From: Streptomyces buecherae
GTDB lineage: Bacteria > Actinomycetota > Actinomycetes > Streptomycetales > Streptomycetaceae
Length of the DNA: 64,000 nucleotides
Assembly: GCF_014295035.1 (NCBI RefSeq)
Contig: NZ_CP060404.1
Location: 2,878,501-2,942,500 of the forward strand
Direction of reading: 5' to 3'
The notes under the pieces were generated by a model. It was not told the origin of the DNA. It worked only from the letters and a program-made list of their open reading frames with translations, and ran no database searches. Position numbers and translations under genes: made by a program. Below are positions 1 to 64,000 of the stretch, piece after piece (the stretch's first letter is position 1; every line of letters starts with the position of its first letter).

Positions 1-2051
1 TCGCGGGTCAGGTCGGGCGTGGGCCCGTGGCCCGCGTCCGGCAGCTCCGCGAGCAGCCCGGCGTGCAGCTCGGCCGGGGCGATCACCGCGACCCGGCCGC
101 CGTCCCTGGCCACCGCCGCCTGGCGCGCGACGGCCACGGCCAGCTCCGCCGGTTCGGCGCGCAGCGCCCAGGGCCGCACCCCGGTGGAGCGCACCGAGCC
201 CGGCGCCCGGAACGCGGGGTCGTGCGCGCGCAGGTACGCGGCGGCCACCTCCATGATCTCGGCGGGCGTGCGGTAGTTGACGCCCAGCCGCACGTGCTCC
301 CAGCGGTCGCCCACGTACGGCGTGAGGACGCGCTCCCAGGAGCCGAGCCCGGCGGCGTCCGCGGTCTGGGCCGGGTCGCCGACCAGCGTCATGGAACGCG
401 TCGGCACCCGCCGCATCAGCAGCCGCCAGGCCATCGCCGACAACTCCTGCGCCTCGTCCACGACGATGTGGCCGAACGCCCAGGTCCGGTCGGCCGCCGC
501 GCGCTCGGCCGCGCTGCGGTGGTCGGCCTCCTCGTGCCGCTCGGCCATCCGCTCGGCGTCGATGATGTCGTGCGCCGCGAGCACCTCGGACTCCTCGTCC
601 TCGAACTCGTACGTCTCCGAGCCCGCCGACAGCTCCAACACGCCCTGCGCGTACGCGATCCGCTCCTGGCGCGCGGCCTCGGCCGCGACGCGGGCCGCGC
701 TGTCGTCCTCGCCGAGCAGTTCGGCCGCCTCGTCCAGCAGGGGCACGTCGGCCTCGGTCCAGGCCCCGCCCGCGCGTCGGATCAGCGCGACCGAGGTCTC
801 GTCCAGGTGGGTCGGCTCGGCCAGGAAGTCGGCGACGAACTCCTGCGGGGTGAGCCTCGGCCACAGCTCGTCGATGGCCGCGTGCACCTCGTGGCTCGTC
901 GCGATCTCCTTGCCCATCTGCGCCAGGTCGTCGGGTCCGAGCAGGTTGGGCCCGCCGAACGGGTCGGCGCCGATCCGCTCGGCCAGTTGCGCGGTGAGCG
1001 CGTCGATGACGTGGAAGGCGAAGGTGGGCCGGGCCAGGTTGTGCGGCAGCCCGCTCTCGCGGGCCCGCCAGCGCGCGTCCTCGGCCATGGCCCGGTCCAA
1101 CCGGAGCGTCCCGTACCCCTCGTGGTCGATCTCCCGGGCCCGCTCCGGCACGGTCTGCCGCTCCCGCAACGCCTTGGCCAGCACGTCGGCCATCGCGGCC
1201 CGCCCCTTGACCTCGGCGGCGGCCGGGCTGTCGGTGCCGGTGGCGCGCACGCCGGGGAAGAGTTCGCCCAGGGTGGCCAGCAGCACGCCGGTCTCGCCGA
1301 GCGAGGGCAGCACGTCGCCGATGTAGCTGAGGAAGGCCGGGTTCGGGCCGACGATCAGCACGGCGCGGCGGGCCAGCAGCTCGCGGTGCTCGTACAGCAG
1401 GTACGCCGCCCGGTGCAGCGCGACGACGGTCTTGCCGGTGCCGGGGCCGCCCTCGACGACCAGGACGCCCTGGTGCGGCGCCCGGATGATGCGGTCCTGC
1501 TCGGCCTGGATGGTGCGGACGATGTCGTGCATCCGCCCGGTGCGCGCCGCGTCCAGCGCGGCCAACAGCACCTCGTCGGCGTCGGCGCCCTCGTGGCCGG
1601 TACGGGTCGGGTCCTGGAGGTCCATCAGCTCGTCGTGCAGCGCGGTGACGGTGCGTCCCTCGGTGCTGATGTGCCGCCGGCGCCGCAGGCCCATCGGGGA
1701 ATGCCCGGTGGCCAGGTAGAAGGGCCGTGCGACATCCGCCCGCCAGTCGATTACCAGGGGCGTACGGGACGCGTCGTCCTGGCGAATTCCGATGCGCCCG
1801 ATGTGATGACTCTGGCCGTCCCGGAAGTCAAGGCGACCGAAACAGAGCCCGTTCTCCCCCGCATTGATCGCACTGAGCAGCCCGGCCTGCTCCGCCACCT
1901 GCGTATCCCGCTCAAGCCTGGCCTGGAAACCGTTCCCCACCTGCACGAGCGCGGCCCGCATCGCCTCCTCGGCCTGCTCCCTGAGCTGATCGAGCCGGGC
2001 ATAGAGGCCGGTGATGAATTGCTGTTCCTGCCGCATTTCCTCGGTTGACAA
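1..2051 (-). CDS. helR: HelR/HelD-type RNA polymerase-recycling ATPase (3' end beyond window)
   Basis: UvrD/Rep-like superfamily 1 ATPase of the HelD/HelR group, which enters RNA polymerase, frees stalled complexes and in actinobacteria can protect RNAP from rifamycins. Seen: an N-terminal charged coiled coil (about residues 1-45), Walker A GGPGTGKT near residue 200, and Walker B VDEAQE near residue 530, followed by a region starting MAWRLLMRR. About 683 residues are visible and the C-terminus is outside the window. I chose a TTG start (residues STEEMRQEQ) because GGGAG lies 5 nt upstream; an in-frame GTG two codons earlier (2057) is the alternative. Transcribed alone, downstream of moeZ. The subtype (HelR rather than HelD) is inferred from the family and not proven. 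Confidence 0.85.
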   Translation of the reverse strand, partial: MSTEEMRQEQQFITGLYARLDQLREQAEEAMRAALVQVGNGFQARLERDTQVAEQAGLLSAINAGENGLCFGRLDFRDGQSHHIGRIGIRQDDASRTPLVIDWRADVARPFYLATGHSPMGLRRRRHISTEGRTVTALHDELMDLQDPTRTGHEGADADEVLLAALDAARTGRMHDIVRTIQAEQDRIIRAPHQGVLVVEGGPGTGKTVVALHRAAYLLYEHRELLARRAVLIVGPNPAFLSYIGDVLPSLGETGVLLATLGELFPGVRATGTDSPAAAEVKGRAAMADVLAKALRERQTVPERAREIDHEGYGTLRLDRAMAEDARWRARESGLPHNLARPTFAFHVIDALTAQLAERIGADPFGGPNLLGPDDLAQMGKEIATSHEVHAAIDELWPRLTPQEFVADFLAEPTHLDETSVALIRRAGGAWTEADVPLLDEAAELLGEDDSAARVAAEAARQERIAYAQGVLELSAGSETYEFEDEESEVLAAHDIIDAERMAERHEEADHRSAAERAAADRTWAFGHIVVDEAQELSAMAWRLLMRRVPTRSMTLVGDPAQTADAAGLGSWERVLTPYVGDRWEHVRLGVNYRTPAEIMEVAAAYLRAHDPAFRAPGSVRSTGVRPWALRAEPAELAVAVARQAAVARDGGRVAVIAPAELHAGLLAELPDAGHGPTPDLTR

Positions 2052-2090
2052 TTCCACTCCCGACGCGTTAAGCTTCCCGCAGATGACTTG

Positions 2091-2176
2091 ATTCCGCGTT
2101 TTCTTCTGACGAAGACACGAAGGATCAAATATACGCAGAGATAAGCCCCGGATGTCAATTCATCCGGGGCTTATCT
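2091..2176 (-). promoter_or_regulatory. helR promoter region with 16-bp inverted repeat around the -35 box
   Basis: A perfect inverted repeat (arms 2139-2154 and 2161-2176, AGATAAGCCCCGGATG and its complement, 6-nt centre) lies 88 nt upstream of helR. Read on the minus strand, its centre and edge give TTGACA, followed after 18-19 nt by GTATATT, a good sigma70-type promoter. The palindrome is therefore placed as an operator; a terminator role is the other reading, although no U-run follows on the minus strand. It is not the published rifamycin-associated element sequence as I know it. Confidence 0.55.
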
Positions 2177-2277
2177 CTTTTGCGCACGCGCCGCCTCACA
2201 CGCGGCGGCGGTGGCGGTACGTGGGAGCGGCGCGGGCGACGGGCGGCCCGGGGCCCGGCCCGCGGCCGGACACGCGC

Positions 2278-2317
2278 GGGGCCGGGTCCGCCGCTGACTG
2301 ACGGTGGACCCGGCCCC
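2278..2317 (-). terminator. moeZ terminator hairpin
   Basis: Perfect 12-bp stem GGGGCCGGGTCC / GGACCCGGCCCC with a 16-nt loop, about 60 nt downstream of the moeZ stop codon. GC-rich hairpins without a strong U-run are usual for this kind of genome. Confidence 0.7.
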
Positions 2318-2378
2318 TGCGCTCGTGCTCCCGGCCGCGCGGCGACGCCGCCGCGGGTCGCAGGGCGTGCCGTGGCGG

Positions 2379-3557
2379 TCAGTAGACCGGCTTCTCCGGC
2401 TCGATCTGGTGGACCCAGCCGATCACGCCGCCGCCCACGTGCACCGCGTCCGCGAAGCCCGCGGACTTGAGCACGGCGAGCACCTCGGCCGACCGGACGC
2501 CCGTCTTGCAGTGCAAGACGATCTTCTTGTCCTGCGGAAGGCCCTGCAGGGCGTCGCCCATCAGGAACTCGTTCTTCGGGATCAGCCGGGCGCCGGGGAT
2601 GGAGACGATCTCGTACTCGTTCGGCTCGCGGACGTCGATGATCTCGATGCCCTCGCCGTCGTCGATCCACTGCTTGAGCTGCTTGGGCGTGATGGTCGAA
2701 CCCTGCGCCGCCTCCTGGGCCTCCTCCGAGACCACGCCGCAGAACGCCTCGTAGTCGATCAGCTCGGTGACCGTCGCGTTCGGACCGCAGACCGCGCAGT
2801 CGGGGTCCTTGCGGACCTTGACCTGGCGGTAGGTCATCTCCAGGGCGTCGTAGATCATCAGGCGGCCGACCAGCGGCTCACCGATGCCGGCGAGCAGCTT
2901 GATGGCCTCGTTGACCTGGATGGAGCCGATCGAGGCGCACAGCACCCCGAGCACGCCGCCCTCGGCGCAGGAGGGCACCATGCCCGGCGGCGGGGGCTCC
3001 GGGTACAGGCAGCGGTAGCACGGGCCGTGCTCGCTCCAGAACACGGACGCCTGGCCGTCGAAGCGGTAGATCGAACCCCACACGTACGGCTTGTTGAGCA
3101 GCACGCACGCGTCGTTGACCAGGTAACGCGTGGCGAAGTTGTCCGTGCCGTCGACGATCAGGTCGTACTGGGAGAAGATCTCCATCACGTTCTCCGCCTC
3201 AAGGCGGTCCTCGTGCAGCACGACGTTCACGTACGGGTTGATGCCGAGGACGGTGTCGCGCGCGGACTCCGCCTTGGAGCGGCCGATGTCGGCCTGGCTG
3301 TGGATGATCTGGCGCTGCAGGTTCGACTCGTCGACCTCGTCGAACTCCACGATGCCGAGCGTGCCGACGCCGGCGGCCGCCATGTACATCAGGGCGGGCG
3401 AGCCGAGGCCGCCCGCGCCCACACAGAGCACCTTGGCGTTCTTCAGTCGCTTCTGCCCGTCCATTCCCACATCGGGAATGATCAGGTGACGCGAGTACCT
3501 GCGGACCTCGTCCACGGTGAGCTCGGCAGCCGGCTCGACCAGGGGTGGCAGCGACAC
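2379..3557 (-). CDS. moeZ: MoeZ: sulfur-carrier adenylyltransferase/sulfurtransferase
   Basis: E1-like enzyme that adenylates the C-terminus of small sulfur-carrier proteins (MoaD, CysO, ThiS-like) and passes sulfur to them through its rhodanese domain. Seen: ThiF/MoeB domain with GAGGLG near residues 47-52 and the DxxDxSNLQRQ segment; two zinc pairs CYRC and CAVC; a C-terminal rhodanese domain with the active loop HCKTGVRS. The 392-aa length fits the family. GTG start chosen because GGAG lies 6 nt upstream and the protein then begins SLPPLVEPAAEL, as in relatives; the longer frame would run back to 3632. A SigR-type promoter precedes it. Its mycobacterial orthologue sits beside the DUF3152/FasR/RhlE block seen here at 17-25 kb. 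Confidence 0.93.
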   Translation of the reverse strand: MSLPPLVEPAAELTVDEVRRYSRHLIIPDVGMDGQKRLKNAKVLCVGAGGLGSPALMYMAAAGVGTLGIVEFDEVDESNLQRQIIHSQADIGRSKAESARDTVLGINPYVNVVLHEDRLEAENVMEIFSQYDLIVDGTDNFATRYLVNDACVLLNKPYVWGSIYRFDGQASVFWSEHGPCYRCLYPEPPPPGMVPSCAEGGVLGVLCASIGSIQVNEAIKLLAGIGEPLVGRLMIYDALEMTYRQVKVRKDPDCAVCGPNATVTELIDYEAFCGVVSEEAQEAAQGSTITPKQLKQWIDDGEGIEIIDVREPNEYEIVSIPGARLIPKNEFLMGDALQGLPQDKKIVLHCKTGVRSAEVLAVLKSAGFADAVHVGGGVIGWVHQIEPEKPVY

Positions 3558-3599
3558 GGGGAACTCCGTAGTTGATGGGAGCAGCGTTGTTCTTCTGGT

Positions 3600-3625
3600 A
3601 ACACTGCCACGCGGTGTCTCATTCC
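3600..3625 (-). promoter_or_regulatory. SigR-type promoter of moeZ
   Basis: Minus strand reads GGAAT, exactly 18 nt, then GTT, the consensus of the thiol-stress ECF sigma factor SigR. It lies about 45 nt upstream of the moeZ GTG start, the correct side and distance. It predicts moeZ induction under disulfide stress. Confidence 0.75.
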
Positions 3626-4368
3626 GTGACACCTGGTCCGATGCGCGAGACGATTTCGTCCCAGTAGCCGGGCAGCGTCTCCCACGCGTCGGCCTGGCCG
3701 TGGCCCTGCCGGTCGGTGAAGTAGATCGTGCCCGCTCCCTGCCAGCGCGCGATGCGCAGCGCCTCGTCCAGATGCGTGCGGGGCACGCCGTGCACCAGGT
3801 GGCAGAACCGCTCGGGCGGGTAGTCGGCCGTCCACGCGGCGGCCTGCGACCACCGGTAGTCGGCCCACTGCCCGGAGAAGGTCACCAACTGGTCGGCGCT
3901 CTCCACGTAGCTCGGATGCGGGTGCGTGCCGTGCGCGAACACCAGGTACGCCGGCGCGCGCAGGGCGCGCAGGGTGGTCGCGATCCGGCGCACCTCGGCG
4001 AGGCCCGGCCGCTCGGTGGGACATCGATCGAGGTAGAAGCCGTCCACCTGGTACCACTCCAGGAAGCGGTGCGCGTCCGAGAGCAGTTCACCGAACGGGC
4101 GGGTGCCGAACCGCACGTCGAGGTGGCCGAGCACCCGGCCGCGCGCCTCGTGCAACCGGGCCGCCGCCGCCAGGCAGTGCGGATCGGGGCGGGCGCCGGG
4201 GCCGCGCGCCACGTTGAGCACCGCCCAGTGCAACGGGGTGTACGGGCGCGCCAGTTCGGCCCACTCGGCCGGCGCCACCAGCGGGTGCGCGCAGCCGGGC
4301 ACCCCGAAGCCGAGCCGGCCCGCCACCGCACCCGTGCGCCGGGTGCCGGTGGAGGTCACATACGGCAT
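3619..4368 (-). CDS. Spherulin-4/GH135-like glycoside hydrolase (last gene of glycan cassette)
   Basis: Single-domain TIM-barrel protein of the spherulation-specific family 4 (GH135-like), related to fungal Sph3, which cuts alpha-1,4-linked GalNAc in galactosaminogalactan. 249 aa; first barrel strand near residue 50 (LNVARGPG), GHLDVRFG near 81-88, and the acidic strand VDGFYLD with Asp109 and Asp114 as candidate active-site residues. No signal peptide is visible, so it may act inside the cell or leave by an unknown route. ATG at 4368 overlaps the 3' end of the epimerase gene by 13 nt, so the two are translated together. Substrate is not shown by the sequence; GalNAc-containing glycan is inferred from family and neighbours. 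Confidence 0.8.
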   Translation of the reverse strand: MPYVTSTGTRRTGAVAGRLGFGVPGCAHPLVAPAEWAELARPYTPLHWAVLNVARGPGARPDPHCLAAAARLHEARGRVLGHLDVRFGTRPFGELLSDAHRFLEWYQVDGFYLDRCPTERPGLAEVRRIATTLRALRAPAYLVFAHGTHPHPSYVESADQLVTFSGQWADYRWSQAAAWTADYPPERFCHLVHGVPRTHLDEALRIARWQGAGTIYFTDRQGHGQADAWETLPGYWDEIVSRIGPGVTE

Positions 4369-5420
4369 GCCGCCTCCATCCAGATGTCGGCCAGGGATTC
4401 CTCCAGGCCGATCCGCGTCCGCCAGCCCAGCCGGTCGCGCGCGGTGCGCACGTCCGCCTGCTGCCAACTGCCGCAACCGTCCGGGTACACGTGCCCGACC
4501 GGCCCCGTCGGGTGGTCGGGCCCGTGCTCGCCCCGGCCGTGCCCGGGGCCGTGGCCGGACCCGCCCGCCGGGCCGTGGCCGGCGCCGAGCGGCAGCCCGT
4601 GTCCGCCGGCGTGCGCCAGACCGGGGGGCTGGGCGGGGTGCGGCACGGAGCGCAGCGGGTGCGATCCGCCCTCCATGTCGTGCAGCGCGCCACCGAAGCC
4701 CGCCACCCGGGCCAGCACGGCGGCGGCGTCCCGCATCCGCACGGCCCGGCCGGTGCCGATGTTCACCACGCCCTGGGCGGCCGACAACGATGCCGCGTGG
4801 ACGGCCCGCGCCACGTCCCGTACGTCGACGAAATCGCGTTGCGCGCCGAGCCCGGGGAACTTCAGCTCGTTGTCGCCCGCCTGCATCGCGCGCCGCATGG
4901 TGTCGGCGAGCCGGCCGAGCGGCGAGCCGGGCGGGGTGCCGGGCCCGACCGGCGAGAACACGCGCAGCACGATGGCGTCGAGCCCGGAACCGAGGACCAG
5001 CTCCGTCGCGGCCAGCTTGCTCACCCCGTACGGGCCGCCCGGGCGCGGGATGGCGTCCTCCGCGGTGGACGAGCCGGGCTGCGATGGCCCGTACTCGGCG
5101 GAGCAGCCGAGCTGCACCAGGCGGGCGCCGCAGCCACTGCGCCGCAGCGACTCGCAGATGGTGGCGACGGCCACCGTGTTGTGCCGGGTCAGCTCCCGGG
5201 CGCCGCCACGCGTCGTGCCCGCGCAGTTGATCACCACGCCGGGGTGGACGGCGTCCAGGAACCGGGTCAGCGCCCCGGGGCTGCCGGTGGACAGGTCGAA
5301 CCGGACGTCGGCGGCGTCGCCCCGGCCCAGCTCGGTGAGCTGCACCGCCGGGTCGGCGAGCAGATGGTCGGCGACGTAGCGCCCGATGTAACCACTGGAG
5401 CCGAGCAGGAGAACGCGCAT
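4356..5420 (-). CDS. NAD-dependent sugar-nucleotide epimerase/dehydratase
   Basis: Extended short-chain dehydrogenase of the UDP-sugar epimerase type, 354 aa. Seen: NAD-binding GSSGYIG at residues 7-13; catalytic Ser about 107 (GCSAEYG), Tyr131 and Lys135 (YGVSK). A His/Gly-rich insert (about residues 254-310) interrupts the substrate-binding half and is unusual for the fold. The ATG overlaps by one base with the TGA of the 48-aa upstream gene (TGATG), and its own end overlaps the GH135 gene. Likely makes or interconverts the nucleotide sugar used by the PelF-like transferase; which sugar is unknown. Confidence 0.85.
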   Translation of the reverse strand: MRVLLLGSSGYIGRYVADHLLADPAVQLTELGRGDAADVRFDLSTGSPGALTRFLDAVHPGVVINCAGTTRGGARELTRHNTVAVATICESLRRSGCGARLVQLGCSAEYGPSQPGSSTAEDAIPRPGGPYGVSKLAATELVLGSGLDAIVLRVFSPVGPGTPPGSPLGRLADTMRRAMQAGDNELKFPGLGAQRDFVDVRDVARAVHAASLSAAQGVVNIGTGRAVRMRDAAAVLARVAGFGGALHDMEGGSHPLRSVPHPAQPPGLAHAGGHGLPLGAGHGPAGGSGHGPGHGRGEHGPDHPTGPVGHVYPDGCGSWQQADVRTARDRLGWRTRIGLEESLADIWMEAACRM

Positions 5421-5566
5421 CAGCCACGCCCCCGTTCCGCGGTGCCGCTGACGAGCGGGGCGCCGGCGGCGCGACGGCACTGGGGACGGGCTGTCCCGGC
5501 GAGCCGGACGGCTCCGGGGGTCCCGGCCGCACGGCGGGCGGGGCGGTCGACGGAATGGTTGGTCAT
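5420..5566 (-). CDS. 48-aa small basic protein coupled to the epimerase gene
   Basis: Not recognised. A 48-codon frame starts with ATG after an excellent AAGGAG eight nt upstream and ends in TGATG, overlapping the epimerase ATG by one base. The peptide is Arg/Ala/Gly-rich with one Cys (residue 30), no membrane segment and no signal peptide. Either a real small protein or a coupling cistron that delivers ribosomes to the epimerase start. Without it the epimerase would have a poor ribosome-binding site of its own, which is the main support. Confidence 0.5.
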   Translation of the reverse strand: MTNHSVDRPARRAAGTPGAVRLAGTARPQCRRAAGAPLVSGTAERGRG

Positions 5567-5685
5567 CTCGCTTGCTCCTTGTGAGGGTTGCGCCGCCCCG
5601 GCCCCGTGGACGGGAGGTGCGGCGGCAGAGGTCGTGGGTCGTGCGCCGGCTTGCGCGGCGCACGCGGTGCCGGCGGCGGTGCGCC

Positions 5686-7896
5686 CTACGGGGACACGGC
5701 CGGGCCACGGGATCGCCGCGCCCAGCCCTCGCACGGCGCGGGGCTGCCCGCGCCGATCTCCCGTGGCACAGCGCCGCGACGGCGGGTGCCGTCGGTCGCC
5801 GTGCGCGTGGACGTGGCGTCCCGCACCGGGGTGCGGTGCGCGCCGGTGTCGGGGGCGGCGGGGTGACCGCCCCGGGTGGCTGGGCCCGTGTCGTACGCGC
5901 GCGGGCGCGCGCCGGCCGGCGGGTGGGCGTCGGCGGCGTGCGCCCAGGGGCGGGCGAGCGCGCCGAGCGCGTAGGCGCCCAGCACCAACGCGCCGGTGGC
6001 GCAGGCGAGCGTGGTCACGGTCGCGGGCCCGCCGACCGCGACCAGGCGCTCGACCGGTCGGGCCAGCCCCGCGCCCCGGGGCGCTTCGGCGGCCAGCGCG
6101 GTCGCCACCGCCGCCGCCTCGATCCCGCAGGCCAGGGCGAGCCCGCGGCGCGCGGCGCGGCGGAACCCGTGCGCGGACAGCAGGCGCGCGACGAACAGCA
6201 GCAGGCCGAGCGCGCCGGCGGCGAGCGCGGCCCCGGGCCCGAAGCCGGGTCGCGGTCCTAACCCGTGCCACGACAGGGCGCACCAGGCCGCGACGAGCAG
6301 CGCGCCGAGCGCGCACCCGAACAGCGCCAGCGCACCAGCGAACGCCCTGCGCGCCCCCGTCGCGAACCCCGCCAACTCCCGGCTCGCCCACAGCGCACGG
6401 CGGGTGCGCGCGGCGAACCACCGCGCGCACCAGGCGGCGGGCGGCCACGCGCCGATGAGCGCCGCCACGCCCACCGCGCCGGGCGCGACCTGCCGCCAGT
6501 CGTCGGACCCCCGCCACTCGTGGAAGTCGGGCCACCCCTGGAGATCGAGCCAGCCGTGCGGGTCGGGCCACCCGCCGAGGCCCGGAAGGCTCGGGTACGG
6601 CGGCTGCCCGGTGCTCCAGCCGGCACCGAGCGCGCCCGCCAGCGCCTCGGTGAGCAGCCAGTTCCCACCCAGCAGGAACCCGAACAGCCAGCACCACCAC
6701 ACCGGCCCGAGCCCCCACCGCCACGGCACGCGCCGAGACCGGCGCGCGGAGGCCGAAGCCGACTTCCCGCGCGCCACGCCGCGCCCCGGCGCACCGCCGC
6801 ACGCCGCACCGCCCGCGCGCGGGGTGCTCGCGCGGGAGCAGACGAACGGGGCGCCGGCAGGGGGTCGCGCCGGCGAGCCGTACGGCGGGGCCGCGGGCGC
6901 GGCGTGCCCGCACGGGGTGTGCTCGAACGGGGCGTACGCGTACGGGGGGTAGGGGTCCGGTGGGTGGGCGTCGGGGGCGTACGCGTACGGGGCGTTCTCG
7001 TACGCGTGGGGCGTGGGGTACGGGTACGGGTACGGGTACGGGTACGGGTACGCCGAGGCGACGGGCGGGGTGGCGGGGCCGTACGGGCTGGCGGCGGGTG
7101 CGCCGGGGTGGTCGGCCCCGGCGGCTCCGGCGGCTCCGGCGGCCGGCCGTGGTGCTGTGTCGTCCGCCAGTGCGCCGGCGCGTGGCGTTCTGGCGTACAA
7201 CTCCTCGGCCAGCGAGAACACGTCGCGATGCCGGTAGCGCGCGGCGGAGCGGTCGCCGACCCCGCGCGCCTCAAGCCCCGCGGCGATCTCCCACGGGTCG
7301 ACGGCCCGCTCGCACAGCTCGCGGTGCTGGTGCAGCAACTGCCGCACCGGATCGACGTACCTCCCGCGCCGCCGCTCCCCCGGCCGCGCCCGCCCGGCGC
7401 CCGGGCCCGGGCCCGACGAACCAGCGCCGGCCGACCGCGCGGGGGCGGGCCCCTCGTCGTCCGACGGCGCCTCGATCGACGGCGTCTCGTCAGACGGCGC
7501 GCCATCCGACGAGGCGGCCTGCGCACGCCCGAAGGCCGCAGGGGCAGCCGGAGTCGAGGCAGCCGGGGTCGGGGCGGGCGTCACCGAGGCGGGCGGGCCG
7601 TCGTCGGTCGGGTCGGTGGGGTGGGGGCGTGGGCCGAGGGGGGCCGGGTGGCGGGGCGCCGAAGCGGACGGTTCCGCATCGGCCGGCCCGCCTCGCCCGC
7701 CGGGGGTGCGCACCTCCCGCGTGGTCTCGGCCGTCGCGCGAGGCTCCGCAGCGCCGGCCAGCGGGGCGGGACCGGCGTGGTGCGGGGGACGCGGGTCGGG
7801 TTCGGGCGCGGTCGGGACGGCGGGCGTCGGGCCGGTGGCGGCGGCGCTGGCCGGGGGCGGGGGCGGGGTGTCGGGGGCCCGCTCGGGCGGCGTCAT
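5686..7896 (-). CDS. Large integral membrane protein of the glycan cassette
   Basis: 736 aa, function unknown. Residues 1-170 are Pro/Ala-rich and disordered. Residues about 170-235 hold a short conserved-looking helical block (VDPWEIAAGLEARG, HRDVFSLAEELYAR). Then comes a Pro/Tyr-rich linker with a (Pro-Tyr)n run near residue 285. About six hydrophobic helices follow between residues 389 and 650 (for example WWCWLFGFLLGG), and a charged tail. ATG overlaps the TGA of the upstream transferase gene (ATGA), so the pair is translationally coupled. Likely the membrane anchor or export partner of the PelF-like transferase, but it has too few helices to be PelG itself. Confidence 0.75.
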   Translation of the reverse strand: MTPPERAPDTPPPPPASAAATGPTPAVPTAPEPDPRPPHHAGPAPLAGAAEPRATAETTREVRTPGGRGGPADAEPSASAPRHPAPLGPRPHPTDPTDDGPPASVTPAPTPAASTPAAPAAFGRAQAASSDGAPSDETPSIEAPSDDEGPAPARSAGAGSSGPGPGAGRARPGERRRGRYVDPVRQLLHQHRELCERAVDPWEIAAGLEARGVGDRSAARYRHRDVFSLAEELYARTPRAGALADDTAPRPAAGAAGAAGADHPGAPAASPYGPATPPVASAYPYPYPYPYPYPTPHAYENAPYAYAPDAHPPDPYPPYAYAPFEHTPCGHAAPAAPPYGSPARPPAGAPFVCSRASTPRAGGAACGGAPGRGVARGKSASASARRSRRVPWRWGLGPVWWCWLFGFLLGGNWLLTEALAGALGAGWSTGQPPYPSLPGLGGWPDPHGWLDLQGWPDFHEWRGSDDWRQVAPGAVGVAALIGAWPPAAWCARWFAARTRRALWASRELAGFATGARRAFAGALALFGCALGALLVAAWCALSWHGLGPRPGFGPGAALAAGALGLLLFVARLLSAHGFRRAARRGLALACGIEAAAVATALAAEAPRGAGLARPVERLVAVGGPATVTTLACATGALVLGAYALGALARPWAHAADAHPPAGARPRAYDTGPATRGGHPAAPDTGAHRTPVRDATSTRTATDGTRRRGAVPREIGAGSPAPCEGWARRSRGPAVSP
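7015..7052. repeat. GGGTAC hexamer microsatellite inside the membrane-protein gene
   Basis: About six tandem copies of a 6-nt unit (+ strand GGGTAC), encoding alternating Pro-Tyr on the minus strand. Because the unit is six bases, slippage changes repeat length without breaking the frame. Confidence 0.85.
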
Positions 7897-10709
7897 GCCT
7901 CGGCCCCCTTTCGCTTTCTCGATCGGCCCCGCGGCGCCTCAGCCGCCTCGGCACGGGGCGCGCCCGCGCACGCCGTCAGCGGCGGGGCCGCGTCGGGTCG
8001 CCTCGCCCAGCCCGGCGCGGCGCGCCCCGCTGCCTCGCGCGCCGGCGCGCGACCCGCGCGGTCCAGCGCCGTCCAGTGGCCCGGCACGTGTGCCTCCGCG
8101 GGGTGGGCGAACGGCAACGGGCCGCCGTCGGCGCTCACTTCCGCATCGGCGCGGCGCACCGGGGCGTGCGACATCAGCTCCAGGTAGAGGCCGCGGAACA
8201 CCGCGGCGTTGTGCTCGGCGTCGAAGAGTTCCAGCGCCCGGGACCGGGCGGCGGCGCCGAGACGCTCCCGGCGCACGCCGTCGCGCAGCAGCGTCAGACA
8301 CGCCGCCGCCAGCGCGCGCGGGTTGCGCGGCGGCACCAGCAGTCCGGTGTCCCCCACCACCTCGGCCACCGCGCCGACGTCCGTCGAGACCGTGGCCCGC
8401 CCGCGGAGCATCGTTTCGATCAGCCCGACCGGGTCCCCATCGGCCAGGCTCGACCGCACGACGACGCTGGCGGCGGCGTACGTCTCCGGCAGGTTCGGCA
8501 CGTCCCAGTCGCCCAGCGTCTCGAAGGTGACCGGGCTCCGCCCCGCCGCGTGCGCGTGCGGCGCCTCGTCGGGGAAGAGTTGCGCGGCGAGCGCGGCGCA
8601 CCGCGTCCGGTAGGCCGCCGCACCGAGCGGCCCGGCGCCGGCCCGGGGCCCGTGGCCGTCGGTCCCGGACCACGGCCCGCGAGCGTCAGAGCCGACCCCG
8701 GGAACGCCGGACCACGGCACCACGGCCGCGCGCCGGGCGCACCCGCCGGCGCCGTGGCGCGCACCGGCGCGCGCCGCGCGGCGCCAGGCGCGGCGCGACA
8801 CGCCCTCCCGGCGTTCCCGCACCACACCGCCGCCGGCCGCCGCCGCACATCCGAGGCCGTTCCGACCGGCCGTCGCGCAGCCGCCGCCGCGCGCCACCAC
8901 GGCGGCGCAGCCCACGGGCACCGCGCCACCGCGCCCCGGCGGGGCCGCCGCGACCGCCCCGTACGCCGGCACCCCGTACCCCGGTGATCCGCAGCTCACC
9001 GGTCCGCACGGCACCGATCCGCACGCCAACCCCTCGTAGCCGAGCGGCCCGTGCGCCGCCGCGTCGCAGGCCGCTCGCCCGTAGGCCAGTGCCAGCGGTG
9101 CGGCGGCGTCGAGGTGGGCCGTGTCGAGGTGGGCCGTGTCGGGCGGGCAGGTGGCGAGGGCGCCCGGCACGCCGGGGGCGGCCGGTCCGGTGTCCACGAT
9201 CCGCAGTCGGGCGCCGGGCTCCGCGCGGCGCACCTCGGCGAACGCGTGCAGCAGCCCGATCAGGTCCCGCGTGGGCTCGATGCGGCCGACCCACAGCAGC
9301 GTGCGCCCGTCGTCGGCGTCGGCCGCACAGTCGCCGCCCGCGGCGTCGCCCGCGCCGTCGTCGCCCACGGCGGCGAACCGGCGCGCGTCCAGGCCCGGGT
9401 AGACCGTCCGCACCCGCGCCGGGTCGGCGCCGCAGCGCTCCTGCCAGCGCCGGGTGTGCGCGCCGCCGGCCGTGACGAGGTCGGCCCGCGCGTAGACCTC
9501 GGCGGTCAACTGGCGGTGGAAGGAGGCGATCAGGGCGCGCACCGGCGCGGAGTGGGAGGCGTGGCCCGGCGGCGACACCGGGTCGGTCGGGTCGGGGACA
9601 AGGGGGGTGAGGTAGTGCTCGCGCAGTCGCGAGCCGTGCTCGGTGACCAGCAGCGGCGTGCCGAAGAAGCGCTTGGCCAGCAGCCCCGGCAGCGCGGCGA
9701 GCCCGCCCGACGTGGCGTGGCACAGGTCCACGCCGGCCAGGCCGCGCCCCGGCCGCTGGCCCCCGGCCGGGTCGGGACCGCGCCCGGCCCCGTACCAGTC
9801 GAGCGAGAGCGGGCGCAGCGCGCGCTCCAGGTAGCGCAGGACGGTGAGCAGGTCGGCGACGCTCGCGCGGTGCGCGTCGCCCATGGCGCCCGGCGCGCGG
9901 CAGGCGGCCTCCAGCAGCCGGGCCGCCGCGTCGGAGCGGATCGCCGAGGCCAACCCGCCGCGCTCCCGGGCCAGCTCGGCCAACCCGTAGAGGCCGTCGG
10001 CGAAGGTGCGGGAGGGGACGGCGTACCCGCCGGGGCGCTCGGGGGGCGCGTCGGACCCGAGCGGACGTGGGGCGTCGTGCCCCACAGTGGCGAAACGGTC
10101 CGCCTGACGCGCGCGGCGCGCCGCCCCCGCACGACCCCGCACCGGCCCCGCCGACCCGGCCCGCACGCCCCCGCCCGCGTCGGCCTCCGGATCGGCGCTC
10201 GCCCCGGCCTCCGCCCCGAGCTGCGTGCCGGGTTCCGCACCGAGCTGCGTGCCGGGCTGCGTACGGGCGTCGCCGCCGTCCGCACCACGCGTTAAGGCGT
10301 CCGCCCCGACGCCGCACGCGACACCCGTCGCGTCGGTCTCCACCCCCTCGACACCCGCCGCCCCGCCGCCCGGCACGTCGACGGCCGGCGATTCGATGGC
10401 CGCCGCGCTGATGGCCCGCGCGAGGCGCCCGAAGTGCTGGGCGAACAGCGCGCGCTCCCGGCGTCGGTAGGGGCGCGCGGGGCCCGGCATCGACGCGTAC
10501 GGAGGCTCGCCCCACAGCGGCGCGGTGCGCACCCGGCGCACCTGGCTCGGCAGCGGCAGCCAGCCGGCGGCCTCCTGCTCGGCGCTACGGCTGAGCCCGC
10601 AGACCTCGAACTCGTGCTGGGCCAGCTCGCGCACGAGCCGGTCGCACCACCGCCGTTCCGCACCGTTCGCGTACGGATAACCACCTTCGGTCAGCAGTCC
10701 CACGCGCAC
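7893..10709 (-). CDS. PelF-like family 4 glycosyltransferase (DUF3492 type), with large insert
   Basis: Cytoplasmic retaining transferase of the GT4 family. The start (VGLLTEGGYPYANG.ERRWCDRLV) is the DUF3492/PelF signature. A GT4 nucleotide-sugar domain follows: LLWVGRIEPTRD near residue 455 and the donor site DGDPVGLIETMLRGRATV, then VSTDVGAVAEVVGDTG. 938 aa is nearly twice the PelF length. The extra length comes from a disordered region around residues 100-190 and a Gly/Ala/Cys-rich insert at about residues 510-716, with many Cys. GTG start at 10709. First gene of the cassette; its stop overlaps the membrane-protein start. Probably polymerises the glycan whose sugar is supplied by the epimerase. 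Confidence 0.82.
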   Translation of the reverse strand: MRVGLLTEGGYPYANGAERRWCDRLVRELAQHEFEVCGLSRSAEQEAAGWLPLPSQVRRVRTAPLWGEPPYASMPGPARPYRRRERALFAQHFGRLARAISAAAIESPAVDVPGGGAAGVEGVETDATGVACGVGADALTRGADGGDARTQPGTQLGAEPGTQLGAEAGASADPEADAGGGVRAGSAGPVRGRAGAARRARQADRFATVGHDAPRPLGSDAPPERPGGYAVPSRTFADGLYGLAELARERGGLASAIRSDAAARLLEAACRAPGAMGDAHRASVADLLTVLRYLERALRPLSLDWYGAGRGPDPAGGQRPGRGLAGVDLCHATSGGLAALPGLLAKRFFGTPLLVTEHGSRLREHYLTPLVPDPTDPVSPPGHASHSAPVRALIASFHRQLTAEVYARADLVTAGGAHTRRWQERCGADPARVRTVYPGLDARRFAAVGDDGAGDAAGGDCAADADDGRTLLWVGRIEPTRDLIGLLHAFAEVRRAEPGARLRIVDTGPAAPGVPGALATCPPDTAHLDTAHLDAAAPLALAYGRAACDAAAHGPLGYEGLACGSVPCGPVSCGSPGYGVPAYGAVAAAPPGRGGAVPVGCAAVVARGGGCATAGRNGLGCAAAAGGGVVRERREGVSRRAWRRAARAGARHGAGGCARRAAVVPWSGVPGVGSDARGPWSGTDGHGPRAGAGPLGAAAYRTRCAALAAQLFPDEAPHAHAAGRSPVTFETLGDWDVPNLPETYAAASVVVRSSLADGDPVGLIETMLRGRATVSTDVGAVAEVVGDTGLLVPPRNPRALAAACLTLLRDGVRRERLGAAARSRALELFDAEHNAAVFRGLYLELMSHAPVRRADAEVSADGGPLPFAHPAEAHVPGHWTALDRAGRAPAREAAGRAAPGWARRPDAAPPLTACAGAPRAEAAEAPRGRSRKRKGAEA

Positions 10710-10780
10710 GTTCGCACCCCGATCTCCCTGGTAGGCAGCCGCCGTGAGGCAGCGGCAGCACGCTATGCGCGGGGCGGGGC

Positions 10781-10808
10781 GGCGCGACGGACGGTTGTCC
10801 GTCGCGCC
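10781..10808 (-). terminator. Terminator of the ABC-transporter operon
   Basis: Perfect 12-bp stem GGCGCGACGGAC / GTCCGTCGCGCC with GGTT loop, 54 nt after the ATPase stop codon. A second perfect inverted repeat, GCCGTAA-CTT-TTACGGC (10826-10842), lies between the stop and this hairpin. That repeat may be a first terminator stem or an operator for the glycan cassette, whose start is 120 nt further on. Confidence 0.65.
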
Positions 10809-10861
10809 ACCAGAAGGGGTGAACAGCCGTAACTTTTACGGCCAGTCGGCGTTGCGAGGCG

Positions 10862-12847
10862 CTATACGACGGCCTCCACCCGCTCGGTCGCCACGGCCTC
10901 CACCGGCCGCTCGGCTCCTGCCAGCAGGGGCACCGCCGCCAGCAAGGAACGGGTGTACGGGTGTTGCGGGTCGTCGTACACGGCGTCCGTCTCGCCCTCC
11001 TCGACGATCCGGCCACCGCGCATGACGGCGACCCGGTCGCTGACCTGTCGTACGACGGCCAGGTCGTGGGCGATGAAGATCAGCGCGAGGCCCAGCTCGC
11101 GCTGGAGGTCGCCGAGCAGCCGCACGATCTGGGCCTGCGTGGTGACGTCGAGCGCGGAGACCGGCTCGTCGCAGACGATGAGCCGGGGCTCGGGCGCCAG
11201 CGCCCGCGCGATGCCGACCCGTTGCCGCTGGCCGCCACTGAACTCGTGCGGGTAGCGGTGGTACCAGTCGGGGTCGAGGCCGACCCGTTCCAGCAGCCCG
11301 CGCACCCGCGCGACGATCTCCGGCCCGGTCAGCCTCCCCGCGGCGCGCAGCGGGTCGGCGATGGACTCGCCGATGCTGCGGCGCGGGTTCAGGGACGCCA
11401 CCGGGTCCTGGAAGACCATCTGCAACTCGCTGCGGAACGGGCGCAGTTGGCGCTCGCGCAGCCCGCCGATCTCGCGGCCCCGGTAGCGCAGCGAACCGCC
11501 AGACGGCTCCAGCAGGCGGACGATCATCCGGCCCAGGGTCGTCTTGCCGCTGCCGGACTCGCCGACGACGCCCAGCGTCTCGCCGGCGCGCAGCGTCAGC
11601 GAGACGTCGTCCACCGCGACCGTGCGGGCCCGCCGCCCGCCGAACTCCCGGCGCAGCCCGGCCACCTCCAACAGCAGTTCGGGCTCCGCCGCTCCGCTCG
11701 CCTCCCGGTACGCGGCGGCGGCCGTGGTCGGCGCGGGGCCAGCGAGGCCCCTGCCCGCCGCGTCCGACGCCGCCGCCTTCGGCTCGCCACCGGGGGCGGC
11801 CTCGGTGGCGGGCTCGGGCGCCGTCTCGGCGGTGGTCCCCGCCTCGCGCCGGCTCTCCGCCGGCGCGGGGACCGGGACCGGGGCCCGGTCCCCGCATGCC
11901 TGCTCGACGCGTGGCACCGCCGCCAGCAGCGCGCGGGTGTACGGCTCGCGCGGGGCGCTGAGCACCGCGTTGACCGGGCCGCGCTCGACCGCCCGGCCCG
12001 CGCGCATGACCAGCAGGTCGTCCACGCTGGAGGCGGCGACCCCGAGGTCGTGCGTGACCAAGAGCAGGCCCATGCCCGTCTCGGCCCGCAGTTCGGCGAG
12101 GAGCGCGAGGATCTGGGCCTGCACGGTGACGTCGAGCGCCGTGGTGGGCTCGTCGGCGATCAGCAGACGCGGTTCGCACGAGAGCGCCATGGCGATCAGC
12201 GCGCGCTGCCGCATGCCGCCGCTGAACTCGTGCGGCCGGGACCGGGAGCGGCGCGCCGCGTCCGGGATGCCGACACGGTCGAGCACCTCGACGGCGCGGG
12301 CGCGCGCCGCGCGCCGGGACGCGCCCCGGTGGTGCACCCGGTACACCTCGGCGATCTGGTCGCCGATCGCCAGGTACGGGTCGAGCGAGGACAGCGGGTC
12401 CTGGAAGACCATGGCCGCCACCCCGCCGCGTATCCGGCGCAGCGCGGCGTCGTCGGCGGTGAGCACGTCCCGCCCCGCGACCCGTACGACGCCGCTGGCC
12501 TGGGCGCCGGTGCCACGGTGCAGGTCGAGCAGGGCGAACGCCACGGTGCTCTTGCCCGATCCGGACTCCCCCACGATGCCGAGCGCGGCGCCCGGCTCCA
12601 GCGTGAAGGAGAGCCCGTCCACGGCCCGTACGGTCGCCGCCCCGGCGCCGGGACCGGAGGTCGCGGCGCCGCCGTCCGCCGCCGGGAAACCGACGCTGAG
12701 GTCCTCGACCCGCACCAGCGGCTCCGGCGCCGACGCCTGCTCGGGACCGGTCGCGGCCTCGGTCGCGTTCTGCCCGGGCCCGGGCCCGACCCTGGTCGCG
12801 TTCCGCTCGGTCGTGACTCCTTCCGGTTCCCACCGTTGTGCGCTCAT
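10862..12847 (-). CDS. Oligopeptide ABC transporter, fused double ATP-binding protein
   Basis: 661 aa with two complete ATPase halves, a DppD-DppF fusion that powers peptide (or nickel-type) uptake. First half: Walker A GESGSGKST near residue 90, signature FSGGMRQR. Second half: GESGSGKTT near residue 440, signature FSGGQRQR, Walker B LIVCDEP. The halves are joined by an Ala/Pro/Glu-rich linker of roughly 80 residues. The ATG overlaps the stop of the upstream permease gene (ATGA), making it the last gene of a four-gene operon. The family is sure; the substrate is not. Confidence 0.9.
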   Translation of the reverse strand: MSAQRWEPEGVTTERNATRVGPGPGQNATEAATGPEQASAPEPLVRVEDLSVGFPAADGGAATSGPGAGAATVRAVDGLSFTLEPGAALGIVGESGSGKSTVAFALLDLHRGTGAQASGVVRVAGRDVLTADDAALRRIRGGVAAMVFQDPLSSLDPYLAIGDQIAEVYRVHHRGASRRAARARAVEVLDRVGIPDAARRSRSRPHEFSGGMRQRALIAMALSCEPRLLIADEPTTALDVTVQAQILALLAELRAETGMGLLLVTHDLGVAASSVDDLLVMRAGRAVERGPVNAVLSAPREPYTRALLAAVPRVEQACGDRAPVPVPAPAESRREAGTTAETAPEPATEAAPGGEPKAAASDAAGRGLAGPAPTTAAAAYREASGAAEPELLLEVAGLRREFGGRRARTVAVDDVSLTLRAGETLGVVGESGSGKTTLGRMIVRLLEPSGGSLRYRGREIGGLRERQLRPFRSELQMVFQDPVASLNPRRSIGESIADPLRAAGRLTGPEIVARVRGLLERVGLDPDWYHRYPHEFSGGQRQRVGIARALAPEPRLIVCDEPVSALDVTTQAQIVRLLGDLQRELGLALIFIAHDLAVVRQVSDRVAVMRGGRIVEEGETDAVYDDPQHPYTRSLLAAVPLLAGAERPVEAVATERVEAVV

Positions 12848-13833
12848 GTCAGGGTCACCCTCCGGTCGGTTGCCGCGTAGAGAAGGTCGGCGACGATGTT
12901 GGCGATGACCACGGCCGCGCCGGTGACCAGCACGACGGCGACCACGACCGGCAGGTCGATGGTCCGCACCGAGTGCACCAGCAACTGGCCGAGCCCCGGC
13001 AGTCCGAAGAGCGTCTCGGTGAGCATCGCGCTGCCGAACAGCGACCCGAGGTCGAGCGCGGTCAGCGCGATCACCGGTGGCAGCGCCCCGCGCAGGGCGT
13101 GCCGCCCCACGATGGCGCGCTCGGAGACCCCGTAGGCGCGGAAGGTGCGGATGTGGTCGTCGGCCAGCGTCTCCAACAGGGAGCTGCGGGTCAGCCGCGC
13201 GTACTTGGCCGACTCGATGAGCGCGAGCGCGGTCCACGGCAGCAGCATGTTCCACGCCCACTGCTCGGGGTTCTCGGTCAGCGGCACGTACGACGGGAAG
13301 GGCAGCCAGCGCAGTTGGGCGCAGAAGACCATGAGCAGCAGCAGCCCGATGATGAACACCGGCGTCGCCGTCCCGGCCAGCGTGAACCAGGTCAGCACCC
13401 GCTCGGTGATCCCGCCCCGGCGCAGCGCCGAGAGCAGCCCGGTGCCGACGCCGAGGATCAGCCACAGCACCATGGCGCCCAGGGCCAGCGACGCGGTGAC
13501 GGGCAGCCGCTGCGAGATCAGCTCGGTGACCTGCTGGTCGTTCTGGTACGAGAGGCCGAAGCAGGGGGCGTCGCAGTGCAGGACCGAGGTGCCGGTGGAG
13601 AAGTCCTGCCCGACGAAGAGGCCCTGGAGGAAGTGCCAGTAGCGCACCGGAAGCGGGTCGTCGAGGCGGAGTTGGTCGCGGACCTGGGCCAGTTGCTCCG
13701 GGTTGCAGCGCGGGCCGCAGGCCAGCTTGGCCGGGTCACCGGGCACGGCGTAGAACATCGCGTACACGACGATCGACAGCACGAACAGCACCAGGACGGC
13801 ACCGGCCACCCGGCGCAGCAGATACGGGATCAT
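12844..13833 (-). CDS. Oligopeptide ABC transporter permease (DppB type)
   Basis: 329 aa. N-terminal helix (RVAGAVLVLFVLSIVVYAMFY), a periplasm-facing loop with three Cys, then five further membrane helices. Carries the permease-ATPase contact region (FRAYGVSERAIVGRHALRGALPP). Start overlaps the stop of the DppC-type gene by ATGA and its stop overlaps the ATPase start, so the three genes are tightly coupled. Forms the membrane channel with the DppC-type partner. Confidence 0.9.
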   Translation of the reverse strand: MIPYLLRRVAGAVLVLFVLSIVVYAMFYAVPGDPAKLACGPRCNPEQLAQVRDQLRLDDPLPVRYWHFLQGLFVGQDFSTGTSVLHCDAPCFGLSYQNDQQVTELISQRLPVTASLALGAMVLWLILGVGTGLLSALRRGGITERVLTWFTLAGTATPVFIIGLLLLMVFCAQLRWLPFPSYVPLTENPEQWAWNMLLPWTALALIESAKYARLTRSSLLETLADDHIRTFRAYGVSERAIVGRHALRGALPPVIALTALDLGSLFGSAMLTETLFGLPGLGQLLVHSVRTIDLPVVVAVVLVTGAAVVIANIVADLLYAATDRRVTLT

Positions 13834-14942
13834 GCCGGGCCTCCCTTCTGGGGCGCGCTGGTCGCGCCGGCCATGTCGGCCGTGTCGGCCGCGCCAGCCC
13901 CGCTGACCCGCGCGGACACGCTCGCCCCGCCGGCCTCGTCGACCTTGTTGGCGTTGTCGGCCTTGTTGGCATTACGGGTACGCCGCCTGCCGACGCCGAG
14001 CCGGGACGCCTCGCGCGGGTCGAGCGCCACCCGCAGGGCGTCGCCGATGACCGTGAACGCGAGCACGGTGAGGAACAGCAGGCCGGCCGGGAGCAGGACG
14101 TAGGCCGGGTCGGCCCGGAACCAGGTCGTCGCCGTCGAGAGCATCTGCCCCCAGGACGGCGTGGGCGGCCGGATGCCGACGCCGAGGAAGGACAGCGCTG
14201 CCTCGGCCACGATGTTGCTCGGCAGCAGGATCGCCGAGTAGGTGATGACGGGAGCGGCGAGCGAGGGCAGCAGTTCGCGGCGGGCGACCCGGAAGGGCCC
14301 CGAGCCGCCGAGCCGCGCCGCGGCGACGAAGTCGAGCTTCTTGAGCGACAGCGTCTGGGCCCGCACCACGCGGGCCGTGCCGGCCCAGCCGAACAGCGCG
14401 ATGACCAGGACGAGCAGCAGTGGGCGCGGGAAGTCCGCGGGCACCACGGCCGTCAGCGCGATCACGAACGCCAGCATGGGCAGCGCGATGAACACGTCGC
14501 TGACGTGGCTGAGCAGCCCGTCCACGAACCGGCTGCCGAAGCCGGCCGCGATGCCGACGATCACGCCGATCAGCACCTGGAGCAGGGTGGCGCCGACGGC
14601 CACCACGAGCGAGACACGGGCCCCGTAGGCGAGGCGGATGAACAGGTCGCGCCCGGTGCCCGGCTCGACGCCGAGCCAGTGCTCGGCGCTGATGCCGCCC
14701 CAGGTGCCGGTGGGCACGCCGCCACGGGCCGAGTCCACCAGGTCGTCGTGGTACGTGTTGGGGTCCTGGCCGGTGAGCGCCGACAGCAGCGGCGCGGCCA
14801 GGGCGAGCAGGACGAGCAGGGCCAGCCCGGCGCCGGCCACCACGGCGGCCTTGCGCGCCCGCAGCCGCCGCCACACCTGGCGGGCCCCCGAGGCGGGGGC
14901 CGGGGCCCCCGCCTGGGTCGTGGCCAACACCTCGCTGGTCAC
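13830..14942 (-). CDS. Oligopeptide ABC transporter permease (DppC type)
   Basis: 370 aa. N-terminal cytoplasmic segment, first helix about residues 33-53, a large extracellular loop holding the HWLGVEPGTGRDLF motif typical of DppC/OppC, five further helices, and the EAA-like contact region (ARLGGSGPFRVARRELLPSL). A tail of about 55 residues rich in Asn/Ala/Lys follows the last helix and is longer than usual. GTG start with GAGGAG upstream; 58 nt after the binding-protein gene. Confidence 0.9.
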   Translation of the reverse strand: MTSEVLATTQAGAPAPASGARQVWRRLRARKAAVVAGAGLALLVLLALAAPLLSALTGQDPNTYHDDLVDSARGGVPTGTWGGISAEHWLGVEPGTGRDLFIRLAYGARVSLVVAVGATLLQVLIGVIVGIAAGFGSRFVDGLLSHVSDVFIALPMLAFVIALTAVVPADFPRPLLLVLVIALFGWAGTARVVRAQTLSLKKLDFVAAARLGGSGPFRVARRELLPSLAAPVITYSAILLPSNIVAEAALSFLGVGIRPPTPSWGQMLSTATTWFRADPAYVLLPAGLLFLTVLAFTVIGDALRVALDPREASRLGVGRRRTRNANKADNANKVDEAGGASVSARVSGAGAADTADMAGATSAPQKGGPA

Positions 14943-15000
14943 GGGGTCTCCTCGCGGGCCGCGCGGGGCGCGGCCCAGGCGATGGTCGTGCGCACCCGGA

Positions 15001-16722
15001 TCACCGGACCGCGACCTGCGAGACGTCGAGCACGCCGGTCCAGTCGCTGATCACGATGTTCTTGACGTCCTTGCCGTAGAGCCGCTTGTAGACCGGGTGG
15101 AACAGCGGCACGGACAGCGCCTGCTCGCCGATCTTCTTGTCCAGCGCGCCCCACCGCTTGGCCGCGGCCTTCAGGTCGGTCAGCTTGTTGATGGCGTCGA
15201 TCTCGGCGTTGACGGCCTTGTCGTCGAGCTGCGCGTGGTTGTAGTTGGAGCCGTCCTTGACGATCTGGCGGCCGTCGTAGATCGGTGCCAGGAACGGGCC
15301 GCCGGCGGGCCAGTCGGCGCCCCAGGCGGAGAGGAAGAAGCCGGGCGCGTCCTTCACGCTCTTGGTCTTCTCGCTGTAGTCGTTGTCCTCCAGGCCCTGG
15401 AGCTTGACCGTGATGCCGGCCTTCTTCAGCCCCTCCTGTACGGCGGTGGCCACCTCGGGGCTGGTCGCGAAGTCCTTGACGGTGGAGTGGGTGAGGGTGA
15501 TCGTCAGCCCGTCCTCGTGACCCGCCTCGGCCAGCAGCTTCCTCGCCTTGGCCGGGTCGCCCGTCTTACCGGCCGGGAAGTGGTCGTAGGGCGTGTATCC
15601 GAAGAAGTCGCGCTCGGGCAGGAAGGTGGTGGCCGGCTCGGCGAGCGAGGAGCCGCCCGCCGCGTTGACCACGCTGGTGCGGTTGATGGCGTGGCTGATG
15701 GCCTGCCGCACCTTGGGGTTGTCGAACGGCTTGACCTTCGGGTTGAACGCCAGGTAGTTGGTGTACCCGAAGTGCCCGGTGCCGACCCGGCCCGCCAGCT
15801 CCTTGTCGCCGCTGACCTGCGCCAGCTCGGCCGGGCCCAGGTTGGTGTCGGTGGTCACCGCGGCGGCGTCGGCCCCGGAGCCGGTGGACAGCCGCTGGTT
15901 GATGACGGCCGAGTCGAGCCCGGCCGTGATCTCCACCTTGTCCGGGTAGGCGTGCCGCTCCGCGTCGGTCTTCTCCGACCAGTGCGGGTTGCGCTCCAGC
16001 GTCATCCGCTCGCCGTCGCCGACGTTCTTGACCACCTTGTACGGGCCGGAGGAGACCGGGTGGTTCTCGTACGCGGTGCCCTTGTCCTTGTCCCTCGGCA
16101 CCGGCGCGAACTGGGTCTGCGTCGCCACGAACGGGAAGTCGCCCTCGGGCTTGCGCAGGTGGAAGACGATGGTCTTCTCGTCGGGCGTCTCGATCGAGTC
16201 GAGCCCCTTCTTGTCCTTGTACGGGCCCTGGTAGGTGTCGCCGCCGATCAGCCAGTCGCGCAGGTAGGGCGCGCCGCCGGACAGCTCGGCCGCGAACGAG
16301 CGCTCGATGCCGTACTTGATGTCCGCCGTGGTGATCTTGCTGCCGTCCTCGTACTTGAGGTCGTCCTTGAGCGTGTACGTCCACACGGTGGCGTTCTTGC
16401 TCGGCTTGCCGGTGTCGGTGGCCAGGTCGGGCACGACCTTGGCGCCGGCCGCGCCGTCCTCGCGGTTGCGGGTGGTCAGGGTGCGGAAGACGAGCCCGGG
16501 GATGTTGCCGCCGCCCGAGGTGTAGAGCCGGGCCGGGTCGAAGTCCGACTGCGGATGGGAGTTGAGGATGGTGAGCGTGCCGCCCTTCCGCGGCGCGTCG
16601 CTCCCGCCCCCCGCGCCCTTGCTGTCACTGTCCTCGGGTCCGCAGGCGGCCACGCCGCCGAGCAGAACGACGCTGACGGCCGCCGCGGCCACGCGGCGGG
16701 ATATGAGGGGCAGTTGACGCAT
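15001..16722 (-). CDS. Peptide ABC transporter substrate-binding lipoprotein
   Basis: 573-aa family 5 extracellular solute-binding protein (DppA/OppA type). Seen: signal peptide with lipobox LGGVAAC (Cys about residue 27), then Asp/Ser/Gly-rich tether, and the family segments TWTYTLKDDLKYEDGS, YGIERSF and FNPKVKPFDNPKVRQAI. Expected to be lipid-anchored outside the membrane and to hand ligand to the two permeases. First gene of the operon. No specificity residue can be read from sequence alone. Confidence 0.92.
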   Translation of the reverse strand: MRQLPLISRRVAAAAVSVVLLGGVAACGPEDSDSKGAGGGSDAPRKGGTLTILNSHPQSDFDPARLYTSGGGNIPGLVFRTLTTRNREDGAAGAKVVPDLATDTGKPSKNATVWTYTLKDDLKYEDGSKITTADIKYGIERSFAAELSGGAPYLRDWLIGGDTYQGPYKDKKGLDSIETPDEKTIVFHLRKPEGDFPFVATQTQFAPVPRDKDKGTAYENHPVSSGPYKVVKNVGDGERMTLERNPHWSEKTDAERHAYPDKVEITAGLDSAVINQRLSTGSGADAAAVTTDTNLGPAELAQVSGDKELAGRVGTGHFGYTNYLAFNPKVKPFDNPKVRQAISHAINRTSVVNAAGGSSLAEPATTFLPERDFFGYTPYDHFPAGKTGDPAKARKLLAEAGHEDGLTITLTHSTVKDFATSPEVATAVQEGLKKAGITVKLQGLEDNDYSEKTKSVKDAPGFFLSAWGADWPAGGPFLAPIYDGRQIVKDGSNYNHAQLDDKAVNAEIDAINKLTDLKAAAKRWGALDKKIGEQALSVPLFHPVYKRLYGKDVKNIVISDWTGVLDVSQVAVR

Positions 16723-17392
16723 GACGAAGTACGCCTTTCGCAGCAGGAGGCATCCGGTGCGCGGCGGGCGGAGGCAGGCCCGTCAGTCGACGGGGCGGAC
16801 CGCCACCGGGCGGATGCGGAATGAGGGAGACGGCGGTGAGGCCGTGAGACGCGCGATGCGGTGCGCGGGCGGGGCGGGCCGGTCCTGAGTCCGCGTCAGG
16901 CGGAGGTCAGGTGACGCTGGCCCTGGCGACAGTGGATGTCGGCGACGGCGTGTCCGGTCACGCCAATGAGCGCCAGCTCGAAGCTGGCGATCTCGATGGC
17001 AGGACGACGCGACATGCGCAGAAGACTGAACGATTTTTCGCCACCTGGCAAAGATGTCTCATATAAGGAGACGATGAGTATCGCCATGCGGGACGGCCGC
17101 GCGCCCGGCCAACGCCGCCCCACGTTCCGCGCAACGCGGCGCGTCGGCGAGCGAAACCCCTGGTGACGGGCGTGGCGGCGGCTCCCCCGACACCGCGCGC
17201 GGCTGCCGGAGGCCGTTCCGCCGTGCCACGACGGGCAGCCGCGGAGTGGCCCGCCGGCCCGGTTCGGGGGCCGGTTCGGCGGCCGGAGTCATGGCCCGCT
17301 CGCCGCCGCCTCCGTGGCCCTCGGGCGCGGCGCCTCCGCCACGCCCCGGGCTCGGCGCCTCCGCGCGGCGAGCGCCGCGCCCCGCGCCCCCC
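16723..17392. other. 670-bp intergenic region upstream of the transporter operon
   Basis: Holds a possible 39-aa minus-strand peptide gene (16896-17015) and an A/T-rich patch at 17020-17080 with the inverted repeat GTCTC-N7-GAGAC (17053-17069). The right part (17163-17392) is GC-rich and shows no convincing gene. The transporter promoter must lie here; no clear -35/-10 pair stands out. Confidence 0.5.
16896..17015 (-). CDS. Possible 39-aa upstream peptide before the ABC operon
   Basis: Frame starting ATG TCG CGT CGT (MSRRPAIEIASFELALIG...) and ending CRQGQRHLTSA. About four fifths of third codon positions are G/C, which suits coding in this genome. It ends 173 nt before the binding-protein start on the same strand. 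No Shine-Dalgarno is visible before this ATG; the frame stays open further upstream to 17123. It could be a leader peptide for the transporter or an independent small protein. Confidence 0.35.
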   Translation of the reverse strand: MSRRPAIEIASFELALIGVTGHAVADIHCRQGQRHLTSA

Positions 17393-19030
17393 CTACCGGC
17401 CGCGCTCGTCCTTCGCGCCGTCCGGATACGGCCAGGCGTTCACCCGACAGGTGGCGTCGCCCGTGCGCAGCAGCTTGGTCTGCTGCATCATCACCGGCGC
17501 CAGCGCCCCGTCGCTCGGGCAGCCCTCGTGGTCCCGGCCGAGCCGGTGCCCCACCTCGTGGTTGATGAGCATCTGCCGGTAGATCGTCGTCTGGTCGTCG
17601 CGGAACGTCTTCGCGCCCTGGGCCCACCGATAGGCGTTGATCATGATGCGTTCGGTGGCCGCCGAGTCACACGAGACGTTGTCCTGTGTGATGTCCAGGC
17701 CGGACTTGGCGCACCAGGTGGCCGTCGTCCCGGGGCTGGCCAGGCTGATCACGAAGCGCGCCGACCCGGACGAGACCCGCTCGAAGGTGCGCTGACCGCC
17801 CCGGCCCCAACTACGCTCGTCGTTCAGCGTCTTGTGTACGGCCTTCGCGAACAGCTCGGCGTCCAGCGGCAGTTCGCCCTCCACGTCCACCCGGTAGCGC
17901 ACCACCTCACCCCGGCCCGGCGCCTTGTCACGCCCCGGCACGGTGGTGAACTTGCCGGGCCCCTTCAGCTTCGGGTCCAGCGGGTACTTGGTCGCCAACT
18001 TCTCCTCGTACGAGGGCGGGGGCGGCGGCGGGGCCGGTGTGGGGCGCCCGTCCGAGCGCGACGCCTCGCCGCTCTCGGCGCGCTCCGTGGCGCCGCTGGG
18101 CTGGGTCGCGTCGCTGTCCTGCGAGTCGGCGGTCACCTGGCCGGCCACCACCACCGCGAGCACGGTGGTCACCGCCGCTGCGGCGATCCCGGTGAACGTG
18201 CGGCCCCTGCCGCCGGCCGGCGGCGCGGCGCGCCCGGCCCGTCCACGGTCGGGCCGCCCCGTGTCGTCGCCACCGCCCGCCGAGCCGCCGGCGGCCGGCT
18301 CCCTCGGCTCCTTGCCCTCCGCCTCGTCGTCTCGCGCACGCGCCGGCGCGCCCGCCTCCTGGTCGCCCCCGGCCGGAGGCACGGCCTGTCTGGCCGAGGG
18401 CACGGCCGCGGCCGGGCCGCGCCGGCGCCGCGCCGCTCCCGTGTCGCCGGCCTCGCCGGCGCCGGGCCCGTCGAACGCCTCCAGGTACTCCCGGCGCGGC
18501 CCGGGAATGCCGCCGCGCCCCGGCGCGCGCCCCGCGCCCGCCGGATCGGCGCCTGCCGCACTCCGACCGCCCGCCCCGCGACCGGCCGCACCCCGACCGT
18601 CCGGGCCCCGACCGGCCCGCCGCCGCGCAGAGCCGCCCAGCGCGCCCCAGCCGCCGCCGGCCTCGCGCTGCTCGGGATGGCCACCGGGGCCACCGCCGAC
18701 CGGGGCACCCTCGTGCGGCGGGGTGGCGGCCGGCTGGCCCGGTCTCTGCGGGCGAGGAGCGCCGACGCGCGGCACGCCACGGGCCGGAGTGCCGTCGCCG
18801 ATGCCATGGGCCGGCGTGCCGTCGACGTACGGGACGCCGTGCGCCGGGGTGTCCGCGGAGGCCGGCGCGCCGCGCGGCGCGCCCTCGCCGGTCGCGGGGG
18901 CCACGGCGGCCTGCGGGAACGTCTCTCCGTACCCCCCGGGCGCGGCCGGGGGCGGGCCGGGTTCGCCGGTGCCGCTGCCGCCGGAGCGCCCGTCGCGGGG
19001 TCGCGGGCCGCGCGCGCTGTGCCTACCCAC
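17393..19030 (-). CDS. DUF3152 metzincin-like zinc protease, membrane anchored
   Basis: 545 aa. Residues about 1-280 are Gly/Pro/Arg-rich and disordered, with a single membrane helix (FTGIAAAAVTTVLAVVVAG) near residue 285. The extracytoplasmic DUF3152 domain follows. It carries the zinc signature HEVGHRLGRDH near residue 500 and a Met-turn-like VMMQQ, the metzincin pattern, so a peptidase role is plausible. Four Cys in the domain may form disulfides. GTG start overlaps the stop of the hydrolase gene by 8 nt. Orthologues stand beside moeZ and FasR in mycobacteria; the substrate is unknown. Confidence 0.8.
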   Translation of the reverse strand: MGRHSARGPRPRDGRSGGSGTGEPGPPPAAPGGYGETFPQAAVAPATGEGAPRGAPASADTPAHGVPYVDGTPAHGIGDGTPARGVPRVGAPRPQRPGQPAATPPHEGAPVGGGPGGHPEQREAGGGWGALGGSARRRAGRGPDGRGAAGRGAGGRSAAGADPAGAGRAPGRGGIPGPRREYLEAFDGPGAGEAGDTGAARRRRGPAAAVPSARQAVPPAGGDQEAGAPARARDDEAEGKEPREPAAGGSAGGGDDTGRPDRGRAGRAAPPAGGRGRTFTGIAAAAVTTVLAVVVAGQVTADSQDSDATQPSGATERAESGEASRSDGRPTPAPPPPPPSYEEKLATKYPLDPKLKGPGKFTTVPGRDKAPGRGEVVRYRVDVEGELPLDAELFAKAVHKTLNDERSWGRGGQRTFERVSSGSARFVISLASPGTTATWCAKSGLDITQDNVSCDSAATERIMINAYRWAQGAKTFRDDQTTIYRQMLINHEVGHRLGRDHEGCPSDGALAPVMMQQTKLLRTGDATCRVNAWPYPDGAKDERGR

Positions 19031-20093
19031 GCGCCGCAGCGCCCCTGCTCGCGCCCTGCTCCGCGGCGGGCCCGGTGGGCCGCGCCGGGCGCCGGCCCGG
19101 GGCGCCCTCGGCTTCGTCAGACTCCACGGGCTCCACCTTCGCGCGCAGTTCGAGGTCGTTCAGCAGTTCACGGAAGGCTCGCGCCACCGCTTCGGGGTAC
19201 TCCATCATCGCGACGTGTCCCGCGTCGAGGAGGGTCAGCAGCCGGGCGTCCCGGAACGCGGCCTGCGCGCGCCGGGCCATCCGCAGCGAGATGAGCTGGT
19301 CCCGCATGCCGTACACCAGCAGTGTCGGCGCGAGCACCCGCTCCACCTGCCGCCACAGCGAGTGCTGGCCACCCAGGGTGTACGAGTCGACCACGCCGCG
19401 CGCCGAGCGCGCCAGCACGTCCCAGAAGTACGGCAGGGCCAGCCGTCGCTCGAACTCGGCGACGGCGGCGGCCAGGTGTTGCGGGTCCACCCGCGTGGGA
19501 TCGCCGTAACACAGCGCCAACAGCTCGTGGGTGCGCCGCTCGGCCGTCCAGTCCCTGGTCAGGCGGCGGAAGAGGCGGGTGACGCCCGGCACCGCGAGCA
19601 GCGCGGTGGGCAGCGCCGTGCGCTGGGGCGGCACCTCGGGCAGCGCGGGCGAGACGAGGGTGACCGTGCGCACCAGGTCGGGCCGCGCGGCGGCGACCCG
19701 GGTGACGACCGCGCCGCCCATCGAGTTGCCGAACAGGTGCACCGGACCGCGCCCGCCCGCCTCGATGAGGCGGACCACGGCCCGGGCATGGCTCGCCAGC
19801 GAGTACGTACCGTCCTCGGGCGGCGGCGAGAAACCGAACCCGGGCAGGTCCACGGCCTCGCCGTCCACCACGTCCGTCAACTGGGCCATCAGCAGCGACC
19901 AGTTGTCGGAGGAGCCGCCGAGGCCGTGCACGAACAGGGCCGGCGGCAGGTCCGCGCGGTCGGGCGCCCGGGAGCGCACCGCCAGCGTGTACCCGGCCAG
20001 CCGCACCTCGCGCAGCCGCTCTCCGGGACGGGCCGGCTCGCCCGGCACCGACGCGGGCACACTGCACGGCCTTGGCGAGTCGGTGGAAGACAT
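19023..20093 (-). CDS. Alpha/beta hydrolase
   Basis: 356 aa. Seen: oxyanion loop FVHGLGGSSDNW, nucleophile elbow GNSMGG, acid region YGMRDQLIS and catalytic His in DAGHVAMME, a complete triad. A disordered acidic then basic tail follows residue 315. ATG lies about 7 nt after a TAACAT box, so it may be leaderless. It heads a two-gene unit with the DUF3152 protein and is divergent from the 88-aa acidic protein. Substrate unknown; a lipid or ester is inferred from the FasR-like neighbour. Confidence 0.85.
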   Translation of the reverse strand: MSSTDSPRPCSVPASVPGEPARPGERLREVRLAGYTLAVRSRAPDRADLPPALFVHGLGGSSDNWSLLMAQLTDVVDGEAVDLPGFGFSPPPEDGTYSLASHARAVVRLIEAGGRGPVHLFGNSMGGAVVTRVAAARPDLVRTVTLVSPALPEVPPQRTALPTALLAVPGVTRLFRRLTRDWTAERRTHELLALCYGDPTRVDPQHLAAAVAEFERRLALPYFWDVLARSARGVVDSYTLGGQHSLWRQVERVLAPTLLVYGMRDQLISLRMARRAQAAFRDARLLTLLDAGHVAMMEYPEAVARAFRELLNDLELRAKVEPVESDEAEGAPGRRPARPTGPAAEQGASRGAAARG

Positions 20094-20400
20094 GGAGCAA
20101 TGTTACGAGACGATCACGTGGCACGTTCGTGTGTTCGCCATCACGGGTACGAACGACCACGTCATTCGCCATTTCCCTGACTTCTCCTTACGCCTCCCTA
20201 TCTCCTTGTCCGGCCCCATCCGCCTGACCCGCCCCGCACACCCCTCCCGTACCGCTCCGGACCGCGTGCGTGCGGGCGCCGCGATGCGGGAGCTTCGCCG
20301 TGGGAGTGCGCCGGGTCGCGCGCGGTGGCGGCGCATAGCGCGCGACAGAGACCCCTCGTAGGCTCGTATAGAGGGCGCTCGCCCTGGAAAGGGGAGCCAT
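20094..20400. other. Divergent intergenic region between hydrolase and acidic small protein
   Basis: No gene. Left end holds the presumed leaderless promoter of the hydrolase (TAACAT on the minus strand near 20100). Right end holds TAGGCT (about 20359) as -10 for the plus-strand gene, followed by a small AGGGCG/CGCCCT hairpin. Confidence 0.45.
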
Positions 20401-20667
20401 ATGCCCATCGAGCCCATTGATCCGACCGATCTGACCGAGCCCATCGATCCCACCGATCCGGAGCACTTTCCCGACGAGGAGCCCACCACGGACACCGACG
20501 GCGACCGCAGCGTCGAGGCACCCGAGGCGGACAGCGCGGAGCAGCGCGCCGCCCTCGCACCCGACCGGGACGAGCAGCCCATCGACCTCGACCCGACGAC
20601 GGCGAACCCCGCCGATGTCGCCGAGCAGCACCGGATCGTGGAGACCGACGAAGAGGACTACCGATGA
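20401..20667 (+). CDS. 88-aa acidic small protein with Pro-Thr-Asp repeats
   Basis: Conserved-type hypothetical. Strongly acidic, no Cys, no membrane segment; begins with an imperfect repeat of E/D-P-I-D-P-T-D and is otherwise Asp/Glu/Pro/Ala-rich, so probably unstructured. ATG has a good AAGGGGAG upstream. Lies 138 nt before the TetR gene on the same strand. Confidence 0.7.
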   Translation: MPIEPIDPTDLTEPIDPTDPEHFPDEEPTTDTDGDRSVEAPEADSAEQRAALAPDRDEQPIDLDPTTANPADVAEQHRIVETDEEDYR

Positions 20668-20804
20668 TCCATCCCTTTTGTCGGCTTCCCCCGGTGCCCG
20701 GTCCGTGAAATTCTCCGCACGGGCCGCGCGCGCCTCGGTTACCCAAAAGTACGATGGCGGGCGCGGTGAACACCGTGCACGGAACGACCCACCTGGGAGG
20801 CGGC

Positions 20805-21458
20805 GTGACAGCCATCGAGCAGACCGAGGCGCGCCCACGAGGCACGCGCCTGCCGCGCCGAGCCCGACGTCATCAGCTCCTGGGCGCCGCCCAGGAGGTC
20901 TTCGTCGCGCAGGGCTACCACGCCGCGGCGATGGACGACATCGCCGAGCGCGCCGGAGTCAGCAAGCCGGTGCTCTACCAGCACTTCCCTGGCAAGCTCG
21001 ACCTCTACCTGGCCCTGCTGGACCAGCACTGTGAGGCGCTGCTGCAGGCGGTGCGCACCGCGCTCGCCTCGACGACCGACAACAAGCTGCGCGTCACGGC
21101 GACGATGGACGCGTACTTCGCCTACGTCGAGGCCGAGGGCGGCGCCTTCCGCCTCGTCTTCGAGTCCGACCTGACCAACGAGCCCGCGGTGCGCGAGCGC
21201 GTGGACCGGGTCTCGCTCCAGTGCGCCGAGGCGATCTCCGAGGTGATCGCCGAGGACACCGGGCTGCCGTCCGAGCAGTCCATGCTGCTGGCCGTCGCGC
21301 TCGGCGGCGTCTCGCAGGTCGTCGCGCGCTACTGGCTCTCCAGCGAGAGCGACATCCCGCGCGACACCGCGGTGCAGCTCGTGACCTCGCTGGCCTGGCG
21401 GGGCATCGCGGGCTTCCCGCTGCACGGCGCGGACGGCCAGGGCCCGGAAGCGGACTAG
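20805..21458 (+). CDS. TetR-family regulator in the position of FasR
   Basis: 217 aa. N-terminal helix-turn-helix (FVAQGYHAAAMDDIAERAGVSKP then LYQHFPGKLDLY) about residues 30-75, ligand domain after that. GTG chosen because GGGAGG lies 4 nt upstream; the open frame runs back to 20754. In mycobacteria the TetR gene in this same position (next to DUF3107 and moeZ) is FasR, an acyl-effector regulator of fatty-acid synthesis. Orthology here is inferred from gene order and not from a tested site. Confidence 0.85.
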   Translation: MTAIEQTEARPRGTRLPRRARRHQLLGAAQEVFVAQGYHAAAMDDIAERAGVSKPVLYQHFPGKLDLYLALLDQHCEALLQAVRTALASTTDNKLRVTATMDAYFAYVEAEGGAFRLVFESDLTNEPAVRERVDRVSLQCAEAISEVIAEDTGLPSEQSMLLAVALGGVSQVVARYWLSSESDIPRDTAVQLVTSLAWRGIAGFPLHGADGQGPEAD

Positions 21459-21516
21459 CCCCACCGTCCCGCAGCCCGCCGGCCCGGCCGGCGGGCCCGC
21501 CTCACCGCCGCGACAT

Positions 21517-21557
21517 ACGCCCGCCCGGCCCGCCAACGCCGGCGGCCGGGCGGGCGT
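21517..21557 (+). terminator. Terminator of the TetR gene
   Basis: Perfect 14-bp stem ACGCCCGCCCGGCC / GGCCGGGCGGGCGT with a 13-nt loop, 58 nt after the stop codon. Confidence 0.65.
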
Positions 21558-21714
21558 CGCGCACGCGCCGGGCCGCCCGCGCGCCCGCGCGCGACGGTGA
21601 TCGTCCACGGACCCCCGGACCCGCCGCGCGTTGCGGCTAATGTGTCCGTACGGCGCGGGAACCGCGCACCTCCCCTGGCCGGTGGCCAGGGGTAACCCGG
21701 ACCGTCGGAGGGAC

Positions 21715-21948
21715 ATGGCCGTGGAGGTCAAGATCGGCGTGCAGCACGCGCCTCGCGAGATCGTCTTGGAGAGCGAGCAGTCTGCCGAGGAGGTGGAGCG
21801 CGCCGTTGCGGACGCGCTCGGTGGCAAGGCGCAGTTGCTGAGCCTGGTGGACGAGCACGGCCGCAAGGTCCTGGTTCCGGCCGACCGGCTCGCCTACGTG
21901 GAGATCGGTGAGCAGTCGACCCGCAAGGTCGGTTTCAGCGCGCTCTGA
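21715..21948 (+). CDS. DUF3107 family protein (TB9.4-like)
   Basis: 77-aa ATP-synthase-epsilon-like small cytosolic protein of unknown role, typical of actinobacteria. Sequence begins MAVEVKIGVQHAPREI and ends RKVGFSAL, as in the family. ATG chosen because CGGAGGGAC precedes it. Monocistronic, closed by a strong hairpin. Confidence 0.85.
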   Translation: MAVEVKIGVQHAPREIVLESEQSAEEVERAVADALGGKAQLLSLVDEHGRKVLVPADRLAYVEIGEQSTRKVGFSAL

Positions 21949-21989
21949 GACTCGGGCTCGACTCTTCCGGCCTTCGGGCCGCGGCAGAC

Positions 21990-22029
21990 GACGGCGGGGT
22001 CGGTGGATCAGTCCACCGACCCCGCCGTC
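21990..22029 (+). terminator. Terminator of the DUF3107 gene
   Basis: Perfect 18-bp stem GACGGCGGGGTCGGTGGA with its complement and a TCAG loop, 42 nt after the stop codon. Confidence 0.8.
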
Positions 22030-22123
22030 GATGTGTCGACAAAGATTGTCGCCGGCGCGCGCAGGGTAGTACGGCTAGGACCGATTTGCGACTGCTCAAC
22101 GGCATGCGCGGGAGGAAAAGCAC

Positions 22124-22393
22124 ATGATCCTGGAAGCGCTCGGTTCGATTCTGATCGGCCTCGCCGTCGCCGTCGCGGCGCTCCGCTGGTTGCCGCGACA
22201 ACTGCCGGCGACCCCGCTGGTCCTGTCCACCGGTCCCGGCGCCGCGCTGTTCGGCGCCCTGCTCGGACACTCGGTGCTCGGCGACGGTCACCCCACGGCG
22301 ACCCTGACGACCTCGCTGATCATGGCCGTCGCCCTGCTGTCGCTCCTCGTCCGCCGCCCCAGCAGGCGGCTGCACCGCTCCGCGGCTGCCTGA
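22124..22393 (+). CDS. 89-aa small membrane protein
   Basis: Two to three hydrophobic segments (about residues 2-20, 35-50 and 60-78), then a basic tail RRPSRRLHRSAAA on the inner face. GGGAGG eight nt before the ATG. Unknown function; the mycobacterial block also has a small membrane protein at this place (Rv3209 position). Confidence 0.75.
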   Translation: MILEALGSILIGLAVAVAALRWLPRQLPATPLVLSTGPGAALFGALLGHSVLGDGHPTATLTTSLIMAVALLSLLVRRPSRRLHRSAAA

Positions 22394-22457
22394 GGAGCCG
22401 GCGGCACCAGAGCCCGACGGTCCAGCCCGACGACCACCCGACCCCGACACACACGCC

Positions 22458-22487
22458 GCGCGCCCCGGCCCCACGGCCGGGGCGCGC
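22458..22487. terminator. Bidirectional terminator between small membrane protein and ferritin-like gene
   Basis: Perfect 13-bp stem GCGCGCCCCGGCC / GGCCGGGGCGCGC with CCAC loop between convergent genes. Confidence 0.75.
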
Positions 22488-22520
22488 CGCTGTGCGGCCG
22501 GGCCCCTCACAGGCCGGGAG

Positions 22521-23267
22521 TCAGGCCGAAAGGCCGAGCGCGGCCATCCGCTTGGTGTGCGCCTCGGTGATCCGCGAGAACATCCGGCCGACCTCGGCCA
22601 GGTCGAAGCCGTCGGCCACGCCGCCCACCAGCATCGTGGACAGCGCGTCCCGGTCGGCGACCACCCGCTGCGCCTGCGAGAGCGCCTCGCCCATCAGCCG
22701 CCGCGCCCACAGCGCCAGCCGCCCGCCGACCCGCGGGTCGGCCTTGATGGCGGCGCGCACCTTCTCCACCGCGAAGGACGCGTGCCCGGTGTCGTCCAGC
22801 ACCTGGAGCACCAGGTCGCGGGTGTCGGTGTCGAGGCGGGTGGCCACCTCGCGGTAGAAGTCGCTGGCGATCGAGTCGCCGACGTACGCCTTGACCAGGC
22901 CCTCAAGCCAGTCCGAGGGCGCCGTCTGGCGGTGGAACTCGTCCAGCGCGGCGGCGAAGGGCTCCATGGCCTCGTTCGGCTCCGCCTCGATCGCCGCGAT
23001 CCGGTTCCGCAACCGCTCGAAGTGGTGGAACTCGGCCGACGCCATCTTCGCCAGCTCCGCCTTGTCGTCGATGGTCGGCGCGAGCTTGGCGTCCTCCGCG
23101 AGCCGTTCGAAGGCGGCCAGCTCGCCGTAGGCGAGGGCGCCGAGCAGGTCGATGACCGCGGCCCGGTACTGCGGCTCAGCGGACGCCTGCGCCCAGTCCT
23201 GGGCGGCGATTCCGGTGCTCTCGGGGGCGTCGTCGGGCGTGCTGTCAGCGGCGTTGGGCGTCTCCAT
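22521..23267 (-). CDS. Ferritin-like (MiaE-type fold) protein
   Basis: 248-aa four-helix protein of the tRNA-hydroxylase-like ferritin family. Possible diiron ligands are Glu in YGELAAFERL, Glu/His in SAEFHHFERL and a later Asp/His in LDDTGHASF. ATG (METPNAADS) chosen; an in-frame GTG three codons earlier is the alternative. Role in actinobacteria unknown. Conserved neighbour of the TetR/DUF3107/RhlE block. Confidence 0.8.
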   Translation of the reverse strand: METPNAADSTPDDAPESTGIAAQDWAQASAEPQYRAAVIDLLGALAYGELAAFERLAEDAKLAPTIDDKAELAKMASAEFHHFERLRNRIAAIEAEPNEAMEPFAAALDEFHRQTAPSDWLEGLVKAYVGDSIASDFYREVATRLDTDTRDLVLQVLDDTGHASFAVEKVRAAIKADPRVGGRLALWARRLMGEALSQAQRVVADRDALSTMLVGGVADGFDLAEVGRMFSRITEAHTKRMAALGLSA

Positions 23268-23393
23268 GACGCGCACAATAGTCCGCCTGGGGGCACGCGG
23301 AAGCCCCTGGTCAGCCCCGGCGGCCCCGGGCGGTCCCGAGTGTGTTCATCGTCGCACTCAAACAAGCCTCCGGATGGAGCGCCGTATCCGGGG

Positions 23394-23558
23394 TACAGTG
23401 GTAAGGAGCCCGCCCATTATCGGCGGGTCGTTCCACGCATGCGGATGCCCGGTCGGTGGCCCGATCGGCTCCAAATCGACCGCCCTCCACGCGGCGCGTA
23501 TGAGACATACGTACGGCGAGAGGGAAACGCTCGCGGTGTGCGCGCCTGAGCGGAGGCA
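23394..23558 (+). promoter_or_regulatory. Probable promoter and long leader of the DEAD-box helicase gene
   Basis: TACAGT at 23394-23399 fits a -10 box. The leader after it contains the stem CCCGCC / GGCGGG (about 23409-23427) and GTATG-AGA-CATAC (near 23500). A structured leader of 150 nt or more is common for cold-responsive helicase genes; that function is inferred. Confidence 0.4.
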
Positions 23559-25475
23559 GTGGTCCCGCGCCATCCGGCCCGTCCCCGGTCGGCCAAGTAC
23601 CCGGTGCGGTACGACCCCCTTCGCCGCCTCGCGCCGCGTCTCACAGAAGAGGCAAGCATCCTGTCTACGTTTAGAGAACTCGGGATTCTCCCCGAGACCG
23701 CCGAGGCCCTCGAGGCCGTCGGCATCACGTCCCCCTTCCCCATCCAGGAGATGACGCTCCCGGTGGCCCTCAGCGGCTCCGACGTCATCGGCCAGGCCAA
23801 GACCGGCACCGGCAAGACGCTCGGCTTCGGTCTCCCCCTGTTGGAGCGGGTCACCGTGCCCGCCGACGTCGAGGCCGGCCGGGCCACGCCCGACCAGCTC
23901 TCCGACGCCCCGCAGGCGCTCGTGGTCGTCCCCACCCGCGAGCTGTGCCAGCAGGTCACCAACGACCTGCTGACCGCCGGCAAGGTACGGAACGTGCGCG
24001 TCCTGTCGATCTACGGCGGCCGGGCCTACGAGCCCCAGGTCGAGGCGCTCAGGAAGGGCGTCGACGTGATCGTCGGCACCCCGGGCCGCCTGCTCGACCT
24101 GGCCGGACAGAAGAAGCTGGACCTCTCCAAGATCCGCGGCCTCGTCCTCGACGAGGCCGACGAGATGTTGGACCTGGGCTTCCTGCCCGACGTCGAGAAG
24201 ATCATCCAGTTCCTGCCGGCACGTCGGCAGACCATGCTGTTCTCGGCCACCATGCCGGGCGCGGTGATCTCACTCGCGCGCCGCTACATGTCGCAGCCCA
24301 CGCACATCAGCGCCACCTCGCCGGACGACGCGGGCCAGACGGTCGCCAACATCACGCAGCACGTCTTCCGCGCCCACTCCATGGACAAGCCGGAGCTGGT
24401 CTCGCGCATCCTGCAGGCCGACGGCCGCGGTCTGGCGATGATCTTCTGCCGTACCAAGCGCACCGCCGCCGACATCGCCGAGCAGCTCGCGCGCCGGGGC
24501 TTCGCCTCCGGTGCCGTCCACGGCGACCTCGGCCAGGGCGCGCGCGAGCAGGCGCTGCGCGCCTTCCGCAACGGCAAGGTCGACGTCCTGGTCTGCACCG
24601 ACGTCGCGGCCCGCGGCATCGACGTCGAGGGCGTGACCCACGTCGTCAACTACCAGTCCCCCGAGGACGAGAAGACCTACCTGCACCGCATCGGCCGCAC
24701 CGGTCGCGCGGGCAACTCGGGCATCGCGATCACCCTGGTGGACTGGGACGACATCCCCCGCTGGAAGCTGATCAACAAGGCGCTCGACCTGCCGTTCGAC
24801 GAGCCCGAGGAGACGTACTCCACCTCGGAGCACCTCTACGAGCTGCTGTCCATCCCGACCGGTACCAAGGGCATACTGCCGCGAGCCGAGCGCACCAGGG
24901 CCGGCCTCGCCGCCGAGGAGGTCGAGGACCTCGGCGAGACCGGCGGCCGGGCCGCGCGTGGTCGCAAGCCCGCCGCCGCCCCGGTGGAGCGCGAGCGCCC
25001 GGCGCGTACCCGCCCGCCGCGCCAGCGCCGGCGCACCCGCGGCGGCCAGGACCTGGACGGCACGGCCGACGCCGCGACGGCCACCACCGAGGCCACGACC
25101 CCGACCACGGCCAAGGCCAGCGACGCGCTGGACGCGGCCGACGGCACCGCCGCCACCGCCGAGCCGGGCGTCGCGCGCCAGCCGCGCCGCCGCCGGCGCA
25201 CCCGCTCCGGGGCCGCCGAGGCCAAGCCGGTGACGGACGTCGCGTCCGAGGCCGGCGCGCCCGCCAGCGCCGCTGACGCCGAGGCCAGCGCCCCGGCGAA
25301 GCGGTCGCGCCCGGCCCGCAAGTCCGCCGCGGCCCGTACCGCCACGGTCGCCACCGGCGAGGCCGGCGCGCACGAGGCGGGTGGCGCCGAGGCCGGCGAG
25401 GCTTCGGCCAAGCCGCGCCGCCGCCGTACCCGCAGCCGCACCGCGGCCGGCTCCGAGGCCACTCAGGAGAGCTGA
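23559..25475 (+). CDS. DEAD-box ATP-dependent RNA helicase with basic C-terminal tail
   Basis: 638 aa. Ordered motifs: Q motif FPIQEMT, Walker A AKTGTGKT (about 78-85), PTREL, TPGR, DEAD, SAT, and HRIGRTGR near residue 370. The 210-residue tail is Ala/Thr-rich with three RRRRTR-type basic clusters, an RNA-binding tail like other actinobacterial RhlE-type helicases. The start is unsure. GTG 23559 has GGAGG only 2 nt before it, while relatives begin STFRELG, which here follows ATC CTG (about 23659) after AGAGG. A CTG start or an unlisted upstream start are both possible. Confidence 0.88.
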   Translation: MVPRHPARPRSAKYPVRYDPLRRLAPRLTEEASILSTFRELGILPETAEALEAVGITSPFPIQEMTLPVALSGSDVIGQAKTGTGKTLGFGLPLLERVTVPADVEAGRATPDQLSDAPQALVVVPTRELCQQVTNDLLTAGKVRNVRVLSIYGGRAYEPQVEALRKGVDVIVGTPGRLLDLAGQKKLDLSKIRGLVLDEADEMLDLGFLPDVEKIIQFLPARRQTMLFSATMPGAVISLARRYMSQPTHISATSPDDAGQTVANITQHVFRAHSMDKPELVSRILQADGRGLAMIFCRTKRTAADIAEQLARRGFASGAVHGDLGQGAREQALRAFRNGKVDVLVCTDVAARGIDVEGVTHVVNYQSPEDEKTYLHRIGRTGRAGNSGIAITLVDWDDIPRWKLINKALDLPFDEPEETYSTSEHLYELLSIPTGTKGILPRAERTRAGLAAEEVEDLGETGGRAARGRKPAAAPVERERPARTRPPRQRRRTRGGQDLDGTADAATATTEATTPTTAKASDALDAADGTAATAEPGVARQPRRRRRTRSGAAEAKPVTDVASEAGAPASAADAEASAPAKRSRPARKSAAARTATVATGEAGAHEAGGAEAGEASAKPRRRRTRSRTAAGSEATQES

Positions 25476-25500
25476 CCCGCGCCGCCCAGCACGGCACCGA

Positions 25501-25545
25501 GGCCGAGGGCCCGACGACGCCACCCAGCGTCTCGGGCCCTCGGCC
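25501..25545 (+). terminator. Terminator of the helicase gene
   Basis: Perfect 14-bp stem GGCCGAGGGCCCGA / TCGGGCCCTCGGCC, 17-nt loop, 26 nt after the stop codon. Confidence 0.75.
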
Positions 25546-25729
25546 TTCGCGCTGCCCGCGCGCCCACCCCGCGCCCGGCCGGCCAGCCCGGGCCGCCACC
25601 CCGCCCCGGCGCCGCGCCCCGGGCGCGCGGGGAACGGCGGGCGCCGGGGCGCCCGCGGCGGGTCGAACGCCTGGCGACGAGCCCGTTGCCGGCCGGCCGA
25701 CGTCGCCGCCTCGGGTTAGCCTCGACCGC

Positions 25730-26650
25730 ATGAGCAGGCCGCCCCACCTCGACCTCCCGCCGCGCGCCCAGGCGTACGCCCTCCCCACCGAGCGGGGCGC
25801 CTTCGCCGTGCACGACGCGCTCCCCGAGGGGGCCACGGTCGGGACCGCGCTGCTGTTGCCGGGCTTCACCGGCAGCAAGGAGGACTTCATCACGCTGCTC
25901 GCGCCGCTGAGCGAGGCCGGGTTCCGGGTGGTGGCCGTGGACGGCCGCGGGCAGCACGAGAGCGACGGCCCGGCCGACGAGTCGGCGTACGCGCGCGCGG
26001 AGTTGGTCCGGGACGTGCTCGCGCAGGCCGCGGCGGTCGGCGACGGCCGCCCCGTACACCTGCTCGGACACTCGCTGGGCGGCCTCATCGCCCGCTCCGC
26101 GGTGCTGCGCGAACCGGCCGCGTTCGCCTCGCTCACGCTGATGAGCGTGGGCCCTGGCGCCGTGGCCGAGAGCCAGCAGGCCAGGTTGCGGCTGCTGACC
26201 GAGGCGCTGGCGGCGTGGGAGATGCCCGAGGTGTGGCGGGCGATGCGGCAGCTCGACCCGCCGGAGGCCGCCGACGCGAGCGAGCCGGCGGTCGTACGGG
26301 AGTTCCTCCAGCGCCGCTGGCTGGCCACGCGCCGGGAGCAACTGACGTGCACCGCACGGCAGTTGATGACCGAGGAGGACCGCGTGGCGGAGCTGGCCGA
26401 GGTGGCGTTGCCGATGCACGTGCTGTCCGGCGCCGTCGACTACGTCTGGCCCGTGTCGCGGATGGACGCGATGGCGGCCAGGCTCGGGGCCCACCGCACC
26501 GTGATCGCCGGCGCGGAGCACTCGCCCGCGGTGGACCGGCCGGCCGAGACGGCCCGCGCCCTGATCGCCTTCTGGCGCGCGGCGGGCCCGCGCCCCGGCG
26601 ACCGCGCGCCGGGCACCGCCCGGCCGAGCCCGCGCACGCCCGCGCCCTGA
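25730..26650 (+). CDS. Alpha/beta hydrolase
   Basis: 306 aa. Nucleophile elbow GHSLGG (about residue 113), oxyanion segment LLPGFTGSKEDF, acid region GAVDYVWPVSR and His in GAEHSPAVDRP. It shares fold but little sequence with the hydrolase at 19 kb. No Shine-Dalgarno; TAGCCT ten nt upstream suggests a nearly leaderless mRNA. Substrate unknown. Confidence 0.82.
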   Translation: MSRPPHLDLPPRAQAYALPTERGAFAVHDALPEGATVGTALLLPGFTGSKEDFITLLAPLSEAGFRVVAVDGRGQHESDGPADESAYARAELVRDVLAQAAAVGDGRPVHLLGHSLGGLIARSAVLREPAAFASLTLMSVGPGAVAESQQARLRLLTEALAAWEMPEVWRAMRQLDPPEAADASEPAVVREFLQRRWLATRREQLTCTARQLMTEEDRVAELAEVALPMHVLSGAVDYVWPVSRMDAMAARLGAHRTVIAGAEHSPAVDRPAETARALIAFWRAAGPRPGDRAPGTARPSPRTPAP

Positions 26651-26839
26651 GCGGCCCGCGACCCGACTGCCAATCCGCCAATATTCCCGCTCTGACCAGC
26701 GGAAATCCGTCGCCACCAGGGCCTGACCGCGACGGTTGCGGACGGCGGTCCCGGCAGGTCACGCTTCATGACGCTCCGTGTACCGCGGGGTTACAGGACT
26801 CGTCGTCCCCGATGACCCGGTAGAAAGCGAGAGGTCCCG

Positions 26840-27877
26840 ATGCGGGCAGCGTTCATGTACGAGGCCGGAGACCTGCGTGTCCTGGACGCGCCGGACCCGG
26901 TGATCGAGCAGCCAACCGACGCGGTCGTGCGCATCCTGCGCTCCTGCGTGTGCGGCACCGACCTGCACCCCTACCACTCCATGACCACCGACGAGGCGCC
27001 CCGGGCGATGGGCCACGAGTTCATCGGCCTCGTCGAGGAACTCGGCTCCGAGGTCTCCGGCTTCCGCCGCGGCGACCTGGTGGTCTCCCCGTTCTTCTTC
27101 GCCGACAACACCTGCGAGTACTGCCGCGCCGGTCTGCACACCGCCTGCCCGAACGGCGGCTGGTACAGCGCGGACGGCATGGGCGGCGCCCAGGCCGAGG
27201 CCGTGCGCGTCCCGCAGGCCCAGGGCACGCTGGTGAGGCTGCCGGCCGACGCGGACGACGCGCTGCTCTCGTCGCTGCTGACCCTCGCCGACGTGTACGG
27301 CACCGGCTACCACGCCGCCAAGCAGGCCGGCGTGCGCCCCGGCGACGCGGTCACGGTGATCGGCGACGGCGCGGTCGGCCTGCTCGCCGTCCTGTCGGCC
27401 AGGCAACTCGGCGCGGAGCGGATCATCCTGATGGGCCGCCACAAGGACCGCACCGACATCGGCCGCCTCTTCGGCGCCACCGACGTCGTCCCCGAGCGCG
27501 GCGAGGAGGGCATCGCCACGGTCCGCGAGCTGACCGGCGGCCACGGAACGCGCGCCGTCCTGGAGGCCGTCGGGCACCTGCCGGCGTACGAGATGGCCGT
27601 CGGCGCCGTGCGCGCCGGCGGCGTGATCAGCCGGGTCGGCGTGCCGCAGTACGAGCAGGCGCCGATCGGCTTCGACAGCCTGTTCGGCGCGAACGTCACG
27701 CTGACCGGCGGGCCCGCGCCGGTGCGCGCCTACATCGACGCGCTGCTGCCCGGCGTGCTGGACGGCACGGTCGACCCCGGCCGCGTCTTCGACCGCACCC
27801 TGTCTCTTGAGGAGACCCCCGAGGGGTACCGGGCGATGGACCGGCGCGAGGCGCTGAAGGTCATGATCACCCTCTGA
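26840..27877 (+). CDS. Zinc-dependent alcohol dehydrogenase
   Basis: 345-aa medium-chain dehydrogenase. Catalytic zinc ligands in CVCGTDLHPYH and MGHEF; structural-zinc lobe keeps CEYCRAGLHTAC with one of the usual four Cys unclear; nucleotide fold VIGDGAVGLLAV around residue 170. Start ATG with GAGAGG upstream. Monocistronic. The lost or shifted fourth structural Cys is a small oddity. Confidence 0.88.
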   Translation: MRAAFMYEAGDLRVLDAPDPVIEQPTDAVVRILRSCVCGTDLHPYHSMTTDEAPRAMGHEFIGLVEELGSEVSGFRRGDLVVSPFFFADNTCEYCRAGLHTACPNGGWYSADGMGGAQAEAVRVPQAQGTLVRLPADADDALLSSLLTLADVYGTGYHAAKQAGVRPGDAVTVIGDGAVGLLAVLSARQLGAERIILMGRHKDRTDIGRLFGATDVVPERGEEGIATVRELTGGHGTRAVLEAVGHLPAYEMAVGAVRAGGVISRVGVPQYEQAPIGFDSLFGANVTLTGGPAPVRAYIDALLPGVLDGTVDPGRVFDRTLSLEETPEGYRAMDRREALKVMITL

Positions 27878-27931
27878 GCCACCGGCGCGGGCGCCGGCGC
27901 GCGGCGGCCCGCCGTGCCCACCGCGCGCGGC

Positions 27932-27959
27932 GACGGGCGCCGCACGCGCGGCGCCCGTC
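27932..27959. terminator. Bidirectional terminator between dehydrogenase and NYN gene
   Basis: Perfect 12-bp stem GACGGGCGCCGC / GCGGCGCCCGTC with ACGC loop between convergent genes. Confidence 0.75.
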
Positions 27960-27966
27960 CAGCGGG

Positions 27967-28893
27967 TCAGTACTGCGCCTGGAGGTGGTCCCAGAACCCG
28001 TCCCGTACCGCCCGGCGCAGGTCGGCGTGGGCCCGCAGCGAGAGCTGGAGCAGCGCCTCGGCCTCGATGAGCAGTTCCTGATCGACCGAGCCCGGCAGGT
28101 AGGGGTGGCCGGGCAGCAGGTCGGCGAGGGTGCCCCGGCCACGGCTGGCCAGCCACTGCGCGGCCACCTGCGCCCCGACGAAGCGCACGTCCTCGCGGCT
28201 GGGCAGGTGGCCGGGACCCGCCTCGCCGGAGAGGTCCGTGACCACGGCCCGGCGCATCACGTACGGCTTGCAGAACTCCAGGTCGAAGGTGCGCTGGCTG
28301 TCGACCTCCCAGAGCAGCGGCTCGGCCTGGTTGCGGCCGGTGGCCGCCTCGATGCCCCACAGGTGGACGCGCGCCCCGTAGCCCTGGGCCGCTTCCACCG
28401 CCGAGACCAGGTCCTCGTCGCCGCCGACGAGCACGGCGTCGCCGATCGCCCGGTGGCGGGCGAGGGACTCCAGGTCGGTGCGGATCAGCGAGTCGACGCC
28501 CTTCTGCTGGTTGTTGGCGTTGAGGTTGCCGAGCCTGACCTTGACGTCGGGCAGCTCGGCGATGCGCTGCTGCTCGGTGGTGTGGATGCGCCGGCGCGCC
28601 CCGTCGTACCAGTACACCCGCAGCAGCCGGCTGTCCGGGAAGATCGTGCGGGCCCGGTCGATGTACGCCTCGATCAGCCCCTCGGTGTCCAGCTCGAAGG
28701 TCCTGCGGTCCTCGGTGCCGGTGACCAGCCGGCCGGCCGCCGCGTACACGTACCCGGCGTCCACGAAGATCGCGTGGGTGGAGGGTGTCGTGGCGACCTC
28801 GGCCAGCACCCGCTGGAGCAGTTCGTTGGTGCGCTCGATCCCCGCGGCGATCGCAGCCAGGTCGGCCCCGCCCGGGGGCTCGACGTCATGCAT
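27967..28893 (-). CDS. NYN-domain (PIN-like) putative RNase
   Basis: 308 aa. N-terminal helical segment, then a NYN domain with the expected acidic residues: FVDAGYVY (about residue 45), KGVDSLIRTDLE and VGGDEDLVSAV. These coordinate metal in RNA-cleaving PIN-fold enzymes; RNA cleavage is inferred. C-terminal helical region of about 110 residues. ATG at 28893 chosen because AAGGGG lies 5-6 nt before it. Confidence 0.82.
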   Translation of the reverse strand: MHDVEPPGGADLAAIAAGIERTNELLQRVLAEVATTPSTHAIFVDAGYVYAAAGRLVTGTEDRRTFELDTEGLIEAYIDRARTIFPDSRLLRVYWYDGARRRIHTTEQQRIAELPDVKVRLGNLNANNQQKGVDSLIRTDLESLARHRAIGDAVLVGGDEDLVSAVEAAQGYGARVHLWGIEAATGRNQAEPLLWEVDSQRTFDLEFCKPYVMRRAVVTDLSGEAGPGHLPSREDVRFVGAQVAAQWLASRGRGTLADLLPGHPYLPGSVDQELLIEAEALLQLSLRAHADLRRAVRDGFWDHLQAQY

Positions 28894-28982
28894 GGCGGCC
28901 CCTTCCGGGCCATGACGCAGCAAACACAACCACTCCTGTTACGTGCCAGTAATTAGCATGTCGAAAAATTTCCTTAGCGTAG

Positions 28983-29008
28983 GGAATGTTTGCTCGGGGC
29001 AACTCGTT
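28983..29008 (+). promoter_or_regulatory. SigR-type promoter of the 50-aa protein gene
   Basis: GGAAT, exactly 18 nt, then GTT, the same pattern as upstream of moeZ. The start codon is about 83 nt downstream. The leader in between contains a 10-bp hairpin. Confidence 0.65.
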
Positions 29009-29018
29009 GTTCCCATAG

Positions 29019-29044
29019 AACGCCTCGCAGGGTGGCGAGGCGTT
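29019..29044 (+). promoter_or_regulatory. Leader hairpin before the 50-aa protein gene
   Basis: Perfect 10-bp stem AACGCCTCGC / GCGAGGCGTT with AGGGTG loop, about 48 nt before the start codon and just after the SigR-type promoter. Could be a 5' stabiliser, attenuator or binding site. Confidence 0.5.
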
Positions 29045-29091
29045 CGACTACTCACAGTTCTCCTCAGGAGGATCAGACGAAGGGAGAAGCC

Positions 29092-29244
29092 TTGCGCTTC
29101 GAGATCATGCGCCTTGACGACATCGACGGCACCGCCGTGGAGAGCACTGTCGTGGACGCCGCCTCCGTCAACCGGATCGTGCAGCAGGCCGCCTCTGTCG
29201 GCCAGCGCATCTACATCCGTCCAGCCGACTCCGCCGCCCGGTAA
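29092..29244 (+). CDS. 50-aa conserved small protein with TTG start
   Basis: Sequence LRFEIMRLDDIDGTAVESTV... then VNRIVQQAASVGQRIYIRPAD. Start TTG, supported by GAAGGGAGAAGCC just upstream and by the typical actinobacterial N-terminus; an ATG six codons in has no ribosome-binding site. No membrane helix, no Cys. Function unknown. The gene is flanked by a SigR-type promoter and a perfect terminator, so it is a separate transcription unit. Confidence 0.8.
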   Translation: MRFEIMRLDDIDGTAVESTVVDAASVNRIVQQAASVGQRIYIRPADSAAR

Positions 29245-29281
29245 CACGACCGGTCGCCGCGCGACGACGCAGCCCATACCC

Positions 29282-29320
29282 GAGGCGCCCCCGTACCACC
29301 ACACGGTACGGGGGCGCCTC
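29282..29320 (+). terminator. Terminator of the 50-aa protein gene
   Basis: Perfect 16-bp stem GAGGCGCCCCCGTACC / GGTACGGGGGCGCCTC with a 7-nt loop, 38 nt after the stop. Confidence 0.8.
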
Positions 29321-29464
29321 ACGTCGTCGTACGCCAGCCGTCACACACCGCTCTCCCGCCACTTCCGCGCATCCGACGCGTGTCTGCGCTCCCCCGGCGC
29401 GTACGCCCGCGCATCGAGGCGCGGGCCAGGCGCTCGCCCCTGCGAACCCCCGTCCGAACGACGA

Positions 29465-29502
29465 CCGCGCCCCGACCCCGGGGACACGGGATCGGGGCGC
29501 GG
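29465..29502 (-). terminator. Terminator of the marC-family gene
   Basis: 11-bp stem CCGCGCCCCGA / TCGGGGCGCGG, 39 nt after the stop on the minus strand. Confidence 0.6.
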
Positions 29503-29540
29503 CGGTACGGGCGGCGGTACGGGTCGGCGGACCGCGAGCC

Positions 29541-30146
29541 TCAGGCCGCCTGGATGAACTGGGTGATCCCGTTCGCGATCTGCTGGACGGCGATGGCCGA
29601 GAGCATCATTCCGGCCAGCCGGGTCACCAGCACCACGCCGCCGTCCTTGATGACCCGGATGATCAGCAGCGAATAGCGCATGACCAGCCAGAGCACCACG
29701 TGCATGGCCACGATCGCGGACCACACCGAGAGCTGGCCGCCGAAGCCGTCGGCGTGCTGCACCGCCAGGATCACCGAGACGATCGCGCCCGGCCCGGCGA
29801 GCAGCGGCATGCCCAGCGGCACGAGCGCCACGTTGACGTCCTTGGTCTGGGTCGGCTCCTCGGACTTGCCGGTCAGCAGGTCGAGGGCGATGAGCAGCAG
29901 GAGCAGCCCGCCCGCGACCATCAGCGCCGGCACCGACACGTGCAGGTAGTCCAGGATCTGCTGGCCGCAGATGCCGAAGAGGGTGATGACGCTGAACGCC
30001 ACGGTCGCCGCCTGCCACGCCATCTTGCGCTGCACCTTCAGGGGGCGCCCGGAGGTCAGCCCGAGGAAGATCGGCGTGATGCCAGGGGGGTCCATGATGA
30101 CGAAGAGGGTGAGGAAGAGGGAGCCGAAGAGGGCGAAGTCGAACAC
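29541..30146 (-). CDS. MarC-family integral membrane protein
   Basis: 201 aa, six predicted membrane helices, with the family segments FVIMDPPGITPIFLGLT near the start and PLGMPLLAGPGAI in the middle. MarC-family proteins (also called UPF0056) have no settled function; they are unrelated to drug export despite the name. GTG start at 30146 chosen because AAGG lies 6 nt before it. Its leader is a long pyrimidine-rich stretch. Confidence 0.87.
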   Translation of the reverse strand: MFDFALFGSLFLTLFVIMDPPGITPIFLGLTSGRPLKVQRKMAWQAATVAFSVITLFGICGQQILDYLHVSVPALMVAGGLLLLLIALDLLTGKSEEPTQTKDVNVALVPLGMPLLAGPGAIVSVILAVQHADGFGGQLSVWSAIVAMHVVLWLVMRYSLLIIRVIKDGGVVLVTRLAGMMLSAIAVQQIANGITQFIQAA

Positions 30147-30514
30147 GATGTGCCTTGCGAGGAGAGAGCCGGGGCCTGGGACAGGCCAGGGGGCGGAGCG
30201 GATGGGACAGGGGACCGGACGAAGCGAACGGCGGGGAGACGAGCGAGGGGAAGAAGTGGGGGCGGGGGCGGCGGAAGGGGCGCCTGGCGGCGGCCGTAGC
30301 GCACCGCCGGCGGGGGCGCGGCCCCGCACACGCCGGCGGACGCGACCGCACCCGGCTCCACGGCGCGCACCGGACCGCACGCGGTCGAGCGGGGGCGTGA
30401 CGTGGCGCGGGAGGCGCGTCAGTGGGCGTGCGGCGGCCTCGGCCGGCCGGGAAGGCGGGGGCGCACCCGGCCGAAGCGCGGGTGCCGAGCGGCGGCTACG
30501 GGGCGCGGACGGGC
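30147..30514. other. 368-bp gene-free region with polypurine strand
   Basis: No gene recognised. Positions about 30156-30290 are strongly purine-biased on the plus strand (runs such as GGGGAGACGAGCGAGGGG), so the presumed marC leader RNA is pyrimidine-rich. Confidence 0.6.
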
Positions 30515-31408
30515 TCAGCCACCGGTGCCCGGCACCGGGAAGGCGCCGGTCGCACGGCGAATGATCTCGCCGTAGACCTCCGGGTCGGTGGTGTACTCGC
30601 CGAGGCGACAGGTCTTGCGGCTGCCGTGGTAGTCGCTGGAGCCGGTGGCGAGCAGCCCGAGGTCGGCGGCGAGGCCGCGCAACTGAGCCCGGGTCGGCTC
30701 GTCGTGGTCCATGTGGTCGACCTCGATGCCGTCCAGGCCCGCCGATGCCAGCTCGGCTATCGCGCTCTCGGGCACGCACTGGCCCCGCTTCAGCGCCAGC
30801 GGATGGGCGCAGACGGTGACCCCACCGGCGGCCTTGACCAGGCGGATCGCGTCGAAGGGGTCCAGCTCGTGCTTCTCGACGTACGCCCGCCCGTCGTTGG
30901 CGAGCCACTGCGGGGTGAAGGCGTCGGAGACGCTGGGCACGATGCCCAGCTCGACCATGGCCGCGGCCACGTGCGGCCGGCCGACCGCGCCGTCGCCGGC
31001 GATCCGGGCGACCTGCTCCCAGGTCACGGGCGCGCCGAGGGCGCGCAGCTTGTCCACCATGGCCCGGGCGCGCGGCACCCGGTCGTCGCGGACCAGCTCG
31101 CGCTCGCGGGCCAGCTCGGGCTCGTGCGGGTCGAAGAGGTAGGCCAGCAGGTGCAGGCTGACGCTGTCGGGCGCGTCACCGCCGTCCGCGGCGGGCCCGG
31201 GCAGTCGCAGCCGGCAGGAGAGTTCGGCGCCGGTGACCAGGGTGAGCCCGGCCGGCAGCGCCTGTCGCGCCTCGGCGTACCCGGCCACGGTGTCGTGGTC
31301 GGTCAGCGCGACGACGTCAAGACCGCTGGCCGCGGCGTTCCGTACCAGCTCAGCGGGGGTGTCCGTGCCGTCGGACGCGGTGGAGTGGGTGTGCAGGTCG
31401 ATGCGCAC
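30515..31408 (-). CDS. PHP-domain phosphoesterase (RNase AM/YciV type)
   Basis: 297 aa. Full PHP metal motifs: HTHSTASDGT at the start, TDHDTV, GAELSC, GRPHVA, CAHPL and GSSDYHG near the end. Family members hydrolyse 3',5'-nucleotide bisphosphates or trim RNA 5' ends. GTG start placed so the protein begins VRIDLHTHS, as in the family; the frame is open further upstream without a ribosome-binding site. Confidence 0.87.
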   Translation of the reverse strand: MRIDLHTHSTASDGTDTPAELVRNAAASGLDVVALTDHDTVAGYAEARQALPAGLTLVTGAELSCRLRLPGPAADGGDAPDSVSLHLLAYLFDPHEPELARERELVRDDRVPRARAMVDKLRALGAPVTWEQVARIAGDGAVGRPHVAAAMVELGIVPSVSDAFTPQWLANDGRAYVEKHELDPFDAIRLVKAAGGVTVCAHPLALKRGQCVPESAIAELASAGLDGIEVDHMDHDEPTRAQLRGLAADLGLLATGSSDYHGSRKTCRLGEYTTDPEVYGEIIRRATGAFPVPGTGG

Positions 31409-31643
31409 GACGCGGACTCCAGGGCGGTCTCGGGGGGACGACGGGGACATCTTCACTGTACCGGGGCACAGCGGCGCCTCCGCCCACACAGTCGTACGAG
31501 ACGAGCGCCTCGCGCCCACGGCCCGCCCCACGGGCGCACGAACGCGTGCGGGCCGCGTGCCCACCACGCCCTCGGGCCGACGCGCTGTCGGCTCCCCGTC
31601 ACATACGGCCGGCCCGGGCCGCGCCGCGCTGTCGCGCGCTCGC

Positions 31644-32282
31644 TCAGGACAGCACGCGCGGCGACAGCGCGCCGCACGGCAGCAGGTCCACCTCGGCGCC
31701 GGCGTCCCGCAGGTCGGTGAGGACGAACTCGTCGTAGAGCAGGACGCCGGCCTGCTCGGGCCAGACGATCACCCACAGCCACAGGCCACGGGCCTCGCCG
31801 GCGAAGACGGCGCGGTCGTCGGGCACGCCGCTCACGTGCCACAGCGGGGTGGGCCGGCCGGCGGCGTGCACCTTGGTGTGCGGGGGCTGGTCGACGCGCA
31901 TCAGGGGGCCCGGGTCGAGGCCGTCGATCCCCGCGTACCGGGCGCCGAGGCCGACCCCGAGTTCCTCCGCGACCAGCAGCATCTCGCCCGCGCCGCCCAG
32001 CGGGCCGGGGCCCGAGCAGGCCACGGCGGTGGCCCGGCCGCCGCTGCGATCGTCGCCGGCGGAGACGACGCCGGTGAACAGCCAGCCGACCGGCAGCGGC
32101 CACGGCATCCAGACCGGCACCTGGGCGCGGTTGACCACGACGGCGAGCGCCTCGACGCTCGGCGGCACGACCGGCTGGAGGGGGTGCACGGTTCCGTGCA
32201 CACCGCACTGCCAGGAGTCGGCGAACAGACCGGGCGCCCGCACCCGGCCACCGCACTTCGGGCAACTGGGTTCGCCCCTCAT
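31644..32282 (-). CDS. DUF6758 family protein
   Basis: 212 aa, unknown function, typical of Streptomyces. N-terminal zinc-ribbon-like CPKCGGRVRAPGLF...CGVHG, then a mostly beta domain with two Trp-rich strands (VPVWMPWPLP, GLWLWVIVWP). ATG (MRGEPSC) chosen by family N-terminus; TTG at 32291 with GGAGG four nt upstream is a serious alternative. Confidence 0.8.
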   Translation of the reverse strand: MRGEPSCPKCGGRVRAPGLFADSWQCGVHGTVHPLQPVVPPSVEALAVVVNRAQVPVWMPWPLPVGWLFTGVVSAGDDRSGGRATAVACSGPGPLGGAGEMLLVAEELGVGLGARYAGIDGLDPGPLMRVDQPPHTKVHAAGRPTPLWHVSGVPDDRAVFAGEARGLWLWVIVWPEQAGVLLYDEFVLTDLRDAGAEVDLLPCGALSPRVLS

Positions 32283-32367
32283 AGTCGTCAACGGTCCTCC
32301 CCCCTCGCCGCCGCGTCAAGGACGATCACCCGTCCGGCGCGACTCATCAGGGAAAACTACATGCAGC

Positions 32368-32397
32368 TTGCACTAGTTAGCTCAGCTAACTTAATAT
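32368..32397 (+). promoter_or_regulatory. MFS exporter promoter with palindromic operator in the spacer
   Basis: TTGCAC, 18 nt, TAATAT forms a good promoter. The 18-nt spacer is almost entirely the perfect palindrome AGTTAGCT-C-AGCTAACT (32375-32391), which suits a dimeric repressor (MarR or TetR size). No regulator gene stands next to it. Confidence 0.75.
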
Positions 32398-32446
32398 GTG
32401 TAATTACCAACGATCTCTGTTCGACGCGAGACCCAAGGAGAAGGGC

Positions 32447-33772
32447 ATGCACAGCGCGCGTGACGACGCCGGCGAGGACCCCTTCGACGCCGGTAGTGGC
32501 CGGGGCCGGGGCATCCTGCGCCAGCCGATGGCGGTCTGGGCGACCGCCGGCGCCTCGGTCGTGGCCTTCATGGGCATCGGCCTGGTCGACCCGATCCTGC
32601 CCTCGATCGCGGGCGGCCTGAACGCCTCGCCGAGCCAGGTGTCCCTGCTGTTCACCTCGTACTTCCTGATCACCGCCGTGGCGATGCTGGTCACCGGCTA
32701 CGTCTCCAGCCGCATCGGGGGCCGCAGGACGCTGCTCGTCGGGCTCGCGCTGGTGGTCGTCTTCGCGGCGCTCTCGGGCACCGCGACCTCGGTCGACCAA
32801 CTCGTCGGCTTCCGCGCCGGCTGGGGCCTGGGCAACGCGCTCTTCGTCTCCACCGCGCTCGCCGTCATCGTGGGCGCGGCGCACCCCGTGGGCCCACGCG
32901 GCGCGGACGGGAAGCAGGCCAGCGGCAGCGCGACGGCGATCCTGCTGTACGAGTCGGCGCTCGGGCTCGGCATGGCCTGCGGGCCGCTGCTCGGCGCGGT
33001 CCTCGGCGACATGAAGTGGCGCTACCCGTTCTTCGGCACCGCCGTGTTGATGGCGGTCGGCTTCCTGGCCATCAGCGTCTTCCTGCGCGAACAGCCCGTG
33101 CCGGCCCGCAGGACCGGGCTGCTCGACCCGTTGCGGGCGCTCGGGCACGGCGGGCTCGCCTCGGCCGCCGCCTCGGCCTTCTTCTACAACTACGCGTTCT
33201 TCACCGTGCTGGCCTTCACGCCGTTCGTGCTGGACATGTCGCCCTACCGCTCCGGCGCCGTCTTCTTCGCCTGGGGCGCGCTGCTCGCCGTCTTCTCGGT
33301 GCTGGTCGCGCCCCGGCTCCAGGAGCGGTACGGCTCGCTGCGGGTGCTCGCGGCCTCGCTGGTGCTGATGGGCGCCGACCTGGTGGTGCTCGGCTACGGC
33401 GATCACACCACCGCCGTCGTCTGCACCATCGCGTCGGGCGCGTTCATCGGCGTCAACAACACGGTCTACACGGAACTCGCGCTCGGCGTGTCGGACGCGC
33501 CACGCCCGGTGGCCAGCGCGGGTTACAACTTCGTGCGCTGGTTCGCCGCCGCGGCGGCGCCCTACCTGGCGCCCAAGATCGAGGAGTGGAGCGACCCGCA
33601 CACGCCGTTCGTGGTCGCCGCCGCGGCGGCCCTGGTCGGCGCGGGCATCGTGGCGGCCCGCCGCTCGGCCCTCAGGCTGCGGGCCGAGGAGCTGGAGCCG
33701 GCGCACGCGACACGGGACGGCGTCGGCGTGTTCGCCGAGCAGCCGCCGCGCCCGGCGCCGGCGGCCGAGTAA
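32447..33772 (+). CDS. MFS transporter (drug-exporter type)
   Basis: 441 aa with about 12 membrane helices. The first loop has the antiporter-type DPILPSIAGGL sequence after helix 1, and the A-motif-like SSRIGGRRTLLVG sits between helices 2 and 3. ATG at 32447 chosen because AAGGAG lies 6 nt before it; the frame is open upstream to 32396. Controlled by the palindromic promoter just described. Probable efflux of a small organic compound; the substrate is unknown. Confidence 0.87.
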   Translation: MHSARDDAGEDPFDAGSGRGRGILRQPMAVWATAGASVVAFMGIGLVDPILPSIAGGLNASPSQVSLLFTSYFLITAVAMLVTGYVSSRIGGRRTLLVGLALVVVFAALSGTATSVDQLVGFRAGWGLGNALFVSTALAVIVGAAHPVGPRGADGKQASGSATAILLYESALGLGMACGPLLGAVLGDMKWRYPFFGTAVLMAVGFLAISVFLREQPVPARRTGLLDPLRALGHGGLASAAASAFFYNYAFFTVLAFTPFVLDMSPYRSGAVFFAWGALLAVFSVLVAPRLQERYGSLRVLAASLVLMGADLVVLGYGDHTTAVVCTIASGAFIGVNNTVYTELALGVSDAPRPVASAGYNFVRWFAAAAAPYLAPKIEEWSDPHTPFVVAAAAALVGAGIVAARRSALRLRAEELEPAHATRDGVGVFAEQPPRPAPAAE

Positions 33773-33794
33773 CGCCCCCGACCGAGCTTCGCCC

Positions 33795-33812
33795 GGGCCC
33801 CCGTTGGGGCCC
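33795..33812 (+). terminator. Possible terminator of the MFS gene
   Basis: 7-bp perfect stem GGGCCCC / GGGGCCC with CGTT loop, 22 nt after the stop. Confidence 0.45.
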
Positions 33813-33914
33813 ACGGGCCGGCCGCCACGCCGGCGCCCGGCGTGTGCTTGCTCACCATCGCGCGCCCCGCGCCGGGGTCAAGTTCCCAGCCCGTACGGAT
33901 GAATTGACTCGCCG

Positions 33915-34526
33915 TCAGTCCTCCAGCGAGACCGAGCGGCGCAGCGGGTCGCGCAGGTCCGTGCCGCGCGCCAGCCAGCGGGCCTCCAGGGCGCCCGCGC
34001 CGTGCACCCGCTTCCACGCCGCCTCGTTCGCCGTCATCGGCAACAGCGGCAGGAACCGCACCGGGTCCATGGGCGCCGGCAGCTCCAGGTCCTCCACCAG
34101 GCCACCCGGCTCGGCCACCAGGACGGAGCTGAACGGCGCCCCCGGCCACAGCGGCTCCCCCACCTCCAGCGAGCCACCCGGCGCCACGATCACGCCCTCG
34201 ACCTGCGGCGACGCGGCCAGTACGGCCAGCGGGCGAAGCGCCTTGTCGGTGTCGGCCCGCCGCGCCCGCACGGTGAGCAGCAGCTCGGCGCGAGGCCCGC
34301 GCACCGGGTCGGCGAGCGGGTCGGCGGGGTCCGCCATGGGCTGGGCCGACATGCCGAGGGTGGCGTAGCGCACGACGTCGGCCCCGCCCCGGTCGCCGGC
34401 GGCGTCACCCGTGAAGCGCAGCACCTCGATGCGGTCGGTGCCGACGAAGGTGATGGCGGCGCGGGCGTCCGGCTCGCCCAGCGCCATCCGCAACCGGGCT
34501 TCTACCAGCTCGAGAACATTCGCCAT
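33915..34526 (-). CDS. Suppressor-of-fused (SUFU) domain protein
   Basis: 203-aa bacterial SUFU-domain protein, role unknown, possibly an immunity or scaffold fold. Seen: YATLGMSAQPM, RAELLLTVR and FLPLLPMTANEAAWKRVHGAGAL near the C-terminus, all family hallmarks. No ribosome-binding site; TATGCT lies 6 nt before the ATG, so the mRNA is probably leaderless. Confidence 0.8.
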   Translation of the reverse strand: MANVLELVEARLRMALGEPDARAAITFVGTDRIEVLRFTGDAAGDRGGADVVRYATLGMSAQPMADPADPLADPVRGPRAELLLTVRARRADTDKALRPLAVLAASPQVEGVIVAPGGSLEVGEPLWPGAPFSSVLVAEPGGLVEDLELPAPMDPVRFLPLLPMTANEAAWKRVHGAGALEARWLARGTDLRDPLRRSVSLED

Positions 34527-35012
34527 GCGGCGAGCATAGAACCCGTATCGAAGAGGCGAAGCGGCACGCCGGGGCCATACACCCCTGGTAGCCTTGGCGC
34601 CTGATCAGGGACTTACGTCGTCCCCTACGGGGGACCGGCCGGAGGAGGTGGGGCTGCGGTGGATCCTAGTCGACCGTGCAGTACCGACTGTTCTCCCGTC
34701 CTCTCGCTCGGGACGCGCCCCTTCTCTCGGTGATCTGCTGCCTTCCGTACCCGGCTGCCACGGGGTGAAACCCCGCGCCGGCAAGGAAGTTGAGGAGTCT
34801 TTCGCGCCCGCGCCTTTCGCACGGAAGAGCATGCCCCACCGCTTCATTCCGTCTTTCCGTGTTCCGCCACCCGTGGAACACGTCAGCGCCCAGCTCATGG
34901 AGTGCCATCCGCTTTGCGGACGTACGGCTCGATGACGCACCGTACGTCCACCTTCCGGATCGCGCTGCGCCCCGCGCTCTGCCGCTGACGACCGGCCCGC
35001 TGAGGAGTCCGT
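34527..35012 (+). promoter_or_regulatory. Long corA leader region
   Basis: Holds no recognised gene. TAGCCT (34589-34594) fits a -10 box and implies a leader of about 410 nt before corA. In it are a TCCCC-TAC-GGGGGA hairpin (34620-34634), a CGGGGT-GAA-ACCCCG hairpin (about 34764), and a short frame from GTG (34658) of 24 codons that follows GGAGGAGG at a wide spacing. It does not match the M-box or other riboswitch consensus I know. A magnesium- or translation-sensing leader is a guess. Confidence 0.45.
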
Positions 35013-36137
35013 ATGTCGATGATTCGTGACCTGCGCGCAGCCGTCCGCCCCGCCCTTCGGCGAGGGCATTCCGTAAACGAGTACGACACCACCCGCGATC
35101 CGTCCGCCACCAGCGCCGTCGTGGACTGCGGCGTCTACCGCGACGGCCGGCGGGTCAGCGACCACGTCAGCCCCACCGAGGCGATGGCCCGGGTGCGCGC
35201 CGACGGCGGCTTCGCCTGGATCGGGCTGCACGAGCCCACCGAGCGCGAGTTCTCCGGAATCGCGCAGGAGTTCGGGCTGCACCCGCTGGCCGTCGAGGAC
35301 GCCGTCCACGCCCACCAGCGGCCCAAGCTGGAGCGGTACGACGACACGTTGTTCACCGTCTTCAAGACCATCCACTACGTCGAGCACGCGGAACTCACCG
35401 CCACCAGCGAGATCGTCGAGACCGGTGAGGTGATGTGCTTCACCGGTCGGGACTTCATCGTCACCGTCCGGCACGGCGGCCAGGGCTCGCTGCGCGCCCT
35501 GCGCCACCGCCTCCAGGACGACCCCGACCTGCTGGCCAAGGGCCCGTCGGCGGTGCTGCACGCCATCGCCGACCAGGTGGTGGACGGGTACATCGCGGTG
35601 GCCGACGCCGTGCAGGACGACATCGACGAGGTGGAGATCGACGTCTTCTCCGCCACGAACGGCGCCACCAAGGGCGGTCGCGCCTCCGCGCGCGGCGGTG
35701 ACGCCGGCCGGATCTACCAGCTCAAGCGCGAGGTGCTGGAGTTCAAGCGGGCCGTCTCACCGCTGCTGCGGCCGATGCAGTTGCTGAGCGAGCGCCCGAT
35801 GCGGCTGGTGGACCCGGACATCCAGAAGTACTTCCGGGACGTGGCCGACCATCTGGCCCGGGTCAACGAGCAGGTGCTCTCCTTCGACGACCTGCTCAAC
35901 TCGATCCTGCAGGCCAACCTGGCGCAGGCGACCGTCTCGCAGAACGAGGACATGCGCAAGATCACCGCGTGGGCGGCCATCATCGCCGTGCCCACGATGA
36001 TCTGCGGCGTGTACGGCATGAACTTCGACCACATGCCGGAGCTGCGCTGGAAGTACGGCTACCCGGCGGTGCTCACCCTCATCGCCGGTATCTGTTTCAC
36101 CATCCACCGCGGCTTCAAGCGCAACGGCTGGCTGTAG
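35013..36137 (+). CDS. corA: CorA-type magnesium/cobalt transporter
   Basis: 374 aa. N-terminal cytoplasmic domain, long helices, two C-terminal membrane helices and the selectivity motif YGMNFDHMPEL at about residues 338-348; a short basic tail KRNGWL faces the cytoplasm. A Gly/Ala/Arg-rich insert (around residues 215-230) widens the helical neck. GAGGAG precedes the ATG. Imports Mg2+ down the membrane potential. Confidence 0.92.
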   Translation: MSMIRDLRAAVRPALRRGHSVNEYDTTRDPSATSAVVDCGVYRDGRRVSDHVSPTEAMARVRADGGFAWIGLHEPTEREFSGIAQEFGLHPLAVEDAVHAHQRPKLERYDDTLFTVFKTIHYVEHAELTATSEIVETGEVMCFTGRDFIVTVRHGGQGSLRALRHRLQDDPDLLAKGPSAVLHAIADQVVDGYIAVADAVQDDIDEVEIDVFSATNGATKGGRASARGGDAGRIYQLKREVLEFKRAVSPLLRPMQLLSERPMRLVDPDIQKYFRDVADHLARVNEQVLSFDDLLNSILQANLAQATVSQNEDMRKITAWAAIIAVPTMICGVYGMNFDHMPELRWKYGYPAVLTLIAGICFTIHRGFKRNGWL

Positions 36138-36251
36138 CCGTCGCGTACCGGCCGGCCCGGGGCCCGCGCGGGCCGGCCGGCGGGGGCGCGCGGGCTGGGC
36201 CGGGCCGCGCCCGGTCGGACCGCGCGGACCTCGCCGGCGGGGCGGCCGGGC

Positions 36252-37211
36252 TCAGCCGCCGCGTCTGCCGCGGCCGTCCAGGACGACCAGGGCCAGGCCG
36301 AGCAGGATGATGCCGAGCGCGGGGTAGGCGGCGGCCGGCGGGTGCTGGCCGAGCCACAGGGCCGCGATCAGCGCCGCGCCCGGCGTCTCCAGGAGGATGC
36401 CGGTCGAGGTGACGGCCGGGCCCAGGCCCTGCACCACGCGGTTCAGCAGCGAGTGGCCGAGCAACTGGGCGGTCAGCGTCAGCACGGCCAGCTTCAGCCA
36501 GGTCTCCCCGCTGTAGCCGCCGAGCCGCACACCGGCGATGAGGCACACCACCAGGAGCACGGCGGCGGCGGTGGCGTAGCAGACGCAGGTGTACGCGGTG
36601 GTGCTCACCGTCCGCCGGACCTCGGAGCCGACCAGCATGTAGCCGGCGCCCGCCATGCCGCCGGCCAGGGCGAGGGCGTCGCCCGCGAGGGCGCGCGGCG
36701 ACAGCGAGAGGTCCACGCCGGTGAGCAGGAGCACGCCGAGGAAGGCCACCGTGATGCCGGCCCACACCAGGCCCGACGAGCGGTGGCCGCGCAGCCGGAG
36801 CAACACGGTGGTCCAGATCGGCGTGGTGGTGGCCAGGGCGATCGAGGAGGAGACCGACGTCATGTGCAGGCTCGGCAGCCAGAGCCCGAAGTGCAGCGCC
36901 AGCAGCACGCCCGCGGCGGCCGACAGGCCCACCTCGCGCGCGCCCGTCGCGCGCAGCTCGGCGCGGTGGCGCAGCAGCGCGACCGGCGTCAGCACGCCCA
37001 CGGCCAGCACGTTCCGCCACAGCGCGACGGCCAGCGCGGGGGCCGCGGTCGCCGCGATGAGCGGGGCCGACAGCGAGATGCCGGCGATGGCGACGCCGAG
37101 CAGGGTGAGGTCCAGCGACACCGGTCCGCCGCCCGTGCCGGCGACGGCGGCACCGGTCGCGGAGCGCGGGGCGAGGCCGCCTGGTTTGGCCGATCGAAGG
37201 CGCACGGCCAC
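36252..37211 (-). CDS. EamA-family (DMT) transporter
   Basis: 319 aa with ten predicted helices in two EamA repeats (for example LPSLHMTSVSSSIALATTTPIWTT is split between repeats). Probably exports a metabolite or amino acid; no specificity can be read. Start at the GTG (37211) next to a second GTG two codons on; no ribosome-binding site is seen, and the mRNA may be leaderless. Divergent from the next gene. Confidence 0.83.
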   Translation of the reverse strand: MAVRLRSAKPGGLAPRSATGAAVAGTGGGPVSLDLTLLGVAIAGISLSAPLIAATAAPALAVALWRNVLAVGVLTPVALLRHRAELRATGAREVGLSAAAGVLLALHFGLWLPSLHMTSVSSSIALATTTPIWTTVLLRLRGHRSSGLVWAGITVAFLGVLLLTGVDLSLSPRALAGDALALAGGMAGAGYMLVGSEVRRTVSTTAYTCVCYATAAAVLLVVCLIAGVRLGGYSGETWLKLAVLTLTAQLLGHSLLNRVVQGLGPAVTSTGILLETPGAALIAALWLGQHPPAAAYPALGIILLGLALVVLDGRGRRGG

Positions 37212-37429
37212 AGAGTAAGGCGTGCCGGGGTGGGACGGTACTGGCACCGCCTCGCGCGTGCGCCCGGTTCCGGCCCGCGCCCCGTGGCCCGGCGCGTGCG
37301 GCGCGTGCGACGCGTGGGGCCGGGGGTGGCCGGGCGCGGTACGGAAGCCCTGGTGGGGGCCGGGCAGGCGGCGTACGGCGGGCGTACGGCCCGCCGTACG
37401 CCGCCGAGGGCACCCCATAAGCTGGGGCC

Positions 37430-38050
37430 ATGACGCACAGCGTGGAGCAGGCCCTCACGGATCGGGCGCTGATCGAAGAGGCGACGAAGAAGTCCGGCCT
37501 GATCTGGGTGCTGGGCGACGCCGGTGCCACCCGGAGCGCGCCGCGCGCGCTGTGGCACGTGTGGCACGAGGGCGCCGCCACGCTCGTCGGCTCGCGCGGC
37601 CCCGACGCCGGCTCCGCCGCCGCGCGCGACGGCGCCCCGTCGCGCGGCATGGGGCTCATGGAGCAGCCGCTGGACGGCCTCGGGCTGGCCGACGGCGGCA
37701 CCGCGGCGGTGACGGTGCGCAGCAAGGACAAGGGCGGGCGCCTGGTGGGCTGGACGGCCCGGGTGGTGGAGCTCGCGCCGCGCAGCGAGGCGTGGGAGGC
37801 CGCCGTGGCCGAGCTCAAGCCGAAGCGGCTCAACGCCCCGGACTCGGCGCAGGTCGTCGAGCGCTGGGCGCGCGAGTGCCGGGTGCTGCGCCTGGAGCCG
37901 GCCCCGGCCCCGCTGGCCGCGCTGCCGGACGGCGCGCTGGCCGCGACCCCGGCGCCCACCCCGGCCACCACCCGCAAGCCGATGCCCGAGGCGCTGCCCA
38001 GGCTGCTGCGCCGCCGCGCCCGCAAGAGCGCCCGCGAGAACCCGCGCTGA
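37430..38050 (+). CDS. Conserved hypothetical protein, 206 aa
   Basis: Not recognised with certainty. N-terminal half looks like a small beta-barrel (SGLIWVL, ALWHVWHEGAATLVG, TAAVTVRSKDKGGRLVGWTA), resembling flavin-split-barrel or similar folds. C-terminal tail is Pro/Ala-rich then strongly basic (RRRARKSARENPR). ATG start; a weak upstream site. Third-position bias supports coding. Confidence 0.65.
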   Translation: MTHSVEQALTDRALIEEATKKSGLIWVLGDAGATRSAPRALWHVWHEGAATLVGSRGPDAGSAAARDGAPSRGMGLMEQPLDGLGLADGGTAAVTVRSKDKGGRLVGWTARVVELAPRSEAWEAAVAELKPKRLNAPDSAQVVERWARECRVLRLEPAPAPLAALPDGALAATPAPTPATTRKPMPEALPRLLRRRARKSARENPR

Positions 38051-38067
38051 GCGGTGCGCCCCCGCGG

Positions 38068-38130
38068 GCGGGGTCGGGGTCAGGGCCGGGGTCGGGATCG
38101 GGGTCGGGGTCAGGGTCAGGGTCAGGGTCA
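38068..38130. repeat. Imperfect GGGTCR hexamer tandem repeat
   Basis: About ten consecutive units of GGGTCG/GGGTCA between the stops of the two convergent genes, the last units touching the SDR stop codon. Confidence 0.8.
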
Positions 38131-38964
38131 GGAACGTAGGCCGCCGTCGACCCGGAGCACCGTTCCGGTCACGTACGAGGAGCGGTCGCTGAGCAGCCAG
38201 GCGGCGGCCTCGGCGATCTCGACGGGGTCGGCCGCGCGGCGCAGCGGGGTCTGGGCGTTGAGGCGTTCGATGGTGCCGGGGGACGCGACGTCCCAGTCGT
38301 ACATCATCTCGGTCAGCGTGGTGCCCGGGGCGATGGCGTTGACGCGGATGCCCTCTGGGCCGTAGGTGATGGCGGCGGATTCGGTGAGGCTGTTGACGGC
38401 CCGCTTCATCGCCGCGTAGGCGGCCAGTTCGGGGTTGCCCATCAGGCTGCCGACGCTGGAGGTGTTGACGATGGCGCCCGATCCCGAGGTGGCCCGGATC
38501 GCGGCGACCTCGGCGGCCATGGCCTGCCAGGTGCCCTTGAGGTTGACGGCGTAGACGCGGTCGAGTTCGGCCACGGGCACCTGGTCCAGTGGGCCGGGCG
38601 GGGCGCCTGTGGCGCCGTTGTTGAAGGCCACGTCGAGCCGGCCGTACAGCTCGACGGCGCGTTCCACGGCGGCGTGCACGCTGTCGCCGTCGGCCAGGTC
38701 GCATGGCGTGTACTCGGCGATGCCGCCGGCGGATCTGATGTCCTCGGTCGCCGTCTTGAGTTCGTGCTGCGCCCGGGACGCGAGCAGGACGTGGGCGCCC
38801 TCGCGGGCGAACAGGCGTGCCGCTGCGGCGCCGATACCGCGGCCCGCGCCGATGACTAACGCGACCTTGTCGGCCAGCAGGTCCGCGGGCTTCTGCTCCC
38901 GGCGCAGTGGGGCGGTCGTGGCGGAGGTGGTGGACGTGGTGAGTGCGGTGGCTGTGGTGTTCAT
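38128..38964 (-). CDS. Short-chain dehydrogenase/reductase
   Basis: 278-aa classical SDR. Thr/Ala-rich N-terminal extension of about 35 residues, then GAGRGIG cofactor motif, FNNGA (with NNG in place of the usual NNAG), Ser in NTSSVGS, and YAAMK with catalytic Tyr/Lys. ATG (MNTTATAL) chosen; no clear ribosome-binding site. Substrate unknown. Divergently spaced from no partner. Confidence 0.85.
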   Translation of the reverse strand: MNTTATALTTSTTSATTAPLRREQKPADLLADKVALVIGAGRGIGAAAARLFAREGAHVLLASRAQHELKTATEDIRSAGGIAEYTPCDLADGDSVHAAVERAVELYGRLDVAFNNGATGAPPGPLDQVPVAELDRVYAVNLKGTWQAMAAEVAAIRATSGSGAIVNTSSVGSLMGNPELAAYAAMKRAVNSLTESAAITYGPEGIRVNAIAPGTTLTEMMYDWDVASPGTIERLNAQTPLRRAADPVEIAEAAAWLLSDRSSYVTGTVLRVDGGLRS

Positions 38965-39099
38965 GGTGGCAAGGCTATGAAAATCGGCCACTCCCAACCA
39001 GGGCGCCGCCGACCTGACGCACCCCTAAAAGACCGCACACCGGGTGCGCGGACGGGCGAGAGTTGGCCACAGTCGCCACCCGTCGGGTGCCGCGTGCGG

Positions 39100-39885
39100 T
39101 CAGCCGTCGCTCTGCGGCAACTGCTGGCCGTAGTCGACCAGTTCGCCCTTCGCGGGCGCGGTGAGGGGGAAGTCCTTGTTCCAGTCGGCGAGCTGGATGA
39201 CGCCCGCGCCGCCCGCGCGCTGGAGGCGCAGCGGGTAGGGGGTGCCGCGCAGCGAGACGTCCAGCGTGCCGCCGTTGCCCCGGTCGCCGGTGACCCGGAT
39301 GGTGGGCACGCCGGCCACGTTGGCCCGCTCGCCGCTGGTGATCTCGCCGTGCAGCCCGAGCAGCCCGTCGAGGAGCATGGCCTTGTCGGTGAAGCCGCTG
39401 AGCTGCTCGTACGCGGGGTCGCCGGCCGGGACCTTCACGTACTTGCCGTCCAGCTTCCTGGCCACCGCCCGGTCCGCCGCCGAGCCGCCGTCCTTGCCGG
39501 AGCCGGCCGTGGGGGTCGCGTCGCCGCCCCGCTCGTGGACCCAGAAGTCGGCGCCGGCCTTGAGGTACAGCTCCTTGTCGATGCGCAGCAGTTGGAAGGT
39601 GCTGCCCTTGCTGGAGACCTGGCCGGTGCCGCCGTCGCCCTTGAGTCGCATGTCGAGGGTGTACGTACGGCCCTTGCTGACGACGTTGCCGGTCAGGTGG
39701 ACCGCGCCGGCGCGCTCGGCGGCCTGGCGCGCCCTGGCCTCGATCTTGTCGGCGGGAAGCTTGCCGACGCCGTTGGTGCCCGCGTCGGGGTTCTTCTTCT
39801 CGCCGTCGCCGCCGCAGCCGGCGAGCGTCGCGACGGCCAGTCCCGCGCAGGTCGCCGCAGCGAGAGCCGTCTTCCAGGTGCGCAC
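39100..39885 (-). CDS. LppX/LprG-type lipoprotein
   Basis: 261 aa. Signal peptide with lipobox LAGC (Cys about residue 23), a Gly/Asp/Lys tether, then a beta-sheet domain with VHLTGNV, TLDMRLKGDGG and ELYLKAGADFW, typical of LolA-like LppX_LprAFG carriers of lipids. GTG start (VRTWKTAL) with GGAGG about 10 nt upstream. Lipid carrying is inferred from family; no partner transporter adjoins it. Confidence 0.8.
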   Translation of the reverse strand: MRTWKTALAAATCAGLAVATLAGCGGDGEKKNPDAGTNGVGKLPADKIEARARQAAERAGAVHLTGNVVSKGRTYTLDMRLKGDGGTGQVSSKGSTFQLLRIDKELYLKAGADFWVHERGGDATPTAGSGKDGGSAADRAVARKLDGKYVKVPAGDPAYEQLSGFTDKAMLLDGLLGLHGEITSGERANVAGVPTIRVTGDRGNGGTLDVSLRGTPYPLRLQRAGGAGVIQLADWNKDFPLTAPAKGELVDYGQQLPQSDG

Positions 39886-40230
39886 GTCCGCTCTGCCTCC
39901 TGATGCCGGTGCACGGGCAGCGTACCGGTGCCGTGTGAGCACGATGACAGCGCACCGTGAGGGAAGGTGGGGCTTTCGGGAACCCGGTCGCTCGAAGTGC
40001 CGCACGCCAGAGCGAAACGGAAGATCCGTCACATATCAGATATCGACCGCGATCGCCCGCCGAACGCCCCGGCCCGCCCGTGCCACCGCGTAAGGCACTC
40101 CGGGCTATCAACTGATATTCGAGGATTCCTGGATACAAGGAGGTATACAGAGGTACCCGAGGAGGCCGGACCCCGCGCCGTCGACAGGTGACGGCCACCT
40201 CGGGTCCGTCCGTGAAAGGAGGCGCGTGGC
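39886..40230. other. 345-bp divergent region with A/T-rich inverted repeats
   Basis: No gene. Contains ATATC-A-GATAT (40033-40043), TATCA-AC-TGATA (40106-40117) and ATAC-N6-GTAT (40133-40146), all close to each other, in an otherwise GC-rich setting. They may be sites for one regulator of the MgtE-like gene or the lipoprotein gene. Confidence 0.5.
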
Positions 40231-41544
40231 ATGGGAGCGGCAGCCCCGCGCGTGTTCGTCTCGCACCTGGCCGGTGTCGCCGTGTTCGACCCGAACGGGG
40301 ACCCGGTGGGCCGGGTGCGGGACCTGGTGGCGATGTTGGGGTTGAGCGGCCGGCCGCCGCGCGTCCTCGGCCTGGTCGTCGAGGTGGTCAGCCGGCGCCG
40401 GATCTTCCTGCCGATGACCCGGGTCACCGGCGTGGAGTCGGGCCAGGTGATCACCACGGGCGTGGTCAACATGCGCCGCTTCGAACAGCGCCCCACCGAG
40501 ACCCTGGTCCTCGGCGAACTGCTCGACCGCAGGGTCACGCTGGTGGAGACCGGCGAGGAGGTGACCGTCCTCGACGTGGCCGTGGCCCAGTTGCCGGCCC
40601 GCCGCGACTGGGAGATCGACAAGGTCTTCGTACGACGCGGCAAGGCCCCCACGCTGCGCGACAGGTGGCCCGGGGGCGGCCGGCGGACCGGGGAGGCGCT
40701 GACCGTCGAGTGGTCGGCGGTGACGGGCTTCTCGCTGGAGGAGCCGGGGCAGGGCGCCGAGAGCCTGCTGGCCACCTTCGAGCAGTTGCGCCCCGCCGAC
40801 CTGGCCAGCGTGCTGCACCACCTGACGGCCAAGCGGCGGGCCGAGGTGGCCGCCGCGCTCGACGACGACCGGCTCGCGGACGTCCTGGAGGAGCTGCCCG
40901 ACGACGACAAGGTGGAGATCCTGGGCAAGCTCCAGGAGGAGCGCGCGGCCGACGTGCTGGAGGCGATGGACCCCGACGACGCCGCCGACCTGCTCTCCGA
41001 GCTTCCGGAGGAGGACAAGGAGCGGCTGCTCACGTTGATGCGCCCACGGGACGCCGCGGACATGCGCCGGCTGCTGTCGTACGAGGAGCGCACGGCGGGC
41101 GGGCTCATGACCACCGAGCCGATCGTGCTGCTCCCGGACGCGACGGTGGCCGACGCGCTGGCCCGGGTGCGCAACCCGGACCTGTCCCCCGCGCTGGCCG
41201 CGCAGGTGTACGTGTGCCGGGCGCCCGACGAGACGCCCACCGGCAAGTACCTGGGCACGGTGCACTTCCAGCGACTGCTGCGGGACCCGCCGTTCACGCT
41301 GGTCAGCGCGCTCGTGGACAGCGACCTGAACCCGCTGCCGCCGGACACCGGGCTGCCGGAGGTGACCAGCTACCTCGCCGCGTACAACATGGTCGCCGCG
41401 CCCGTCGTGGACGCCAGCGGGGCGCTGCTCGGCGCGGTGACCGTGGACGACGTCCTCGACCACCTGCTGCCCGACGACTGGCGCGAGCGCGAACTGCACG
41501 GCGCGCGCGTCCCCGACCTGCCGGAGGTGGCCGATGGCCGGTGA
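40231..41544 (+). CDS. Soluble MgtE-N/CBS-domain protein with PRC-barrel
   Basis: 437 aa. PRC-barrel-like start (about residues 8-85), a middle barrel-like segment, the MgtE N-terminal superhelix with repeated (D/E)xxADxLxxL units (about 185-275), then paired CBS domains (GGLMTTEPIVLLP near 290, AYNMVAAPVVDASGALLGAVTVDD near 395). The transporter membrane domain of MgtE is missing, so it is a stand-alone sensor half. AAAGGAGG before the ATG. Overlaps the next gene by 11 nt. Confidence 0.85.
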   Translation: MGAAAPRVFVSHLAGVAVFDPNGDPVGRVRDLVAMLGLSGRPPRVLGLVVEVVSRRRIFLPMTRVTGVESGQVITTGVVNMRRFEQRPTETLVLGELLDRRVTLVETGEEVTVLDVAVAQLPARRDWEIDKVFVRRGKAPTLRDRWPGGGRRTGEALTVEWSAVTGFSLEEPGQGAESLLATFEQLRPADLASVLHHLTAKRRAEVAAALDDDRLADVLEELPDDDKVEILGKLQEERAADVLEAMDPDDAADLLSELPEEDKERLLTLMRPRDAADMRRLLSYEERTAGGLMTTEPIVLLPDATVADALARVRNPDLSPALAAQVYVCRAPDETPTGKYLGTVHFQRLLRDPPFTLVSALVDSDLNPLPPDTGLPEVTSYLAAYNMVAAPVVDASGALLGAVTVDDVLDHLLPDDWRERELHGARVPDLPEVADGR

Positions 41545-42220
41545 GCGCATTCGCCTGGACCAACCCCGCGAGCCACGGCGCAGCCTGCTGCCGCGCTGGG
41601 ATCCGGAGGCGTTCGGCCGCGTCTCCGAGCGCACGGCACGCTTCCTGGGCACCGGCCGGTTCATCGTCTGGATGTCGGTGGTCATCGTGCTGTGGGTGGT
41701 GTGGAACACCAGCGCCCCGGCCGACCTGCGCTTCGACAACTACCCCTTCATCTTCCTGACCCTCGCGCTCTCCCTCCAGGCGTCGTACGCGGCCCCGCTG
41801 ATCCTGCTCGCGCAGAACCGGCAGGACGACCGGGACCGGGTCAACCTCGAACAGGACCGCAAGCAGAACGAACGCAGCATCGCCGACACCGAGTACCTGA
41901 CCCGGGAGATCGCCGCGCTGCGGCTCGGCCTCGGCGAGGTGGCGACCCGGGACTGGATCCGCTCGGAGTTCGAGGACCTGGTGCGGGAGCTGGAGCGGCA
42001 GCGCACCGCCACCGCGGACCACCCGACGCAGCGGCACGGCGGCCACCGCGAGCACGCCCGGGCCGACGAACGGGCCGCCGAGCACGGCCCGAACGCCGCC
42101 GAGGCGACCCACGAGCAGCCGCCCCGGGGCGGCGCGGCCCGCGGCCGGGGCAGGCCGCCGCGCGAGGGCCCACCGCGCGAGTCGGGTGGGCCACGGGGAC
42201 CCGGCGGCGCCGGGCGCTGA
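41534..42220 (+). CDS. DUF1003 membrane protein
   Basis: 228 aa. Two membrane helices (FIVWMSVVIVLWVVWN and FIFLTLALSLQASYAAPLILL) followed by the family's NRQDDRDR motif. A long cytoplasmic coiled helix comes next, then a His/Arg/Gly-rich disordered tail. Start ATG overlaps the MgtE-N/CBS stop by 11 nt, so the sensor and this membrane protein are probably made in step and may act together. Confidence 0.83.
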   Translation: MAGERIRLDQPREPRRSLLPRWDPEAFGRVSERTARFLGTGRFIVWMSVVIVLWVVWNTSAPADLRFDNYPFIFLTLALSLQASYAAPLILLAQNRQDDRDRVNLEQDRKQNERSIADTEYLTREIAALRLGLGEVATRDWIRSEFEDLVRELERQRTATADHPTQRHGGHREHARADERAAEHGPNAAEATHEQPPRGGAARGRGRPPREGPPRESGGPRGPGGAGR

Positions 42221-42354
42221 GCCGGCCCCGGGCGCGCGGGCGGGACATCCGCGGGGCAGCCCGGCTATTCCCGGCATACGACGCCCGCGGGCGTGAGGAA
42301 AGCGACCGTCCACAGGCTTTCCCGCGCACTGGGCGCGCGCCGTACCATCGGGGC

Positions 42355-43524
42355 ATGGCTACCGAAACGACCGGCCCGCAGCACGGCGCCGCTCCCGCCG
42401 AAGAGGCGGTCCGCGACGCGCTCGCGACGGTGAACGACCCGGAGATCCACCGCCCGATCACCGAACTCGGGATGGTCAAATCGGTGGAGATCGCCCCGGA
42501 CGGGGCGGTGGCGGTCGCGGTCTATCTCACGGTCGCCGGCTGCCCGATGCGGGACACCATCACCAGCACGGTGCGCGAGGCGGTGGCCCGGGTTCCCGGC
42601 GTGACCGACGTCAGCGTCGAGCTGGACGTGATGAGCGACGAACAGCGCAAGGAGCTGGCCAGCTCGCTGCGCGGCGGACAGACCGAGCGCGAGGTGCCGT
42701 TCGCCAAGCCGGGCTCGCTGACCCGGGTGTACGCGGTGGCCTCCGGCAAGGGCGGCGTCGGCAAGTCGTCCGTGACGGTCAACCTGGCGGCGGCGATGGC
42801 CGCTGACGGCCTGAAGGTCGGCGTCGTGGACGCGGACATCTACGGCCACTCGGTGCCCCGCATGCTCGGCGCCTCCGGCCGGCCGACCCAGGTCGAGAAC
42901 ATGATCATGCCGCCGTCGGCGCACGGCGTGAAGGTCATCTCCATCGGCATGTTCACGCCGGGCAACGCCCCGGTGGTCTGGCGCGGGCCGATGCTGCACC
43001 GCGCGCTCCAGCAGTTCCTCGCGGACGTCTTCTGGGGCGACCTGGACGTGCTGCTGCTCGACCTGCCGCCGGGCACCGGCGACATCGCCATCTCGGTCGC
43101 CCAGTTGGTGCCCAACGCGGAGATCCTGGTGGTCACGACGCCGCAGCAGGCCGCGGCCGAGGTCGCCGAGCGCGCCGGGTCCATCGCCGTGCAGACCCAC
43201 CAGAAGATCGTCGGCGTGGTCGAGAACATGTCCGGGCTGCCGTGCCCGCACTGCGACGAGATGGTGGACGTCTTCGGCACGGGCGGCGGTCAGACCGTCG
43301 CCGACGGCCTGACCCGCACGACCGGCGCGACGGTGCCGGTGCTCGGCGCCATCCCCATCGACGTGCGGCTGCGCGAGGGCGGTGACGAGGGCAAGCCCGT
43401 CGTCCTGACCGACCCCGAGTCCCCGGCGGGTGCCGCGCTGCGCTCCATCGCGGGCAAGCTCGGTGGCCGCCAGCGCGGCCTGGCCGGCCTGTCGCTGGGC
43501 ATCACCCCGCGCAACAAGTTCTAG
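42355..43524 (+). CDS. mrp: Mrp/ApbC-type iron-sulfur carrier ATPase
   Basis: 389 aa. N-terminal MIP18/DUF59 domain (NDPEIHRPITELGMV), deviant Walker A SGKGGVGKSS near residue 127, and the Fe-S-binding CPHC near residue 299. Carries and delivers Fe-S clusters in the cytosol. TACCAT lies 6 nt before the ATG and no Shine-Dalgarno is present, so the mRNA is probably leaderless. Confidence 0.92.
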   Translation: MATETTGPQHGAAPAEEAVRDALATVNDPEIHRPITELGMVKSVEIAPDGAVAVAVYLTVAGCPMRDTITSTVREAVARVPGVTDVSVELDVMSDEQRKELASSLRGGQTEREVPFAKPGSLTRVYAVASGKGGVGKSSVTVNLAAAMAADGLKVGVVDADIYGHSVPRMLGASGRPTQVENMIMPPSAHGVKVISIGMFTPGNAPVVWRGPMLHRALQQFLADVFWGDLDVLLLDLPPGTGDIAISVAQLVPNAEILVVTTPQQAAAEVAERAGSIAVQTHQKIVGVVENMSGLPCPHCDEMVDVFGTGGGQTVADGLTRTTGATVPVLGAIPIDVRLREGGDEGKPVVLTDPESPAGAALRSIAGKLGGRQRGLAGLSLGITPRNKF

Positions 43525-43869
43525 TACGTACGAGGGCGGCTGCCCAGGGCGCGCACCGCCCCGGAGCAGCCGCCGCGTTCGGCCCCGCCCGCTCCCGGAT
43601 CACATCGACGACGGGCCGGCCGTTCCCCCGGAACGCGTAGGCGCCGTACGCCGTATGCCGGAGCGATTCCCACGGGCACGTAGCCACCGCCGCCCGGCGC
43701 GACCGGGCTCACTCGGTCCGCCCGGCCCAGCCCTGCCCGACTCCGCGCCCCCGGCCCGCGCGGAGCCGCGTCCGGCGCCGGCGTGTCGGGACAGGGCGGC
43801 GGCGGGCCGGCGCGGAAGCACGTCGAGGCCGGGCTTGACGACCGCGGCCTCGTGGCCGGGGCGAGGCCC
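43525..43869. other. 345-bp convergent gap after mrp
   Basis: Starts with a stem of 9 bp (43535-43543 / 43566-43574, GGCGGCTGC and complement) that is a likely mrp terminator. The rest is GC-rich without a convincing gene. Confidence 0.5.
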
Positions 43870-44568
43870 CTACGCGTACGTCGTGATGTCCTTGACCACG
43901 GAGAACCCGAGCCCGTAGGCGCTCATCCCGCGCCCGTACGCGCCCACGTGGACGCCCTCGCGGGCCGAACCGGCGAGGACCCAGCCGTACTCGGACTCGC
44001 GGTAGTGGAAGTCGGTCGGCACGCCGTCCACGGGCAGCGTGAGCTGCGACCACGCGGAGCCGCCGAGGTCGTCCGCCAGCTCCCAGGCGATCGCGGTCTG
44101 CTGGTCGAGCCAGTCCTGCCGCAGCGCCCGCTCCATCTGGGACGGCCAGGTGCACGAGAGCAACCCGGAGCCCGCCAGCCAGGCGGCCGACGACACGGAG
44201 GTCGCCTCCAACATCCCGGTGCCGTCGGCGCTGCGCCGCACCGGACGGCTGGCCACCGTCACGACGACGGCGAAGCGCTGCTTGGCCCGGCTCTCCGCGG
44301 TGGTCTCCACCTTCAGCGAGGGCTCCTCGCCGTGCCCGGTCGCGCCGTGCTCCACGGTGCCGTCGGCCGCCGCGCCCACCTGCATCAACCAGCGGGGCCC
44401 GGCGAACGCCTCGTCGAGGCCGTACCAGGGGAAGGCGGCCATCAGGTAGCCGTCGACCGTCCTGCGCACCGCTGCCGGCATGCCCTGCCCGGCCGCCGCG
44501 ACGTCCTCGCCGGGCACGCCCGGAGTCGCCGCCGCGTCCTGCACGTCTGCCCGACTCGTCGTCTCCAT
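43870..44568 (-). CDS. Conserved hypothetical protein, 232 aa
   Basis: Not assigned. Acidic N-terminal segment, then a Trp/aromatic-rich soluble domain (FPWYGLDEAFAGPRWLMQV, CTWPSQMERAL, ESEYGWVLAGSA). No signal peptide or membrane helix. AGGAGG upstream of the ATG. It lies between mrp and tatB and shares strand with tatB and htrA, 105 nt downstream of tatB. Confidence 0.7.
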   Translation of the reverse strand: METTSRADVQDAAATPGVPGEDVAAAGQGMPAAVRRTVDGYLMAAFPWYGLDEAFAGPRWLMQVGAAADGTVEHGATGHGEEPSLKVETTAESRAKQRFAVVVTVASRPVRRSADGTGMLEATSVSSAAWLAGSGLLSCTWPSQMERALRQDWLDQQTAIAWELADDLGGSAWSQLTLPVDGVPTDFHYRESEYGWVLAGSAREGVHVGAYGRGMSAYGLGFSVVKDITTYA

Positions 44569-44673
44569 CTGCGCGGAGCCTCCTCGTTGCCCTACGTCGT
44601 GGCGGCCCGCCCCCCTTCAGGCGACCTCACCTGGACACAGGGAGGATAGCCATACAGGTCGGCCCGAATGGGA

Positions 44674-45123
44674 TCAGGTGGCGTCCGAGTCGAAGGGTGG
44701 CCGGTCGTCGCGCTCCGGCTTGTCGCGCTTGCGCAGCAGGTCGGAGCCGCCGGAGGCGCCGCCTGAGGAGGGGGCGGAGTCGACTCCGCCAGTGGTGTCG
44801 CGCGCCTGCGTCACGTCGCCGACCTCGGCCATCTCCTTGCTGAAGTCGAATCCGTTGCGGATCTCCTTCAGGCCGAGCTCGTCCTTGTCGAGCAGGTGCT
44901 TGCGCGCGAACGTCTTGGGATTCAGGTCCTCGAACTCGAAGTCCTTGAAGTCCGGACCCAACTCTGTCCGGATGTCTTCCTTCGCACTGTCCGAGAACTC
45001 CCGGACCTTGCGGATGAAACGGGCGGCATCCTGGATCACCTTGGGCAGCTTGTCCGGGCCGAAGATGAGCACCGCAAGGATGATGAGAGCGATCAGCTCT
45101 AGGGGTCCTATGTCGAAGAACAC
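44674..45123 (-). CDS. tatB: Sec-independent protein translocase TatB
   Basis: 149 aa. Membrane helix at the very N-terminus (IGPLELIALIILAVLIFGP), hinge DKLPK, amphipathic helix, then an acidic, then mixed-charge disordered tail. Part of the twin-arginine system that exports folded proteins. GTG start because AAGGAG lies 7 nt upstream and the protein then begins VFFDIGP. TatA/TatC are not in this window. TACCGT near 45174 is a possible -10. Confidence 0.9.
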   Translation of the reverse strand: MFFDIGPLELIALIILAVLIFGPDKLPKVIQDAARFIRKVREFSDSAKEDIRTELGPDFKDFEFEDLNPKTFARKHLLDKDELGLKEIRNGFDFSKEMAEVGDVTQARDTTGGVDSAPSSGGASGGSDLLRKRDKPERDDRPPFDSDAT

Positions 45124-45470
45124 CTTGCAGCTCCTTGATGCGTCCGTGGCCAACGGTCCAGGCCATCCAACACGGTACCTGCCTCACGGTGTGGTACGGG
45201 AGACGGCCAGACCAACATCAGACCACGCGCCGCGCACCGCCGAAGCCGGCCGAACCCGCCCCTCGCGTGGCGCGCTCCCCGCCTCCCACCGCCCCGCGAC
45301 CCCGGAATCACCGCCCCGGCGCCCCCGACGCACGCCGTGCGCCGCCGGGCCGTCCTCCTCCCGCACAGCAAACTCCGGGTGACGTCCGGCGCACAACCCC
45401 GCCTCCGTCACCACCGCGCTGTCACAGACGCCACACCCGCCACCGCGCGGCGCGGGGGTCGCCCCGTCGG
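45124..45470. other. 347-bp gap between htrA and tatB
   Basis: Contains the candidate tatB -10 box near 45174. Otherwise GC-rich without a gene or strong hairpin. Confidence 0.4.
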
Positions 45471-47654
45471 TCAGCGATCCATGTCGCTCGCGGAGCCCAG
45501 TGCCAGTTCGACGGTGCGCTCGTCGCCGTCCCGCTCCAGGGTCAGCTTCAGCCGGTCGCCGGGGCGGTGGCTGCGGATCTTGACGATCAGTTCCTGGCCG
45601 CTCCGCACCGGCACGCCGTCCACCTTGGTGATCACGTCGCCCGACCGGATGCCCGCCTTGTCGCCGGGCCCGCCCTCGGTCACCGCGGGACCGTCGCTGC
45701 CGGACTCGGCGACCCGGGCGCCCTCGCCCCGGAACTTCATGTCGAGCGTGACGCCGATCACCGGGTGCGTCGCCTTGCCGGTGTTGATCAACTCCTCCGC
45801 GACCCGCTTGCCCTGGTTGATCGGGATCGCGAAGCCCAGGCCGATGCTGCCGCCCTGACCGCCGCCGAGCCCGCCGTCGTTCGCGGCGCGGATCACGCTG
45901 TTGATGCCGATCACCTGCGCGTCGGCGTTCACCAGCGGACCACCGGAGTTGCCGGGGTTGATCGGCGCGTCGGTCTGCAACGCGTCCACGTACGAGATGT
46001 CGCTGCCGTCGACCTTCTCGCCGCCCGCCGTGATCGGGCGCCCCTTGGCGCTGATGATCCCGGAGGTGACCGTGCCCGCCAGGTCGTACGGGGCGCCGAT
46101 GGCCACCACCGGGTCGCCGACCCGCACGGAGTCGGAGTTGCCGAGGGCCAGCGGCTTGAGCCCGGTGACGCCCTGGACGCGGATGACCGCCAGGTCGTAC
46201 CCGGCGTCCCGACCGACGATCTTGGCCCGGGCGGTCTGGCCGCCGTTGAACGTCACCGATATGGCCGCGTCCGAGTCGCCCTGGTCGGCCGGCTCCACGA
46301 CGTGGTTGTTGGTCAGGATGTTGCCGCGCTTGTCGAGCACGAAGCCGGTCCCCGTGCCCCGCTCGCCGGCGCCCTTGACGTGGATGGTCACCACGCTGGG
46401 CAACGCCCGGGCCGCGATGCCCGCGATGCTGTCCGGGTCCCTGGCCCGCTGGGTGTCGGACGGGGCCTGCGGCAGGTGGATCTGCTCGGTGTCGCCGGTC
46501 TCCCGCTCCAGGTAGACCCCGATGCCGCCGCCGATGCCACCGGCCAGCAGCGCGAGCACCAGCGCACCGACCACCAGCGGGCCGCGCCGCCGCGCCGCGC
46601 GCGCCGGGCCGGGCTGCCCGGCGGCGGCGACCGGCGCGCGCCACGGGTCGTAGTGCTGCCACTGCGCGCCGGGCTGGTTCTCGCGCCCGGCCTGCGCGGC
46701 GTACACCCCCGGCGCCTGCGCCTGTGACGGGGCCGGCTGCCCGGCGGCGGGCTGGGGGTGCTGGTGCGCGGGGTACGGCTGGGGACCGGGCGTCGGGTGC
46801 GCCGGCATCGTGGTGCCGTGCGCGGGCGTCATCCCAGGGTGCGGCGGGTTCGCGTGGTGCGGGGGCACGTGGGTGCCGTGCGCCGGCGTGGCCACCGGGT
46901 GCTGCACGGGCGGCGCCGGAGCCCACGGGCCCGGCTCGCCGTAGGGCGGCGTGCTGTACGGATCGGGCTCGTGCCGGGGCCGGGGCCGCTCCGCCGGCGC
47001 ACCCTCGTCCGCCGCCCCGGCGGCGGGCTCGGCGCCCCCGGTGGCCGACGCTTCCGCCGGGCGTACGCCGGCGCCTCCCACGGCATCCCCGGCCTTCGCG
47101 GCACCGGAGGCCGCGGCACCAGCGCCAGCGCCACCGGGGACGGCGTCACCGCCGGGACCGTCAGAACCGTCCGATGCCGCGTCACCGCCCGGGCCGCCAA
47201 GGCCGCCAAGGCCGTCCGACGTCGCGTCGCCGGCAACGGTCGCGTCGCTAGCGGGGGTGCCGTCCGTGGTCGCGTCGCCGGCGGCGGCGTCGTCGGAGGT
47301 CGCGGACGCTGGGCGTACGTCGGGCTCGGGCTCCGGGGTATGGTCCGCCGGTCGGGGGGCGTCGCTCGGCGCCGCCTTGGCCAGCACGAAGTCGGTGCCC
47401 GGGGCGTCGGGCGCCGCGGGCGCGGCGCCGGCCGTGGCGTCCCGCGCGTCGGCCGCCTCGGTGCCGGCCGCGTCACGCTCCACGGCGGCGCCGGCCGCGT
47501 CGGTACGCGGTGGGGCCTGGCCCGCGGGCTGCTCGGGCGTGGGCTCGTCCGCCGCGTGTGCCGCTTGGTCCGCCGCGTGCGGCTGTCCCGCGAAGCCCAT
47601 GTGCGGACGGCTCCACCACTTCGGCTTCGGCCTCGGGGTCTTCCCGTCGTTCAT
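45471..47654 (-). CDS. HtrA-type serine protease with PDZ domain
   Basis: 727 aa. A very long disordered N-terminal region (about residues 1-340; Ala/Asp/Gly, then His/Pro-rich repeats), one membrane helix (GPLVVGALVLALLAGG) near residue 355, trypsin-like domain with His in TNNHVV, Asp in YDLAVI and Ser in GNSGGP, and a C-terminal PDZ domain. The protease faces outside the membrane; a chaperone/protease role in envelope stress is known for the family. Lies 208 nt after rseA, behind a terminator, so it has its own promoter. Confidence 0.9.
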   Translation of the reverse strand: MNDGKTPRPKPKWWSRPHMGFAGQPHAADQAAHAADEPTPEQPAGQAPPRTDAAGAAVERDAAGTEAADARDATAGAAPAAPDAPGTDFVLAKAAPSDAPRPADHTPEPEPDVRPASATSDDAAAGDATTDGTPASDATVAGDATSDGLGGLGGPGGDAASDGSDGPGGDAVPGGAGAGAAASGAAKAGDAVGGAGVRPAEASATGGAEPAAGAADEGAPAERPRPRHEPDPYSTPPYGEPGPWAPAPPVQHPVATPAHGTHVPPHHANPPHPGMTPAHGTTMPAHPTPGPQPYPAHQHPQPAAGQPAPSQAQAPGVYAAQAGRENQPGAQWQHYDPWRAPVAAAGQPGPARAARRRGPLVVGALVLALLAGGIGGGIGVYLERETGDTEQIHLPQAPSDTQRARDPDSIAGIAARALPSVVTIHVKGAGERGTGTGFVLDKRGNILTNNHVVEPADQGDSDAAISVTFNGGQTARAKIVGRDAGYDLAVIRVQGVTGLKPLALGNSDSVRVGDPVVAIGAPYDLAGTVTSGIISAKGRPITAGGEKVDGSDISYVDALQTDAPINPGNSGGPLVNADAQVIGINSVIRAANDGGLGGGQGGSIGLGFAIPINQGKRVAEELINTGKATHPVIGVTLDMKFRGEGARVAESGSDGPAVTEGGPGDKAGIRSGDVITKVDGVPVRSGQELIVKIRSHRPGDRLKLTLERDGDERTVELALGSASDMDR

Positions 47655-47787
47655 GCTCTCCCCACAGTTCGCCCGCGGTCCGGCGCGGGCCGCGCTCCCG
47701 GCGGGCGTGCTTCACCACACCCGCTCGGCGCGACCCACTGGCGATTCAATCAGGTCTGCCCGAACCCGCGCAGTGGGCCGGTCAGGC

Positions 47788-47832
47788 CGCGCCGCGGGTC
47801 GGCCCCGACCGGCGGGGCCGACCCGCGGCGCG
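47788..47832 (-). terminator. Terminator of the sigE-rseA operon
   Basis: Perfect 19-bp stem CGCGCCGCGGGTCGGCCCC and complement, 7-nt loop, 30 nt downstream of the anti-sigma gene stop. Confidence 0.8.
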
Positions 47833-47862
47833 TCGTGCTCTCGCGCCCGTCCTCGTCGGCGG

Positions 47863-48786
47863 TCAGCGGGGGCTGCTACCCAGGTCCGCCCCGGCGCCGG
47901 TCAGCGGCGTCGCCTGGCTGGCCGGGTGCGAGGGGACGTCCATCTGGGTGGGCGCCGGGGCCGCCTGCCGCTCGCGCGCCTCGGGCTGGCCGCCCGGCGA
48001 GCGGGCCGCCACCGACAGCACCGGGTGGAGCAGCGGCGGCAGCGCGCTGCCCATCGAGTGCAACGGTGCCTCGTGCGCGCGCGGCCGCACGCCGGGGTGG
48101 GTGGTCGCGGTGGGCGGCTGCGTGAGCGGCATGCCGGTCCGCGGGTCGAGCTGCGCCGAGCGCTCACCGCTGGCCGAGAAGAACCCCATCGACCGGCGGG
48201 CGTTCTCCTGCGCCCCGGCCCAGGTGCGGTCCCCGCCGTCGTGACGCAGCGGCGTGGTCGCGGTGCCGTTGCCCTCACCCCGGCCACCGGGCGAATCCAC
48301 CGCGGCGTCCAGGGGCAGCGCACCGCCGAGCGCGACGGCGGCCAGCGACACGGCGCCGGCCGCGGCGAAGGCGAACCGCCTGCCGCGGGGCAGCGCGCGG
48401 TTCACCTCGTGTATCCGGAAGCCGCGCTCACGGGGAGCCGAGGCGCCCGCCGGCAGGAACGCGAACGTTTCCTCGCGCGGGTCAAAAGGGTCCCGGTCGC
48501 GCGCCGGGCCGTCGAGCGGGGAGCGCTCGTCGTCACCGGTGAGCGCGCCAGCGGGCAGGTTCTGGAGCCGCGCGAGGAACCCCTCCGACGGAGGAGGCGG
48601 CGCCGCCTGGGCGAACACGTTCTTCAGCCGTCGCTGTTCGTCAGCCTCTGCCTTGCAGCGAGGACACGTCGCCAGGTGCGCGAGCACCCGCTCGCGCGCA
48701 TCATGTCCCAACTCGCCGTCGACCAGAGCCGCGAGGCGGTCGCCGAGGTGCTGCTCGGCGGGGGACTGACCGCCTGATCCGGTCAC
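47863..48786 (-). CDS. Anti-sigma factor with zinc-binding domain (RseA-like)
   Basis: 307 aa. N-terminal ZAS domain with His...HLATCPRC (ligands His and the CxxC, residues about 28-43), a membrane helix near residue 128 ([20 protein letters not shown]), and a long extracytoplasmic Pro/Gly-rich region. Holds the adjoining sigma factor at the membrane until stress. GTG start overlaps the sigma stop (GTGA). Confidence 0.88.
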
Positions 48787-49559
48787 GCGATCCCTACCTC
48801 CCCGCTGAGCCCCGGTGCGACCGGGGACACCGAGGCGACCGCGCGCTGCTCGGCGCGGGCCGATGGGGAGCGGTGCTGGAGGGCCTTGCGCAGGTGCGAC
48901 CGGCCGCGGTGGATGCGGCTGCGCACCGTGCCGAGCTTCACGCCGAGCGTCGCGGCGATCTCCTCGTACGAGAGGCCCTCGATGTCGCAGAGCACCACGG
49001 CGGCCCGGAACTCCGGCGCGAGGGTGTCCAGCGCCTGCTGGACGTCGGCGTCGAAGTGGGTGTCGTTGAAGTGCTGCTGCGGGGACGGCTCGCGGCTGGG
49101 GAGCCGCTCGGCCGCGTCGTCGCCGAGCGCGTCGAAGCGGATGCGCTGCCGGCGGCGGACCATGTCCAGGAAGAGATTGGTCGTAATGCGGTGCAGCCAG
49201 CCCTCGAAGGTGCCCGGCGTGTACGTCGACAGGGAACGGAAAACCCGGACGAACACTTCCTGGGTCAGGTCTTCGGCGTCGTGCTGGTTACCAGTGAGAC
49301 GGTAAGCGAGGCGATAGACCCGTGCGCTGTGGGTGCTGACGATCTCCTCCCAGGTGGGAGGGGTCCACGCCTGCGAATCCGCATCGGTGGCGAAAGTCGC
49401 GGTAGCTGCGGATTCGGTAGTGCGGAAACGGTCAGCAGTGTTTGTCACGGATTTCGGCTCGTCCGTCGGCCCGCGAAAGCGCCGCAGCACTCTTCGGCCA
49501 CCGGTCGCAGCCGCACCTCCCCTGTCGGCTCTGGTGGTCTCCAGTAGAGCCCCTACCAT
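48783..49559 (-). CDS. sigE: ECF sigma factor of the SigE type
   Basis: About 258 aa. Basic N-terminal segment, region 2 with [34 protein letters not shown], region 4 with [34 protein letters not shown] at 49559 ([15 protein letters not shown]) chosen because GAGGTGG precedes it and relatives begin so; an ATG at 49604 is in frame but lacks a ribosome-binding site. Upstream is a canonical ECF promoter, so autoregulation is likely. Same gene order (O-methyltransferase, sigE, rseA, htrA, tatB) as in mycobacteria. Confidence 0.9.
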
Positions 49560-49650
49560 ATCCACCTCGCCCGTTAGCTCCGGATAAGCAATATTGACCT
49601 GCATTTGGACTTGATCGTTCGGTGCTCGCGCGGTCTATCCGCCCCCTTTC

Positions 49651-49676
49651 AACGCCCGGTCCCATCTGCGGGTTCC
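49651..49676 (-). promoter_or_regulatory. ECF-type autoregulatory promoter of sigE
   Basis: Minus strand GGAAC, 17 nt, CGTT, the classic extracytoplasmic sigma pattern. The expected start of transcription is 40-80 nt before sigE, whichever start codon is used. Confidence 0.7.
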
Positions 49677-49700
49677 CGAGCGCAGCGGATACAGTCACCG

Positions 49701-50375
49701 TTGCGTCAACTACGGGGACAGGAGAGGGCCATTACCGGCAACCGGCAGACGAGCTGGGCGTTCGCCGAGGCGTACGGCGTCGAGCACATCGACGACACAG
49801 CGCTGCGCTGGGCTCGTGAGCGGGCCCGGGAGGCGGGGCTGCGTTCGGTGTCCTCGGGCACGGGCGCCGCGCTGCGGCTGCTCGCCGCCACCGCCGACGC
49901 CAAGGCCGTGGCCGAGATCGGCACCGGCACCGGCGTCTCCGGCATCCACCTCCTGCACGGCATGCGGCCCGACGGCGTCCTGACGACGGTGGACCTGGAG
50001 CCCGAGCGGCAGCAGTTCGCCCGGCAGGCGTTCCGCGCGGCGGGCTTCGCCGGGAACCGGGCCCGCTTCATCCCCGGCCGCGCGCTCGACGTGCTGCCCC
50101 GGCTCGCCGACGGCGGGTACGACCTCGTCTTCTGTGACGCGGATCGCGCCGAGTGCCTCGACTACCTCGCCGAATCGTTGCGCCTGCTGCGCCCCGGTGG
50201 GCTGGTCTGCTTCGAGGGCGTGTTCGCCGACGGCCGCACGGTGGAGTCGGCCGTCCAGCCGACGGAGGTGCTGCGGCTGCGCGAGCTGCTGCGCGCCGTG
50301 CGCGAGTCGACGGTGCTCCAGCCGTCCCTGCTCCCGGTGGGCGACGGCCTGCTGTGCGCGGTCAAGCGCGGCTGA
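49701..50375 (+). CDS. Class I SAM-dependent O-methyltransferase
   Basis: Up to 224 aa; COMT-like family. Cofactor motif AEIGTGTGVSG near residue 73, metal/substrate acid in DLVFCDADRAECLDYL, and RLLRPGGLVCFEGV. No ATG or GTG with a ribosome-binding site fits. The conserved sequence begins ITGNRQTSWAFAEAYG at an ATT codon (49731) that has GGAGAGG six nt upstream; the nearest standard codon is a TTG at 49701 without a site, used here. TACAGT at 49690 would place transcription start at about 49702. Divergent from sigE, the usual arrangement. Confidence 0.82.
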   Translation: MRQLRGQERAITGNRQTSWAFAEAYGVEHIDDTALRWARERAREAGLRSVSSGTGAALRLLAATADAKAVAEIGTGTGVSGIHLLHGMRPDGVLTTVDLEPERQQFARQAFRAAGFAGNRARFIPGRALDVLPRLADGGYDLVFCDADRAECLDYLAESLRLLRPGGLVCFEGVFADGRTVESAVQPTEVLRLRELLRAVRESTVLQPSLLPVGDGLLCAVKRG

Positions 50376-50974
50376 CCGGTCACCTCCCTCTATAGGGGGC
50401 TCTCTCCGCGCCTTCCCATGGCGACCGCTACGGGGCGCGCGCCCAACCCGTACGCCGCGCGAAACCGTGCCCGACCCTCGTTTCGCTCCCCGCGCCGCGA
50501 GTGGCGCGGAAGCGCCCGCGGTGCCGGAACTTCCGGGCCGCGCGATCAGCCATCGGGGCACGGCGCGAGCGGCCGGGGCGGCCGGAGCGAATTCACTCAA
50601 GCCACGCGAATCCCCCGCCCCGCCGGCAGAGACGAAGGTCACGCCGCGTGGCGGCCCTCCGGCGTCGCGGCGGGCCCGGAACGGGCGCGGACGGGGACGT
50701 GGGACAGGGAAAACGGAAGGCGGCGCGTACCGGTTCCGCGACCCGGCGCGGCCCCGGCGGGCGGGGCCGGACGCGGCGGGCGTGAGCGCGGCGTGACGGG
50801 CTCGGGGTCGGGGTCGGCGTGGGGCGGGGCGGGCGTGGGTCGGAGCCGGCATGGCCCGGGGCCGGCGTGGGCCGAGGCGGGGAGTAGGCCCGGCGGGCGG
50901 CGGGAACGCCGCTGCCCCGGCTCCTGGTTCTCACCAGTGACCGGGGCAGTGCGCATGATTCCTGTGGCCCGCTG
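50376..50974. other. 599-bp gap after the O-methyltransferase
   Basis: No convincing gene. Positions 50780-50880 are repetitive GGCGGGCGTGG-like sequence. Ends with the DUF3117 terminator. Confidence 0.5.
50912..50949 (-). terminator. Terminator of the DUF3117 gene
   Basis: Outer 9-bp stem CTGCCCCGG / CCGGGGCAG with an inner CTGGT-TCTC-ACCAG stem, 26 nt after the stop. Confidence 0.7.
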
Positions 50975-51142
50975 CTAGCCGACGACCTTCTTCAGTGCGT
51001 CGCCCAGCGCGTCGGCCTCGTCCGGTGTCAGCTCGACGACGAGTCGACCGCCGCCTTCGAGCGGAACGCGCATGACGATGCCCCGCCCCTCCTTGGTCAC
51101 CTCGAGCGGGCCGTCGCCCGTCCGCGGCTTCATGGCCGCCAT
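50975..51142 (-). CDS. DUF3117 small protein
   Basis: 55 aa: MAAMKPRTGDGPLEVTKEG, then GIVMRVPLEGGGRLVVEL and a C-terminal helix. Conserved small actinobacterial protein of unknown function, found near tag and folP-like genes in mycobacteria too. GGAAGGGG precedes the ATG. No membrane segment. Confidence 0.88.
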   Translation of the reverse strand: MAAMKPRTGDGPLEVTKEGRGIVMRVPLEGGGRLVVELTPDEADALGDALKKVVG

Positions 51143-51712
51143 GCTCGTTCCCCTTCCTGAAACCAGCTCATCGCAGCCGACAACCTAGGCGTCACCGGCA
51201 TCGAACACATTGCTTCCCCGCCATTATCCCGCATGCCATGACCCGATGACCAACGGCGGCGGTCATGGCCTCCGCGCCCGACTCCCCCAAAACCACTCAA
51301 TTCGGCGATCGGGCCGCGATCTCGCGCGACGGCTCGGCCCGAACGGTAGGTCGGTTCTTTGACGCAGGTCACATGACGGGCGCGCGGATCTCCGGCATGC
51401 TGATCGCGGACCGCGGGAGCGTACACCGACCTCCGCGCCCGGACCGGCCGGCATATCCACAAGCTGATCGGAACGCGGCGGTCCGCGGCCGGGCCGCGGC
51501 GGTGGTCGTGGCCGGCCGTGGCGGCTCCGTACGGGCCGCGCGCGCCGTACGGCACCCCGCCGCGTGGCACCGTGGTCCCCGCGCGGCGTCCCCGACCGGG
51601 GCGGGCCGCAGCGCGGCGCACCGTGGCCCCGGACGACGCCGCCCGCACGTCCCGCGGGCCCGCGGACCGCGGGCGCGACGGACCCACGGACCCATACGGA
51701 GGGGACCCACCC
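51143..51712. other. 570-bp region between DUF3117 and crotonase genes
   Basis: No gene. Contains a TACCGT box on the minus strand near 51340 with GTGACC 18 nt upstream, a possible DUF3117 promoter giving a leader near 200 nt. An A/T-rich patch lies at 51190-51245. The right half is GC-rich. Confidence 0.4.
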
Positions 51713-52513
51713 ATGGCCGACACCGTGCTCTACGACGTGACCGAGGGACTCGCGACGATCACCCTCAACCGCCCCGACGCCATGAACGCGCTCAACACCG
51801 AGCTGAAGGTGGCGCTGCGCGACACCCTGCGGCAGGCCGCGGACGACCCGGCCGTACGCGCCGTGCTGCTGACCGGCAGCGGGCGCGCCTTCTGCGTCGG
51901 ACAGGACCTCAAGGAGCACATCGAGCGGCTGCACGACGACGCGGTACGCGCCTCGGGCGCCACCATGGACACCGTCAGGGAGCACTACAACCCCATCGTC
52001 GCGGCCATCGCCGAGATGCCGAAGCCGGTCGTCGCCGGGGTCAACGGCGTCGCGGCGGGCGCCGGCGCGGGCTTCGCCTTCGCCGCGGACTACCGCGTCG
52101 TCGCCGACACCGCCTCCTTCAACACCTCCTTCGCCGGGGTCGCCCTCAGCGCGGACTCGGGCGTCTCCTGGACGTTGCCCCGGCTCGTCGGCCACGGCAG
52201 GGCGGCCGAACTCATGCTCTTCCCCCGCTCCGTCAAGGCCGAGGAGGCCGCCGGCCTCGGCATCGCCAACACGGTGGTCCCGGCCGCCGAACTCGCCGCC
52301 GAGGCCACGAAGATCGCCCGCCGGCTCGCCGAAGGACCCACCGTCGCGTACGCCGCGATCAAGGAGTCCCTCGCCTACGCGGCCGGCCACGGACTGCTCG
52401 ACACACTGGCCAAGGAGGACGAACTGCAGGCCAGGGCGGGCGCGTCGGAGGACCACCGGATCGCCGTGGACGCCTTCGTGAAGAAGGAGAAGCCGACCTT
52501 CCTGGGCCGCTGA
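51713..52513 (+). CDS. Enoyl-CoA hydratase/isomerase (PaaG-like crotonase)
   Basis: 266 aa. Crotonase motifs: FCVGQDLKEH near residue 62, GVNGVAAGAGAGFAFAADYRV (oxyanion loop, split here), and LSADSGVSWTLPRLVG with Asp in place of the hydratase Glu, the pattern of PaaG-type isomerases. ATG with GGAGGGG eight nt upstream. Monocistronic; exact substrate unknown. Confidence 0.85.
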   Translation: MADTVLYDVTEGLATITLNRPDAMNALNTELKVALRDTLRQAADDPAVRAVLLTGSGRAFCVGQDLKEHIERLHDDAVRASGATMDTVREHYNPIVAAIAEMPKPVVAGVNGVAAGAGAGFAFAADYRVVADTASFNTSFAGVALSADSGVSWTLPRLVGHGRAAELMLFPRSVKAEEAAGLGIANTVVPAAELAAEATKIARRLAEGPTVAYAAIKESLAYAAGHGLLDTLAKEDELQARAGASEDHRIAVDAFVKKEKPTFLGR

Positions 52514-52627
52514 CCCCGCGCACGCGCCACCCACACCCCCGGGCTGCCCCGGCCCCGCACCCGCCCGGAGCGCGGCGGCGCCCTGAGCACGGCCCCCGCT
52601 GAGCACGGCGCGCCCCGCGCCCGGCGA

Positions 52628-52674
52628 CCCACCGCGCCCGTCCCGCGTCCGCCCCGTGGGGCGGGCGCGGTGGG
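52628..52674. terminator. Bidirectional terminator between crotonase and tag
   Basis: Perfect 13-bp stem CCCACCGCGCCCG / CGGGCGCGGTGGG between convergent genes, immediately adjoining the tag stop codon. Confidence 0.7.
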
Positions 52675-53292
52675 CTAACCGCCCTGGCCGGCCCGCCGCA
52701 CGTGGCAGTCGGCCAGGTGGTCGTTGACCAGGCCGCACGCCTGCATGAGGGCGTAGGCCGTGGTCGGGCCGACGAAGCGGAAGCCGCGCTTCTTGAGGTC
52801 GCGGGCGAGGGCGGTGGACTCCGGCGTTATCGGGGGCACCTCCTGCGCGGTGCGTGGCGCCGGGCGGTCGGCGTGGTCCGGCGCGTACGACCAGATCAGC
52901 TCGTCCAGCTCGCCCTCGGCCAGTTCGGCGGCCACCGTGGCGTTGTGGATGACCGCCGTGATCTTGGACCGGTTGCGGATGATGCCCGGGTCGGCGAGGA
53001 GCCGCCGCACGTCCTCGTCCGTGAACTCCGCCACCGCCTTGATCCTGAAGCCCGCGAACGCCGCCCGGAAGCCCTCGCGCCGGCGCAGGACGGTGATCCA
53101 CGACAGGCCGGACTGGAAGGCTTCCAGGCTCAGCCGCTCGTAGAGCGCGTCGTCCCCGTGCACCGGGCGGCCCCACTCGTGGTCGTGGTAGGCGCGGTAG
53201 TCCGCCATCGACTCGGCCTGGAGTCCCCACGCACACCGCAGCAGGCCGTCGGGCCCCGCCTCGGCCCCCACCGGTGTCTGCGTCTCGCTCAC
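52675..53292 (-). CDS. tag: DNA-3-methyladenine glycosylase I
   Basis: 205 aa. Zinc-binding Tag family: Cys in LRCAWG, His in YHDHEWGRP, and C-terminal NDHLADCHVR. Removes 3-methyladenine from alkylated DNA. GTG start overlaps the stop of the DivIVA-like gene (GTGA), so it is translated together with it. Confidence 0.9.
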   Translation of the reverse strand: MSETQTPVGAEAGPDGLLRCAWGLQAESMADYRAYHDHEWGRPVHGDDALYERLSLEAFQSGLSWITVLRRREGFRAAFAGFRIKAVAEFTDEDVRRLLADPGIIRNRSKITAVIHNATVAAELAEGELDELIWSYAPDHADRPAPRTAQEVPPITPESTALARDLKKRGFRFVGPTTAYALMQACGLVNDHLADCHVRRAGQGG

Positions 53293-53948
53293 GACCGCTC
53301 CCCCTCTTCGTCGCCCCGGTCCGCGCGGCCCGACCCGGGCTCGGCCGCCCGACGCCCGGGCTCGCCACCGTCGCCGGCGGCGGGCTCGGCTTCCTCCTCG
53401 GGCTCGTCGCCCCCGGCGGGGTCGTCGCCCCCGGCGGGCGCGGCCACGTCCCCCGCGGGGTCGGCCCGGTCCGCCACGGCCGGCGCGCTCTCGACGGGGG
53501 CGAGCGGCGCGCCCCCCGACCCGCTGCTCCCGCCGACCACCGCGCTGGCGCCGCCGGCCACCGCGCTGGCGCCGCCGGTGCCCGGCCCGGGGGCCTCGCC
53601 GGCGCGCGCGGCGCCCAGGTCGCCTATCAGCCCGGGGCCCCCGTACGCCCTGGCCTCGGTGCCGGCGACGACGGCCTCCAACTCGGCGATCCGGGCGTCC
53701 CGCTCGGCGAGTTCGGCGCCGAGCCGGCCGAGGGCGTCGTCCACCTCCGCCATCCGGTACCCCCGCAGGGCCAGCGGCAGCCGCAGCGCCTCGATGTCCG
53801 CGCGGTCCACCGGCCGGTCTTCGGGCAGCGGGTCGAGGAGCCGATCCGGCTGGGCCTCGGGCAGCGCGGCGCCGTCGCCACCGCCGACCACGACGAGCGT
53901 CACCGCCCCGACGACCGCGACGAGCGCGATGAGCAAGAACCAGAACAC
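53289..53948 (-). CDS. DivIVA-domain membrane protein
   Basis: 219 aa. N-terminal helix FWFLLIALVAVVGAVTLVVV, then a short DivIVA-like segment (LPLALRGYRMAEVDDALGRL) with coiled coil AELAERDARIAELE, then a long Gly/Ala/Asp/Glu-rich disordered tail. GTG start with GGGGAG five nt upstream. Coupled to tag. Cell-pole or division role is inferred. Confidence 0.78.
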   Translation of the reverse strand: MFWFLLIALVAVVGAVTLVVVGGGDGAALPEAQPDRLLDPLPEDRPVDRADIEALRLPLALRGYRMAEVDDALGRLGAELAERDARIAELEAVVAGTEARAYGGPGLIGDLGAARAGEAPGPGTGGASAVAGGASAVVGGSSGSGGAPLAPVESAPAVADRADPAGDVAAPAGGDDPAGGDEPEEEAEPAAGDGGEPGRRAAEPGSGRADRGDEEGERS

Positions 53949-54070
53949 GACGACTCCCCGAGGTGCATCCGCGATTCAACAGCCTCGATCGTGCCATGCC
54001 CCACTGACACCGTCGCCGTACGCCGCAGCGGTTAGGGTCGCTGCCGGACCACGGACGAGGGAGTGAGGCA

Positions 54071-54931
54071 ATGTTGCGGCTGGGACGGCGCCAGTTCGAC
54101 ACGCACGAGTCGGTGATCATGGCGATCGTGAACCGTACGCCGGACTCCTTCTACGACCAGGGGGCGACCTTCCGGGACGAGCCCGCGCTGGACCGTGTCG
54201 AGCGGGCGGTGTCGGAGGGGGCGGCCATCATCGACGTCGGTGGGGTCAAGGCGGGCCCCGGCGAGGAGGTGAGCGCGGCGGAGGAGGTGCGGCGCACGGT
54301 CGGGTTCGTCGCCGAGGTGCGCCGGCGCCACCCCGACGTGGTGATCAGCGTCGACACCTGGCGGCACGAGGTGGGCGAGGCGGTCTGCGAGGCCGGCGCC
54401 GACCTGCTCAACGACGCGTGGGGCGGCGTCGACCCGAAGCTGGCCGAGGTCGCCGCCCGGTACGACGTGGGCCTGGTGTGCACGCACGCCGGCGGTGCCG
54501 AGCCCAGGACCCGGCCGCACCGGATCGCCTACGACGACGTGATGGCCGACATCCTGCGGGTCACGCTCGGCCTCGCCGAGCGCGCCGCCGCGCTCGGCGT
54601 GCGCCGCGACGCCATCCTGATCGACCCCGGGCACGACTTCGGCAAGAACACCCGGCACTCGCTGGAGGCCACCCGGCGGCTGGACGAGATGACCGCGACC
54701 GGCTGGCCGGTGCTCGTCTCGCTCTCCAACAAGGACTTCGTCGGCGAGACGCTCGACAAGCCGGTCAGGGAGCGGGTCATCGGCACCCTGGCCACCACGG
54801 CCGTCTCGGCCTGGCTCGGCGCGCGGGTCTACCGGGTGCACGAGGTGGCCGAGACCCGCCAGGTGCTGGACATGGTGGCCACCATCGCGGGCCACCGGGC
54901 CCCGGCCGTGGCCCGCCGCGGCCTGGCCTGA
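54071..54931 (+). CDS. FolP2-like dihydropteroate synthase homologue
   Basis: 286 aa, DHPS TIM barrel with NRTPDSFYDQG near the start, ISVDTWRHEVGEAVCEAGADLLNDAWGG (split here), DPGHDFGKNT and LSNKDFVGET. The loop that is DIGGESTRPG in true DHPS reads DVGGVKAGPGEE, so the Ser/Thr/Arg/Pro contacts for pterin and pABA are missing. Such FolP2 proteins are not proven folate enzymes. ATG with GAGGGAGTGAGG upstream. Confidence 0.82.
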   Translation: MLRLGRRQFDTHESVIMAIVNRTPDSFYDQGATFRDEPALDRVERAVSEGAAIIDVGGVKAGPGEEVSAAEEVRRTVGFVAEVRRRHPDVVISVDTWRHEVGEAVCEAGADLLNDAWGGVDPKLAEVAARYDVGLVCTHAGGAEPRTRPHRIAYDDVMADILRVTLGLAERAAALGVRRDAILIDPGHDFGKNTRHSLEATRRLDEMTATGWPVLVSLSNKDFVGETLDKPVRERVIGTLATTAVSAWLGARVYRVHEVAETRQVLDMVATIAGHRAPAVARRGLA

Positions 54932-55024
54932 CGAGCCGCCCGCCGCGACCGGCACCACGCCCCGCCGCGCGGCTCGCCGCCCGCCCGGGGCGCGGAGCCG
55001 CCGGCAGGGGCGGTCAGCGGGCGC

Positions 55025-55813
55025 TCAGACGCCCGTCTCCTTGCTGACCAGCGCGACCGCCTCTTCCACGTCGTCCGAGACGTGGAACAGGTCCAGGTCC
55101 CTGGGCGACGCCTTGCCCTGGGCGATCAGCGTGTTCTTCATCCAGTCCACCAGCCCCTCCCAGTAGGCGGTGCCGAACAGGACGATCGGAAAGCGGGTCA
55201 CCTTGCGGGTCTGGACCAGGGTGAGCGCCTCGAACAGCTCGTCCAGCGTGCCGAGCCCGCCCGGCAGCACCACGAAGCCCTGCGCGTACTTCACGAACAT
55301 CGTCTTGCGGACGAAGAAGTACCGGAAGTTCACCCCGATATCGACGTAGCGGTTCAGGCCCTGTTCGAACGGCAGCTCGATGCCGAGTCCGACCGAGACG
55401 CCACCGGCCTCGTACGCCCCCCGGTTCGCGGCCTCCATCGCGCCGGGGCCGCCGCCGGTGATCACCGCGAAGCCCGCGTCCACGAGCGCCCGTCCGATCC
55501 GTACCCCCGACTCGTACTCGGGCGAGTCCGGGGCCGTGCGCGCCGAACCGAACACGCTGACCGCCGGCCCGAGTTCGGCCAGGGCGCCGAAGCCCTCCAC
55601 GAACTCCGACTGGATGCGCAGCACTCGGAACGGGTCCTCGTGCACCCAGCCGCTGCCGCCGTGGGTGTCGAGGAGGTGTTGGTCCGTCGTACCCGACTGC
55701 ATCTGGCCCCGGCGGCGCACCACTGGCCCAAGTCGCTGCTCCCGCTGCGGGGCCTGCTCCCCCGGCGTACGTCCGGTCTCGGCAGGCGTACGCCCGTCCT
55801 CGGCATTGGCCAT
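55025..55813 (-). CDS. LOG-family protein (TIGR00730)
   Basis: 262 aa. LOG signature GGGPGAMEAANRGAYEAGG and PGGLGTLDELFEALTL; Rossmann-like hydrolase fold that removes ribose 5'-phosphate from cytokinin-type nucleotides in known cases. The N-terminal 45 residues are polar and disordered. ATG (MANAEDG) chosen because GGGAG precedes it. Confidence 0.87.
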   Translation of the reverse strand: MANAEDGRTPAETGRTPGEQAPQREQRLGPVVRRRGQMQSGTTDQHLLDTHGGSGWVHEDPFRVLRIQSEFVEGFGALAELGPAVSVFGSARTAPDSPEYESGVRIGRALVDAGFAVITGGGPGAMEAANRGAYEAGGVSVGLGIELPFEQGLNRYVDIGVNFRYFFVRKTMFVKYAQGFVVLPGGLGTLDELFEALTLVQTRKVTRFPIVLFGTAYWEGLVDWMKNTLIAQGKASPRDLDLFHVSDDVEEAVALVSKETGV

Positions 55814-56027
55814 ATGCGCTCCCTTCGCGTGCACCTCCCCCCGCTGGGCGGGCGGAGGACCTGTGCGCTTCAGCGTATGCCTCCGGCACGGCCGACCAGC
55901 GGGGTTTCACACGAGCAAGGCCAGCGGTACGCGTGCGGGACGGGCACCAGCCACCGCGTGTTCAGGCCAGCCACGCGGCCGCCCGCGCCCCGGTCGGCAC
56001 GCCGGTGGCGCGGGTCGAACGGCCGGC

Positions 56028-57116
56028 TCAGGCGGTCAGCCAGGCGCGCAGCCGCTCCTCGGCGCGCAGGATGGCGCTGACCGAAACGTGCTCCTCGCGC
56101 GTGTGGGCCAGCTTCGGGTCGCCCGGGCCGTAGTTGACCGCGGGCACCCCGAGCGCGGAGAAGCGGGCGACGTCGGTCCAGCCGTACTTGGGGCCGACCT
56201 CGGCGCCGACCGCGGCGACGAACGCGGCGGCGGCCGGGTGCTCCAGGCCCGGCAGCGCGCCGGGCGAGCTGTCGGTGAGGACCACGTCGTACCCGTCGAA
56301 GACCTCGCGCACGTGGGCGAGGGCCTCCTCCTCCGAGCGGTCCGGGGCGAAGCGGAAGTTGACGGTCACGGCGCAGGCGTCGGGGATCACGTTGCCGGCG
56401 TGGCCGCCCTCGATCCGTACCGCGTTCAGGCCCTCGCGGTAGGTGAGTCCGTCGATGGCCACGCTGCGCGGCTCGTACCGGGACAGCCGGTCCAGGATCG
56501 GCGCCGCGTGGTGGATGGCGTTGTCGCCGAGCCAGCTCCGCGCCGAGTGGGCGCGCCTGCCGGTCGTCTCGACGCGCACCCGCAGCGTGCCCTGGCAGCC
56601 GCCCTCGACCTGGCCCTCGGTTCCTTCGAGCAGCACCGCGAAGTCGCCCGCCAGCCAGTCCCGGTGCCGCTCGGCCAGCCGCCGCAGGCCGTTCAGCTCG
56701 GCGGCGACCTCCTCGTTGTCGTAGAAGACGAACGTCAGGTCGCGGTTGGGCTCGGGCACCGTGGCCGCGATCCGCAACTGCACGGCCACGCCCGACTTCA
56801 TGTCGGAGCTGCCGCAACCCCACAGCAGCTTCTCGCCGTCGGCGGTCTCGGTCAGGCGCGAGGGCACGTTGTCGGCGATCGGCACGGTGTCGATGTGGCC
56901 GGCGAGCACGACGCGCTCAGCGCGGCCGAGGTCGGTCCGCGCGACCATGGCGTTCCCGTCCCGGTCCACCCGCAGGTGCGGCAGGTCGCGCAGCGCGCGC
57001 TCGATGGCGTCGGCCAGCGGCTTCTCCTCGCCGCTCACCGAGGCGAAGTCGACGAGGCGGGCGGTCAGCTCGGCGGCGTCCACGGACAGGTCAAGTACGG
57101 GGTGCTCATGCTCCAT
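56028..57116 (-). CDS. dapE: Succinyl-diaminopimelate desuccinylase
   Basis: 362-aa M20 metallopeptidase-like enzyme. Metal ligands in [17 protein letters not shown], and Glu in NEEVAAE; the substrate region [11 protein letters not shown] fits the actinobacterial DapE subtype. Releases LL-diaminopimelate and succinate in lysine and cell-wall synthesis. dapC is 2.3 kb further right. Confidence 0.9.
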
Positions 57117-57294
57117 GAGTGTGACCCTACGGGGTGCCGCGCCGGCCGGCCCAGCGCGCCCACGCCCCGCGATCCGGCCCCCGCTCGCGTGCGCGCGCCC
57201 GTGCGCGGCAGGGGGAGACGGGGAGCGGCCGGCGGTCTGCCGGGCCCGTGGCCCCTCCCGTGGCGGGCGCACGCACTCCAGTACGGTGTGACGC

Positions 57295-58377
57295 GTGTCC
57301 CTCCCCTTCCTCCGCAACCGCGCCCGGCGGGCGCGCGCCGGGGTGGCGTGCGCGGTCCTCCTCGCGCTGGTCGGGTACGCGACGGCGCACGTGCTGACCG
57401 GTGGCGGCGGCCCACCCCGCTGCGTCGTACGGGCCGACGGCCAGCGGCTCGAACTCGATCCGGAGCAGTCGCGCCACGCGGCCACCATCGCGGCCGTCGC
57501 CGCGTCGCGCGGCCTGCCCGACCGGGCGGTGACCATCGCGCTCGCCACCGCCATGCAGGAGTCGGGGCTGCACAACATCCGCCGGGGCGACCGCGATTCG
57601 CTGGGCCTCTTCCAGCAGCGCCCCTCGCAGGGCTGGGGCACCACGCGGCAGATCCTCGACCCGGTCTACGCGTCGGGCAAGTTCTTCGACGACCTGGTGA
57701 AGGTGCCCGGCTACTCACGGCTGCCGCTGACCGTCGCGGCGCAGCGCGTGCAGTTCAGCGGCTTCCCGCAGGCGTACGCGAAGCACGAGGCGAAGGCCCG
57801 GCTGCTGACCGCGTCGCTGACCGGCCACCTCGCGGCCTCCTTCCGCTGCCCGGCGCTGCCGGACGACGGGGAGCCCGGCGACCCGCGCCGGCTGCGGGCG
57901 CTGGTGGCGCGGGAGTTCGGGCCGGTGGTGGGCGGGCCGAGCGGCGACGAGGCGCGGCGCGGCGGGAACGCCGCCACCGAGCTGGGTGGCATCGGCGAGC
58001 CGGACACCGGCGCCGCCCGCGAGGAGACGGCCGACGGCGGCGCCTCCCCCACGCCGGCCGAGGGCGCGGCGGGCCCGCCGGGGCCGAGCGCGCGGCCGGG
58101 CACGGACGAGAGGGACGCGGGCGGCTCCGAGGTGCGCGTCCCGGTGCGAGCGACGGCGCCGGGCGGCGATCCGCGGCAGCGCGGCTGGGAGTTGGCGCAC
58201 TGGGCGCTGGCGCACGCCGGCGAACTGCGCATCGCGCGCATCTCCTTCGACGGCCGGGAATGGTCGGCGAGCGCGTCGGAAAAGGGTTGGCGAACGGTTT
58301 CCCGAAAGGGCGCCCATTCCGGGGATTCGGTCGCGGGGAATTCCCGGACGGAGGTACGCATCGAACTCGCCCGGTGA
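57295..58377 (+). CDS. Secreted or anchored lysozyme-fold protein
   Basis: 360 aa. N-terminal membrane helix or signal anchor ([18 protein letters not shown]), then a lytic-transglycosylase-like domain with [13 protein letters not shown] (candidate catalytic Glu) and [14 protein letters not shown] Gly/Ala/Pro/Glu-rich linker and a small C-terminal domain follow. GTG start is 7 nt after TACGGT without a ribosome-binding site, so the mRNA is probably leaderless. Divergent from dapE; cell-wall cutting is inferred. Confidence 0.8.
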
Positions 58378-58839
58378 ATCCGGCCCGCGCGGTGATTTCG
58401 ACGCCCCTTCGCAAGCCGCTCCCCGCCCTCGCCCCCCGCTCAGCGACCGCCCCCTCCGAGGACCCCGGCAGGCGCGGCGCGCCGGACGCCCCAGTAGGGC
58501 CGCGCGCCCACCCTCCCGCTCGACGACGGCCGCCCCGTGGCGCCGCTCACCGCCCGACCCCGGTACGCCGTCACGCGTAGCCCTCCCGCGTCGGGGCCGG
58601 GCATCGCGAAGCCCGTCGGCACGTGCCGTGGGCCCTTTGCGGGTGGGGCACCGGTAATTGGCGTGCTCCAACTGGCACGATAATGCGACACATTAACAAT
58701 TCATTACCTTGCGAAACCGCAACTTTCCGAGTCCTCACGCGGTAGTCACTACGTCCACGCGCTGGACACCCACAGCAGGCGTCGCACATTCAGATGCCGC
58801 GCACCAGACGTTTTCGCATGACACCGTCGAAGGAGCACT
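58378..58839. other. 462-bp region upstream of the small secreted protein
   Basis: No gene accepted. Left half is GC-rich. Positions 58650-58740 are A/T-rich (ATTAACAATTCATTACC), the probable promoter zone for the next gene. Confidence 0.45.
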
Positions 58840-59247
58840 ATGTCCCTCCCCCTGAAGCGTCGGATCGCCCGGGCCGCGCTGTTGGTCGCCGCGGGCGCGG
58901 CTCCCCTGGTCGGCGCCGGGGTGGCGCAGGCGGCCCCCGCGCCGTCCCCGAACGAGTTGGCCGGTCCCCCGCTGGGCCAGGCGGTGGACGACGTCTCGCG
59001 GGAGGCCACGCGGACCGCGGGCGAGGTCGGCGGCGGACTCGTCCAGAAGGCCGGGCCCGCGGCGGGCAGGGTCGTGGGCCCGCTCGGCAAGAAGGCGGTC
59101 CGGCCGGCCGAGGAGGCGCAACAGCTCGCCAGCAAGGCGCTCCCCCAGGCCCCGTACCAGCAGAGCGGTCCGCCGCCCGTGGGCGGTCTGCTGGACAGCG
59201 GGTTCTGGCCCGGCAACCTCACCGGCACCGACCTGCCGATCGGCTGA
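58840..59247 (+). CDS. Small secreted protein, 135 aa
   Basis: Signal peptide with cleavage near AQA-AP (residues 31-33). The mature part is Gly/Ala-rich with amphipathic helix (VDDVSREATRTAGEVGGG), ending in a Pro/Gly segment; no Cys. Function unknown. GAAGGAGC before the ATG. Confidence 0.8.
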   Translation: MSLPLKRRIARAALLVAAGAAPLVGAGVAQAAPAPSPNELAGPPLGQAVDDVSREATRTAGEVGGGLVQKAGPAAGRVVGPLGKKAVRPAEEAQQLASKALPQAPYQQSGPPPVGGLLDSGFWPGNLTGTDLPIG

Positions 59248-59314
59248 CATCGCGCGCCGCCGCCGCGGGCTCCCCCTGCCACGGCGGGGCCCGCGACGGC
59301 TCCCGACGCGGCCG

Positions 59315-59360
59315 ACGGGCCCGGCGAGCGCCTCCCTGGTGGAGCGCTCGCCGGGCCCGT
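59315..59360 (+). terminator. Terminator of the small secreted protein gene
   Basis: Perfect 17-bp stem ACGGGCCCGGCGAGCGC and complement, 12-nt loop, followed by TTTCG; 67 nt after the stop. Confidence 0.8.
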
Positions 59361-59444
59361 TTCGCGTGCCCGCACACCGGGCGCCGGTGGTTCTCGGCGG
59401 GGCCCGGCAGGACCGGGCCTGGCGTCAGTGCTGACCGGCGGGCG

Positions 59445-60566
59445 TCAGTCCTTGAGGCGGGCGACCGCCGCCGCGACCCGCTCGTCCGTCGCCGTCACGG
59501 CGACCCGTACGAAGCGCTCCCCCGCCGGCCCGTAGAAGTCGCCCGGGGCCACCAGGATGCCGCGCCCGGCCAGGTCGCCCACGGTCTCCCAGCACGGCTC
59601 GTCGCGCGTGGCCCACAGGTAGAGCGATGCCTCGCTGTGCTCGATGCGGAAGCCGTACGCCTCCAGCGCGCCACGCAGCGCCGCGCGCCGGCGGGCGTAC
59701 CGCTCCCGCTGCTCGGCGACGTGCGTGTCGTCGCCCAGCGCCACGACGGTGGCCGCCTGCACCGGCGCGGGCGTCATCAGCCCGCTGTGCTTGCGGATCA
59801 CGAGGAGTTCGCCGAGCACGGCCGCGTCGCCGGCGAGGAAGGCAGCGCGGTAGCCGGCCAGGTTGGAGCGCTTGGAGAGCGAGTGGACGGCGACGAGGCC
59901 GTCGAAGGAGCCGCCGCACACGTCCTCGCGCAGCACCGAGACCGGCTCGGCGTCCCAGCCCAGCTCCAGGTAGCACTCGTCGCTGACCAGCAGCACCCCG
60001 TGCCGCCTGGCCCACGCGACGGCCCGGCGCAGCTCGTCGGCGCTCATGACACGGCCGGTCGGGTTGGACGGCGAGTTCAGCCACAGCAGCCTCAGCCCGG
60101 CCGGGTCGAACGCGGCCAGCTTGGCGTCGTCGGCGAAGAGGTCCTCGTCGTACGCGACGGGCTCGGCCCGCGCGAGCCGCGCGCCGACCTCGTACGTCGG
60201 GTAGGCCAGGCGGGGGAAGGCGACCCGATCGCCGGGGCCGAGCCCGAGCTGCGTCGGCAGGGCGGCCACCAGCTCCTTCGACCCGACGACCGGCAGCACC
60301 TGCGCGTGGCCCGCCTCGCGGGCGCCGAGCCGGCGCTCGACCCAGCCGGCGATGGCGTCACGGAGCGCGACGGTCCCCCACACGGTGGGGTAGCCGGGAC
60401 TGTCGGCCGCATCAGTCAGGGCGCGCTGGATCGCGGCGGGGACCGGGTCCACCGGGGTGCCGACCGAGAGGTCCACGATGCCGTCCGGGTGGCTGGTCGC
60501 GGTGGCCTTGTACGGCTCGAGCCGGTCCCAGGGGAAGACGGGAAGGCGGTCGGTGACGGGGGACAC
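59445..60566 (-). CDS. dapC: Succinyldiaminopimelate transaminase
   Basis: 373-aa fold-type I aminotransferase. SPSNPTGRV, SDECYLELGWD, and the pyridoxal-phosphate Lys in SLSKRSNLAGYR. Makes N-succinyl-LL-diaminopimelate from the keto form. GTG start with GAGG 4 nt upstream. Its neighbour fdxA is the same as in other actinobacteria. Confidence 0.9.
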   Translation of the reverse strand: MSPVTDRLPVFPWDRLEPYKATATSHPDGIVDLSVGTPVDPVPAAIQRALTDAADSPGYPTVWGTVALRDAIAGWVERRLGAREAGHAQVLPVVGSKELVAALPTQLGLGPGDRVAFPRLAYPTYEVGARLARAEPVAYDEDLFADDAKLAAFDPAGLRLLWLNSPSNPTGRVMSADELRRAVAWARRHGVLLVSDECYLELGWDAEPVSVLREDVCGGSFDGLVAVHSLSKRSNLAGYRAAFLAGDAAVLGELLVIRKHSGLMTPAPVQAATVVALGDDTHVAEQRERYARRRAALRGALEAYGFRIEHSEASLYLWATRDEPCWETVGDLAGRGILVAPGDFYGPAGERFVRVAVTATDERVAAAVARLKD

Positions 60567-60574
60567 GGTGCCTC

Positions 60575-60627
60575 GTTTCCTGTGATGCCTGTGATGCCTG
60601 CGGTGTCTGTGATGCCTGTGGTGTCTG
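60575..60627. repeat. Short tandem repeat TGTGATGCC between dapC and fdxA
   Basis: Four to five 9-nt units (TGTGATGCC, with TGCGGTGTC and TGTGGTGTC variants) just upstream of dapC. Confidence 0.8.
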
Positions 60628-60855
60628 CGCGGACGCGGACGCGGGAGCGCCTGCCGCGTTCGCGGCGCGGGCCGCGCCGGTCACGCGGTTGCCACGCCCG
60701 GGCCGTGCGCGGCGGCCCGGAAAACGTCTCGGCCCCGTGCGGCCCGTCGCGCGCGCCACGGAGGCGGGGAGGGCCGTACGGGACCGAGACCGCGCTCGTC
60801 GCGCGGAGCCTGGCGGGGCCGGACGAGGTCAGTGGTCACTCGTCACGGCCGCGGA

Positions 60856-61182
60856 TCACTCGTCGTGGCTCTGCGGCGGGAGCGCTGCGATGAAGGGGTG
60901 GTCCCGCTCGATCAGGCCGAGCTTCGAGGCCCCACCGGGCGAGCCGAGCTCGTCGAAGAACTCCACGTTCGCCTTGTAGTAGTCCTTCCACTCCTCGGGA
61001 GTGTCATCCTCGTAGAAGATGGCCTCGACCGGGCAGACCGGCTCACACGCACCGCAGTCGACGCATTCGTCAGGATGGATGTACAAGGACCGCGAGCCCT
61101 CGTAGATGCAGTCGACGGGGCATTCCTCGATGCAGGCCTTGTCCTTCAGGTCAACACAAGGCTCCGCGATGACGTAGGTCAC
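60856..61182 (-). CDS. fdxA: Seven-iron ferredoxin
   Basis: 108 aa. Starts TYVIAEPC with the cluster ligands CVDLKDKACIEECPVDC for the [3Fe-4S] side and CVDCGACEPVC for the [4Fe-4S] side; acidic C-terminal extension with EEWKDYY. Electron carrier, for instance to cytochromes P450. GTG start with GGAGG nine nt upstream. Confidence 0.93.
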   Translation of the reverse strand: MTYVIAEPCVDLKDKACIEECPVDCIYEGSRSLYIHPDECVDCGACEPVCPVEAIFYEDDTPEEWKDYYKANVEFFDELGSPGGASKLGLIERDHPFIAALPPQSHDE

Positions 61183-61326
61183 GCTGTCGTTCCTCCTCGG
61201 TAGGGCTGGCGGGACCGGTGTTTGTGTGGCCCCGCCGCGTGGCGCGCGGGAGCGCGGCGTCGTCGATGCCCACACCTAGTATCTCCGTTCCGGGGCAGGA
61301 GACGAACATGAGGGGCGGACAGAGCT

Positions 61327-62466
61327 GTGGAGTTCACCACGGGCGGACGACTTGAAGTCCGAATTTCCCCCGCTGACGTGGGAAAACGCGTGTCGGTGCG
61401 GCGCCTGAACGATCCGGGGGGTGGGCCCCAGAAGTTCACCGACACGGTAGGGGTCCTTGCATCCTGGACTGGGGGTGTGGTGCGGATCACGCGCAAGACC
61501 GGCGAGGTTGTCCGCATCGCGGAAAACACGCTCGTGGCGGGCAAGGTCATCCCGTCCGTGCCCGGCGCCCGCCCCGGTTCACCGCCCGCCCGCCGGCGCG
61601 GCCCGGCCGCCGACGCGTTGGAGATCGACCGGATCGCCGCCCGCTCCTGGCCCCCGGCCGAGCGGGCCCGGCTGGCGCCCGCCGGCGCCGACCCCGACGC
61701 GGGGCTGGCCTCGGGCTCGGGCTGGGAGCTGCGCGCGGCCGGCGGCTTCACCCGGCGCGCCAACTCCGTGTTCCCGCTGAGCGACCCCGGGCTGCCGCTC
61801 GACGAGGCGCTGGGCCGGGTGCGGGCATGGTACGCCGAACGCGGACTCCCCGCGTACATCCACGTGAGCGAGGGCGCCACGGCCGAGCAGGACGCGCTGG
61901 CCACCGAGCTGGCCCGGCGCGGCTGGACGAACGAGGGCACGGCCGAGGTGTGGACCTCGGCCCTGGCGCCGCTGGCCGACCGGGACCCGGCGCCGTTCCC
62001 GGCCGGCGACACGCCGACGCTCTCGGCGCACGGGGCCGGGAGCGGGGCGGGCGCTCCGGTGCCACGGGGCGAGCTGTCGCGCACGCTCAGCGACGCCTGG
62101 CTGGCCCGCTACCAGCGGTTCGGGACGCCTGCGCCGGAGAGCCTCGCGGTGCTCTCGGGCGGGCCCTCGGTGTGGTTCGCCACCGTCTGGGCCGGTCAGG
62201 AGGCCGCGGCGATCGGGCGGTGTGTGGTGGACGGGCGCTGGGCCGGGTTCGCCGCAGTCGAGGTGGCGCCCGAGCACCGGCGCCGGGGCCTGGCCACCGC
62301 CGTGATGGCCGCCCTGTCCCGCGCGGCGCTGGCCGAGGGCGCCTCGGCGGCCTACCTCCAGGTCGAGGCGGACAACGCGCGCGCCCACGCGCTCTACGAC
62401 GGGCTCGGCTTCCGCCCGCACCACCCCTACCACTACTTCCGCGCCCCACGGGACGACGCCCGCTGA
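61327..62466 (+). CDS. GNAT acetyltransferase with N-terminal beta-barrel
   Basis: 379 aa. N-terminal small barrel (residues about 1-70; VRRLNDPGGGPQKFTD), linker, then a GNAT domain with the acetyl-CoA motif HRRRGLA and WAGFAAVEVAPEHR, and ALYDGLGF near the end. GTG start; TAGTAT about 45 nt upstream is a possible -10. Divergent from fdxA. Target of acetylation unknown. Confidence 0.83.
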   Translation: MEFTTGGRLEVRISPADVGKRVSVRRLNDPGGGPQKFTDTVGVLASWTGGVVRITRKTGEVVRIAENTLVAGKVIPSVPGARPGSPPARRRGPAADALEIDRIAARSWPPAERARLAPAGADPDAGLASGSGWELRAAGGFTRRANSVFPLSDPGLPLDEALGRVRAWYAERGLPAYIHVSEGATAEQDALATELARRGWTNEGTAEVWTSALAPLADRDPAPFPAGDTPTLSAHGAGSGAGAPVPRGELSRTLSDAWLARYQRFGTPAPESLAVLSGGPSVWFATVWAGQEAAAIGRCVVDGRWAGFAAVEVAPEHRRRGLATAVMAALSRAALAEGASAAYLQVEADNARAHALYDGLGFRPHHPYHYFRAPRDDAR

Positions 62467-62495
62467 GCGGGTACGCGGCAGGGTACGAGGCACGT

Positions 62496-63326
62496 ATGTA
62501 CGACACCACGGACCGACGGCGACGATTCGCCGAAGCGGCGCGCGAGGAGCGTCCCGACCTGGCGCTGCTGTGCCTCCTGGTGGGCGCGGAGGCCGACGCG
62601 GAGCTGGGCGAGGCGGGCGTGGACGCGGCCCAGATCGAGCTGGACCGGCTGGCCGGGCTGCTGCCCTTCGCGCCGGGCTCCCCGCAGGCGTGGGCCAGCG
62701 CCACCGCCGCCCTGCTGGGCGAGGAGTGCGGCTTCCACGGCACCCCGGCCGACTACCGGCGCCTGGACTCCTCCCTCCTGCACGAGGTGCTGCGCCGCCG
62801 CCGGGGGCTGCCCATCCTGCTGTCCGTGGTCTGGCTCGAGGTGGCCAGGCGGGCGGGCGCGCCGGTGTACGGGGTCGCCCTGCCGGGCCACTTCGTGGTC
62901 GGGTTCGGCGACCCGACCGGGGCGCACGCGCTGGTGGACCCGTTCGACGGCGGCCGACCGCTGACGGACGAGGACGCGGGGCTGCTGGTGGCGGGCGCCA
63001 CGGGGGCGCCGCTGTCGCCCGCGCTGCTCGCCCCGGCCGAGCCGCTGGAGATCGTCCTGCGGGTGCTGAACAACATCCGCGCCTGGGCCGCCGCCCGCCC
63101 CGAGCGCACCGACGTCCAGCTCTGGGCGGTCGAGCTGTCCCTGCTACTGCCGAGCCACCCGGCGCGGCTGCGTTACGAACGGGGCCAGCTCCTGGTCCAG
63201 CGCGGCGACTTCCGGGGCGGGGCAGCGGAGATGGAGCGGTACGCGGACATCGTCGCGGCCATGGAGCCCAGCTCCGCCGAGTCGGTACGCCGCCAGGCCC
63301 GCTCGGCCCGCGCCCTGCTCAACTAG
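62496..63326 (+). CDS. SirB1/transglutaminase-like protein with TPR-like tail
   Basis: 276 aa. SirB1 N-terminal domain with DSSLLHEVLRRRRGLPILL and a cysteine-less transglutaminase-like core (GVALPGHFVVGF, LVDPFDGG), followed by a tetratricopeptide-like helical end (RLRYERGQLLVQRGDF). ATG with GAGG five nt upstream, 29 nt after the GNAT gene, so the two form an operon. Confidence 0.8.
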   Translation: MYDTTDRRRRFAEAAREERPDLALLCLLVGAEADAELGEAGVDAAQIELDRLAGLLPFAPGSPQAWASATAALLGEECGFHGTPADYRRLDSSLLHEVLRRRRGLPILLSVVWLEVARRAGAPVYGVALPGHFVVGFGDPTGAHALVDPFDGGRPLTDEDAGLLVAGATGAPLSPALLAPAEPLEIVLRVLNNIRAWAAARPERTDVQLWAVELSLLLPSHPARLRYERGQLLVQRGDFRGGAAEMERYADIVAAMEPSSAESVRRQARSARALLN

Positions 63327-63411
63327 CGGCCCGGGCCCGCCCCGGCTAGCGGCCCGACGCGGCCCACCCAGCGGCCCCCAACGGATCGGTCAGCGACGCC
63401 GCGCACACGCC

Positions 63412-63446
63412 GACGGGACCCCGGGCAACTGGCCCGGGGCCCCGTC
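63412..63446. terminator. Terminator between convergent genes
   Basis: 15-bp stem with one mismatch (GACGGGACCCCGGGC against GCCCGGGGCCCCGTC), AACTG loop. Confidence 0.7.
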
Positions 63447-63463
63447 GACTGGGCCGGCGCGTA

Positions 63464-63493
63464 CAGGAGACGGCGCGTCAGGAGACGGCGCGT
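63464..63493. repeat. 15-nt direct duplication at the end of the VanW-type gene
   Basis: CAGGAGACGGCGCGT appears twice in tandem, the second copy touching the stop codon of the gene to the right. Confidence 0.85.
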
Positions 63494-64000
63494 CAGCCCA
63501 GGGTCGTGTTCGGGATGACCACCGTGCGCTCGGCCAGCGTCTTGCCGGTGAGCGCCCGGCCCATGGCGCCCGCCACGTCCGTCGGGCTGACCGGGGTCTT
63601 GGAACCGTCACCCCGCTCGACCAGCACGCCGTCGAAGGTGCTGCCGTAGAGCTGCTTTATGGCGTCCAGGTCGTAGTGCTCGACCAGCTTGCCGTCGACC
63701 ACCCGCATGGACAGGATCTGCGGCAGCGAGCGGTCCGGGCCGAACTGGATCTCCTGGCCGCCGGCCTGAACGGTGATCAGGCCCGACATCGCGGGCTCGG
63801 CGAACGCCTTCATCTTGCGGTCGACCTCGGCGTTGGAGACCTTGGGCTGCCTGGTCGTGCTCGGCAGCGCCACCGCCCGGTTCTCGCCGGACTCGGCCCG
63901 CTCCCGGTACGCCTGGGCCACCGCGTCCACCGACTTGTCGGCGTCGAGGCCCTTGCCGGCCTTGCCGTAGACCGGCACCGCCCGGCCGGGCTCGAAGGTG
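63493..64000 (-). CDS. YoaR/VanW-type peptidoglycan-binding protein (5' part beyond window)
   Basis: Only the last 168 or so residues are inside. Seen: VPVYGKAGKGLDADKSVDAV, LPSTTRQPKVSNAEVDRKMKAFAEP (split here) and RSLPQILSMRVVDG, which resemble the PG_binding_4 repeats of VanW/YoaR proteins. A wall-binding role is inferred; the gene start and signal or membrane anchor lie outside. Confidence 0.7.
   Translation of the reverse strand, partial: TFEPGRAVPVYGKAGKGLDADKSVDAVAQAYRERAESGENRAVALPSTTRQPKVSNAEVDRKMKAFAEPAMSGLITVQAGGQEIQFGPDRSLPQILSMRVVDGKLVEHYDLDAIKQLYGSTFDGVLVERGDGSKTPVSPTDVAGAMGRALTGKTLAERTVVIPNTTLG

Follow-up and report, generated by a model that had tools for sequence, protein, structure and literature searches.

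Three kinds of gene cluster are the closest described relatives of the locus analysed here. The bacterial agd3 operons comprise a CE18/CBM87 deacetylase, a cytoplasmic glycosyltransferase (GT) and a multispanning membrane protein, together with spherulin-4 genes in some Actinobacteria, where they have been noted and remain uncharacterised (PMC7229062). Work cited in PMC7229062 describes polymers with galactosamine from Streptomyces, to which no genes have been assigned. The pelDEADAFG operon of Bacillus cereus is the Gram-positive Pel system (PMC7112168), and the fungal galactosaminogalactan (GAG) cluster encodes an epimerase, a GT, Agd3, Ega3 and the GH135 protein Sph3. A window of 64,000 nucleotides of Streptomyces buecherae (the whole stretch of DNA that was analysed) contains a moeZ-linked cassette on which a literature search found no paper treating it as a system. 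What is new here is a core, developmentally expressed, partly disarmed version of a known but uncharacterised Pel/GAG-type cassette.

Organisation and conservation of the unit

Five minus-strand genes at 3619-10709 encode a GT, a membrane protein, a small ORF product, an SDR and a GH135-like protein. Together with the flanking elements, they are as follows:

10704..10863, minus strand: conserved leader/promoter region of the cassette (alignment of 36 loci)
10778..10811, minus strand: 15-bp hairpin with loop AACC (pairing and covariation)
7893..10709, minus strand: PelF-like GT4 with a DUF3492 domain, 938 aa (Pfam DUF3492 1.3e-26, Glyco_trans_1_4 4e-18)
5686..7896, minus strand: polytopic membrane protein (TM segments and N-terminal motif; no Pfam family)
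5420..5566, minus strand: short ORF of 48 codons that runs into the SDR start (ORF comparison)
4356..5420, minus strand: extended SDR, annotated as epimerase (Pfam Epimerase 2.6e-36)
3619..4368, minus strand: GH135-like (Spherulin4) protein (Pfam PF12138 2.2e-22; PDB Sph3 5c5g/5d6t 7e-6)
2379..3557, minus strand: MoeZ adenylyltransferase/sulfurtransferase, which regularly follows downstream (NCBIfam PRK07878 equivalog, 750.9 bits)

This gene set and its overlaps were found as an earlier note on this DNA had described them: the GT and membrane protein genes share ATGA, the short ORF meets the SDR gene in TGATG, and the SDR and GH135-like genes overlap by 13 bases. The junctions are conserved across loci and are therefore not due to chance: that between the GT and membrane protein genes is ATGA or GTGA in 60 of 66 loci, and the 13-base overlap is kept nearly throughout the loci compared. 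The moeZ gene starts at 3557, 61 bases after the GH135-like gene, and in 63 of 80 loci the corresponding gap has a constant length of 63 bases. The unit extends to moeZ and has a conserved hairpin leader in front of it. The short ORF had also been counted as part of the cassette, which stands for the ORF itself (it has its own RBS) and for its overlap, but not for a conserved protein; in 33 of the 71 intergenic regions compared, a comparable short ORF ends where the SDR gene begins, and the idea of a conserved product was rejected, as the sequence varies between loci.

The earlier note had asked whether these genes stay together in relatives, and they do so across the genus. GH has an orthologue in 97 of 101 genomes of Streptomyces (counting a few low-scoring matches that are paralogues), the order GT, membrane protein, SDR, GH, moeZ is kept in 19 of the 20 loci fetched, and all five genes occur in 66 of the 80 named loci of the genus, the incomplete ones mostly stopping at a contig edge. 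Within these 80 loci, moeZ is always present and two (L111 and L115) have no detectable membrane protein. Chance clustering is ruled out by this synteny. At the level of the family, 112 of 121 genomes, from 15 of 17 genera, encode the SDR, and several related genera keep GT, SDR and moeZ with GH absent, so that GH is dispensable there. A simple NG86 estimate of dN/dS for one species pair, the window against S. zagrosensis, gives 0.07 for MoeZ, 0.11 for the SDR, 0.18 for GH, 0.35 for the GT and 0.61 for the membrane protein, and the value for the GH135-like protein indicates that it is held by purifying selection.

The leader contains invariant AACG, AGT(T/C)AC, TTCACCCCTT and GGACAACCGTCC in the 36 aligned loci. 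Of 102 sequences examined, 87 have it, and most of the others stop short of its position. In its hairpin, 95% of the alignment cells are paired and four pairs have changed on both sides; the covariation score was reached by none of 500 shuffles and lies above slid and shuffled controls. In one locus from which the GT and membrane protein are missing (L192), the leader stands directly before the SDR gene, so it travels with the unit. It belongs to no Rfam family (the best sub-threshold match is Sr006, with 29.6 vs 100 bits), and it is a candidate regulatory element, acting as RNA or as DNA. Among the exact matches listed, there is one in each of two relatives, about 4 kb upstream of GH, which is the cassette itself. 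A role as operator of a wider regulon is unsupported, since matches with three mismatches occur at control level.

The equivalent genes of S. coelicolor, assigned by gene order, are SCO5174-5177, and SCO5178 is moeB. SCO5174, SCO5175 and SCO5177 are up by log2 2.2-3.8 (about 4-14-fold) in differentiated mycelium (PMC3610822), and a mutant in SCO5174 makes less actinorhodin (PMC6585502).

The encoded proteins

The assignments to the PelF-like GT, SDR and GH135 families hold by Pfam profile matches. The GT has DUF3492 (94.5 bits) and GT4 domains, which bears out the PelF-type call as far as the family goes, but it scores 64.2 bits against the 100 bits of the PelF equivalog NF038011, a shortfall seen in a copy with large inserts. 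It is unusually expanded (938 aa, compared with 500-700 aa in most others), owing to low-complexity in-frame inserts that are also found in S. zagrosensis. A hydropathy scan showed no signal peptide or TM segment in the GT, and a second DUF3492 gene was not detected in the genome. Of the 84 Streptomyces GT orthologues that could be scored, 82 have an intact EX7E motif. In the window, its first Glu is Asp and the motif Lys is Arg, the latter in common with S. zagrosensis, and this drift of the window's own GT (E to D, K to R) speaks against reading the cassette as a glycan machine.

Neither the membrane protein nor the small ORF has a Pfam match above cut-off. The membrane protein carries a conserved N-terminal motif of about 60 aa (DPVRxLxHxHRELCERAVDPxEIAAGLE...), which also occurs in several membrane proteins of other cassettes. 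In the structure model of the S. violaceoruber orthologue, the TM part is of good quality, and the best structural matches are flippases of the MOP superfamily (MATE, MurJ and WzxE), led in VIA-align by MATE 5xjj (Z 10.2, 245 residues, 4.8 A) and MurJ 6nc9 (Z 10.1, 225 residues, 4.8 A), although a Z of about 10 for a helical bundle is under the level that VIA-align calls safe; Foldseek gave no significant match for the membrane model. The resemblance of the modelled domain to MOP flippases is thus suggestive. The absence of PelG, reported before for the cassette, agrees with the searches, in which neither the membrane protein nor the rest of the genome gave a PelG match; PelG elsewhere in the genome was rejected, as no match was found, and the weak PelG matches in relatives cover the C-terminal part of the profile only and lie inside very long frames.

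The SDR was first described as an epimerase, and this is right for the family (Pfam Epimerase, 125.7 bits) but not for a GalE-type 4-epimerase, the GalE profile TIGR01179 giving 30.7 vs 262.3 bits. Of the Ser/Thr-Tyr-Lys set of canonical active extended SDRs, the window protein keeps Tyr and Lys (Y131xxxK135) and has Cys106 in place of Ser/Thr. This Cys is present in 100 of 101 Streptomyces copies, and Ser is found at the same position in the homologues of the type A cassettes described below and in other genera.

The GH135-like protein belongs to its family by sequence (Spherulin4 PF12138, 80.2 bits against a cut-off of 30.2), so that the profile search proposed in the earlier note came out well in its favour. 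The catalytic pair of Sph3 consists of an Asp and Glu222 (PMC12054363, where the Asp is printed as 196; the alignment motif lies at 166 if the chain offset sets the Glu at 222). Compared with Sph3 (PDB 5c5g), the window protein keeps the Asp as Asp114, as do most moeZ-linked copies, and has Ser165 at the place of the Glu. Every moeZ-linked orthologue scored lacks this Glu: the position is Ser, Thr, Ala, Arg or Cys in 80 of 80 named and 21 of 21 other Streptomyces copies (two sets that overlap by a few genomes), and in other genera it is Ala, Cys, Leu or Asn, or GH is missing. Both residues are kept in 25 of 25 other GH135 proteins from Streptomyces and its order. Because the Glu is absent from both Streptomyces sets, the label of hydrolase is very probably wrong. 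Since the cutting residue is lost and selection nevertheless preserves the protein, it is more likely that it holds a sugar chain than that it cuts one.

H28, D62, D84, R90, W105, Y106, W168, Y171 and H190 are common to the moeZ-linked proteins and their Glu-keeping homologues; these residues would line the pocket, most of which would then be kept. Invariant in the moeZ-linked clade only are W48, R115, Q160, R172-W173-S174-Q175, H193, W209-Q210, T218-D219 and W236. As the predicted structure (pLDDT 47) is too poor for inspection of the pocket, no active-site geometry is claimed. A new catalytic residue may have arisen at another place in the protein, which would speak against a non-cutting role. 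The signal peptide or anchor of a secreted enzyme such as Sph3 is absent: a hydropathy scan of the window protein and 20 orthologues found no hydrophobic segment, in agreement with what had been noticed in the window.

Origin and possible role

Streptomyces also has sister cassettes of two types, with relatives in other actinomycete families. Type A encodes an Agd3-like protein, a GT, a membrane protein, a dehydratase, a nucleotidyltransferase, an SDR and a GH135 protein, and type B an Agd3-like protein, a GT, a membrane protein and a GH135 protein. Paralogous cassettes with Agd3-like genes were seen in Streptomyces loci L090, L091, L093, L097, L104 and L105. The Agd3 assignment comes from Pfam matches that are weak and below threshold (PF25115, 8e-5 and 0.009; CBM87, 0.016), and it fits the description of bacterial agd3 operons in PMC7229062. 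Because these sister cassettes carry an Agd3-like deacetylase, the resemblance to Pel and GAG systems that was first pointed out not only holds but reflects closer kinship than supposed.

The moeZ-linked GH proteins form a single clade (support 100/100) beside that of types A and B. A locus of another genus of the family (L198) bridges the types: it is complete in the manner of type A, encoding an Agd3-like protein, GT, membrane protein, dehydratase, nucleotidyltransferase, SDR and a GH protein that keeps the Glu, yet the SDR and the GH protein resemble those of the moeZ-linked cassettes closely. There is no moeZ in the stretch fetched. An intermediate is L193, which is moeZ-linked and has Asp at the Glu position. 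The moeZ-linked cassette is without deacetylase (neither a PelA- nor an Agd3-type one is among its genes), dehydratase and nucleotidyltransferase, and no homologue of the Streptomyces Agd3-like protein and no second GH135 gene were detected in the genome, where two GH114 genes lie elsewhere. The cassette looks like a reduced descendant of the published, uncharacterised operon type, which would have lost deacetylase, dehydratase and nucleotidyltransferase, then the catalytic Glu and then, in some genera, GH itself. This descent does not support, in the form given, the suggestion of a separate minimal system for making, exporting and trimming a polysaccharide, and the loss of the GH Glu and the change of the SDR Ser/Thr to Cys make trimming unlikely and leave epimerase activity unproven.

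We give about an even chance to the reading that the cassette is a machine for an envelope glycan, induced in development, whose GH135 pseudoenzyme binds glycan and does not cut it. As the mycelium differentiates, a HexNAc-type glycan would be built by the PelF-like GT4 in the cytosol and moved to the other side of the membrane by the membrane protein, with its MOP-flippase-like TM bundle and conserved N-terminal docking motif. Having no signal peptide, the GH135-like protein probably stays cytosolic; it would bind the nascent chain uncut, as a clamp or gate coupling the GT to the exporter. The SDR would supply the sugar nucleotide or, because of its Ser-to-Cys change, could be a further binding subunit. 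The hairpin leader heads the unit. It is more tentatively proposed, and on the whole doubtful, that this amounts to a genus-wide developmental system in which GH135, once a cutter of polymers, now serves in the cytosol as a glycan clamp without cutting activity and links a PelF-type synthase with a MOP-like exporter, all expressed under a new structured leader.

Strong purifying selection on GH and the many residues invariant only in the moeZ-linked clade would also suit a re-wired enzyme that acts on the same glycan with a new activity (transglycosidase, lyase or hydrolysis via other acids), but this is unlikely: the loop of E222 offers no invariant acid in its stead, the residue found there varies freely (S/T/A/R/C/L/N), and D84, being shared with Glu-keeping homologues, is not a new residue. 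An active minimal Pel/GAG-like EPS system, which makes, exports and trims one polymer, is very improbable, even though EX7E is intact in nearly all GT orthologues and the sister cassettes combine a deacetylase-like gene with a Glu-keeping GH135; against it stand the loss of the catalytic Glu from every moeZ-linked copy scored, the Ser-to-Cys change of the SDR, a cassette with no deacetylase in a genome with no detected Agd3-like protein or PelG, and a GH protein with no signal peptide. The cassette could instead be a slowly decaying relic of a former polymer cassette that persists through residual or moonlighting roles, as might be suspected from the partial or whole loss of GT and membrane protein in L064, L115 and L192, the loss of GH in L102 and several genera, the relaxed dN/dS of GT and membrane protein (0.35/0.61) and the large low-complexity inserts of the window GT; the retention of GH in 97/101 genomes, the slow evolution of SDR and GH, the strongly conserved leader and the increased expression in differentiation make this improbable. 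The unit, a core cassette of the Pel/GAG type that is induced in development and has a conserved pseudoenzyme, provides a defined four-gene target, SCO5174-5177, and would be a clean case of a glycoside hydrolase evolving into a binding subunit.

Comparison with known systems

The cassette resembles the B. cereus pelDEADAFG operon in its PelF-type GT4 with a membrane partner. It differs in that no PelD, PelE, PelA deacetylase (all three already given as absent in the earlier note) or PelG was recognised in it, PelG and a PelA-type deacetylase being what marks Gram-positive Pel operons, and in that a GH135-like protein replaces the PelA hydrolase. With the fungal galactosaminogalactan cluster it shares Sph3 (GH135) homology and the presence of an SDR gene, whereas its GT4 is cytosolic (the fungal synthase is integral to the membrane), it has no deacetylase and its GH135 protein is without Glu222. 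Unlike the agd3 operons, it lies at a different locus, without an Agd3-like gene and with a GH135 protein that lacks the catalytic Glu; like them, it follows the logic of a GT, a membrane protein and a spherulin-4 protein encoded together.

Conserved stretches flanking the cassette
10704-10863, conserved leader preceding the glycosyltransferase (GT) gene, with a hairpin at 10778-10811
3558-3618, intergenic stretch between the GH135-like (GH) gene and moeZ

In the leader, GGACAACCGTCC is invariant and the boxes AGTTACG and TTCACCCCTT lie on its flanks; Rfam holds no family for this hairpin leader. Upstream, GAACGC-N15-GTTACG might, as a guess, be an ECF-type promoter. The GH-moeZ spacer, which has an almost constant length across Streptomyces and conserved blocks GTGGCAGTGTTAC and GAGAACAAC, is perhaps the moeZ promoter.

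Insertions and natural gene losses
5686-10709, minus strand, GT and membrane protein genes with large low-complexity, in-frame, GC-rich insertions

GC content is 80-81% from 6 to 10 kb in the window, and the GT inserts are also found in the 966-aa protein of S. zagrosensis (L107). Among the compared loci, L064 and L115 have lost the membrane protein and carry a truncated GT, L102 has lost the GH, and L192 has neither GT nor membrane protein, the leader now standing ahead of the SDR gene.

GH114 genes and Agd3-like cassettes elsewhere
C1:8147888-8148541, GH114-family gene 1, own genome, outside the cassette
C1:3356519-3357301, GH114-family gene 2, own genome, outside the cassette
L090, L092, L093, L104, type A Agd3-like/PelF-like/GH135 cassettes in Streptomyces
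L091, L097, L105, type B Agd3-like/PelF-like/GH135 cassettes in Streptomyces

By inspection, a lipoyl-dehydrogenase-like gene adjoins the type B cassettes. The GH135 proteins of both types (L090-L093, L097, L104, L105), although no signal peptide was seen in them, keep both catalytic residues.
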